Assembly (NCBI GenBank): GCA_015493715.1
Contig: WGCP01000418.1
Span: 1-37,572 of the forward strand
DNA from: Desulfobulbaceae bacterium
GTDB lineage: Bacteria > Desulfobacterota > Desulfobulbia > Desulfobulbales > Desulfobulbaceae
DNA: 37,572 bases
Reading direction: 5' to 3'
Shown: positions 1 to 37,572 of the stretch, in pieces
Layout: each line of letters begins with the position of its first letter
How positions within the stretch are numbered: position 1 is the stretch's first letter
Notes under the pieces: model-generated
Told to the model about the DNA's origin: nothing
The model's input: the letters and a program-made list of their open reading frames with translations, nothing else
The model's database searches: none
Position numbers and translations under genes: made by a program

Positions 1-223
1 CAAAGGGAAAGGAGTTGAGCGTCCAGTCCCAGGGCATTTTCGCGTTACGGATACGATTGACCAGGCTTCGTTCCTGACGATAACGCAGTTCCTCTCTGAG
101 CAGGTTACAGATAATATCCTGGACAGAGCTGCCGCTCTCGGCCAGGGCAACCTGTTGATCTATAACCCCGGCCATACCTTTAAACTTCAGCTCTTCGATG
201 AGTCTGTTTATTGCATCATTCAT
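1..223 (-). CDS. istB: IstB-like ATP-binding transposition helper, N-terminal part only
   Basis: Translating the minus strand from the ATG at 223-221 gives an open frame to the window edge, about 74 codons. It begins MNDAINRLIEELKFKGMAG and later contains LLREELRYRQERSLVNRIR, the basic helical N-terminus typical of IstB. IstB is the AAA+ regulator that works with IstA in target choice and strand transfer. Its ATG overlaps the istA stop codon by four bases (ATGA), so the two are probably translationally coupled. The Walker motifs lie beyond the left edge, so whether the gene is intact cannot be judged. Too short at the edge to stand alone, but the context makes the call firm. Confidence 0.85.
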   Translation of the reverse strand, partial: MNDAINRLIEELKFKGMAGVIDQQVALAESGSSVQDIICNLLREELRYRQERSLVNRIRNAKMPWDWTLNSFPF

Positions 224-1602
224 GTCAGATCAAAAAAGTCCCCGGCAGTGTTATCAAGGATGATTTTTTCCAGCCTGGCCAGGTCGTAAAGACCATATTG
301 CAGAGCCGTACTGACTGCGGCCATGAACGGTTCGCCAGGGTAGCTACGCTGAAGATTTAACAGACGACGAAGGTTCAGGACCCCCCGGCCCCTGCTTCTT
401 TTCTTGAGGTTTTGCACATAGCAATCCAGCTCCTGATTATCACCGGTGAGTAACACCTCTTCCCTGCAGGGCCCCAGGTTGGCGTCCTTGCGGTGTAATG
501 GCGGATGATGCCCGGGCAAAGTTGATCTGCTATCCCTTTTCTCCAGTATTCGTGTATGTTCAGCCACCATGGCCTGCTTGTTGTAGATCAACACCTTGTC
601 CCAGTGTTTCTGCACTTCCAGTCTGGCGCCCACCAGGTTATGGGGCACGGAGTAACGGTTGGTTTCCAGATGGACATACCCCTGGATATCAACGACCCGG
701 TAATAGCTCTTGTAGACCGGCGGCACCACAGGAGGCAATGGGTTCAGACTGAGCTTTTCCATGATGTATGCCGCATCCGGACTCATTCCCAGCGACCGCT
801 TATGCTTTTGATTTGACACCTTGTTGCACCAGTCGATCGCCTGAGTATTGATATCCTGCCAGTCAGTGAAGGTCCGGCCGGACAGAAAATTGTTTTCAAT
901 GTAATGGAAGGGCCTCTCCACTCTGGCCTTCCTGTCGGGTTTGTTGAGCCAGTGCGGTTCAAATCGTGTCTGATACATTCGGCCGAAGTGCTCCATCTCC
1001 GGAGTAATAAGGGCATCCGGACCGACACCATCGGCAACGATCACATGGGTATTATCGATAATGCACTTGCCGGCAGTGCCGTCCATGTATTCAAAGGCCT
1101 TTGCCAGAAACACCCTGCATTCAAAACGGGTGAAGCAGGGATAATACTGGACATAAATCCTCCGACTGTAGGCAAGCACAAGGGCTGCGCACTGCGCCTT
1201 TATTTTACGTGCTCCCAGGATAATATTGTGGGGAGAGGTGTCATGCTGCATCTCTTCCCCCGGTTCAAACACATATTCACCGGCTCGCTTTTTCTTTCCG
1301 GCACCCAGGTTTTCTTTCCTGATGATCCAGGTCAGGCTCTGGTAAGGAATGTGAATATCATGGCGTGATGCCGGCTCTTCCCGGACCCGTACCGCATTAC
1401 CCCGACACTCACGCAGCAGATCCTTTATGATGGGCAGGTGCCGGTCATACTTCGATTCTTTCACCGGTGCATGCGGGTCACCCTGTTTAAGGACACCCCG
1501 AACAGTATTTCTGGATATCTTCAACATCCGGCTGATTGCGCGGATGCCTACACCCTTATGTGCCATCTCAAGAATGGTCTGCCGGTATGCCGGGGTTATC
1601 AT
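220..1602 (-). CDS. istA: IS21-family transposase IstA
   Basis: This 460-residue DDE transposase catalyses strand transfer of the element. An N-terminal helix-turn-helix (about residues 16-40, RAISRMLKISRNTVRGVL) should bind the element ends. The catalytic core shows D121 (EMQHDTSP), D183 (CIIDNTHV) and E229 (ARVERPFHY), consistent with a DDE triad. Its length fits IstA, usually around 400-510 residues. I chose the ATG at 1602 because the protein then starts MITPAYRQTI directly before the HTH; an in-frame upstream start would add 15 unconserved basic residues. The 5' end overlaps the ParB-like gene by 35 bp and the 3' end overlaps istB by 4 bp. No frameshift or missing catalytic residue is seen, so it may be active if istB and the left end are intact. 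Confidence 0.92.
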   Translation of the reverse strand: MITPAYRQTILEMAHKGVGIRAISRMLKISRNTVRGVLKQGDPHAPVKESKYDRHLPIIKDLLRECRGNAVRVREEPASRHDIHIPYQSLTWIIRKENLGAGKKKRAGEYVFEPGEEMQHDTSPHNIILGARKIKAQCAALVLAYSRRIYVQYYPCFTRFECRVFLAKAFEYMDGTAGKCIIDNTHVIVADGVGPDALITPEMEHFGRMYQTRFEPHWLNKPDRKARVERPFHYIENNFLSGRTFTDWQDINTQAIDWCNKVSNQKHKRSLGMSPDAAYIMEKLSLNPLPPVVPPVYKSYYRVVDIQGYVHLETNRYSVPHNLVGARLEVQKHWDKVLIYNKQAMVAEHTRILEKRDSRSTLPGHHPPLHRKDANLGPCREEVLLTGDNQELDCYVQNLKKRSRGRGVLNLRRLLNLQRSYPGEPFMAAVSTALQYGLYDLARLEKIILDNTAGDFFDLT

Positions 1603-2479
1603 GGTTCTTTGCCTGTTCTTTAAGTTCAATAATCGCCTTCTCTGCACTATTCAGCCAGATCCGACATCGACGACGGCACTGACTGTCCAGCATGATATCT
1701 GATCCAGTTTGCAGTCGTTTCAGGATGTGGCAGACAATGCGGATATCCTTGAACCACTTTCCTTCAGGACCATCATTGAGCTGTTTTCCCTGTTTCTGGT
1801 GTTCCTGCTCTTTGACGGTTCTAATGAACAACCGGGGCTCAGCAATAATTCGGTCACGGACGGTTCTCACCGATTTCCTGTAATGGTCGTAAAGACAGAC
1901 GAGTTCCCTTGTGGAAAGAGGATCGGCAACAATCTTTCTGGTCAGATCAAGACAATCCTGCTCGTTGGCGCGCGACAACGGCACCAGCACACGGCTTGCC
2001 GCCCAGCTGGATACCGAGCCCTTCATAACCGCTCCCATGACCTTCTCCGGCAGTGATTCAACAAGATCCAGTCTGCGCTTGACCCAGCCTTTATCTTTTC
2101 CCAGCCGCCTGGCTATTTCGGAGAAAGAATAGTTGAAACGATGGTGCAGCTCCTGAATCAGGCCCGCCTGTTCAATGGCTTCCATCTGCCGGTCATCGTT
2201 TGTTACCAACAGATTGATCAGTGAATCAGGTTCCCCCTCCACCAGCTGAACCTTGAGGCAGTCACGACCACAGGCCTTTAATGCTTCTTACCTGAGATAC
2301 CCATCGATCAGGACAAATCTGTCTTTCTCACTGGTCACCAGAGCCGGGACTATCTGTCCGTAGGTATTGATCGAGTTCTGCATCCGGTGTAACGCCTTTT
2401 GGTCCTGTATTCTGGTGTGGCTGTAGCGCAGAACCAGGAGATGAAAATCAACTTCTCTGATCAGGTTTTCGGTATTCAT
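1568..2479 (-). pseudogene. ParB-like DNA-binding gene of the IS element, interrupted by an in-frame TAA
   Basis: Two open segments in the same frame (2479-2288 and 2287-1568) are separated only by TAA at 2290-2288. The first 63 codons form a ParB N-terminal (Spo0J/ParB nuclease-like) domain ending in VLIDGYLR. The continuation EALKACGRD is the expected rest of that domain. It is followed by a helix-turn-helix (FSEIARRLGKDKGWVKRRL) and a basic C-terminal region. Together the span is about 303 codons, a normal ParB-like length. The start ATG at 2479 has an upstream AAGGGG. A downstream GTG at 2242 could restart translation of the HTH part. Because one base change would restore the frame, this could be a recent nonsense mutation, a sequencing error or a split gene. 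Its likely role is a DNA-binding accessory or regulator of the element, which is inferred from position only. Confidence 0.75.
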
Positions 2480-2533
2480 GGCCCCTTTTTACCAGGAAGC
2501 CAGATGAAAAAACATCTAGTCCTATCTTTGCAA

Positions 2534-2998
2534 TCAATCACAAAAACAACAATATCCACTGGAAATAGCTGTGATTTCAACAATACACTCGTCCGTCTTT
2601 ACAACCTTGCCTGCATGTATTGGGATAATTTTGTATCTACCTGTTAATTCATTTTTTCTTAAATCTGACTCGTCCGTCTTTGCAATTTTGCTTACTGATG
2701 GGTTTTGCCGTCGTTTTCGGTTCCTGCGCCTTTGCTGCTGACGATTCTTCCGGGTGTATTCCGGGTGACGGGCACGATATTCTTTCCAGTAATTAGGATT
2801 CTTCTCCTTCCATCTCTTCTGCGCCTGCTCCCTGGCCTCTTTATAGTCCGGATCCGAGGCAAGTTTTTTCCTGTTCCATTCCCTTTTCCTGGCCTGCTGG
2901 CATTCTCTCCTGGAACAGTACTCCTGGCCGGGCACCTGCCTGCATGGAACAAAGAGCACTCCACAGTCTTTGTTCCGGCACCGTTTATGCTTACACAT
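2534..2998 (-). CDS. Cys-rich, strongly basic small protein of the IS element (putative zinc-binding DNA-binding protein)
   Basis: This 154-residue protein starts MCKHKRCRNKDCGVLFVPCR and carries seven or more Cys/His residues in the first 35 positions (C2, H4, C6, C11, C18, C27, C32), which suggests a treble-clef or zinc-ribbon fold. The middle, about residues 36-105, is extremely rich in Lys, Arg, Gln and Trp and looks nucleic-acid binding; the C-terminal third is unremarkable. The ATG at 2998 is chosen because AAGGAGA lies six bases upstream; in-frame GTG (3001) and TTG (3004) starts are possible. It is first in the element's apparent operon, 54 bp before the ParB-like gene. I do not recognise a named family, and a function in transposition control is inference from context. 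Confidence 0.75.
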   Translation of the reverse strand: MCKHKRCRNKDCGVLFVPCRQVPGQEYCSRRECQQARKREWNRKKLASDPDYKEAREQAQKRWKEKNPNYWKEYRARHPEYTRKNRQQQRRRNRKRRQNPSVSKIAKTDESDLRKNELTGRYKIIPIHAGKVVKTDECIVEITAISSGYCCFCD

Positions 2999-3004
2999 CA
3001 CCAA

Positions 3005-3032
3005 TCTCCTTGAATTGTGAACAACTCAAGGA
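3005..3032 (-). promoter_or_regulatory. Hairpin sequestering the ribosome binding site of the first IS gene
   Basis: On the minus-strand RNA the segment folds as UCCUUGAGUUGU facing ACAAUUCAAGGA. That is twelve consecutive pairs including one G-U wobble; opening the last pair leaves a UUCA tetraloop. The 3' arm contains most of the AAGGAGA Shine-Dalgarno that serves the ATG at 2998. Read as DNA, the same site is a 26-bp near-perfect palindrome and could instead be a repressor operator. Either use would damp expression of the element's first gene, in particular from transcripts reading in from outside. Confidence 0.6.
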
Positions 3033-3162
3033 ATATTGCGATATCAAACAGTTATGGAAAAACAGTATTGAGAAAAAATGGGAGAAAAAAACTTCAGAGA
3101 TTTTTCAAGAGAAAAACCGAGGTGCTGACAGGAAGGGGTGGGTCAATTCTGATTAGCGTTGA

Positions 3163-3336
3163 AGCGTAAGCGATGAATGGCACCAGTCGTTCGTTCCCGG
3201 CCGCACACCGGATATCCTGGATATTGCCGCCGATACCTTTGGTGCAGCCAGCATGGTTTTGTTATGGTTTCGGTGTCCCTGGTGCACAAAGAACCGTGCC
3301 GAAGCAGCCGGAAACAGGATGAATCTTCTCTCTTAA
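3163..3336 (+). pseudogene. 3' fragment of a VanZ-like gene, truncated by the IS insertion
   Basis: Frame +1 from 3163 encodes SVSDEWHQSFVPGRTPDIL and continues DIAADTFGAASMVLLWF before a TAA at 3334-3336, 57 codons in all. The motif [S]DE-HQ-FVPGR followed by a D-(I/L)-x-D-x-x-(A/G)-N/D-T-x-G-A helix is the C-terminal signature of VanZ-family small membrane proteins. The upstream half, with its transmembrane helices, is absent because the IS21-like element lies immediately 5'. The preceding in-frame codon is TGA (3160-3162), inside the element. The missing 5' part should lie beyond the left end of the element, outside this window. The fragment ends 30 bp before the convergent end of hemB. 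Confidence 0.75.
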
Positions 3337-3365
3337 ACGATTTTGGTTGTAAAACTCCTTTCGTA

Positions 3366-4349
3366 TTATTCCCTTTGTTCACGTAACAGTTTTGCCATAT
3401 CCTTGGCAAAATAAGTAATAATAATATCCGCGCCCGCCCGGCGGATGGAGAGCAGTGTTTCCGCCATCACCCGTTCACCATCAATCCATCCCTTTTCGGC
3501 CGCAGCCTTGATCATGGCATATTCACCGCTGACATGATAGGCGGCTATCGGTAGATCAAATTCATCCCGTAGCCTGCTGATTATATCAAGGTAGGCAACA
3601 GCCGGTTTGACCATGAGAATATCGGCTCCCTCTTCAACGTCAAGGGTCGCCTCCCGTAGAGCTTCACGGCTGTTGGCCGGGTCCATCTGATAGCTGCGGC
3701 GGTCACCGAACTGGGGCGCACAGTCGGCAGCGTCCCGGAACGGGCCGTAAAAGGCGGATGCATATTTAACGGCATAGGACATGATCGGCACCATATGGAA
3801 TCCATTTTCATCCAGGGCTGAGCGGATTTCACTGATCCTGCCGTCCATCATGTCCGAGGGCGCTACCATATCGGCACCGGCCCGGGCATGGGACAAGGCG
3901 GTTTTGGCAAGCAGCTCAAGGGTGGCGTCATTGTCTACCTCATGGCCGATCAGGCATCCGCAATGGCCGTGGTCCGTATATTCACAGAGACAGACATCTG
4001 TAATAACATTCATCTCCGGAACCGTATTTTTCAACTCTTTGATGGCCTGCTGGACGATACCGTTGTTGGCATAGGCCCCGGATCCGATGCCGTCCTTTTT
4101 TTCAGGCAGGCCAAAGAGGATCACGGAGTTGATACCGACTTTCATGCAGGAAGCGGCCTCTTGTTTCAGCTGGTCCACGGAAATACGGTCCACTCCGGGC
4201 ATGGACGGGACCGGCTCTCTTTTTCCCTTACCGGGGATGATAAACAGGGGATATATCATCTGCGAAGCAGACAGCCTGGTTTCGCGGATCATTGCTCGCA
4301 GTGTGGTATTTCGTCGCATGCGGCGTGGTCTGTATTCGGGGAAAATCAT
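3366..4349 (-). CDS. hemB: Delta-aminolevulinic acid dehydratase (porphobilinogen synthase)
   Basis: This 327-residue cytosolic enzyme condenses two 5-aminolevulinate molecules to porphobilinogen, the committed pyrrole of heme, siroheme and corrinoid synthesis. The Zn-type metal site is visible as C120, C122 and C130 in [14 protein letters not shown]. The two active-site lysines are K195 ([16 protein letters not shown]) and K248 (ILMVKPA), the latter forming the Schiff base. The length matches the bacterial family, about 320-340 residues. The ATG at 4349 has an excellent AGGAGG six bases upstream. The gene is last in the minus-strand run after ntrX, but a 219-bp gap separates them, so it may have its own promoter. 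Tetrapyrrole supply fits a cytochrome- and siroheme-rich anaerobe. Confidence 0.97.
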
Positions 4350-4568
4350 CTGCTTCCTCCTGGGAAGTTTTTTGGATGAATCAGCATGGCTGGACCAAAT
4401 TTTAACGTCTCAGCCACAACAGATAAGCGTAGACTTCGAACGATGACGATAGCCCGGATCGGCATTATTTCGTGGGCGATTTTCGGATTGAAAATGTTTC
4501 TTCATGAAAAAGTGTTCGGGATGGAAAAGGCATGTGCCGGGGAACACCGGCCTGATCGCCTGCTCCAC
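4350..4568. other. Intergenic gap between ntrX and hemB; likely holds the hemB promoter
   Basis: No convincing gene is present. A short GCCGG/CCGGC hairpin with a 6-nt loop lies near 4537-4552 but has no adjacent T-tract on the minus strand, so it is a poor terminator candidate. The hemB ribosome binding site (AGGAGG) is at the hemB end. I could not pick a clear sigma-70 promoter. Confidence 0.4.
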
Positions 4569-6035
4569 CTATTCTTTTTTTGTGCTTTCAATCTCTATGG
4601 CCAGGGCTTTGACTTTTTTATGGAGGTGGCTTCGTTCCATACCGATTTGCTGGGCGGTTTTTGAAATATTGCCCTTGTTTTCAATAAGTCTTGCTTTGAG
4701 ATAATCATGCTCAAAACGTTTTCTTGCCTCTTTGAACGGAAGTCCCAGGTAATCGGTGTTGATTTCGGGCATTAGTCGTGTCTGATCAACTGCTCCGCTG
4801 AGAAGCATTTGCACGTCCTGAGGTCGAATAATCTGTTCCGGGCTCATGATGAGTAAGCGTTCCACCATGTTTTTCAGTTCCCGGATGTTGCCCGGCCAGT
4901 CATGTTGCATGAGAAGACTGATAGTCTCTTGAGAGAATTTCTTCTTTCCCAGACCCTTTTTTTGAAATTGGTTTTGAAATTTTTTGATCAGTTCGGGAAT
5001 GTCTTCCCGGCGCTCCGCCAGGTCGGGAACCAGTATGGGAACAACATTAAGGCGATAGAAAAGATCCGGGCGGAAATTTCCGGCATTGATCTCGTCATTA
5101 AGGTTTTTATTGGTTGCCGCCAGGATCCGAACATCGACATGGATGGTCTTCGATCCGCCTACCCGTTCAAACCGTTGTTCCTGGAGAATGCGCAAAACTT
5201 TGGCCTGGCTCTTCAGACTCATGTCACCGATTTCATCGAGGAACAGAGTGCCGCCGTCGGCCTGATCAAATTTTCCCTGTCGTTTTTCAGTGGCGCCGGT
5301 AAAGGAACCTTTTTCATGGCCGAAGAGTTCGGATTCAATGAGTTCGTCGGGAATTGCCGCACAGTTAACCTCAACGAGTGGATGTTTGCAGCGCGATGAT
5401 AATCGGTGGATAGTTTGTGCGACCAGTTCCTTGCCGGTGCCGTGTCCGCCTAAAATGAGAACCGAGGCATCAGTAGGGGCGACCATTTCTATTTGCTGTT
5501 TGAGCCTGAGTACGGCGGGGCATGAGCCGGTAATGTCTTTTTGCTCCGGACCTGCCGCTCGGAGCAGCTTGTTTTCTTTTTCAAGATACGCCAGGCGCAG
5601 ACCGTTTGATATGGAGAGGATAACATTATCATAGGAAAGCGGCTTTTCAATAAAATCAAAGGCCCCATCCCGGGTTGCCTGAACAGCCGTTTCAATGGTA
5701 GCATGACCGGAGATCATAATGACCACCGGATCATATCGTTTTTTGATGATTTTTAAGGCCTCAAGACCATCCATCCCAGGCATCCAGATATCAAGGAGAA
5801 CAAGGGGGATTGAATTGCCGGCAAGCAGGGAGATGCCTTCTTCTGCAGAGGCTGCCGTCAGTGACTGGAAACCTTCATCGGCAAGAATACCGGACAATGC
5901 CTCCCGGATAGGGGCTTCATCATCAATGATAAGGATGGTTTCGTCAGGCATGGTTTTCGCGTGGCCGGCTGTGTGCGAGGGGATGGTTTTTAACAATTCA
6001 TGGATCAGGGATGGATTATCTGATATCCCCTCCAT
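4569..6035 (-). CDS. ntrX: NtrX-like sigma-54-dependent response regulator
   Basis: The 488-residue transcription activator has three domains. A receiver (about residues 31-145) carries the acidic pair IIDDE and the phosphoacceptor aspartate in LVLLDIWMPGMDG. The AAA+ sigma-54 activation domain has Walker A GGHGTGKE, the sigma-54 contact loop GSFTGA, Walker B GGTLFLDEIGD and the arginine finger region FRPDLFYRL. A Fis-type HTH sits at the C-terminus (ISKTAQQIGMERSHLHKKVK). GSFTGA in place of GAFTGA is common in NtrX. The gene lies 18 bp downstream of ntrY, its cognate kinase. Two starts are possible. ATG 6035 (used here) follows the ntrY stop closely but adds 28 residues before the receiver; ATG 5951 gives the usual NtrX N-terminus MPDETILIIDDE but lacks a clear Shine-Dalgarno. 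The target promoters are unknown. Confidence 0.9.
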   Translation of the reverse strand: MEGISDNPSLIHELLKTIPSHTAGHAKTMPDETILIIDDEAPIREALSGILADEGFQSLTAASAEEGISLLAGNSIPLVLLDIWMPGMDGLEALKIIKKRYDPVVIMISGHATIETAVQATRDGAFDFIEKPLSYDNVILSISNGLRLAYLEKENKLLRAAGPEQKDITGSCPAVLRLKQQIEMVAPTDASVLILGGHGTGKELVAQTIHRLSSRCKHPLVEVNCAAIPDELIESELFGHEKGSFTGATEKRQGKFDQADGGTLFLDEIGDMSLKSQAKVLRILQEQRFERVGGSKTIHVDVRILAATNKNLNDEINAGNFRPDLFYRLNVVPILVPDLAERREDIPELIKKFQNQFQKKGLGKKKFSQETISLLMQHDWPGNIRELKNMVERLLIMSPEQIIRPQDVQMLLSGAVDQTRLMPEINTDYLGLPFKEARKRFEHDYLKARLIENKGNISKTAQQIGMERSHLHKKVKALAIEIESTKKE

Positions 6036-6053
6036 TCTACCTAGCCGATAATA

Positions 6054-8270
6054 TCAGGAATTCAGAGGGAGCTCAACCGTAAAGATAGAACCCGAAGGCA
6101 CATTGTCACGCACGAGAATCGTGCCGTTATGTTCGGCAATAATGGTATGAGTAATAGCAAGGCCCAGGCCGGTGCCTGATTTCCGGGTTGAAAAATAGGG
6201 TTCAAAAAGCCGGGTTTTTACGTGTTCGGTGATGCCGGGCCCGGTGTCGGCAACGGACATAATGACGCAGTCCTGTCGGCGGCCAAGAGTGATATGAATG
6301 TCACCACCTTCAGGCAGTACGCCGACCGCATTGTCGAGCAGGTTGATCAGCACCCGTTTGATCTGGACCGGATCAAAGGAAAAAGGTGGAATATTCGCAT
6401 CAATATCAGTGGAAAATTCGATATGTTTATGTCCTTCCCGATAGAGAATCAGGGTATCTCTGACAATGGCCGTAAGATCGCTCTTTTTCTTTCTGACCCT
6501 CGGCATACGGGCAAAATCGGAAAATTCACTTACCAACCGTTTAATCTCATCAACCTGGGTAATAATCGTGGCCGTGCACTGGTCAAATATGGCCTTGTTG
6601 TCGGGTATGGAGTTCAGATAACGCTTGCGAAGTCTCTGTGCTGATAACTGGATTGGAGTGAGCGGATTTTTGATCTCATGGGCGATACGACGAGCCACTT
6701 CCTGCCAGGCGGCAAGCCGCTGCGCTTTTTCCAGATTGGTCAGGTTGTCAAAAACGATGACATAGCCGATGGATGCGCCTTCGTCGTCAAACATTCGTGT
6801 CACATTGACCAGCAGGGACAGGGTTTCGCCGGGGCGAATCGTCAGGCGCATATGGCGTTCAATGGAATGCTTTCTTGATTCGTGCAGTTCCCGAAGAAAA
6901 TCTTCAAGAACCATAACATGGGAACGGGCAAGAATTTCGTGGAAGTCCTTGCCAAGGAAATCATCCGGGTTGATTCCCAACAACTGTTCGGCAAATGCGT
7001 TGACGGTGGTGATAATATATTTTTCATTGATGGCGATAACACCGGCGGCAACATTTTTCAGGATGGTTTCCAGGTACTGGCGACGCTGCTCAGAGATGGA
7101 GGTGCTTTGCTGCAGAGCCTCGTGCGCCTGAGCCAGTTCCCTGTTGCCGGCAAGGAGGTCGGCCGTCATTTTGTTAAATGAGTCAACCAGCAGACCCATT
7201 TCGTCATCGGATTCTTTTTCCAGAGTGAAATCAAGGTCACCGTCGGCCACCCTGCGTGTTGCCAGAGCGAGTTTGTTGATTGGACCGGTCAGGGTCCGGG
7301 CGATATAAAAGCCGAACCAAATGGCGCCGAAAAGAATCAACAAAGTAATGATCAGCAACATGATAATCAGGCTGAGCTTGATAGGTGCCTTCAGCATGAC
7401 CAGTTGTTGATAATCGGTTATTCCCTGAGAAACGGTATGCATCAAGATAATTTTTTTGGAGGGAATAAGCAGAGTAGTGACCAGAAAGAAGAGGGCGTGG
7501 TCAGGGGTGGAGAGGTGCAGGGGAACAATGGCTTGTACAAGTTCGCCCAACGTGGTGGCAACGGTGACGATTTTGGCTTTGTTTTCTTCCTGGGCCAGCC
7601 GAACCGCCTCGGTCGGTGTTGCAGGCAGAACAATGGAGAGCAGGCGTGGTCCTCGAACTTCCAACTGTTTGCGTCGATTACCATCAAGCAGGGCCAGACC
7701 GTCGGGTGCACCCGGTGGTGCAATGGCAAGTGTGCGCTCAAAGAGTTGCTTCAGGGCATTGATGTCATCAGTCTGAACCTGACCATTTTCCATGAGGAGC
7801 GCAACCTGACGCCCCATATTTTCCGCTCGTTTTTCCGTGTCCTGATAGAGTGACTGGGCAAGTTTAAGTGAGGCCTGCAGGGAATCTTCAACATTTGAAT
7901 TAAACCAGTAATCCATTGATGTAGAGAGGAAACGCAGTGCAACAAAAAAGAGAATAATCGTGGGAACAAGAGACAGGGAAATAAAAGAAATAACCAGCTT
8001 GGTCCGTAGCTTTGAGCCTAATATTTTCTGTTTGCGCTCGAATATGAGCTCCACCAGATTGCGCAGCACCAGGTAGAGCATAAGCAACAGCAGCAGGCCG
8101 TTGATATTGATCAGGGCGAAGATAAGAACCGTGCTGGAAATGGGGAGTGCGTTTTCCCCTTTGAGTAAACCGGTCTGCAGGTAACCGAGCAGCGGAATAA
8201 GCAGGGCGCAGAATAGAATAACATAGCGGATCAACCGTTGTTTTTTCTTTTTCTGTTCCGCCGTCAGCAT
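6054..8270 (-). CDS. ntrY: NtrY-like membrane sensor histidine kinase
   Basis: This 738-residue inner-membrane kinase phosphorylates NtrX. Hydrophobic segments at about 13-32, 48-70 and 93-115 precede a roughly 180-residue extracytoplasmic sensing region. A further membrane segment lies near 298-324. A HAMP linker (about 325-380), a PAS domain (about 398-510) and the kinase core follow. The phosphorylated H531 is in ARRIAHEIKNPLTPIQLSAQ, the N box is NLLDNAV, and the G boxes are DTGPG and GTGLGLAI. The architecture and length match NtrY, which differs from soluble NtrB. It is preceded by a DUF4390 gene 124 bp upstream and followed by ntrX, a conserved trio in Desulfobacterota. The signal is unknown; in proteobacteria NtrYX has been tied to nitrogen, redox and envelope control. 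Confidence 0.93.
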   Translation of the reverse strand: MLTAEQKKKKQRLIRYVILFCALLIPLLGYLQTGLLKGENALPISSTVLIFALININGLLLLLMLYLVLRNLVELIFERKQKILGSKLRTKLVISFISLSLVPTIILFFVALRFLSTSMDYWFNSNVEDSLQASLKLAQSLYQDTEKRAENMGRQVALLMENGQVQTDDINALKQLFERTLAIAPPGAPDGLALLDGNRRKQLEVRGPRLLSIVLPATPTEAVRLAQEENKAKIVTVATTLGELVQAIVPLHLSTPDHALFFLVTTLLIPSKKIILMHTVSQGITDYQQLVMLKAPIKLSLIIMLLIITLLILFGAIWFGFYIARTLTGPINKLALATRRVADGDLDFTLEKESDDEMGLLVDSFNKMTADLLAGNRELAQAHEALQQSTSISEQRRQYLETILKNVAAGVIAINEKYIITTVNAFAEQLLGINPDDFLGKDFHEILARSHVMVLEDFLRELHESRKHSIERHMRLTIRPGETLSLLVNVTRMFDDEGASIGYVIVFDNLTNLEKAQRLAAWQEVARRIAHEIKNPLTPIQLSAQRLRKRYLNSIPDNKAIFDQCTATIITQVDEIKRLVSEFSDFARMPRVRKKKSDLTAIVRDTLILYREGHKHIEFSTDIDANIPPFSFDPVQIKRVLINLLDNAVGVLPEGGDIHITLGRRQDCVIMSVADTGPGITEHVKTRLFEPYFSTRKSGTGLGLAITHTIIAEHNGTILVRDNVPSGSIFTVELPLNS

Positions 8271-8394
8271 CTGGTATATACGAAAAAGTGTTTGTCAGTG
8301 GGAAAAGTTTATATGAAAATCTCTAAGCGGGGAATTTTCATAACTTCGTAGCGGTGTCATCGTTGTGACCGGCAACCTGGTCCAGTAATGCCGT

Positions 8395-8976
8395 TTAGTA
8401 TCGAAATTCAACGGTACGCCAGTCGGTTTCAAAGTCCCAAAGCGAGGTAAATGGGAGAATATAGTGGATACCAAGCGGCAGGGTCGTCTCGGCAAGGGTC
8501 GCCTTGATTTTCAACGCATACGCTGCATCCGCTATGAGTTTATTTCGGGCAATGAGTGGAAAACCACTGAGTTCGGCCATAAGCTGTTTGGCCTCTTTCA
8601 GGGAACGGGTTGTTACTGTCTGTCCATTTCTTTCAGAGAATATGATAGAATATTCCTGTTTGATGGAATCATATTTCAGTTTGTGGGTAATGGTGGTGTC
8701 GATGAGGGTAGAGTCAAACCATGCACTGCGTATCTTGTCGAGTTCTACATGAAAAGTAAAGGTGACCGGCAGTCCGTTACGGATTCCATCGAGCATGTCT
8801 TTGGTGAAGCCGTTTTCAACGGTAGCAAAGAGAATGAGGTGGCTCTTTGATGTGGTGATGATGATGTCTTTCAGGTCGGGAGTATTCTGTTGTGCAAATA
8901 ACGGCAGAGAGAATACTTGCAGAAAGAAAAAAAGGAAAAAAAGAGTGGGACGGATATGTTTCATTGAGGGTAGCAT
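8395..8976 (-). CDS. DUF4390 exported protein upstream of ntrY
   Basis: This 193-residue protein has an N-terminal signal peptide (hydrophobic run LFFLFFFLQVFSLPLFA, then AQQ). The mature part is rich in beta strands (IIITTSKSHLILFATVENGF; VTFTFHVELDK). This pattern and its place before ntrY match the DUF4390 family, for which no biochemical function is established. It probably acts in the periplasm, perhaps near the sensor region of NtrY, which is inference from conserved gene neighbourhood. Start choice is uncertain: ATG 8976 gives MLPSMKHIRP, whereas ATG 8964 (MKHIRPTLFF) gives a more typical signal peptide. Neither has a strong Shine-Dalgarno. A 124-bp gap follows before ntrY. Confidence 0.75.
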   Translation of the reverse strand: MLPSMKHIRPTLFFLFFFLQVFSLPLFAQQNTPDLKDIIITTSKSHLILFATVENGFTKDMLDGIRNGLPVTFTFHVELDKIRSAWFDSTLIDTTITHKLKYDSIKQEYSIIFSERNGQTVTTRSLKEAKQLMAELSGFPLIARNKLIADAAYALKIKATLAETTLPLGIHYILPFTSLWDFETDWRTVEFRY

Positions 8977-9256
8977 TAAAATTTAATAAAAAAGGTGGGG
9001 TAATAGTTTTTTATCGCCTGTTTCCCTGAATTTACATGGAACATGCGTGTTTATTGTGCTTTGAAGGTGACTTTGATGAGTGTGTTTCTAAAATGAATCC
9101 GTAGAAACATTCGAATAAAAATGATCGTACTTTAGCTGAGTTATTTTGAGTACAAATAATTTTTCAAAGATAACTGAATGGGCGAGAGTTGTCCAATGAA
9201 AATGGCGGGATGTAAGGACCCCTGAAAAAGAACGGACAATATGGGGAGCGGGTGCG
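8977..9256. other. Intergenic region between the glpK-like gene and DUF4390
   Basis: This 280-bp AT-rich stretch separates the end of the glpK-like transcript from the DUF4390-ntrYX unit, both on the minus strand, so it should hold the promoter for the latter. A distant TTGTCC/GGACAA inverted pair flanks about 9188-9237. No clear rho-independent terminator or consensus promoter was found. Confidence 0.35.
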
Positions 9257-10774
9257 CTATTTAGTGTTCTGAAAGGACCTGGCGCATTGGACGGCATTTT
9301 GCCAGCGACTAAAAAGAGGCAATATCTCTTTTTGATCTTTTTGCGGCAGATACGTTGTGTGTGATGTTATTTCCCGGGATGGATTGGCAGGCGAAGTTTG
9401 CAAAAATCCCATGGTAACTCCGGCCAGACGGGCGATACCAAGACCCGTAATATCAGAGGCATGAGTGGTCGAGATCGGAATGCCGAGCAGGTTTGCCTGA
9501 AATTGCATAAGAAAAGAGTTGTTACTGACCCCACCGTCAGCCATGATCCTTTCGATGACAAGATTACTGTCCTGTTGCATGGCCTGAACAATTTCATAAA
9601 CACGATAGGCAATTGATTCCAGAACCGCGCGAATCATGTGTGCTTTTTTACTTGCCCTGGTAAGCCCGAAAAATGCCCCACAGATGTCACGTTGCCAATG
9701 GGGCGCGGCCAAACCAACCAGGGCGGGCACAAAATACACACCACCGTTATCCGGTATACTCTCAGCCAGCTCCCCTGTAGTTGACACGTCGTCAATGATT
9801 TCTATCTGGTTCCGCAGCCATTGGATTGAAGCGCCGGCGCTATACATGCCACCGTCCAGGTAATATTGCGTCTCCATTTTTGGAGTTGTGGCTGCAATTG
9901 AGGTAAGAAGACCGTGTTTTGAACAGGTGAAAGAATCACCGATGTTCATGAGCAAAAAGGCGCCTGTTCCGTAGGTTATTTTCAGACTTCCCTTTGTCGT
10001 GCATCCATGGCCGAAAAGCGCGGCGGGTTGATCCACGGATGAGGCGCTTATAGGAGCCGTTATGCCTGATAGTATGCTCGGGTCGACCTTGCCGAACAGG
10101 TGTGCGCTGGGACAGGGTGTCGGCAATATTTCCCTTGGTATGTGAAAGAGGGCCAGGAGGTTCTTGTCCCAGTCAAGGGTGTGGATGTTAAAAAGAAGGG
10201 TTCGGCAGGCTGTCGTATAATCCGTGCAGAATATTGTACCACCGCTAAGTTGCCATAGCATCCAGGAATCCAGATTTCCGATCAGGAGGCGGTTTTTTAC
10301 AAGTGCCTGTTGTACAGCTTCTACATTCTCCAGAAGCCAGGCAAATTTTGATGCGGAAAAATAGGAATCAGGGACAAGGCCTGTTATTTCCTGTATTTTT
10401 GTTTGATCAAATTTTGCTTGATCAAACTGTCTGCTAAGCTCTATGCACCTGTTTTTGGTTCTGGTGTCCTGCCAGCTGATGGCATTATACAGGGGCTTTC
10501 CGTTTTGCCGGTCCCAGGCAATGACGGTTTCTCCCTGGTTCGAAAGGCCCACTGCCCGGATCGCATCCGGTGGTCTTTTTTCCATGACCAGGCGGCTGGT
10601 TTCCAGGATATTATGAAGAAGAAGTTCCGGATCCATTTCCACCCACCCGGGCTGCGGGTACATCTGTTTGTTATCCAGAGAGGCAACCGCAATAATTTCT
10701 TCCGCCCCGTTCACAAGTAGAGTTTTGGTGGCGGTTGTGCCCTGGTCTATTGCAAGGATGCACTCCTCTGTCAC
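9257..10774 (-). CDS. FGGY carbohydrate kinase, glycerol-kinase-like with altered substrate arginine
   Basis: The 505-residue protein aligns along its whole length with glycerol kinase. It shows the N-terminal phosphate loop DQGTTATK (E. coli DQGTTSSR), a CTDYTTACRTLLFNIHTLDWD block nearly identical to E. coli GlpK, SVDQPAALFGHGC with the catalytic base at D248, and GASIQWLR. Of the glycerol contacts known in E. coli GlpK, E82, W101, Y138, D248 and F273 are kept. The key arginine (NQRET in GlpK, R83) is glycine here (NQGET, G81). The kinase may therefore prefer another small polyol or bind glycerol weakly. It is the last gene of the importer operon, starting 3 bp after the permease stop, so it probably phosphorylates whatever that importer brings in. 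I leave the symbol blank because the substrate is uncertain. Confidence 0.85.
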   Translation of the reverse strand: MTEECILAIDQGTTATKTLLVNGAEEIIAVASLDNKQMYPQPGWVEMDPELLLHNILETSRLVMEKRPPDAIRAVGLSNQGETVIAWDRQNGKPLYNAISWQDTRTKNRCIELSRQFDQAKFDQTKIQEITGLVPDSYFSASKFAWLLENVEAVQQALVKNRLLIGNLDSWMLWQLSGGTIFCTDYTTACRTLLFNIHTLDWDKNLLALFHIPREILPTPCPSAHLFGKVDPSILSGITAPISASSVDQPAALFGHGCTTKGSLKITYGTGAFLLMNIGDSFTCSKHGLLTSIAATTPKMETQYYLDGGMYSAGASIQWLRNQIEIIDDVSTTGELAESIPDNGGVYFVPALVGLAAPHWQRDICGAFFGLTRASKKAHMIRAVLESIAYRVYEIVQAMQQDSNLVIERIMADGGVSNNSFLMQFQANLLGIPISTTHASDITGLGIARLAGVTMGFLQTSPANPSREITSHTTYLPQKDQKEILPLFSRWQNAVQCARSFQNTK

Positions 10775-10777
10775 GGT

Positions 10778-11596
10778 TTATTCTCCCCGATAACCAAAGC
10801 GGACCATTCCCGTCTGAATCAGGAAAAAAAGGCCGGCAATGGCTGAAAAAACCAGCATGTTGATGACCGTGGCCAAGGCGAAAAGTTCGGGTTTGATTCC
10901 ATGCCTGAGGGAGCCCCATGCAATAGTGGGTAAGGTTGGGATTGCGCCAAGATTGTAATAGGAGATTTCGAGATTATTAAATGCGAGAATAAAACTAACT
11001 AGGAAAGCACCAAGAATGGCCGGCCAGATAGTAGGTAAAGTGACTTCCCAAAAGACCTGGGCCGGGGTAGCTCCGAACACCATTGCGGCTTCATCCATTC
11101 TCCAGTCATAACGTACCAGCTGGGCCAGGATAACAAGGAAAGAAAAGGCAATATCCTCTGTCGTATTGGCGATAATGGCTGAAATAAGCTTTCCGCTCAT
11201 GCCCATTACGTTGGCGTTGAACATCAGCGTAGAAATTCCGATCAAAAGCCCTGGAACAAAGAGTGGTGAGATGTAGAGCAGGATCATGCCGCCACGCCAG
11301 CGAGTGCGATATTTGAGCAGACCGATGACGGCTGCAGTGGAAAAAAGCGTTGCCGGAATAGCGGTAAACAGGCCTATATAAAAGCTGTTTTTCAGACCGG
11401 CGTGAAAATCACTCATGCCGAGCAGCTTCTGGTACCATTCCAATGTCCATTCGGGTGGAAAGGGCCAGATGATATTATGGACGAAGGAGTCGTAGGTGAT
11501 AAATAACAGAGGGAAATAGAGAAAGATATAGAGCAGAACAAGGAGGACGACCTGTCCTGTTTTGAGAGCGGATGCTTGGTGATTGATAGATGCCAT
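10778..11596 (-). CDS. Pot-type ABC importer permease (PotC-like), first importer
   Basis: The 272-residue inner-membrane permease has about six transmembrane helices. The first is VVLLVLLYIFLYFPLLFITY, and the rest follow through the C-terminal segment ending near IAGLFFLIQTG. The cytoplasmic EAA loop that docks to the ATPase is visible as EAAMVFGATPAQVFWEVTLPTIWPAI. This is the PotC-like half of a polyamine/opine/phosphonate-type (POPT) importer. It lies 4 bp after the PotB-like gene and 3 bp before the kinase, so one transcript is near certain. Ligand specificity is not readable from the permease; the linked kinase and dehydrogenases argue against a polyamine and for a polyol-like solute. 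Confidence 0.9.
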   Translation of the reverse strand: MASINHQASALKTGQVVLLVLLYIFLYFPLLFITYDSFVHNIIWPFPPEWTLEWYQKLLGMSDFHAGLKNSFYIGLFTAIPATLFSTAAVIGLLKYRTRWRGGMILLYISPLFVPGLLIGISTLMFNANVMGMSGKLISAIIANTTEDIAFSFLVILAQLVRYDWRMDEAAMVFGATPAQVFWEVTLPTIWPAILGAFLVSFILAFNNLEISYYNLGAIPTLPTIAWGSLRHGIKPELFALATVINMLVFSAIAGLFFLIQTGMVRFGYRGE

Positions 11597-11600
11597 GTGA

Positions 11601-12485
11601 TTATTCCCCGGCTATTTTTCCCGTGTATCCGGATCTGTTTAGGTTGACGGTTTTAAAGACAATGAAGACAAAAAGCGAGGAAATGGTAAACATCAACACC
11701 CCCATTGCCGACCCGAGAGCCCAGGTGCCGGTGGACCCGAACTGGTGGGCAAGGATGTTGCCGTATAGGGCGCCGTTCACCCCGCCTAAGAATTTTGGAG
11801 TGATGGTCGCAGCAAAAGTAGGGATGAAAACCAGGGCCAGTCCAATACATGTTCCGATCCAGTTTAATGGTAAGGTCACCTCCCAGAAGGCCCTGAGCGG
11901 GCTTGCTCCGTTGATCATTGCGGCATCCAATAATTTAAAGTCAAAGGTGAGCAGCGATAGATAAATAGCAAGTACCATAAAGGGGATCCAGAGATAAATC
12001 AGGCCAAGTCCGGTGGCATAATGGGAATACATTAAGAGATGTAATGGTTTGAGTCCGATATTGCTCAAAAACATGTTGACCACGCCAATGGGCCCCAGAA
12101 TCTGTTGCATGGCGGTGACCCGAAGGAGTATGCCGGTAAAAAAGGGTGCAGCGGTCAGCATGGTTAAAATGAGTCGATATCGTCCGCCATATTTGGCGAT
12201 ATAATAGGCAACCGGCCATGAGTAGATCAGACTGATAAAGGAGACGGCCAGCGACATGGACAGTGAACGGAAAAGAAAGGTCAGGTATGTCTTTGTTGTG
12301 AGAATGGTCAAATAATTGTTCAGGTTCCAGTCGGCGATCATGGTATAGCTTTCCGTGCGCCAGAAACTGTAAACCACAATGGTGGCAAGAGGGATAAAAA
12401 GAAAGAAAATAATAAACAGGGCGCCCGGCAGACTCAGGGCCAGAGCCTTCAGATCTTTTGAATGGAGAAATTGTTTAACAGCCAT
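11601..12485 (-). CDS. Pot-type ABC importer permease (PotB-like), first importer
   Basis: This 294-residue permease pairs with the downstream PotC-like subunit. It begins with a short cytoplasmic tail and a transmembrane helix (LPGALFIIFFLFIPLATIVV), has about six helices in total, and shows the EAA-type loop MINGASPLRAFWEVTLPLNW before the last helices. Its length is normal for PotB. The ATG at 12485 is separated by 2 bp from the end of the ATPase gene. Family membership is secure; the transported substrate is inferred only from the neighbours (kinase and flavin dehydrogenases). Confidence 0.9.
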   Translation of the reverse strand: MAVKQFLHSKDLKALALSLPGALFIIFFLFIPLATIVVYSFWRTESYTMIADWNLNNYLTILTTKTYLTFLFRSLSMSLAVSFISLIYSWPVAYYIAKYGGRYRLILTMLTAAPFFTGILLRVTAMQQILGPIGVVNMFLSNIGLKPLHLLMYSHYATGLGLIYLWIPFMVLAIYLSLLTFDFKLLDAAMINGASPLRAFWEVTLPLNWIGTCIGLALVFIPTFAATITPKFLGGVNGALYGNILAHQFGSTGTWALGSAMGVLMFTISSLFVFIVFKTVNLNRSGYTGKIAGE

Positions 12486-12487
12486 GC

Positions 12488-13588
12488 TTATTCTTCCCCG
12501 TCTGCAGCAAAGGAAAAACCGGAGGACGGAAGCCAGGAGACGTCAACTTTTCCGCCGATTTTCAAGGACTCGATATCCGGCACGTCACTGATGACCATTT
12601 CCTCATCATTATCAAGAATGACAAAATAATCGGAATATTGTCCTTTAAATATTATATCACGCAATACGGCGGTAAGCGTTATGCTTCCATCGACGGGATT
12701 ACTCTTCCCGTGGGGATTAATATGCATTTTTTCGCTTCTGAGGTAGTATGCTATTCTATCTCCTGGTTTGATACCATTTGGTGTTGGTATCTTGAGTTCA
12801 ATTCCTTTCCAGTCAATAAATGAAAAATCGTTCTCCTGTCTAAGTACCTCGCCTGATATGGTGTTGTTCAAACCAAGAAACGAGGCAACAAAGGCGGTAG
12901 CCGGTTCATCGTAGAGTTCCAGTTTATCTCCGACCTGTTCAAAATGGCCATCTTTCATGACGGCTATCCTGTTGCTCAGGGTTAGAGCCTCTTCCTGGTT
13001 GTGGGTCACATAGACAAAGGGGATATCTATTTCCGCCTGAAATCGTCGCATCTCCACTTCCATTTCTTTGCGCAGTTCTCTGTCCAAGTTGGCCAGCGGT
13101 TCATCAAGGAGTAGGATATCCGGTCTGGCAACAAGGCCACGGGCAAGGGCAACCCGTTGTTTCTGCCCACCTGAGAGTTGGTTGGGAAAGCGATCTTCAT
13201 AACCTTTCATGCGGACCAGATCAAGCACCCAGCTCAATTGTTCCTGCTGGTGTGTGGCCGACATTTTTTTCATTTTTAACGGAAAGGCAATGTTTTCGCC
13301 AACGGTCTTATGTGGAAAAAGCAGGAAATCCTGGAAAACCATGCCGATACCACGCGCATAGGGCGGGTTTTTGGTAACGTTTTTACCACCGATAAATACA
13401 GATCCCTTACCTGCGGATTCCAGCCCGGCAATAATTCGTAGTAGAGTGGTTTTCCCTGAGCCACTGGGGCCGAGAAGGGCAAAAAATTCGCCTTTTTTGA
13501 CTTCAAGGCTTACGTTATCAACAGCCCGGACGTCGCCGAACTGTTTTTCCACTTCAACGAGCTGGAGTGCGTATGATGATGTTTGCAT
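12488..13588 (-). CDS. Pot-type ABC importer ATPase (PotA-like), first importer
   Basis: The 366-residue cytoplasmic ATPase powers the importer. It has Walker [10 protein letters not shown], the Q loop MVFQDFLLFPH, the signature [15 protein letters not shown], Walker B LLLDEPLANLD and the switch histidine in VTHNQEEAL. A C-terminal TOBE-like domain (from about residue 235) with LRSEKMHINPHGK is typical of PotA/UgpC ATPases. I chose ATG 13588 (MQTSSYALQLVEVEK). An upstream ATG at 13624 would prepend an unlikely hydrophobic KFLFFFKD stretch; neither start has a good Shine-Dalgarno. A stem-loop lies about 42-75 bp upstream, between this gene and the binding-protein gene. Confidence 0.92.
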   Translation of the reverse strand: MQTSSYALQLVEVEKQFGDVRAVDNVSLEVKKGEFFALLGPSGSGKTTLLRIIAGLESAGKGSVFIGGKNVTKNPPYARGIGMVFQDFLLFPHKTVGENIAFPLKMKKMSATHQQEQLSWVLDLVRMKGYEDRFPNQLSGGQKQRVALARGLVARPDILLLDEPLANLDRELRKEMEVEMRRFQAEIDIPFVYVTHNQEEALTLSNRIAVMKDGHFEQVGDKLELYDEPATAFVASFLGLNNTISGEVLRQENDFSFIDWKGIELKIPTPNGIKPGDRIAYYLRSEKMHINPHGKSNPVDGSITLTAVLRDIIFKGQYSDYFVILDNDEEMVISDVPDIESLKIGGKVDVSWLPSSGFSFAADGEE

Positions 13589-13629
13589 GTCTTTGAAAAA
13601 AAATAAAAATTTGTTTGTATCCATGGAAC

Positions 13630-13662
13630 GGGCCAGCCAAAGCGCTGATGTCGGACCGGCCC
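13630..13662 (-). other. Stem-loop between binding-protein and ATPase genes
   Basis: On the minus-strand RNA, GGGCCGGUC can pair with GGCUGGCCC (nine pairs, two of them wobble) around a 15-nt loop. No T-tract follows, so it is not a standard terminator. A hairpin here could stabilise the upstream binding-protein message or damp read-through, giving excess binding protein over transporter. That use is inference. Confidence 0.4.
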
Positions 13663-13719
13663 TTGTCTGCTATCCCAGGATATTTCTGTCAGGCTCGCGG
13701 TATAGTGGTTTTACGTTGA

Positions 13720-14937
13720 TTAGGCGGCTTCAACTTCAGACCAGACTCTTTCCCATTTCTCTGGTGAGGACGGAGCGTCAAACTGATACAAATCCTTGAT
13801 ACTATCGGTTTGGTTGAGAAAAAGAGTTCTTACGTAACGTTCCGGGAGCATGTCGCGCACATCAACGGTTGGCGCCCAGCCGATTTCCTTGGCCACATAG
13901 ACCATATTTTCTTTTTTAAGGCGATAGTTGATCCATTTATGACAAAGCTCGAGTTTTTCACTGTCCTTGACGCCTGCCGTGATTCCCCAGGTATCCACCC
14001 AGCCAAGTCCGCCTTCTTTTGGTTTGAGAACATGGGCAAAGTTGAGTTTGCTTTTTCCATCCAGTCGATCAAACTCGATTCTTCTGTAGATGCCCGACCA
14101 TTCAGGTGATGCCCAGGCAACCTGGGCTCGGAAGAGTCGTTCCAGGGTGTCTTCATCGTTCCATCGGGTTACCAGCAGAGGTTTTTGTTGAATAAGCAAT
14201 TTTTTGCATCCGGCAAGTTCGACGTCTGTAAGAACATAGGGATTGAATGATTTGCCATCTGGCCGTGGTTTGTTGATGGTGCCCATACGGTAACAGACAA
14301 GAATCCCGGCCAGAGCAATATTTTCTTCAAAGCGTGCGCTTGTTGAAAGATGGCCTTTGAACTTCGGGTTGAAAAGGCAGTAGATGGTTTCGGCATCTTC
14401 TTTGGCAATTTTATCCTTATTATAGGAAATTCCATATCCGCCCCAACAATTAGGCGCGGCAACCATGCCGGTGCCGTTTTCTTCCTTAAGCAGGTTATAG
14501 TTCGGTGGCAAAAAAGAGGGAAAGCACCCCTTGATGTTGGGCAATTTTGCATAATCCGTCGCCTGACTCAGACCCTGCTTGAAATAGAGACGTGGCCAGA
14601 AACCATCGGCCATGAACAGATCAAAATCTTTGGTGCCGCCCGCGCGAAGCTTGTTATAGCATTCTGAATTGCCATCAAAAAAACCAGCGCTTACCTTGCA
14701 GTTGTATTTTTTTTCAAACTCTGATGTCAGTTTTTTGACATTGTAATGTTCCCAACCCAGCCAGCGCAGTTCAAGCTGTGCGGAATGTGATGTCCTGACC
14801 CATGGGCCGACACTGGCGGTGGCTAAAACAGCCGCGCCCAGAGCTCCTTTTTTTAAGACTGTACGCCGGGTCATCGTTGTATCGGTTGCCGGTGTGTTTT
14901 TCTGACTGTCGGATTTTTGATTTGTTGTCTTACTCAT
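13720..14937 (-). CDS. Tat-exported extracellular solute-binding protein, first importer
   Basis: This 405-residue periplasmic binding protein feeds the Pot-type importer. The ATG at 14937 has GGAGGA about eight bases upstream. A long polar N-region ends in a twin-arginine motif, MTRRTVLKKGALGAAVLA (RR near residues 24-25), then the hydrophobic stretch and a likely cleavage after SHSA. This implies folded export by Tat, as in several Desulfobacterota binding proteins. The mature part (LELRWLGWEHYNVKKLTSEF; DLFMADGFWPRLYFKQGL; GGYGISYNKDKI) fits the PotD-like spermidine/putrescine-type fold, not the UgpB fold. The ligand is unknown. The kinase and flavin dehydrogenases around it make a polyol or polyol derivative more likely than a polyamine. 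Confidence 0.88.
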   Translation of the reverse strand: MSKTTNQKSDSQKNTPATDTTMTRRTVLKKGALGAAVLATASVGPWVRTSHSAQLELRWLGWEHYNVKKLTSEFEKKYNCKVSAGFFDGNSECYNKLRAGGTKDFDLFMADGFWPRLYFKQGLSQATDYAKLPNIKGCFPSFLPPNYNLLKEENGTGMVAAPNCWGGYGISYNKDKIAKEDAETIYCLFNPKFKGHLSTSARFEENIALAGILVCYRMGTINKPRPDGKSFNPYVLTDVELAGCKKLLIQQKPLLVTRWNDEDTLERLFRAQVAWASPEWSGIYRRIEFDRLDGKSKLNFAHVLKPKEGGLGWVDTWGITAGVKDSEKLELCHKWINYRLKKENMVYVAKEIGWAPTVDVRDMLPERYVRTLFLNQTDSIKDLYQFDAPSSPEKWERVWSEVEAA

Positions 14938-15296
14938 GTAGTTGTCCTCCATCAAATAGGTGGGTGGAAAAAAAAAGGGGGCACTTGCTCAGGGGGGCGT
15001 CGGAGAAAAATTATCCTATCCTGTTTGTCTTGATCTTCTGTTTTACGTTGCGAAAAAGGGTACATTCCAATAAAATTGACTCCCTCTTTTATTGTAATCA
15101 GGAGTAAAATACGGCGCATTCCAGGATAATTATTTTTTCATTACCAGTATTAAAAAACGATTATGATCGACGTTATTCAATGAAGCAATCAACTATCCTT
15201 ATGCACTTTTTGAATATTTTAATGCGCTGCAATGACGCTTTGTGGCCTTTTTCCCGTCCCACTTAAATGGAAGTCATCATGGAAGAACAGACAAAG
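14938..15296. promoter_or_regulatory. Intergenic region upstream of the first importer operon
   Basis: This is about 360 bp, AT-rich between 15060 and 15230. The ribosome binding site GGAGGA (14945-14950, minus strand) is clear. It must contain the promoter of the binding-protein/transporter/kinase operon, but I could not pick a -35/-10 pair with normal spacing. No copy of the TGTTAGAA half-site found at 19172-19211 was seen here. The ORF of about 78 codons on the plus strand near 15267 overlaps the oxidoreductase gene and is not supported. Confidence 0.45.
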
Positions 15297-16271
15297 TTAA
15301 CCGCCGGCGCTGTCAAGATCTTTGTATATTTCTTTGGCTATTATCCGTCCGCTTTTGAAACATTGTCCTGCAACTCTAACCGGATGATGAGTCAGGTTAC
15401 CTGCAGCAAAATAGGCCGGATCAGAGCAGCGTCCGTGTTTGTCGGTCAGCGGACAGGCCGTCGTCGCATCAAGGGTCAGGTCCCCCAGACGGGCAAGGCT
15501 TGACTCCGGAACAAACCTACCGGTAAACAAAACCCCGTCACAGGTTACTTCGCGTTGGTTGTCCTGTTGAATAATTTGAACACTCCGTACCCGTTCCGTT
15601 CCAATGATTTTTTCAATTGTGGTGTTGAGCAGGAGGGGAACACCAAAATACCTGCAAGCGAGCGAGATGGGCCGGCGTACTTGGGGATGATCTTCCTTTT
15701 CTATCATGGCAACCGGTTGGATACCGGCCTTTTTACAGGTCCAGAGGGCGGAAAAACTGACAATTTCCGACCCGACGACCAGCGGTCTGCGAAACGGGAC
15801 CATATTTTTCAAATACACCATTGCCTGGAGAGCGCCTGTATTGCAAATACCCAGAGGGCGGGTCCCGGAGACAAAGCGGGCTGATCTGGGCGTTTCACGG
15901 GTTCCGGTAGCAAGGAGAACACGTTTGGCGTCTATTTGCATGCCGCCTTCAGGTGAGACTACTTCCAGCAGCCCATTCGGCCCAAGAGAGGTAACGCTGT
16001 GGCGTAGGAGAAGCGGGATGTTTTCGTCCTGAACAGTTTGGACATTTCTGCGGGCATAGACGGGTCCGGTAAGAATTCTATGATACTCATGGAGCCCAAA
16101 AGGAGGATGACCGCAATGACGGGGTACGCCACCCCCTTCTTTTTCACGTTCAAGAATGATTATGTCGGTGATTCCGGATTTTTTCAGCTCAAGGGCTGCG
16201 GCTATTCCGGTTGGACCGGAGCCGATGATGGCAACGGAACAGCTGGTTCGATTACAGGCTTTAGACATCAT
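15297..16271 (-). CDS. FAD/NAD(P)-dependent oxidoreductase partnered with the GlpA-like dehydrogenase
   Basis: This 324-residue two-dinucleotide-fold flavoprotein starts with an FAD site (VAIIGSGPTGIAAALELKKS, GxGxxG). It has the LLATGTRETPRSARF motif in the middle, a second nucleotide-binding region (PLVVGSEIVSFSALW) and a C-terminal FAD contact (DPAYFAAGNLTHHPVR). It resembles small pyridine-nucleotide-disulfide-type oxidoreductases found directly after GlpA-like genes in anaerobes such as Thermotoga, where the pair is often joined by a DUF1667 gene; none is seen here. It probably shuttles electrons from the GlpA-like flavoprotein to NAD(P) or another carrier. ATG 16271 (or 16268) lies inside the end of the upstream gene, overlapping it by about 11 bp, so coupling is likely. 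An earlier in-frame ATG at 16307 would overlap by 47 bp and is less likely. Confidence 0.82.
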   Translation of the reverse strand: MMSKACNRTSCSVAIIGSGPTGIAAALELKKSGITDIIILEREKEGGGVPRHCGHPPFGLHEYHRILTGPVYARRNVQTVQDENIPLLLRHSVTSLGPNGLLEVVSPEGGMQIDAKRVLLATGTRETPRSARFVSGTRPLGICNTGALQAMVYLKNMVPFRRPLVVGSEIVSFSALWTCKKAGIQPVAMIEKEDHPQVRRPISLACRYFGVPLLLNTTIEKIIGTERVRSVQIIQQDNQREVTCDGVLFTGRFVPESSLARLGDLTLDATTACPLTDKHGRCSDPAYFAAGNLTHHPVRVAGQCFKSGRIIAKEIYKDLDSAGG

Positions 16272-17694
16272 CTTCACCAACGCCGAGAGAATCACGGAAT
16301 TTTCCACGGGTTATTTCAGCCAGACGCGCTGAACAGTAAAAACCCTGGCACCTGCCCATGGTAACGCGGGTCCGACGTTTGAGACCGGAGAGACTGTGTG
16401 CGGGCAGTTTGCCGTTTAAAGCGGCATTGATCTCCCGGCTGGTGACCATTTCACAATGGCAGACTATTTCACCAAAACCAGGAGTGCGGTAATCCCTGGG
16501 AAGATGTTCGGCAAGGTTGGGGACCTTTGGAATCAGTGGTTTCTTCAGGGGAATGAATTCCACTTCATGCTCCTGGAGCAAACTGTGTACATGACGGGCA
16601 AGTCCAAGGGCCGCTGTCAGGCCGGTGGAACGAATACCGCCCAGGGTGATCCAGTTTCGCTCGTGATCGTTTCTGATCCGGTAGGGAGATTCTTCGGTAG
16701 CTGGTCTGATTCCGGCATAAGTGGCGGTGACGGGAATATCCGCCAGACCGGGCAGCATGGTTTTTCCCTTTTCGGCCAGCATGCTCAGGGTTTGGGTGTC
16801 CACCGAGGCATCATCCCTGCTTTTCTGATCCTCGGCGGTCGGGCCAACCATCATATTGCCGAAAATGGTGGGAAAGAGAACAATACCCTTGGTGCGCGCG
16901 GAAGGGACCGGCAGGATTATGGAATTGATCAGTTTGGCAGCGGCCTTGTCAAAAACAACAAACTGTCCCTTTCTCGGCATGATGGTGAAGTCAGACTCTC
17001 CCAGCAGGCGTTGATCGACAATATCGCCATATAGGCCGGCACAGTTGACAACGTACCGGCTTTTGACCAATCCCCGGGAGGTCTCCAGTCTCCAGTGATG
17101 ACCATCAAAAGAGCCACCAGTCACCTCGGCGTCACAAAGGACCTTGCCTCCGTTTTCAACGGCCTGGAGAAGATAGGCAAGAGGTGCGGACCAGGGGTCG
17201 ATTACATACTCTCTGGGGACGTATATGGCGGCTCGGGCTGATGGATCAAGGTTGGGCTCCAGCTGGTGAATTTCATTTTGACCAATCAACCGCAAGTCAT
17301 CGACGCCGTTTTTGCCGCCTTTTTCAAAGACTGCTGCAAGTCGTTTCTCTTCTTCTTCATTCCAGGCAACAACCATTGCCCCTGTTTTGAGCAGAGGAAG
17401 CCCAAGGCTTTCATGGATTTCAAGATATTCCCTGTGTCCTTCCTGGACGCATTTCCATTCCAGGGTACCGGGAGGGGCATCAAAACCGGTATGGAGAATG
17501 GCGCTGTTTCCTTTGGAGGCACCGTCGAGAATGTCCGGCGCTTTTTCAAGCAGCAGGACGGTCGCCCCTTCCAGTGTAAGACGGCGGGCCACTGCACAGC
17601 CGACAACTCCGCCGCCAATGATAACCACATCAGCACAGGCAAGTATCCGCCGGCGGTCACAGGAAAGCGTATCTGAATTTGATCGAGTAATCAT
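16261..17694 (-). CDS. GlpA-like FAD-dependent dehydrogenase with C-terminal [2Fe-2S] domain
   Basis: The 477-residue flavoprotein belongs to the DAO/glycerol-3-phosphate dehydrogenase group. An N-terminal FAD fold (DVVIIGGGVVGCAVARRL) is followed by a GNSAILHTGFDA loop and the substrate domain (FPTIFGNMMVGPTAED; YAGIRPATEE; TGLTAALGLARHV). The C-terminus has a BFD-like [2Fe-2S] domain with cysteines arranged C-x-C (IVCHCEMVT) and C-x4-C (GRCQGFYCSA), as in anaerobic GlpA and related enzymes. It probably oxidises sn-glycerol-3-phosphate or a similar hydroxyacid/polyol phosphate and passes electrons to the downstream oxidoreductase. ATG 17694 gives MITRSNSDTLS; a TTG two codons upstream is possible. 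No membrane anchor is seen. The exact substrate is not proven: L-2-hydroxyglutarate-type oxidases share the fold. Confidence 0.85.
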   Translation of the reverse strand: MITRSNSDTLSCDRRRILACADVVIIGGGVVGCAVARRLTLEGATVLLLEKAPDILDGASKGNSAILHTGFDAPPGTLEWKCVQEGHREYLEIHESLGLPLLKTGAMVVAWNEEEEKRLAAVFEKGGKNGVDDLRLIGQNEIHQLEPNLDPSARAAIYVPREYVIDPWSAPLAYLLQAVENGGKVLCDAEVTGGSFDGHHWRLETSRGLVKSRYVVNCAGLYGDIVDQRLLGESDFTIMPRKGQFVVFDKAAAKLINSIILPVPSARTKGIVLFPTIFGNMMVGPTAEDQKSRDDASVDTQTLSMLAEKGKTMLPGLADIPVTATYAGIRPATEESPYRIRNDHERNWITLGGIRSTGLTAALGLARHVHSLLQEHEVEFIPLKKPLIPKVPNLAEHLPRDYRTPGFGEIVCHCEMVTSREINAALNGKLPAHSLSGLKRRTRVTMGRCQGFYCSARLAEITRGKFRDSLGVGEDDV

Positions 17695-18025
17695 GACCAA
17701 TCGTTAATACAATATGACTGAACGGTCAAGATGAAAGTGTGTTTACAGATTGAGTACGATGGATTTGAAAAAAAGATGCTATTTTTATGATAGTGCGTGG
17801 TGACTCAGAAGTCATGTCAGTGGAGAATAGGATCTGGTCAGGAAAAAAGTGTGTTGCAGGAAGACGTACATTAATGTCCGGACAGCACTCGGATAAGGAG
17901 GCTTAACGATTAAAGACGGGGCAGAGGGAGTCTTGAGGGCCCGGTATTATGGATTGGCTTTTTTACGCCTTGTACGTGGCAACATATCAGTACGATAAGT
18001 GATTAACTTGTTGTATTTCTTCTAT
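17695..18025. promoter_or_regulatory. Intergenic region between deoR-type gene and the dehydrogenase pair
   Basis: No protein gene is supported in these roughly 330 bp. Features seen are the perfect inverted repeat TGACTCAGAAGTCA (17801-17814), the palindrome TGTCCGGACA (17875-17884), and an AAGGAGG on the plus strand near 17896 with no usual start codon after it. The promoter of the dehydrogenase pair should lie here on the minus strand. The 17801 repeat is a candidate operator only. Confidence 0.4.
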
Positions 18026-18793
18026 TTATTTCTCAACGCTGATGATGGTAACCCCAGCGGCAAGAAGCCTCTGCTCAATCGTTTTCGGTGGTCTTTGGTC
18101 ACAGACTAAGTTGGTAATTTTATTCAGCTCGCATATTTCAAAAGACGCAATCCTGCCGAATTTTGAGCTGTCTACAAGCACGGTAACTGATTCCGCTTGC
18201 TCAATCATGGCTTGGGCAATCAGTGCCTCGCTTATATTAAAATCCATGATTCCCGTACGATCATCAAGAGCGCTGATGGTAAGAATTGCATGGTGTGCAC
18301 GAAAGGACCGAATTTGGGCAATGGCCATACTGCCCACCGTTTGTCGGTTATCACCGTTAAATTCTCCTCCTAACAGAAAGACCTGGGTGGATTCCGAGTC
18401 GGTTCCGAGAATCCGAGCAATTTCAGCAGAATTAGTGACAACGGTCAGATCGGAGAGTTCCGTCAGTTTTTCGGCAAAATAAAGTGTAGTTGAACCGGTA
18501 TCAATAAGAATGGTTTCTCCGGGCGAAATCAATTTGGCTGCTTTAGACGCAATAAAGACCTTTGCCAACACATTCTCACCCATACGTTCCTGGAACCGAC
18601 CTTCACCGGCAACAACGGGCAATGCAGCTCCCCCGTGAAATTTTTGTATTTTTCCGTTGCGTTCAAGCTCCGTGAGGTCCCGGCGAATGGTTTCTCTCGA
18701 AATATTGAGGTGATGGGCCAACTCTTCGACGTGAACACGTTTTTTCCGGCGGACGATTGTTAAAATTTCATTTCTGCGATTGACGGGATTCAT
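18026..18793 (-). CDS. DeoR-family (GlpR-like) transcriptional repressor
   Basis: This 255-residue regulator has the DeoR winged HTH at its N-terminus (NRRNEILTIVRRKKRVHVEE, then ISRETIRRDLTELERNGKI with the family-typical RRDL helix and FHGGA). The C-terminal sugar-phosphate-sensing domain shows ILIDTGSTTLYFAEKL, VVTNSAEIA and LLGGEFN. Members of this family respond to phosphorylated sugars or polyols; GlpR senses glycerol-3-phosphate. It sits between the two transporter/enzyme sets: the dehydrogenase pair is downstream on the same strand and the second importer diverges from it. It therefore probably controls the whole locus. Three TGTTAGAA-type half-sites in the divergent region are candidate binding sites. 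The start at 18793 lacks a good Shine-Dalgarno. Confidence 0.92.
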   Translation of the reverse strand: MNPVNRRNEILTIVRRKKRVHVEELAHHLNISRETIRRDLTELERNGKIQKFHGGAALPVVAGEGRFQERMGENVLAKVFIASKAAKLISPGETILIDTGSTTLYFAEKLTELSDLTVVTNSAEIARILGTDSESTQVFLLGGEFNGDNRQTVGSMAIAQIRSFRAHHAILTISALDDRTGIMDFNISEALIAQAMIEQAESVTVLVDSSKFGRIASFEICELNKITNLVCDQRPPKTIEQRLLAAGVTIISVEK

Positions 18794-19397
18794 GAGGCGC
18801 TGTCGTTTGCATTGGTTGGCATATATTTAATCTCTACATGGATGGTTGTATGACAATAGAAGTTAGGGCTGTAGGAACAGTTGCCGCCGGCTTTTATGAG
18901 ATGTGTTGGATTATATTATTGATTTTACGCCATAAATACTATATGAGACCGGGCCAAATATTGTCAGCACAACCTAAAACTACAATGGTTTGACGCAACT
19001 TTCATGCAATTTCAAGCACTGTTGACACTGCTTTTATTTCAAGAAACACGTATAATGACAATATTACAGCGCGTTAACCAACTCAAAAACTTGAGTTATG
19101 TGATGGATTGTAACCAACGCTGTTGCATGAAAGGGCCGGGAAAGAACCGCCTGTTTTTCCAAGATCTGTTTTGTTAGGATTGCATTTAGTCATGTTAGAA
19201 GTGTGTTAGAAATGAAAATACGGCATGTTAATGCTTGTTTGGTCATTTTTTTCATGGTAATGATCAATTTATTCTATCCGGCAGGATTATACACAATCAT
19301 CAAAGGGAAAAATTATTTGTACTGAGTGTCCGGTAATCAGGATTTTTAGGTCTTCCTGTCGTCTTTCTGTTGATACCAAAAAAAGGAGGTACAAAAA
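18794..19397. promoter_or_regulatory. 604-bp divergent control region between deoR-type gene and second importer
   Basis: No gene was found in it. It holds the promoters of both flanking units. Visible elements: TTTCA direct repeats at 19000-19004 and 19010-19014, with another at 19037; an 11-bp inverted pair CTTTCATGCAA (18999-19009) and TTGCATGAAAG (19123-19133); TATAAT at 19051-19056; the palindrome AACTCAA-AAAC-TTGAGTT (19080-19097); three TGTTAG(A/G)A direct repeats (19172-19211); and a strong AAAAGGAGGT ribosome binding site just before 19398. TTGACA at 19022 is 23 bp from TATAAT, too far for a standard sigma-70 promoter. Confidence 0.6.
19172..19211 (+). promoter_or_regulatory. Three direct TGTTAGAA-type half-sites (candidate DeoR operator)
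   Basis: TGTTAGGA at 19172-19179, TGTTAGAA at 19193-19200 and TGTTAGAA at 19204-19211 are spaced 21 and 11 bp apart, which is two and one helical turns. TGTTAGAA is the half-site of the E. coli DeoR operator palindrome. The sites lie between a DeoR-family gene and the operon it diverges from. No inverted partner TTCTAACA was seen nearby. Confidence 0.5.
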
Positions 19398-20459
19398 ATG
19401 AAAAATGGATTGTTGAAGGGATGTATTCTGTCGTTAACGGCGGTTGCGGTCTGTGCATGTTTTGTAACGGCATCTCCCGGCCATGCCAGGGAGCTGACCA
19501 TTGTCGGCTGGGGGGGGACCACCCAGGCGGCGCATAAGGTTGCCTATTTTGATCCTTTTGTCAAAGAAACCGGGATCAAGATTGTCGAGGATTCCTGGAG
19601 TGGAGAAATGGCCAAGATTCGGGGCATGGTTGAAACAGGTGATATTACCTGGGATGTCGTCCAGGTTGAGGCACCGGAGATGTACCAGGGCTGCGAAGAA
19701 GGACTATTTGAACCTCTTGATTGGTCAAAGATAACGGATAAGAAAAACCTGGTGGATGGTGCCGCCGCTGATTGCGGAGCCGGTGTATTAATTTGGTCAA
19801 CGGTTTTTTCCTATGATACCGATGTAATTAAGAACGGTCCAAAAAACTGGGCGGAATTCTGGGATGTGAAAAAATGGCCGGGTAAACGCGGCATGCGAAG
19901 AGGCGCCAAGATGACTCTTGAAATCGCCCTGCTTGCCGACGGAGTTCCCCGTGATGATGTTTACAAGGTACTTGCAACCAAAAAAGGTGTTGACCGGGCC
20001 TTTAAAAAACTTGATGAATTGAAACCCTACATAGTCTGGTGGAAGGCAGGAGCAGAGCCGCAGCAGCGGCTGGCCGCCGGCGATGTTGTGATGAGTATGG
20101 CCTATAATGCCTGGGTTACCCGTATTAATAAATCAGAAAAGCGCAATTTTGCCATTATCTGGGACGGAAACCTTTATTCCATGGATTTTTGGACCATCGT
20201 CAAAGGATCACCCAATGTAGACAAGGCATTGAAGTTCATTGCCTTTTCCATGCGCCCGGACCGGCAGGCTGTTTTTTTCAATAAGATTGCCTATGGTTGG
20301 ACCGCCAAGGGAACAGGTAAGTTTATAGACAAGGACATGCTCCCCCTGTTGCCGACCGCAGAGGGCCATCTCGATAATGCCCTGATGACCAATGTTGAGT
20401 TCTGGCTTGACAATGGTGAGAGCCTGGAACAGCGTTTTCAGGCCTGGGTGGCAAAATAA
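19398..20459 (+). CDS. Extracellular solute-binding protein, second (PotD-like) importer
   Basis: This 353-residue periplasmic binding protein has a classic Sec signal peptide (MKNGLLKGCILSLTAVAVCA, cleavage likely after GHA near residue 30). The mature fold starts ELTIVGWGG and contains DVVQVEAPEMYQGCEEGLF, TVFSYDTDVIKNGPKNWAEF and MSMAYNAWVTRINKS, a PotD-like family I binding protein. The AAAAGGAGGT ribosome binding site before ATG 19398 is the strongest in the window, as expected for an abundant binding protein. It uses Sec where the paralogous first importer uses Tat. A terminator-like hairpin follows its stop codon and should set a high binding-protein to transporter ratio. The ligand is unknown; the operon's phosphodiesterase suggests a phosphodiester or related organophosphate. 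Confidence 0.92.
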   Translation: MKNGLLKGCILSLTAVAVCACFVTASPGHARELTIVGWGGTTQAAHKVAYFDPFVKETGIKIVEDSWSGEMAKIRGMVETGDITWDVVQVEAPEMYQGCEEGLFEPLDWSKITDKKNLVDGAAADCGAGVLIWSTVFSYDTDVIKNGPKNWAEFWDVKKWPGKRGMRRGAKMTLEIALLADGVPRDDVYKVLATKKGVDRAFKKLDELKPYIVWWKAGAEPQQRLAAGDVVMSMAYNAWVTRINKSEKRNFAIIWDGNLYSMDFWTIVKGSPNVDKALKFIAFSMRPDRQAVFFNKIAYGWTAKGTGKFIDKDMLPLLPTAEGHLDNALMTNVEFWLDNGESLEQRFQAWVAK

Positions 20460-20469
20460 TGGAACATCT

Positions 20470-20532
20470 TTCACCAGCGCCCCTGCGTTGTTTCGGCGCT
20501 GAAATGTGCCGCCGGGCGCTGGTGGAGTTTTT
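20470..20532 (+). terminator. Terminator-like hairpin after the second binding-protein gene
   Basis: Perfect 11-bp arms CACCAGCGCCC (20472-20482) and GGGCGCTGGTG (20514-20524), extendable by wobble and A-T pairs, enclose a 31-nt loop and are followed by five T residues (20528-20532). It starts 11 bp after the binding-protein stop and precedes the permease genes, so it is probably a leaky terminator. Confidence 0.75.
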
Positions 20533-20621
20533 AAGAGCCGCGTTTGCCGGGGAGTGGTTGTCACCCGGATTTCACCTCAATTTAGGTTTCAATACGTACA
20601 TTCAACCCACAGGGGAATTTC

Positions 20622-21854
20622 ATGGCCTTGCAAGATGTAGCTGATAGAAGTCTGCACGACAAGTTGCGCCGAGCTGAACGGCGCAAGAAGATCGAGGCGG
20701 TATCTCTTATCGGGCCGCTATTGCTTATCATGCTGATATTTTATTTTATACCGATCGGCATGATGCTCTATCGAAGTGTGGACAATTCCCAGATGCGGGA
20801 AGTCCTTCCCGAAACGGCAAAGGCGCTTGTCCATTGGTCCGGTGAAGGCTTGCCTGGTGAATCCGCTTATGCAGCCGTTGTAGCGGATATGAAAGTTGCC
20901 TATCCAGCTCGTACCCTGGCCGGAGCCGGCCGCAGGCTGAATTTCGACCAGGTCGGTTTTTACAGCCTTTTGTTGAAGTCCGGCCGCAAAATGAAAAAAC
21001 TCGGCGGCCCTCCTTACAAGGAAAAGCTGATCAAACTGGACAAAAAATGGGGTAATCCGCAGTACTGGACGGTAATGAAGCGTGGGCTGAAAAATATTAC
21101 CCTTCTTTATCTCCTGCGGGCCGTGGATCTCAGATACGATGATAAAAATAACATTGTCGGTGTACCTGAAGAACAGGCCATTTACGCCTCCATTATTCAG
21201 CGAACGGTCTATATCAGTCTTTCCGTAACCATTCTCTGCCTTTTGATAGGGTATCCGCTGGCGTATTTTATGGCAACCAGCTCAGCCTCGGTGCGCAATC
21301 TCCTTATGATTGGCTTGCTGCTGGTCTTCTGGACCTCTCTGCTTGTGCGGACACTGTCCTGGATCCTTGTCTTGCAGGACAAGGGTGTTGTCAATTCGTT
21401 TCTCCTGTCGCTCGGAATTATATCCCATCCGCTTCCCCTGGTCTTTAACAGGATCGGGGTGTATATCGCCATGACCCATGTTCTGCTGCCCTTTATGGTG
21501 CTGCCGCTTTACAGTGTCATGGCCGGTATTCCCTCTTATTATGTGCGGGCCGCCCGATCGCTCGGTGCCACCCCGATCGCCGCTTTTTTCAAGGTCTATA
21601 CACCCATGACCCTGCCGGGCATAGGAGCGGGCTGTCTGATGGTGTTTATCCAGGCGCTTGGGTATTATATCACTCCGGCCCTGGTCGGTGGGCCCAAGGA
21701 CCAGATGGTCAGTTATTTTGTCGCCTTTTTCGTTAATGAGCGGGTGAATTGGAGTATGGCCTCCTCTCTAGGGGTTGTCCTTCTCCTGATGACCGGTTCC
21801 TTTTATCTGATATTCGGCAAGCGGGTTAATATTACCAATATGAAATTAGGGTGA
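20622..21854 (+). CDS. Pot-type ABC importer permease with large insertion (PotB-like), second importer
   Basis: This 410-residue inner-membrane permease is longer than the usual 275-300 residue PotB. The first transmembrane helix (LIGPLLLIMLIFYFIPIGMM, about 29-48) is followed by about 135 mostly polar residues before the next helix (about 190-215, VYISLSVTILCLLIGYPLAY). By topology this insert should face the periplasm. The transport core then follows, with the EAA loop AARSLGATPIAAFFKVYTPM. The insert is not low-complexity and may contact the binding protein or a ligand; that is inference. ATG 20622 follows an AGGGGA. The gene overlaps or abuts the next permease at its stop (GTGA). Confidence 0.88.
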   Translation: MALQDVADRSLHDKLRRAERRKKIEAVSLIGPLLLIMLIFYFIPIGMMLYRSVDNSQMREVLPETAKALVHWSGEGLPGESAYAAVVADMKVAYPARTLAGAGRRLNFDQVGFYSLLLKSGRKMKKLGGPPYKEKLIKLDKKWGNPQYWTVMKRGLKNITLLYLLRAVDLRYDDKNNIVGVPEEQAIYASIIQRTVYISLSVTILCLLIGYPLAYFMATSSASVRNLLMIGLLLVFWTSLLVRTLSWILVLQDKGVVNSFLLSLGIISHPLPLVFNRIGVYIAMTHVLLPFMVLPLYSVMAGIPSYYVRAARSLGATPIAAFFKVYTPMTLPGIGAGCLMVFIQALGYYITPALVGGPKDQMVSYFVAFFVNERVNWSMASSLGVVLLLMTGSFYLIFGKRVNITNMKLG

Positions 21855-21859
21855 TCACC

Positions 21860-22696
21860 ATGGCATTACCTGCGCACGCAACAACCGGAGAGCGTATCTG
21901 GTACTATGTGTTTCGAGTACTTGTGGCTGTTGTTTTTATCTATCTTGTTTTTCCCATACTGACGATCATTCCGCTTTCTTTTAATAGTGGAGAATTTCTT
22001 CACTATCCGCTGCAGGGCGTCAGTCTGCGCTGGTATCATGACGTTGTTGCATCCGGTCAGTGGGCCGCAGCGGTAAAAAACAGTCTGATCGTCGGTGTCT
22101 GTTCCATGATCCTGGCAACAGCCCTGGGAACAACGGCGGCGGTGGGGATTAACAGGGCCAAGTTTCCCGGTAAGCAGTTGCTGGTGGCCTTATTGATCTC
22201 TCCGATGATGATTCCGCTTGTTATCTCGGCCTTGGCCCTGTACCTGTTTTTTGCAAAGATCGGCCTAAACGACACGTATCTTGGTATTATTCTGGCCCAT
22301 ACCATCCTCGGTATGCCCTTTGTTTTGATCACGGTGAGCGCAACTCTGCAGGGCTTTGATTACAGCTTGGTGAACGCCGGTGCCAGTTTGGGAGCAGCTC
22401 CTTTGCCTGTCTTTTTCAGGATTGTCATGCCGTTGATCCTGCCTGGTATTGTTTCCGGGGCCATGTTTGCCTTTGCCACCTCGCTTGACGAGGTGGTTGT
22501 CGTCCTTTTTATAGCAGGCCCGGCACACAGGACCCTTCCTCTGCAGATGTTTTCCGGTATCAGGGAGCATTTAAGTCCGACGATCCTTGCCGTGGCCACC
22601 ATGCTCATTGTCTTTGCAGGTCTGCTTATGCTGACCCTTGAATTCCTGCGCCGGCGAAATGAAAGACTCAACGCTGCGGCAAATGTCGCCGGGTAA
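21860..22696 (+). CDS. Pot-type ABC importer permease (PotC-like), second importer
   Basis: This 278-residue permease has about six transmembrane helices. The first is FRVLVAVVFIYLVFPILTII; the EAA loop is NAGASLGAAPLPVFFRIVMP. The ATG at 21860 is preferred because AGGGTGA lies five bases upstream; a GTG at 21851 overlapping the previous stop is the alternative. It forms the membrane channel with the preceding long PotB-like subunit. It is followed 14 bp later by the phosphodiesterase gene, so all are co-transcribed. Confidence 0.9.
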   Translation: MALPAHATTGERIWYYVFRVLVAVVFIYLVFPILTIIPLSFNSGEFLHYPLQGVSLRWYHDVVASGQWAAAVKNSLIVGVCSMILATALGTTAAVGINRAKFPGKQLLVALLISPMMIPLVISALALYLFFAKIGLNDTYLGIILAHTILGMPFVLITVSATLQGFDYSLVNAGASLGAAPLPVFFRIVMPLILPGIVSGAMFAFATSLDEVVVVLFIAGPAHRTLPLQMFSGIREHLSPTILAVATMLIVFAGLLMLTLEFLRRRNERLNAAANVAG

Positions 22697-22710
22697 GTGG
22701 GGAAAAGTGC

Positions 22711-23514
22711 GTGCTGATAGCCCATCTCAGTGATCTCCATATTGCCGCTCCCGGCCGCAAGGCGTACGGAAAAGTAGCGACCGATGATCATCTTGGCCGC
22801 TGCGTCAGGCATATAAATAGCCTGAAGCCGCAACCGGATCTTGTCCTTGTTACCGGTGATATCACTTTTGATGCCCAAGTTGAGGAATCGGCTTTGGCTG
22901 GTCGGCTTTTAGGTGATTTGCGTATGCCCTGGTATGTAGTGCCCGGGAATCATGATGATCCCGACATCCTCAAAGTATTGCAACAAGGGTGGGGAAGGGC
23001 GCCTGTTATTCGAGAGGGAAGCAGCGGGTTTGATTATTTCCTGCCCGGCTATACAATCAGTTTTCTCGGGATAGACAGCAGTACCCCGGATTCTCCCGGC
23101 GGAAAAGTCAGCAAAGCCCAGACACAGTGGCTTCACAGTCGTCTTGTTGAGAACACGGATAAGCCGGCCATTATTTTTCTGCATCATCCACCGGTCCGAT
23201 GCGGTGTTCTGGAGACCGATGCGGATGGTTTTGAAGGAGCTGACCTGCTGGGTGAAGTAATAGAACGCTTTCCCAATATTGTCCGGGTACTTTGCGGCCA
23301 TATTCATCTGGCATCCCATGTTAATTGGCGGGGAACAGTGGTGAGCGCTGCGCCAAGTATGGGGTTGGGATTATTTCTGGATCTTACGATGAAGCTTCCC
23401 TCCGCATTTGTCGTTGAGGATCCGGGTTATTATCTTCATTATTATACATCTTCGGCAAACCTGGTGTCTCACGCCGTGTATGTGCGCGAGATCGACGGGC
23501 CATATCTTTTTTAA
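22711..23514 (+). CDS. GpdQ/CpdA-like metallophosphodiesterase inside the importer operon
   Basis: The 267-residue calcineurin-like phosphoesterase has no signal peptide, so it should be cytosolic. All binuclear metal ligands are visible: D8 and H10 (HLSDLHI), D50 (VTGDI), N80 and H81 (PGNHDD), H158/H159 (FLHHPP), and H197 and H199 (CGHIHL). Order, spacing and length closely follow GpdQ, the glycerophosphodiesterase of Enterobacter aerogenes, and also the cAMP phosphodiesterase CpdA. A GTG start at 22711 preceded by GGGGA is used. Its place between the permease and ATPase genes argues that it acts on the imported solute, for example cleaving a glycerophosphodiester to glycerol-3-phosphate and an alcohol. 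Substrate choice between glycerophosphodiesters and cyclic nucleotides cannot be settled from sequence. Confidence 0.85.
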   Translation: MLIAHLSDLHIAAPGRKAYGKVATDDHLGRCVRHINSLKPQPDLVLVTGDITFDAQVEESALAGRLLGDLRMPWYVVPGNHDDPDILKVLQQGWGRAPVIREGSSGFDYFLPGYTISFLGIDSSTPDSPGGKVSKAQTQWLHSRLVENTDKPAIIFLHHPPVRCGVLETDADGFEGADLLGEVIERFPNIVRVLCGHIHLASHVNWRGTVVSAAPSMGLGLFLDLTMKLPSAFVVEDPGYYLHYYTSSANLVSHAVYVREIDGPYLF

Positions 23515-23620
23515 TCGAGTGTTGACAAGAGAGGAAACCACAACATATTCGTATGCGATAATCCTTCGCCCGGTTTGATAAATGCCCATTTCGCTTAAAC
23601 TTTACAGGTGAAAAGAACAA

Positions 23621-24712
23621 ATGGAAACACAACAGTATCATGTCAGCTTTAAAGGCGTTCAGAAGAGTTATGACGGCGTTCGTCTCGTTGTTAAGGATCT
23701 CAACCTGGACATTGAAAAAGGTGAGTTCGTTACCATGCTTGGCCCTTCCGGATCCGGAAAAACAACCTGCCTGATGATGCTGGCCGGTTTTGAAACCGCA
23801 ACCCAGGGGGAAATTTACTACAACGGAAAGCCGGTAAATAACATTCCACCCCATAAACGGGGAATAGGCATGGTGTTTCAGAATTATGCCCTGTTTCCCC
23901 ACATGACGGTCGGAAAAAATCTGGCCTTTCCTCTCAAGGTGAGAAAACTTGGAAAAGAGGAAGTGGACCAGGCTGTTCTCGATGCCCTTGATATGGTGCA
24001 GATGAAAGATTTTGTCGATCGGTATCCCGGCCAGCTTTCCGGTGGACAGAAACAGCGGGTTGCCCTTGCCAGGGCCCTTGTCTTTAAACCGGAGCTTGTC
24101 CTGATGGATGAACCTCTCGGCGCCCTTGATAAACAGCTCAGAGAGCAGATGCAGTACGAAATAAAAAAGATCCATGATAAATTGGGTGTAAGTGTCGTCT
24201 ACGTTACCCATGATCAGTCCGAGGCCCTGACCATGTCGGACCGGATTGCTGTTTTTGAAGATGGGATAATTCAGCAGATAGCTCCGCCGGATGACCTGTA
24301 TGAGCGTCCGGATAATTCTTTCGTCGCTCAGTTTATCGGCGAGAACAATACGTTGCGCGGCACTGTCGACTCCATTGATGAAGGAGTTTCCGGGGTCACC
24401 CTGGATGATGGTCAGAAAGTGATGGCCCTTGCCGTTAATGTCGATGAAGTCGGAGTTCCGACCATGCTCTCCATTCGTCCGGAACGGGTGGTCATAAATC
24501 CCGATGAGGATAAAATGACTCAGACCGTAGATGGTCATGTCGAACAGTTAATCTATCTTGGAGATCACATCCGTTGCCGAATGACTGTTGCAGGCAACAG
24601 TGAATTTATAGTTAAGATACCCAATGCCGGCGATGGTAAAATGCTTGAAGTTGGGCAGAACATCCGCATCGGCTGGATGACGGGTGATTGCCGCGCCCTG
24701 GATGCAGATTGA
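23621..24712 (+). CDS. Pot-type ABC importer ATPase (PotA-like), second importer
   Basis: This 363-residue ATPase has Walker [10 protein letters not shown], the Q loop [11 protein letters not shown], the signature [15 protein letters not shown], Walker [13 protein letters not shown] and the switch histidine in VTHDQSEAL. From about residue 240 a TOBE-type regulatory domain follows ([22 protein letters not shown]). AGGTGA upstream of ATG 23621 serves as ribosome binding site. A 106-bp gap separates it from the phosphodiesterase gene, with no terminator seen. It completes the second importer. It is clearly a paralogue of the ATPase at 12488-13588, not a recent duplicate, as the sequences differ widely. 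Confidence 0.94.
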
Positions 24713-24847
24713 CGGGGTAGGCTTCGTCCGGATCCGTAAAGCATGTAAAGGCAAAACACCGATAATTTTAACGGGCAGGCCTTTTTGGGTAATGTAGGCA
24801 AAAAGCAGAAGAAATTTAAAAAATACAAAAAATTGTACTCATAGTCC

Positions 24848-24876
24848 TTGACGGGATCAAATTTTTGCTATATGAA
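24848..24876 (+). promoter_or_regulatory. Candidate sigma-70 promoter of the porin gene
   Basis: TTGACG (24848-24853) and TATGAA (24871-24876) are separated by exactly 17 bp, about 90 bp upstream of the porin ATG. Most of the 254-bp gap around it is AT-rich and has no gene. Confidence 0.5.
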
Positions 24877-24966
24877 ACTCTTTTAAATTAAGTTGTATGT
24901 TTATTCGGTATTTTTGTTTTTTAAAGAAGAAGAGTTTTCCAAGAGGAACCAAAGGAGAGAAAAAAA

Positions 24967-26322
24967 ATGAGAAAAGCTAATTGGGGTTGGAAAAAGACCA
25001 GGGCAATTTTTGCTGCTGTCGTCATATCATCCGCATGCGTTGGCGCTTCCTCCACAGCCATTGCCGGAACCCGTGGCGGAGAGTCCATGCAAGATATGAA
25101 GGCCATGATTGAACAGTTGAAGCAGACCGTTCAGACCCTGGAACAGAAAATGGCGGTCATGGAAGAAAATCAGGCCGAAACCAATAAAACGGTCAAGGAA
25201 GTAGCCACCAAAAAGGCCGAGCCAAGCGGTCTGCAGTTGCCGGCTAATACCACCATGAAAATTTACGGGTATACCAAGCTTGATGCTATCTATACCGATA
25301 CCGATGGTGGCGGCAAGTATGCCTATACCCCTTCCGCAGTGCCCCTTGATAAGGATCAGGACAAACTGGCTGATAATTCCTTTATCATGCATGCCCGTCA
25401 GACCCGTCTTGGTTTTGCCACCTCAACCGACACCGATTACGGTAAATTCAATATTAAGATTGAGACCGACTTTTATGGCAATACCCCCCGTGGAGCAGAA
25501 GTATATAGTAACTCGTATGGCCTTCGTCTACGTCGTGCCTATGGTGAACTTGGCAATCTTCGTATAGGTCAGGACTGGTCAACCTTCATCGACCTGGCTA
25601 CCTATCCGGAAATTATTGACTTCGGTGGCGGTGCAGGTTCCCTGTTTATCCGTCAGGCCCTGATTCGTTGGACCCAACCCTTCTCAGGTGGTTCAGCAAT
25701 GTTTGCTATCGAAAATCCGGAAAATACCTTTATGGTTAAAGGGGACGACGGTAATAACACCATCAATGGTGGCCAGAATGTATTTCCTGATATCATTGCC
25801 AGGGTAAATCTCAATCCTAGGTTTGGTCATTTTTCTCTGGTTGGTATGCTGCGTGACCTCAGTATTGATACCTCCGAATATGATGATAGCGAGTTGGGTT
25901 ATGCCTTCAGCGCTAATGCTGCTATTCCCACGTTTGGCAAAGACAATTTAATGCTCCAGTTCAACTATGGTGATGCCATGGGCCGTTACATGGAATCCGG
26001 CTTTGCTGATGCCTTTTTAAATCCCGTTACTCACGACATTGAAACCAATAATCAATATGGCGGAATAGTCAGTTATCAGCATTTCTGGATGGAAAATCTT
26101 CGTTCCACTGTAATGTATTCCTTGGCTGAGCGTGACAATGATCTCAACTTTGTTACTGATACGGCTAATAAACAGTATCAGTCAGTGCATGCCAACCTTA
26201 TCTGGAGTCCGATTCCGCGTGTAAACATGGGTATTGAATACATTTGGGGTTATCGTGAAATCGAGAACGGTGAAGATGGCGACATGAACCGCATTCAGGC
26301 AGGATTCCAGTATAAATTCTAA
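24967..26322 (+). CDS. DcaP-like outer-membrane porin
   Basis: This 451-residue exported protein has a Sec signal peptide (MRKANWGWKKTRAIFAAVVI; cleavage near AIA-GT at about residue 33). A short coiled coil follows (about 40-80, MKAMIEQLKQTVQTLEQKMA). A long beta-rich barrel with alternating aromatic residues ends in YKF, the terminal phenylalanine of outer-membrane proteins. The KIYGYTKLDAIYTD start of the barrel and the N-terminal coil resemble the DcaP family of trimeric porins for small acidic solutes. AAAGGAGAG precedes ATG 24967. It has its own promoter and a strong terminator, so it is monocistronic. Its place after the importer suggests it lets that solute through the outer membrane, which is inference. 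Confidence 0.82.
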   Translation: MRKANWGWKKTRAIFAAVVISSACVGASSTAIAGTRGGESMQDMKAMIEQLKQTVQTLEQKMAVMEENQAETNKTVKEVATKKAEPSGLQLPANTTMKIYGYTKLDAIYTDTDGGGKYAYTPSAVPLDKDQDKLADNSFIMHARQTRLGFATSTDTDYGKFNIKIETDFYGNTPRGAEVYSNSYGLRLRRAYGELGNLRIGQDWSTFIDLATYPEIIDFGGGAGSLFIRQALIRWTQPFSGGSAMFAIENPENTFMVKGDDGNNTINGGQNVFPDIIARVNLNPRFGHFSLVGMLRDLSIDTSEYDDSELGYAFSANAAIPTFGKDNLMLQFNYGDAMGRYMESGFADAFLNPVTHDIETNNQYGGIVSYQHFWMENLRSTVMYSLAERDNDLNFVTDTANKQYQSVHANLIWSPIPRVNMGIEYIWGYREIENGEDGDMNRIQAGFQYKF

Positions 26323-26364
26323 GGCAGGTTTAAGTTAGACTTTATACCAATCTGTGTTGTATGG

Positions 26365-26404
26365 AAAATCGGCGGGTCTGTCATAAGGCCCGCCGATTTT
26401 TTTT
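26365..26404 (+). terminator. Rho-independent terminator of the porin gene
   Basis: Perfect 12-bp arms AAAATCGGCGGG (26365-26376) and CCCGCCGATTTT (26389-26400) with a 12-nt loop are followed by more T residues, making a run of eight. It lies 43 bp after the porin stop. Confidence 0.92.
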
Positions 26405-26408
26405 GCTT

Positions 26409-26563
26409 GATGGCGTCGTAAAAACTTCGATCTACTGCGTCGTGTGTCCCGGGGCGATTCACAACATACGACCTGTATAGTTGAGACCCGCCCCGGAACA
26501 CCACTCCTCGGAGTCTCCGCTACGCTCCGCTTACCTGTATATCTGTGTTTTTACTTAGCCATC
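26409..26563. repeat. 155-bp nested palindromic repeat (MITE- or REP-like)
   Basis: The ends GATGGCGTCGTAAAAAC (26409-26425) and GTTTTTACTTAGCCATC (26547-26563) are inverted repeats matching at 14 of 17 positions. Inside, GTCCCGGGGCGATTC and GACCCGCCCCGGAAC form a second inverted pair (12 of 15), and CAACATA/TATAGTTG a third near the centre. The whole element can therefore fold as one imperfect hairpin. It has no ORF. Similar elements recur between genes in Desulfobacterota as far as I recall; no second copy was seen here. Confidence 0.65.
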
Positions 26564-26616
26564 TTTACGGATTGTCTGTATTTTTTACGAGTTCATCTTG
26601 CTTTGGAACAGGTGAA

Positions 26617-27690
26617 ATGATGAAAAAAACTATTTTGGTAACAGGCGGTTGCGGCTTTATCGGTGTCAATTTTGTTCGTTTTCTCCTTGAGACACGTAAT
26701 GATCTACAGGTCCTCAATCTGGATAAATTGACCTATGCCGGTAATCTGCAGAGCCTGGCCGATGTCGAGGACCATCCCCGCTATACCTTTGTACGTGGCG
26801 ATATCTGTGATAGCGCGCTGATCGAGAATCTCTTTGAGCAGCATAATATCCAGGCAGTGGTGCATTTTGCCGCCGAATCCCATGTCGACCGCTCAATTAC
26901 CGGGCCTGACGCCTTTGTCCAAACTAATGTATTTGGAACCTTTACCCTGCTTGAAGGTGCAAAAAAATATTGGCTTGACCAGGGAAAGGGCAACAATGAA
27001 AGTCGTTTTCTTCATGTCAGCACCGATGAGGTGTATGGATCACTTGGTACTACCGGGTATTTCACCGAGGAAACACCCTATGATCCACGGTCTCCCTATT
27101 CCGCCTCCAAGGCCTCTTCCGACCATTTTGTTCGCGCTTATTTTCATACCTATGGGTTGCCGATCCTGATTACCAACTGTTCAAATAACTATGGTCCTTA
27201 TCAATTTCCTGAAAAACTGATCCCTCTGGTGTTAAATAATGCCTTGGTCGGTAAACCTCTTCCCGTTTATGGAGACGGTGGCAATGTACGGGACTGGCTC
27301 TATGTACGGGATCATTGCGAGGCTATTCTTCAGGTTCTTGACCAGGGGCGCAGCGGGAAATCCTATAATATTGGTGGCCATAACGAGAAAACCAACCTTG
27401 AGGTCGTTGAGAAGTTGTGTGATATGATCGATACCAAAGTTGGTCTGTTGAACAACAAACCCAGGCGGGAATTGATCACCTTTGTAAAAGACAGGCTTGG
27501 CCATGACCGTCGCTATGCCATTGATGCAGGAAAGATAGATCAAGAGCTTGGCTGGCTGCCGAAGTTCACCTTTGAACAGGGAATTGAAAAGACCGTTGAC
27601 TGGTATCTGCAAAACAGACAGTGGTCGGAATCGGTCATGGATGGTTCCTATCAACAGTATTATGCAACCATGTACGGTAAGGGTAAATGA
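26617..27690 (+). CDS. rfbB: dTDP-glucose 4,6-dehydratase
   Basis: This 357-residue NAD-dependent short-chain dehydrogenase converts dTDP-glucose to dTDP-4-keto-6-deoxyglucose for rhamnose or other deoxysugar synthesis. The NAD site is [11 protein letters not shown]. The catalytic T-D-E is in [11 protein letters not shown] and Y-x-x-x-K in [12 protein letters not shown]. Further family blocks are [30 protein letters not shown] and [12 protein letters not shown]. The start is set at ATG 26617 (or 26620), after AGGTGA. A longer frame opening at 26545 would read through the arm of the palindromic repeat and is rejected. It overlaps rfbC by four bases (ATGA). The usual partners rfbA and rfbD are not in the window. 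Confidence 0.96.
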
Positions 27691-28232
27691 AAATTATAAA
27701 GACCGCTATTCCTGATGTCCTTATCATTGAGCCGCGTGTGTTTGCTGACGAGCGAGGTTTCTTTTTTGAGAGTTTTAACCGGCGCCGGTGGTGTGAACAG
27801 ACAGGAGTGCAGACGGAATTTGTGCAGGAAAATCATTCCCGTTCGACAAAAAATGTTTTGCGGGGATTGCATTATCAGATCAAGCAGGCCCAGGGAAAAC
27901 TTGTGCGGGTGATTGCCGGTGAGGTCTTTGATGTGGCCGTTGATGTCCGGAAAAGTTCACCCACTTTTGGCACCTGGGTGGGCGTTGTACTGTCAGCAGA
28001 AAATAAAAAACAGTTTTGGGTTCCCGAGGGTTTTGCCCATGGATTTGTTGTCCTGTCGGAGGTTGCTGAATTTCTTTATCTGACCACGGATTATTATGCG
28101 CCGGAGCATGAGCGGGCAATACGTTGGGACGATCCGAAACTGGCTATAGACTGGCCGTTTACCGGTAATCCGGTCCTTTCGCCCAAAGACAAGGATGCTG
28201 TTTTATTTTTCCAGGCGGAGCTTTATCCCTGA
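27687..28232 (+). CDS. rfbC: dTDP-4-dehydrorhamnose 3,5-epimerase
   Basis: This 181-residue cupin-fold epimerase inverts C3 and C5 of dTDP-4-keto-6-deoxyglucose, the third step of dTDP-L-rhamnose synthesis. The active-site histidine lies in LRGLHYQ, and the family blocks [27 protein letters not shown] and [10 protein letters not shown] are clear, with the tyrosine in FLYLTTDYY. Length is typical, about 180-185 residues. It is translationally coupled to rfbB. It ends 34 bp from the convergent end of the exoribonuclease gene, with no obvious terminator between them. Confidence 0.96.
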
Positions 28233-28266
28233 TTTTTTCCCGTGTTTCTTACCTTCAATTTAGGTC

Positions 28267-30279
28267 TTACCATTCCACCCGTAATACATTGTCCAGGGGA
28301 TTTACCCTGGCCAGCCGAACCCGTACCGTGTCGCCGGGATCCACTGGAAAGGCGGGGTTGGGCGGCAGGTCAATATCAAAGAGACAATCCAGCAGCAAGA
28401 GATTGACCCGTCGCGGCCCCTGGCCGACAACCAGGGCAGGCAGTGTTTTTCCCTGCATTGGTTCAAGATATCGAAGGATCCAATATCGGTGGCGCTGTTG
28501 CCGTACTCCTGCCGCACGTGCCAGCTTCTGGCCGATGAGACCGGAAAAGGTCTTGCATTCATCATTGGAAAAAAGGATTCCCCTGCCCGAGATCATATGC
28601 GCAAGCTGGTGCTGGATGATGAGATCCAGGGCACGGCGAATGGGCGAGGTCACCGTCGTATAGCAGTTAACACCCAGTCCGCTATGTGGTTTTGGATGAA
28701 CGGTTAACTCCCCCCTGGAAAGAAATCTCCTCTGGCGGGCAATATCCTGCATGGCATTGTGAATGCCGCTGATAATTCGTTTGCGCGGCGGTGGCTGTGA
28801 TCGAAACAGACCCGGCGCCTCCTGGCCTGCAAGATAGGAAGCAGCTACGCTGTTAGCCAGAATCATCATCTCCGATACCAAACTTCTTGCAGGTGTATCC
28901 ACCGGACTAAGTCGTACCGATATTTTTTCAGGATTACGAACATCGATATTGACATCGGATAGGGAAAGGAGCAAGGCGCCGTTGTTTACCCGCTGTTGTT
29001 GCAGCGTTTGGGCTATCGCGTTGAGCAGGTACAGGTCCGGTTCCGATTCCGGATTTTTCTCCAGTGTTGCATCGACCTCCATGTAGCTGAGACGACGTTT
29101 TACCTGGATCAGGCTGCGGACGATTTTGGAATGGATAATGGTTCCCTGTCGGTCAAGATCGATGAGAAAAGACATTGCCGGTTTTGGTTGTCCCTGGATC
29201 AGACTGCAGACCCCCTGGGAGAGCACAGGCGGCAGCATTGGAACGTGGCCTTCCGGAAAGTACAGGGAAGTGCAACGTTCCAGGGATTCCTCAAACAGCG
29301 GACTTCCGGGTTTGATATAATAACCGACATCGGCAATGTGGATTCCTATTCGGACGGTATCTCCACGTTGCTCGACATGGAGCGCATCATCATAATCACG
29401 GGTGGATGCAGCATCAATGGTAAAGGTATTCAGCCGGCGCAGGTCCAATCGTTTTGGATCGGCCAACAGTGTTTCCACATCAGCGTCTGCAAGGGATTGT
29501 GCCTGCTGCAGGCATTCATCGGAAAAATCAACAGGCTGGTCTGCCTTGAGTAGAGCAAGGTTTTCATCCCGTTGCCAGATACCTGCGTTCACCAGCAGGG
29601 TATATCCATCATGTGGTTTGTTGAGCCCCGCTCTTTGTAGAAGCTGTCTGATTTGTTCCGCCTGCTCGGCCTCGTTACCGACAAGGACATATTCTGCAAG
29701 CCACTCAAGTACCTGCGGCAGTCGTGGCCAGTCATCGACAGATACCGTTTCTCCCTGATAGATTTGTTGCAGATAATTGGCGCCTTCCGTCAGCAAGGCC
29801 TCCTGCTCCTGCTCCTTCTTCAATTGGTGCCGGAGTTGTTCAACCTGTTCTTCCGTATGGACCGTAATCATCCCGTTTTTGTATTTGAAATAAAAACGAT
29901 CAGTAAACACGGCCCTTAAGAAAGCAGCGATCCTGTCATCGGTCAGTTCACCTCCGAATTGAAGTTCGGCGAGAAAAGTTGCGGAAAATGATTTCTGGTC
30001 TTCCTGGACGGCCAGTTCCCAGATTTCTGCAAGGTCTATTTCTTTCGTTAATTCTCGACGATTTTCGACTGCTTTTTCCAGGATGTGTAACAGGGTTGTC
30101 CGGCTTTCATTACTGTTGTACCTGGTTTTAGAGGAGAGCAGAATCCTTGACGCAGGCAGGTTGAGTTCCCGGCCGTTTTGATTCAGGAGTCGAAAACGTT
30201 TGCCGGTATCAGCGGTAACAAGGGCGCAGAAAAATTTTCCGCTTTCAATATATTCAACAATACAACCGGGAACAGTCAT
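28267..30279 (-). CDS. RNase II/R-family 3'-5' exoribonuclease
   Basis: This 670-residue protein has a non-standard N-terminal region (residues 1-60), then a possible winged-helix part (about 95-145). A full RNB catalytic domain follows, with the metal-binding aspartates D289, D295, D297 and D298 ([14 protein letters not shown]), and then the [24 protein letters not shown] and [10 protein letters not shown] blocks. The C-terminus ([20 protein letters not shown]) resembles the end of an S1 or related OB fold. It degrades single-stranded RNA processively. It is shorter than RNase R, which usually exceeds 700 residues with a basic tail, and lacks obvious N-terminal cold-shock repeats, so I do not assign rnr or rnb. 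It is convergent with rfbC and divergent from era. Confidence 0.9.
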
Positions 30280-30538
30280 GGAATTTGCGGTTTACAGTTT
30301 ATGGGTTACCGTTTACAGTTCGAGGACAATGAAAAATATTATTCTTCCCGATGGAATACCGGGTTATCGACAACCCTGTTCTGAAGGGTGTGATGGTCAC
30401 CATATTTGTTCTATTTTCAACAATCCATAGATGGATAGCAGGAATATCCTGCTTTGTCATTACTTTTACCGCAACCAGGGTTGAGCGTAACCGCTACCTG
30501 AAAGCTTTCTACCGCTAACTTTTTTTTAAAAATAACGA
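30280..30538. other. Divergent intergenic region between exoribonuclease gene and era
   Basis: No gene was found. The 10-mer GTTTACAGTT occurs at 30290-30299 and again at 30311-30320, inside a degenerate tandem array. GTAACCGCTAC and TACCGCTAAC near 30488-30519 are related sequences. Both flanking promoters should lie here. era has no visible Shine-Dalgarno: T/A-rich sequence directly precedes its ATG. Confidence 0.45.
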
Positions 30539-31474
30539 ATGACTGCTGAACAACGATCTGAATCATCCGCCGACACTCCATCGTACCGATCCGGGGTCGT
30601 CTCAATTGTCGGTCCACCCAATGCCGGCAAATCGACCCTGCTGAACCGGTTGCTTGGCCAGAAGATTGCCATCGTCAGTCCGAGGCCACAGACGACAAGA
30701 AACCGAATTCTCGGTATAGTCAATGGCCCTTCGTATCAGATGATTATGCTCGACACGCCGGGATTACACAGAGCCCGAGAGATGATGAATCGGGAAATGG
30801 TACGAATAGCCATGGAAAGTCTTGCCGAAGCGGATGTAGGACTGTTTCTTGCCGATGGGGCGGCAATGGATGCGAACCGATTTGAAAAACGTGCAACCGA
30901 ATATAAAGAATATCTGCAGGCCGTTCGTTGTCCGACTTTTCTGGCCGTAAATAAAATTGACCTCCTGACCCCGGATCGGTTACTGCCGATTCTGGATAGA
31001 TTTTCAAAGCTTCATCCTTTTACGGGCGTTATTCCTCTTTCAGCCCTTACAGGTGAAGGAGTTAATGTATTGCTGAATGAGCTGGCGGCCAAACTCCCTA
31101 TTGGACCGCAGTACTATCCCGATGACATCCCGACCGATGCAAGTGAGCGTTTTATTGTCGCAGAACTTATTCGGGAAAAAATCTTTCTTCTCACCCGTGA
31201 GGAGGTGCCGTATTCAACCGCCGTGTTGATAGATGATTTTCAGGAGGGACAACAGGGAAAGCCGGTGATTATTCATGCAACCATTCTTGTTGAACGTGGC
31301 TCACAAAAGGGGATAATTATCGGTAAAGGTGGTGCCATGCTTGGAAAAATCAGGAGGGAAGCGAGTGGGGATATTGCCGGTATGCTTAGGTGCCGGGTAC
31401 AGCTGAAGCTGTGGGTAAAGGTGAAAAAAAAATGGACCACCAATAGTGGTATCCTCCGGGAGTTGGGACTGTAA
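30539..31474 (+). CDS. era: GTPase Era
   Basis: This 311-residue GTPase takes part in 16S rRNA maturation and 30S assembly. G1 is GPPNAGKS (25-32), G3 is DTPG, G4 is NKID and G5 lies near LSALTGEG. The C-terminal KH domain, which binds the 3' end of 16S rRNA, shows IIIGKGGAMLGKIRREA. The N-terminal 18 residues before the G domain are a short polar extension. The ATG at 30539 lacks a Shine-Dalgarno, so weak or leaderless initiation is possible. It is convergent with ctpA; the 88-bp gap contains GAAGGT/ACCTTC arms but no clear T-tract terminator. Confidence 0.97.
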   Translation: MTAEQRSESSADTPSYRSGVVSIVGPPNAGKSTLLNRLLGQKIAIVSPRPQTTRNRILGIVNGPSYQMIMLDTPGLHRAREMMNREMVRIAMESLAEADVGLFLADGAAMDANRFEKRATEYKEYLQAVRCPTFLAVNKIDLLTPDRLLPILDRFSKLHPFTGVIPLSALTGEGVNVLLNELAAKLPIGPQYYPDDIPTDASERFIVAELIREKIFLLTREEVPYSTAVLIDDFQEGQQGKPVIIHATILVERGSQKGIIIGKGGAMLGKIRREASGDIAGMLRCRVQLKLWVKVKKKWTTNSGILRELGL

Positions 31475-31562
31475 TGCATGGACATCAAGAAGGTTTTTTT
31501 ATCTCACCTTCCAGGTTCCTTCCCGTTTGCCGTGGCTGGCTGTTGTGTCCCCGCCATGCTGG

Positions 31563-32894
31563 TCAGTTGGTTTTATTGCTCGGCGTTGTTCTTGCTATAT
31601 TCAAACTTTTCAGGATGATGAGCGCGGTTCGCAGTTGATTGTCCCTGGCGAGTCGTTGTTCAACCTTGTGTTGCTTCTGCTCATTCTTCTCTTTTTTGTG
31701 TTGTGCTTTCTTGTTTGTAGAGCCGTTATTGCGCAGATGCCCAGGCAGGTCCTTTTCTCGAATTTCCCAGGCAGGAGATGGTTTATCTTCGGTTATTACC
31801 GGCTTCTGAAAGGCAACGACCACATCCGGCGTGATCCCTGTTTCCTGTATGGAGCTGCCGCTTGGAGTGTAATAGCGGGCAGTGGTCAGGCGGATACCGG
31901 CGCCGTTGGCCATGGGGATTATCGTCTGTACGGATCCCTTGCCAAAGGTGACCGTGCCGACAATGATAGCACGGTGATGGTCTTTGAGCGCACCGGCAAC
32001 GATCTCCGAGGCACTGGCAGACCCTCCGTTGACCAGAACAACCATGGGAAAAGAGACCGAACCGTTTCCCTTGTGCGCCTCAAACATCATATCCTGATCA
32101 GGGTTCCGTCCGTGGGTGGAAACGATGACCCCTTTATCAAGAAAAATATCCGAGACCTTGACGGCCTGATCAAGAAGGCCGCCTGGATTATCGCGAAGAT
32201 CAAGGACAACTCCCTTTATTTGTTCTTGTTTTGCTGCCTTGTGCAAGGCCTTACGCAAGTCCTTTGTCGTTGTCGTCTGGAAATTTGTAATCCGCAAATA
32301 GAGCAGCCCCGGAGCCAACCGCATCGATTTAACGGAGTGAAGCGGGATGATGTCCCGGGTCAAAACCAGGTCATGGAGGCTCGGTTCACCGGGATGATGG
32401 ATGGTAATGGTGACCTTGCTCCCCTTTTTTCCCCGAAGAATTTTTACCGCCTTCATCAGGCTCATATCTTTTGTAGTTTCGTTATTGATGCGGATGATTT
32501 GGTCACCGGCCCGCAAGCCCTGTCGATACGCAGGAGTACCCTCAATGGGTGAGACCACCGTCAGAATTGCATTGCGAATGGTTATTTCAATACCGATGCC
32601 GCTGAAACTTCCCTTGGTCTCCTCCTGCAGTTCTTTAAAATCATCGGGCTGCATATAGGAAGAATGGGGATCAAGGGAGGTAAGCATCCCGTTGATGGCG
32701 CCGGTGATCACCTTATCGGTATCGACTTCATCGACATAATGCTGTTGCAGTAGCGTTAGGACATTGGCAAATGTCTCAAGATCCTTATATGTCTGCTGTC
32801 GTTCATCCGGGGCCCCTGCAAGACATGGCACGGAACAGAGGATGAGAAGTGTTGTGAAATAGAGATAAAGTTTGTTGTTTCGCATGGTTCGCAT
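31563..32894 (-). CDS. ctpA: S41 C-terminal processing peptidase (CtpA)
   Basis: This 443-residue exported serine protease has a signal peptide (YLYFTTLLILCSVPCLAGA), an N-terminal helical segment, and a PDZ domain (about 92-180, SGIGIEITIRNAILTVVSPI). The S41 catalytic domain follows, with the nucleophile S294 in NGGSASASE and the general base K319 in FGKGSVQT, 25 residues apart as in the family. A Lys/Gln-rich tail follows at about 395-425. Such proteases trim periplasmic and cell-wall enzymes. It is the last gene of the ftsEX-envC run, a common partnership in proteobacteria and consistent with control of septal murein hydrolysis. A start at the second in-frame ATG (32885) is equally possible; no Shine-Dalgarno is seen. 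Confidence 0.95.
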   Translation of the reverse strand: MRTMRNNKLYLYFTTLLILCSVPCLAGAPDERQQTYKDLETFANVLTLLQQHYVDEVDTDKVITGAINGMLTSLDPHSSYMQPDDFKELQEETKGSFSGIGIEITIRNAILTVVSPIEGTPAYRQGLRAGDQIIRINNETTKDMSLMKAVKILRGKKGSKVTITIHHPGEPSLHDLVLTRDIIPLHSVKSMRLAPGLLYLRITNFQTTTTKDLRKALHKAAKQEQIKGVVLDLRDNPGGLLDQAVKVSDIFLDKGVIVSTHGRNPDQDMMFEAHKGNGSVSFPMVVLVNGGSASASEIVAGALKDHHRAIIVGTVTFGKGSVQTIIPMANGAGIRLTTARYYTPSGSSIQETGITPDVVVAFQKPVITEDKPSPAWEIREKDLPGHLRNNGSTNKKAQHKKEKNEQKQHKVEQRLARDNQLRTALIILKSLNIARTTPSNKTN

Positions 32895-32912
32895 AAAAGT
32901 AATTTTTTATGG

Positions 32913-33737
32913 TTAATTATTTGACCCGGATATGGCAGTGTTTATTTTATAGGAATTCCCACGTACGATCACTGTAATATCCCCGTCAAGGCCATTGACA
33001 AAAACAGGGATATGTTTTGCTTTGAACCAATCTCTTATTCTTTTGCTTCGTTCACTGAGCCAAAGATGTTTCGGGGCTGGAACAAGGCCGTAATCAGGTG
33101 ATACTTTTTGAAAAAAAATATTTGGTGCGGTGCCCTCGGTTCCATGATGGGGAACTTTGAGGATATCTGCTTGAATGGAATCGGAATTTTTCGCCAGGTA
33201 TGTTCCAATTTTTCGGTTAAGATCACCTGTAAATAAAAACCGAAGATCTCGATGGGTGAGCATCATAATAAGAGACATATCATTGATATCTGTTCTGCCG
33301 ACAGGGGTATGGACACCGTCAAATGCATAGAGAATATTGATATTCGTGTCCGCTCCTAACGGAAATATCATGCCCGGACTGGCTGTTCTGACATCAGCGC
33401 CATAATTTATTAAGGCTTTTCTGGTTGCAAGAACATTATTATAATCGCATCCCCATGGAATCTCATGATCACAGACTTTTTTATCAGGAATATTAAAATA
33501 GATTCTCTTTATTCCTATGTGATGTTTCATGAGATCATAGAGCCCTCCGTAATGATCTTTATGTGGATGAGATATAAAAACAATATCCAAAGTGGTAATA
33601 TGTTTTTTCTGAAGAACCGGAATAAGCGCCTTTTCTGCCATATTACGATAGCCGGTGTCAATAAGGATCGTTTTCCCACCTCTTACCTGGATCAGGTGAG
33701 CGTCACCCTGGAGTTGTGAATAATTGACATTGACCAT
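32913..33737 (-). CDS. MBL-fold hydrolase (ComEC-type metallo-beta-lactamase domain), possibly a truncated exported protein
   Basis: The 274-residue product has the metallo-hydrolase motif H57-x-H59-x-D61-H62 (SHPHKDHYGG). It continues with FLFTGDLNRKIGTYL and KVPHHGTEG, which match stand-alone ComEC/Rec2-type MBL proteins. Such proteins are usually exported and begin with a signal peptide. Directly upstream in the same frame, ATG 33815 with a good AAAGGA encodes MKYLLLCIPVIAAAAMVHTK and stops at TGA (33743-33741), one codon before this ATG plus a Thr codon. Replacing that TGA with a sense codon, for example TGG, would give a normal secreted protein. As it stands either a leaderless protein starts at 33737 (no Shine-Dalgarno) or the gene is broken. 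It lies between envC and ctpA. Confidence 0.75.
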   Translation of the reverse strand: MVNVNYSQLQGDAHLIQVRGGKTILIDTGYRNMAEKALIPVLQKKHITTLDIVFISHPHKDHYGGLYDLMKHHIGIKRIYFNIPDKKVCDHEIPWGCDYNNVLATRKALINYGADVRTASPGMIFPLGADTNINILYAFDGVHTPVGRTDINDMSLIMMLTHRDLRFLFTGDLNRKIGTYLAKNSDSIQADILKVPHHGTEGTAPNIFFQKVSPDYGLVPAPKHLWLSERSKRIRDWFKAKHIPVFVNGLDGDITVIVRGNSYKINTAISGSNN

Positions 33738-33740
33738 GGT

Positions 33741-33815
33741 TCAGATCAGGTCTGGTTTGGTGTGGACCATAGCGGCTGCAGCTATAACCGGGATACAGAG
33801 TAACAGGTATTTCAT
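33741..33815 (-). other. Orphaned signal-peptide ORF in frame with the MBL hydrolase
   Basis: From ATG 33815, preceded by AAAGGA about nine bases upstream, 24 codons encode a typical signal peptide (MKYLLLCIPVIAAAAMVHTK and four more residues). It ends at TGA 33743-33741, in the same frame as the downstream MBL coding region. The signal, a properly placed ribosome binding site and the shared frame suggest these were one gene. Confidence 0.6.
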
Positions 33816-33835
33816 AAAAGATAGTCCTTTGGTGT

Positions 33836-35059
33836 TCATTTGTCTGTTTGCTCCGGTAGTCCCAGGACAGGAAGGGGAATAAGTTTGGGATAGGCATTGG
33901 CGCTCAGCCACTTGAGAGGATTACGGGGGGTCGAATCTTTTCTTATTTCAAAATAGAGTCCTTTGGAAAACAGGGTGGCAATGTCTCCGGTGGTGCCTAT
34001 CTGCTGGCCGCCCAGGACTCGGGCGCCATTTTTAACCAGGATATCATCTAGATGGGCGGTTATGGTATAATAGCCGAGGCCGTGGTCAATGATAACCATG
34101 TTGCCGTATCCGAGTTTATACCCGGCAAAGATGACCTTGCCGGTGAAAATACTCACCACCGGGGCGTTTTCTTCGGTATGGATGATAATACCTTTGCTGG
34201 GACTGTTATCAACCATCTCGCCGAAGCGAACAACGAGTTGTCCCTCAACCGGCCCCTGCATCCGCCCTTTGTTGAGGAGAAATCCCCGTTTTTTGTTTCT
34301 TTTTTTCTGCTGCAGTCGGGTAATTGTTTTTGTCAGATCATGTTCCGCTCGCTGCATTTCCCGTATGGCCTGTTCATACAGTCCTTTTTTACTCTTGATG
34401 CGGGTAAGCAATCGGGATTTTTCCAACCGAATAGTTTGTAAGGTCTGCTCTTCTTTTTTGGCCTGCCGGACCAGATCGGCAAGAATATTTTTTTGCAGTT
34501 CGATCTCCTCTTTTGCCTTTGTCAGCTCGGTAATGGTCCTGCGATAGCTGCTGATGATTGTCTGGTCATATTGCAGCATTCGTTTATAGGCATCGTTAAA
34601 GAGCATGAGCTCGGGAAGATTCTTCCGAGAGAAAGCGACATTGAGGAAACCGGTTTTTCCCATTAGATAAAAAGATCGCAGTCGCTTTTCCAGGTGCAGG
34701 CGAACCCTGTCTCGTGTCACTGAAATCCGATCAAGTTCCCTGGTTTTTACGTCTAACAGTTTTTGTTGTTCATCCAGCTCTTGGGTCAGGTCGGCAAGCT
34801 TTTTTTTGCCGACGCCAAGTTTTTCGTCTATCTGTTTAAGCTCGCCGAGCAGGGAAATTTCCTGTTTGCTGTTTTGGCGTATTTTTTCAAGATGATGCTG
34901 TATCTCATTCTGAAGCTTTCCAATATGTATTCTGTTGGTTTTAATGGAGGCATTTGTTGAAACAGCTCCAGCCAAACCAGCGGCCGGCATAAAAAGGCAG
35001 CACAGTGGAATTACAAGACGGCAGAACGTACTGTGTGCTGATTGTGTTCTGATTATCAT
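33836..35059 (-). CDS. envC: Murein hydrolase activator EnvC-like (coiled coil plus degenerate LytM/M23 domain)
   Basis: This 407-residue periplasmic protein links FtsEX to cell-wall amidases at the septum. A signal peptide (FCRLVIPLCCLFMPAAGLAG) precedes a long coiled coil (about 35-260, IGKLQNEIQHHLEKI onward) and a C-terminal LytM domain (RFGEMVDNSPSKGIII onward). The LytM catalytic residues are degenerate: KGIIIHTEENAPV lacks the usual HxxxD order, and LYFEIR has Tyr where active enzymes have His. The LYFEIR form also occurs in E. coli EnvC. So it is probably an activator, not a hydrolase. ATG 35059 overlaps the ftsX stop (TGATG). Longer frames from 35212 would run inside ftsX and are rejected. 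Confidence 0.92.
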   Translation of the reverse strand: MIIRTQSAHSTFCRLVIPLCCLFMPAAGLAGAVSTNASIKTNRIHIGKLQNEIQHHLEKIRQNSKQEISLLGELKQIDEKLGVGKKKLADLTQELDEQQKLLDVKTRELDRISVTRDRVRLHLEKRLRSFYLMGKTGFLNVAFSRKNLPELMLFNDAYKRMLQYDQTIISSYRRTITELTKAKEEIELQKNILADLVRQAKKEEQTLQTIRLEKSRLLTRIKSKKGLYEQAIREMQRAEHDLTKTITRLQQKKRNKKRGFLLNKGRMQGPVEGQLVVRFGEMVDNSPSKGIIIHTEENAPVVSIFTGKVIFAGYKLGYGNMVIIDHGLGYYTITAHLDDILVKNGARVLGGQQIGTTGDIATLFSKGLYFEIRKDSTPRNPLKWLSANAYPKLIPLPVLGLPEQTDK

Positions 35060-35946
35060 CACATCTGTAGAGTCTTTCTGGTTGAAGAAAAACTGCCGCC
35101 GGCACAGAACAGGGTGGAGAGCCCTACAATAACGGCGATCATCGGGAGCGGAAAAAAGGTGAACGGGAAAAAGGAAAAAAGGGCGGAACCGCTGAACTGC
35201 AAGGTGATCCACCTAAAGAGAACATAGAGGGCTGCAAGTCCAAGAGCGGCACCCAACAGCCCCTGCAGAGCGCCTTCAAGGAAATAAGGCGCTCGGATAT
35301 AGGTGCTCGATGCGCCGCAAAGTCTGAGTAATTCCAGTTCGCGTTGCCTGGATAACAGGGTAAGGCGAATGGTACGGGCGATCATGAAGGTACTGGTTAA
35401 AATAAGCAGGGAGCCGGAAAGAATCACTACAATACGCATGAGGCGGATAAATGAGTAAAATCGTTCAATCCACTCCCGGCCGTATTGAACCTTGAGGACG
35501 CCGGGCATGGTCAGCAGATAATCGGAAAATCGTTTAATGCGTGTCAGGCTGTTTAAAGAGCGGCGCGGATAGACTTCAAGGGAGGGTGGGAGAAAATCTT
35601 CAGGCATGTCGGCCAGGACATCGCGGTCGGTATCCAGTTCTTTTTTAAACCGCTCAAAGGCATCCTTGCGGCTGACAAAGACAATCTTTTTCACCGTATC
35701 AAATTTAAGAATTTTCCTCCTGTATTCCTCCTGCAGGGCAGGGGAAGGCTCTTCGTCGAGATAGGCGACCAGCCGCAGGTCATCGCCGAGCTGTTTGCCT
35801 GCATGTATCATGTTGGTATAGGACAAAAGGAAAAAAGAAAAGATGAGTACGGACAGGCTGATGGTTACAAGATTGAGGAGCTGGGAGCCCCAGGTCTGGA
35901 TGAAATTTCGACCTGTCTGAGATAAAATTGTCAGAAGAAAGCTCAT
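35059..35946 (-). CDS. ftsX: Cell-division ABC transporter permease FtsX
   Basis: This 295-residue inner-membrane protein has four transmembrane helices: TISLSVLIFSFFLLSYTNMI near 27-48, two in the middle (IVVILSGSLLILTSTFMIA; LLGAALGLAALYVLFRWITL) and one at the C-terminus (FFPLPMIAVIVGLSTLFCAG). A periplasmic loop between helices 1 and 2 (about 50-165) should bind EnvC. FtsX transmits FtsE ATP hydrolysis to the murein hydrolase activator. The ATG overlaps the ftsE stop by four bases. Family, length and context agree. Confidence 0.95.
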   Translation of the reverse strand: MSFLLTILSQTGRNFIQTWGSQLLNLVTISLSVLIFSFFLLSYTNMIHAGKQLGDDLRLVAYLDEEPSPALQEEYRRKILKFDTVKKIVFVSRKDAFERFKKELDTDRDVLADMPEDFLPPSLEVYPRRSLNSLTRIKRFSDYLLTMPGVLKVQYGREWIERFYSFIRLMRIVVILSGSLLILTSTFMIARTIRLTLLSRQRELELLRLCGASSTYIRAPYFLEGALQGLLGAALGLAALYVLFRWITLQFSGSALFSFFPFTFFPLPMIAVIVGLSTLFCAGGSFSSTRKTLQM

Positions 35947-36668
35947 TGTGGACGATCCTCGTTGCTCGGTGACGGATCTCGTTTAATGCCCGCGCCGATG
36001 ATATGCCCGTTTGCCAGTACGACAACCCTGTGTTTACCAAGACCGTAAATGCGGGAGTCGTGGGTAGCAATCAGAATGGTGGCACCCTGGTCACGGTGTT
36101 CATTAAATAAATCCATGACCCGGTCGGAATTCTCCGCGTCCAGATTACCGGTGGGTTCATCCGCCAGGACCAGGTTCGGGTTGTTGCAGAGTGATCTGGC
36201 AACAGCGACCCGCTGTTGTTCACCGCGGGAGAGATCACCGGCTTTGGTGTTTATTTTGTCCTCAAGCCCGAGCCGTTCAAGCAAGTCGCGGGTTCGCTTG
36301 CGGATGAATGATTTTTGCCGACCCGTTATTTCCATGGGCAGGGCAATATTGCGAGCGACGGACTGCTTGGAAAGAAGTTTGAAGTTCTGGTAGACTATGC
36401 CGATGCGTCGCCTGAGTATCTGCATTTTTTTTCCGGAAAGTCTTCCTATGTCCATGCCGTCGATTTCTACAAGACCCCGATCAGGATGTTCAACTCTGTA
36501 GAGCAATCGGAGCAATGAGGTTTTGCCGGCACCGCTGAGCCCGGTGAGGAAAAGCAATTCACCCTTGGCAACGCTGAGAGAGACATCTTTGAGGGCCTTA
36601 ACATCGGGGGGGTAAAACTTGCGAATCTTGATCAGCTCGACCATGACCTCATTGCTGTTTTCCTGCAT
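35943..36668 (-). CDS. ftsE: Cell-division ABC transporter ATPase FtsE
   Basis: This 241-residue ATPase has Walker A GLSGAGKTS, the Q loop GIVYQNFKLL, Walker B LVLADEPTGNLD and the switch histidine in IATHDSRI. The signature motif reads LSRGEQQRVAVARSL, with Arg where LSGGE is usual, a substitution worth checking because this glycine contacts ATP. The ATG at 36668 has an AGGAAA ribosome binding site that lies within the end of a triple tandem repeat. Overlap with ftsX shows coupled translation. Its role is energising FtsX to control EnvC-dependent septal wall splitting. Confidence 0.95.
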   Translation of the reverse strand: MQENSNEVMVELIKIRKFYPPDVKALKDVSLSVAKGELLFLTGLSGAGKTSLLRLLYRVEHPDRGLVEIDGMDIGRLSGKKMQILRRRIGIVYQNFKLLSKQSVARNIALPMEITGRQKSFIRKRTRDLLERLGLEDKINTKAGDLSRGEQQRVAVARSLCNNPNLVLADEPTGNLDAENSDRVMDLFNEHRDQGATILIATHDSRIYGLGKHRVVVLANGHIIGAGIKRDPSPSNEDRPQ

Positions 36669-36675
36669 GTTATTT

Positions 36676-36720
36676 CCTGTTAGACAGATTCCTGTTATGC
36701 AGATTTCTGTTATGCAGATA
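36676..36720. repeat. Three 15-bp tandem repeats spanning the cooC end and ftsE leader
   Basis: Units CCTGTTAGACAGATT (36676-36690), CCTGTTATGCAGATT (36691-36705) and TCTGTTATGCAGATA (36706-36720) repeat end to end. The third unit covers the last codons and stop of the cooC-like gene; the first supplies the CAGGA part of the ftsE ribosome binding site on the minus strand. It looks like a local duplication of the gene end. Confidence 0.8.
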
Positions 36721-37474
36721 AAATTGTGTCAAAGATGGCAAAGGCCTGCTGCACGACCGGGATATCATCCTTGAGCTTGAGGTAGGAGTCGCCGCATAAT
36801 TCCTGATTGATCAGTTCGTCACTGGCGGAGATGATTCCGGCAAGAGGCATGTCCGCAGCCTCGGCAACGGCTTGATCTATTTTCGCCTGCAATGCAGGTG
36901 GCACGGGATCAGGCGCCCTGTTGACGATAAGATGCCTGGCTTTGACGTCAAGTTGCAGCGGGCCGGTTATGTCGGCGATTCTCCGGGCGGTCAGGATGCC
37001 CCGTGCCGATGGGTCGGAAAGGATAAGCAGGTAGTCAATGGTGTGCAGGTTCATTCGGCTCAAATGTTCCATCCCTGCTTCATTATCCACGATAATCCAG
37101 GCATAATTTTCGGCCAGTTTGTCCATGGTCATGGCAAGGTACTGATTGGCGGCACAGTAGCAGCCGGGTCCGTCCGGCTGGCCCATGACCAGTAGATCAA
37201 AACCGGATTCTTCAATTAATGCCTGGTGAATCTTCATCTCCATGAACTGGTCCCTGCTCATACCTGCAGGAATGTCACCCTTGATCTCTTTACGGATCTG
37301 ACCCAGGGTTGTGTTGACCTTGAGCTCAAGCAGTTCGTTGAGGTTGGCGTTGGCATCGGCATCAACCATCAGCACCGGTGTCATTTTTTTTTCGAGAAGA
37401 TATTTAAGAAGCAGGGTGGAGGTCGTTGTTTTGCCGGTGCCGCCTTTTCCTGCCATGGCGATAACTTTTGTCAT
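36710..37474 (-). CDS. cooC: CooC-type carbon monoxide dehydrogenase maturation ATPase
   Basis: This 254-residue MinD/ParA-type P-loop ATPase helps insert nickel into carbon monoxide dehydrogenase. The deviant Walker A is MAGKGGTGKTTT. The switch II region (WIIVDNEAGMEHLSR) and PGCYCAANQY, with its CxC pair for metal binding and dimerisation, are characteristic of CooC/AcsF. The nucleotide-contact motif is LIVNRAP. ATG 37474 (MTKVIAMAGKGG) is preferred; ATG 37486 is possible. No CODH structural gene is in the window, so it is an orphan here, placed 42 bp before ftsE on the same strand. A CODH implies CO metabolism or the acetyl-CoA pathway in this organism. Confidence 0.88.
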   Translation of the reverse strand: MTKVIAMAGKGGTGKTTTSTLLLKYLLEKKMTPVLMVDADANANLNELLELKVNTTLGQIRKEIKGDIPAGMSRDQFMEMKIHQALIEESGFDLLVMGQPDGPGCYCAANQYLAMTMDKLAENYAWIIVDNEAGMEHLSRMNLHTIDYLLILSDPSARGILTARRIADITGPLQLDVKARHLIVNRAPDPVPPALQAKIDQAVAEAADMPLAGIISASDELINQELCGDSYLKLKDDIPVVQQAFAIFDTILSA

Positions 37475-37572
37475 AATCCGTACCATAAGTTAAACGATAA
37501 AAAAACGGGGAACCATCTGTAAATAGTATAAGTTTACTCCAAAAAAAACAGTATTCCAAGAGAAACCGTCAC
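37475..37572. other. Right edge: leader of the cooC-like gene
   Basis: Only 98 bp lie upstream of the chosen start. They are AT-rich and contain an A-run near 37540-37549. No complete gene or clear promoter is visible before the edge. Confidence 0.3.

Follow-up and report, generated by a model that had tools for sequence, protein, structure and literature searches.

The stretch of DNA analysed here (the window, 37,572 nt, the entire contig C418) begins with an IS21-type transposon whose gene content raises a question: what are a Cys-rich gene and a ParB-like gene doing ahead of istA and istB, when PMC10122671 describes two ORFs only for members of the IS21 family, and multiple terminal repeats at the ends of IS21? 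Both genes lie on the strand of istA, and the order on the minus strand is Cys-rich gene, ParB-like gene, istA, istB.

Gene content and ends of the element

The genes and the end of the element are as follows.

1 to 223, minus strand: istB, 5' part only, cut at the contig end (ORF and profile matches)
220 to 1602, minus strand: istA, ATG at 1602, stop at 220, a GTG-started ORF reaching 1647 (ORF and profile matches)
1568 to 2479, minus strand: ParB-like gene (ParB_N/HTH_ParB type), its frame broken by a TAA (ORF and profile matches)
2288 to 2290, minus strand: the in-frame TAA, within GYLR-*-EALKACG, absent from the relative L041
2534 to 3001, minus strand: Cys-rich leader gene, about 155 aa, ATG at about 3001, stop at 2534 (ORF)
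3079 to 3164, no strand assigned: outer end of the element, whose terminal repeat core, AATTGACCCACCCC as read on the minus strand, occupies 3135-3148

The product of istA is a DDE transposase related to those of IS21: it matched Mu-transpos_C_2 (Pfam/NCBIfam) above cut-off, and the IS21 transposase model NF033546 with a score of 139.9 bits, short of the curated cut-off of 160, in a match that spans positions 3-294 of the 294 in the profile. Directly 3' of it lies the gene for the IstB AAA+ helper, for which IstB_IS21 (Pfam/NCBIfam) was above cut-off on the 74 aa of product present; one relative has a complete IstB. The sequence-only reading had described the two extra ORFs and a 35-bp overlap between the ParB-like gene and istA, and both descriptions hold, the overlap when istA is taken from ATG 1602, a start shared by L041. 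That reading had also placed the element boundary at 3162. A single terminal repeat is present at the window end, while contig C34 of the same genome carries a second end with two copies 24 bp apart: it matches window 3079-3148, continues with the second terminal repeat and window 3134-3164, and then turns into unrelated DNA, which puts the outer end at about 3164. The other end and the target duplication lie off the contig, since istB is cut at base 1. The istA-istB order and the IstB AAA+ helper are shared with the IS21 family (IS21, IS5376). Of its other traits, the multi-repeat end (PMC10122671) is seen in the second copy on C34, and short target duplications are seen in relatives. The difference is two (or more) further genes upstream, inside the element; with the Cys-rich and ParB-like genes inside it, the element does not consist of istA and istB only, and we therefore name it an IS21-type variant rather than a standard member.

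That the extra genes are element genes follows from multi-copy relatives, which hold them between terminal repeats and target duplications. Eight copies were taken from one Accumulibacter genome, and seven were aligned to L232; six of the seven begin at one and the same base a short way ahead of the Cys-rich gene, and L238 matches 13 bases further. L236 and L232 are alike end to end over the whole ~4.5 kb; their ends are inverted and flanked by duplications of 6-7 bp. A two-copy 3.5-kb relative carries the Cys-rich gene, a winged-helix gene and istA between its ends. Across relatives, target duplications measured 5-7 bp and inverted ends were seen too, and among the copies compared none had the same ends without the Cys-rich gene. 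These findings demonstrate that the Cys-rich leader cassette lies within the mobile unit, and bear out the earlier placement of the extra genes inside the element.

The ParB-like gene, in turn, is not intact. HTH_ParB was matched above cut-off (4e-9 and 7e-9), ParB_N reached 15.7 bits, under its 26.3 cut-off, and the read-through protein matches ParB/Noc-type models; the ORF runs for 63 aa up to the TAA, with a possible restart at 2242, and L041, a 79%-identical relative, has no stop at this position. The CTP-binding motif of the ParB family is GERRxRA. In an alignment of relatives its place is taken by GYxRxxA, and the window has the stop codon there. The gene resembles ParB/Noc/KorB-type partition proteins in its ParB_N-like and HTH_ParB parts, and differs from them in its element context, in this motif and in the nonsense codon of the window copy. 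As a plasmid query, the protein found distant partition proteins only. Among elements with the leader gene the ParB-like gene is optional, and a small winged-helix gene often stands in its stead.

The Cys-rich protein starts with a zinc-finger-like part that contains two Cys pairs, followed by a basic helical part and a poorly ordered C-terminus (mean pLDDT 82.5; mostly >90 in residues 1-99, about 50-70 in the C-terminus). It had no Pfam match above cut-off and no NCBIfam, PHROG, PADLOC or PDB sequence match, and none of five proteins matched PADLOC anti-phage defence models. Fold searches returned nothing significant, the best hits being YacG in the PDB (E 1.9) and an HNH protein among viral structures (E 0.04).

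Direct repeats within and behind the leader gene

The 3' end of the Cys-rich gene, that is, the part encoding the poorly ordered C-terminus, contains a ~20-bp direct repeat, ATTGCAAAGATGGACGCG (window form TTGYAAAGACGGACGAGT), with starts at 2685, 2604 and 2533; the sequence-only reading makes no mention of it.

2665 to 2686, minus strand: embedded repeat 1, ATTGCAAAGACGGACGAGTCAG, 29.1 bits, the best motif match in the window
2584 to 2605, minus strand: embedded repeat 2, GTTGTAAAGACGGACGAGTGTA, 21.1 bits, 81 bp after repeat 1
2513 to 2534, minus strand: repeat 3, diverged, ATTGCAAAGATAGGACTAGATG, 71 bp after repeat 2, beginning at the last base of the Cys-rich stop codon

Nothing else in the 37.5 kb scores as high against the family motif as repeats 1 and 2 (29.1 and 21.1 bits; the next site reaches 8.1), and a repeat spaced by 81 bp with 17/18 bases alike was equalled in 0/500 shuffles. 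Repeat 3 has the window form TTGCAAAGAT at 2533, with one extra base inside, and L041 has a repeat of like type at the matching position. The conserved sites thus lie about 480-635 bp inward of the outer end, within and behind the Cys-rich gene. An inverted copy at 1886-1907 in the ParB-like gene (3.1 bits, also in L041) was set aside as coincidence, because only one opposite-strand site was found among at least 117 loci.

These loci, at least 117 in number, came from a DNA-only motif scan of genome contigs from ~85,000 species. A match to the Cys family was present in 114 of those listed, in 112 covering the first site; the exceptions were L079 (a chance-like motif match in unrelated coding sequence), L106 (whose locus starts 95 bases ahead of the first site) and L127 (a repeat array with no Cys gene upstream). 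Among the matches listed, 289 sites were on the leader gene's strand and 1 on the opposite strand; of 268 sites whose reading was followed (108 loci), 216 were in the frame that encodes IAKMDA, 7 in another frame, 23 across the stop and 22 past it. Codon usage pointed the same way: in 31 non-redundant, protein-found Cys genes, Ile was encoded by ATT in 16/16 cases within repeats vs 55/144 in the rest of these genes (p 8e-7), with corresponding values of 30/36 vs 129/325 for AAG and 30/34 vs 87/191 for GAC. The repeats are therefore conserved as nucleotides, beyond the need of the protein.

Spacings between repeats cluster at 59-60, 69-72, 78-81 and 87-90, with a best period of about 10-10.75 bp; this periodicity may in part come from shared ancestry. 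No conserved RNA fold was found in three spacing groups, and Rfam had no match in window 1-3400. When repeats were sought de novo in 42 of 51 protein-found loci, 32 had them, and in distant subfamilies different sequences occupied the same place, showing that protein subfamily and repeat sequence vary together. This co-change may reflect ancestry, since the two are linked. The other 10/42 gave no significant repeat; they are L037, L038, L039 and seven more, most of them truncated or decayed. A 15-mer search of 7 genomes with ≤1 mismatch placed 9/9 exact matches in Cys loci and 6 one-mismatch matches elsewhere (G052 had none), and host mimicry or pairing with host RNA was rejected on this confinement of exact matches. 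As the DNA separating the repeats from the gene that follows showed no enrichment of sigma-70-like promoters, an operator acting on a downstream promoter is unsupported.

The leader cassette across mobile elements

Transposons are classed by their recombinase, and the cassette of gene plus repeats crosses these classes. Requiring at least 2.5 kb downstream, for which 32 of the at least 117 listed loci were too short, we could assign 85 loci among the matches listed: 56 were IS21-type, 21 had a serine recombinase, 5 tyrosine recombinases and 1 a winged-helix gene only, and in 2 nothing was recognised. The leader gene and its repeats thus head IS21, serine- and tyrosine-recombinase genes alike. 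In L059, L062, L064, L103 and L113 the downstream genes are tandem tyrosine recombinases (Phage_integrase, Pfam, for the three of L103), an arrangement we take to be that of RIT elements, with three tyrosine recombinases in a row; the window element is of the DDE type and has the leader cassette alone in common with them. The serine-type units are conserved as a block from just ahead of the leader gene through the end of RepB, and inverted ends were not found in them. For a tree of Cys proteins, thinning at 80% identity left 96 of 106 rows; recombinase class was clustered in it, its 103 columns being too few to tell the number of class changes. The structure alignment combined the protein of the window with 69 full-length proteins from a thinned set of 107.

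Partner genes included TrfA (PF07042), RepB (PF07506), ParB_N, a CHC2 zinc finger and a ParA-like ATPase. With the winged-helix partner as query, a Cys gene lay upstream in 19/25 loci, one of them marginal, and 4/25 with room upstream had neither Cys gene nor repeat. The cassette matched 4 plasmid records and no phage, and no description of it was found in open-access PMC papers or in the libraries searched. Because mobile elements of at least three unrelated kinds, across many bacterial phyla, begin with it, the cassette looks like a portable, self-addressed control module and not an oddity of a single IS21 element. One leader gene with sites in its own coding sequence, common to three recombination chemistries and many phyla, suggests a shared problem (copy number, circle stability or timing) with one portable solution.

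Candidate roles of the protein-repeat pair

We put at roughly even the chance that the Cys-rich protein binds the repeats in its own gene and thereby controls the element, a proposal built from sequence comparisons. The cassette would consist of a small zinc-finger-like, putative DNA-binding protein, encoded by the first gene of the element, and two to three direct, helically phased candidate binding sites at or just past the 3' end of that gene. Bound as DNA by the protein, these sites would nucleate a multi-site complex that separates the first gene from the recombinase genes. Such a complex could act as self-limiting control, a roadblock or a feedback that bears on the operon downstream while the copy number rises, and ParB-like, winged-helix, RepB-like or CHC2 proteins could replace one another as its partners. 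Roadblock, assembly site and RNA role are all candidate modes. On this explanation, most of an IS21-family transposon lies in the window, with the portable leader cassette as its first gene.

The one-way facing of the repeats (289 sites in the sense of the leader gene vs 1 against it, among the matches listed) would fit an RNA signal too. In such a scheme, which we regard as rather unlikely, the basic, zinc-finger-like protein would bind its own mRNA and thereby adjust its translation, its stability or the read-through towards the recombinase genes, in keeping with the first position of the leader gene and the absence of a promoter signal between it and the recombinase genes; however, the spacings match the DNA helical repeat, the three spacing groups have no conserved secondary structure and Rfam gave no match. 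A more doubtful possibility treats the repeats as iterons. The Cys-rich protein would then be an initiator or adaptor, which together with TrfA, winged-helix, ParB/RepB or CHC2 partners would replicate or partition an excised circle. Elements of such kinds pass through circles, and the lambda O gene carries its origin inside. The replication- and partition-type partners (TrfA, RepB, ParB_N, CHC2, ParA-like ATPase) and the direct phased repeats within an initiator-like gene agree with this, yet the partners vary by recombinase class, and two of three TrfA-type loci (L037, L039) have no significant repeat. With phage lambda O and its ori, the cassette would share direct repeats within the gene of a presumed binding protein, while differing in that it is common to unrelated recombinases and that replication is here only a candidate role. 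Similarly doubtful is the broader version, in which a recombinase-agnostic, self-addressed cassette, its own protein plus coevolving phased candidate sites, would form the origin or centromere, or a replication/partition switch, of the excised circle in DDE, serine and tyrosine elements, with ParB-, RepB-, TrfA-, winged-helix- and primase-like partners swapped.

The sequence-only reading had taken the extra genes for additions to an IS21 element whose products could control its expression, target choice or end binding. That they are accessory genes special to IS21 which bind the ends or choose targets accords with their position inside the element, but we consider it very unlikely: the leader gene also heads serine- and tyrosine-recombinase (RIT-like) elements, the sites are some 480-635 bp away from the end, on its inner side, the ParB-like gene is optional and, in the window, interrupted, and no observation suggests target choice or end binding. 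Hardly credible at all is that the repeats are a mere protein motif, IAKMDA, kept for the protein; the 216/268 in-frame sites among the matches listed would agree, whereas the fixed synonymous codons, the sites in other frames and past the stop, and the low-confidence structure model of the repeat-encoded part all speak against it.

Protein and repeat form a testable pair, and the existence of several subfamilies with different repeats makes specificity swaps directly testable. For annotators, the locus is a caution that what looks like a conserved protein motif, here IAKMDA, can serve as a signal in DNA or RNA.

The leader gene as part of the mobile unit

The Cys-rich leader gene and the ParB-like gene had been assigned to an IS21-type element at 1-3162 by the sequence-only reading, and multi-copy relatives in two genomes, G479 and G418, bore this assignment out. 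Eight element copies (L232-L239) were fetched from G479, a Candidatus Accumulibacter genome reached from locus L097, and the other copies were aligned to L232, within which lie ORFs for the Cys-rich, ParB-like, IstA and IstB proteins, with both repeats present. Six copies (L233-L237, L239) begin at the identical base, CCTTGACGCTC..., shortly before the Cys-rich gene; the match of L238 reaches 13 bases further. The match of L236 spans 4,496 alignment columns, from the left end CCTTGACGCTC to its inverted version, GAGCGTCGAGGG, and this unit is flanked by 6-7 bp duplications. G418 has two 3.5 kb units (97.5% identical, ends TATTAACGCCGGTCAAAAAATGG), flanked by 5-6 bp duplications (CCTTCT; CCCAT). 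Inside these units lie istA, a winged-helix gene and the Cys-rich gene, the last carrying both repeats; istB is absent from their ORF listing. Three Accumulibacter copies (L234, L237, L239) carry an extra ~3.3 kb insert at the same site in istA, with a few duplicated bases.

The window is itself contig C418, whose start falls within istB, and its element reads on the minus strand from the right:

About 3164, outer end of the element (basis: contig C34 of the same genome)
3001-2534, minus, Cys-rich gene
2479-1568, minus, ParB-like gene
2288-2290, minus, in-frame TAA of the ParB-like gene, exactly in its GYxRxxA motif
1602-220, minus, istA
Contig start, minus, istB, first 74 codons present

Contig C34 terminates in the same 70 bases as the window element end, the two sequences parting at window 3164; the terminal repeat core occurs as two copies 24 bp apart on C34 versus one in the window. 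Given the internal TAA, the window copy cannot yield a whole ParB-like protein by the standard code. The stop may be a sequencing error; a relative whose IstA is 79% identical (L041) has a ParB-like gene without a stop at that position. An inverted near-copy of the repeat lies within the ParB-like gene (1886-1907, plus strand), as also in L041, though not generally.

Embedded repeats and their gene contexts

The window repeats (D5) led to a motif common to the Cys-rich genes of other genomes, ATTGCAAAGATGGACGCG. Scanning the genomes of ~85,000 species for two motif copies at 62-92 bp spacing returned at least 117 loci, and the same pattern matched one viral contig. Among the matches listed, a Cys-family protein was detected in 114 of 117, with the first site covered in 112; in L106, one of the three listed loci without the protein, the sequence starts only a short way upstream of the sites. 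By NCBI names, the loci (at least 117) spread over at least 12 phyla, Bacillota solely via L079. That locus was rejected as a cassette, its match being chance-like and inside an unrelated coding sequence. The matches listed comprise Pseudomonadota (42), Thermodesulfobacteriota (40), Myxococcota (13), Bacteroidota (6), Nitrospirota (5), seven phyla with one locus each, and 4 unplaced loci. In a Desulfobacterota sample, the gene was found in 22/395 genomes (E 1e-8). Repeat arrays also occur outside the leader gene (L127, L103, L191); that of L127 (3392-3472, oriented) has no Cys-rich gene in the 3.4 kb upstream.

Downstream context was counted wherever a listed match was followed by 2.5 kb or more of sequence, which applied to 85 loci, 32 others being too short. 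One representative per context type was confirmed by Pfam.

Downstream genes at 85 loci among the matches listed
Winged-helix-IstA-IstB: 24, plus one with an additional tyrosine recombinase
ParB-IstA-IstB: 18 (3 more include CHC2; in 2 more no IstB was detected)
Winged-helix-ParB-IstA-IstB: 5
IstA-IstB: 2
IstB: 1
Serine recombinase and ParB: 20, of which 18 with RepB
Serine recombinase alone: 1
Tyrosine recombinases: 5
Winged-helix only: 1 (L055)
No gene type recognised: 2 (L132, L136)

With the winged-helix gene as query, the Cys-rich gene lay upstream in 19 of 25 matches, marginally in L270; it was not found upstream in L251, L252, L255 and L274, and in L266 and L268 the sequence is cut. A TrfA-like initiator adjoins the gene in three Desulfobacterota loci (L036, L037, L039; Pfam run on L037), where the repeats are weaker and no recombinase was seen; L037 also has a ParA-like ATPase. 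In four IS21-type loci (L050, L125, L131, L168) the next gene after istB encodes a CHC2 (DnaG-type) zinc finger; in L103 such a gene lies ahead of the tyrosine recombinases.

Nucleotide constraint and the level of the signal

Because the DNA pattern itself fixes part of the motif, the codon test was restricted to 31 non-redundant Cys-rich genes found by protein. In these, the motif Ile is ATT in 16/16 cases versus 55/144 elsewhere in the same genes, Lys is AAG in 30/36 versus 129/325, and Asp is GAC in 30/34 versus 87/191; GCA and GCG are likewise enriched. Among the matches listed, 268 sites were placed in 108 pattern-found loci; the IAKMDA frame accounts for all but 52, of which 7 use a different frame, 23 span the stop and 22 follow it. 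By strand, the matches listed have 289 sites on the gene's strand versus 1 opposite. A de novo direct repeat beat all 40 shuffles in 32 of 42 protein-found loci; the other ten (L035, L037, L038, L039, L042, L043, L044, L045, L207, L217) had no such repeat.

The repeats may instead act as an RNA signal, the loci's shared ancestry and the repeats' one-way orientation both leaving room for that reading. The spacings cluster at 59-60, 69-72, 78-81 and 87-90 bp (81 and 71 bp in the window), with vector strength maximal near 10-10.75 bp, up to 0.85 (53-118 spacings, four thinning levels). Fold analysis found nothing conserved except the self-complementary TTGCAA, and Rfam gave no match. Taken together, the spacing, fold and Rfam results favour a DNA-level signal.

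A putative control complex and repeat subfamilies

Of the genes found with the repeats, the Cys-rich gene alone is constant, which makes its product the likeliest binder. The sites are located between this gene and the recombinase genes, and no separate promoter is visible in the interval between repeats and recombinase genes. These three points favour a model in which the Cys-rich product would bind the repeats and the DNA-bound complex would exert self-limiting control, a putative role to which we give about even chances. The structure model has a zinc-finger-like N-terminus and four helices at high confidence and a repeat-encoding C-terminus at low confidence; no significant sequence or fold match was found in the libraries searched.

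IS21 is described as having two ORFs and multiple terminal repeats (PMC10122671), and some IS as carrying extra ORFs of unknown role (PMC3281130). The repeat 15-mer was not found in an open-access literature search. We judge the cassette to be new in kind on two grounds: no library searched returned a match to either protein or repeat, and one cassette common to three recombinase chemistries is, to our knowledge, undescribed. This judgement may weaken should ISfinder, TnCentral or subscription literature, outside the search scope, describe it.

Distant Cys proteins have different repeats at the same place: GATTGTAAAGAACAACTT in L205, CGTGAGATACAAGCCGAG in L206, L210 and L211, GAGATACAAGACGAGATA in L208 and L269, and the CGTTACAAGATCTCTTAA type in L047, L209, L218, L263, L265, L267 and L273. 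Copies are alike within one locus and unlike between subfamilies, a pattern suggestive of coevolution between repeat and protein. The winged-helix locus L270, with a barely detectable Cys-rich gene, has a further repeat of TTGTTCAAGAAGTGTTCA type, 69 bp apart, and is possibly another subfamily.
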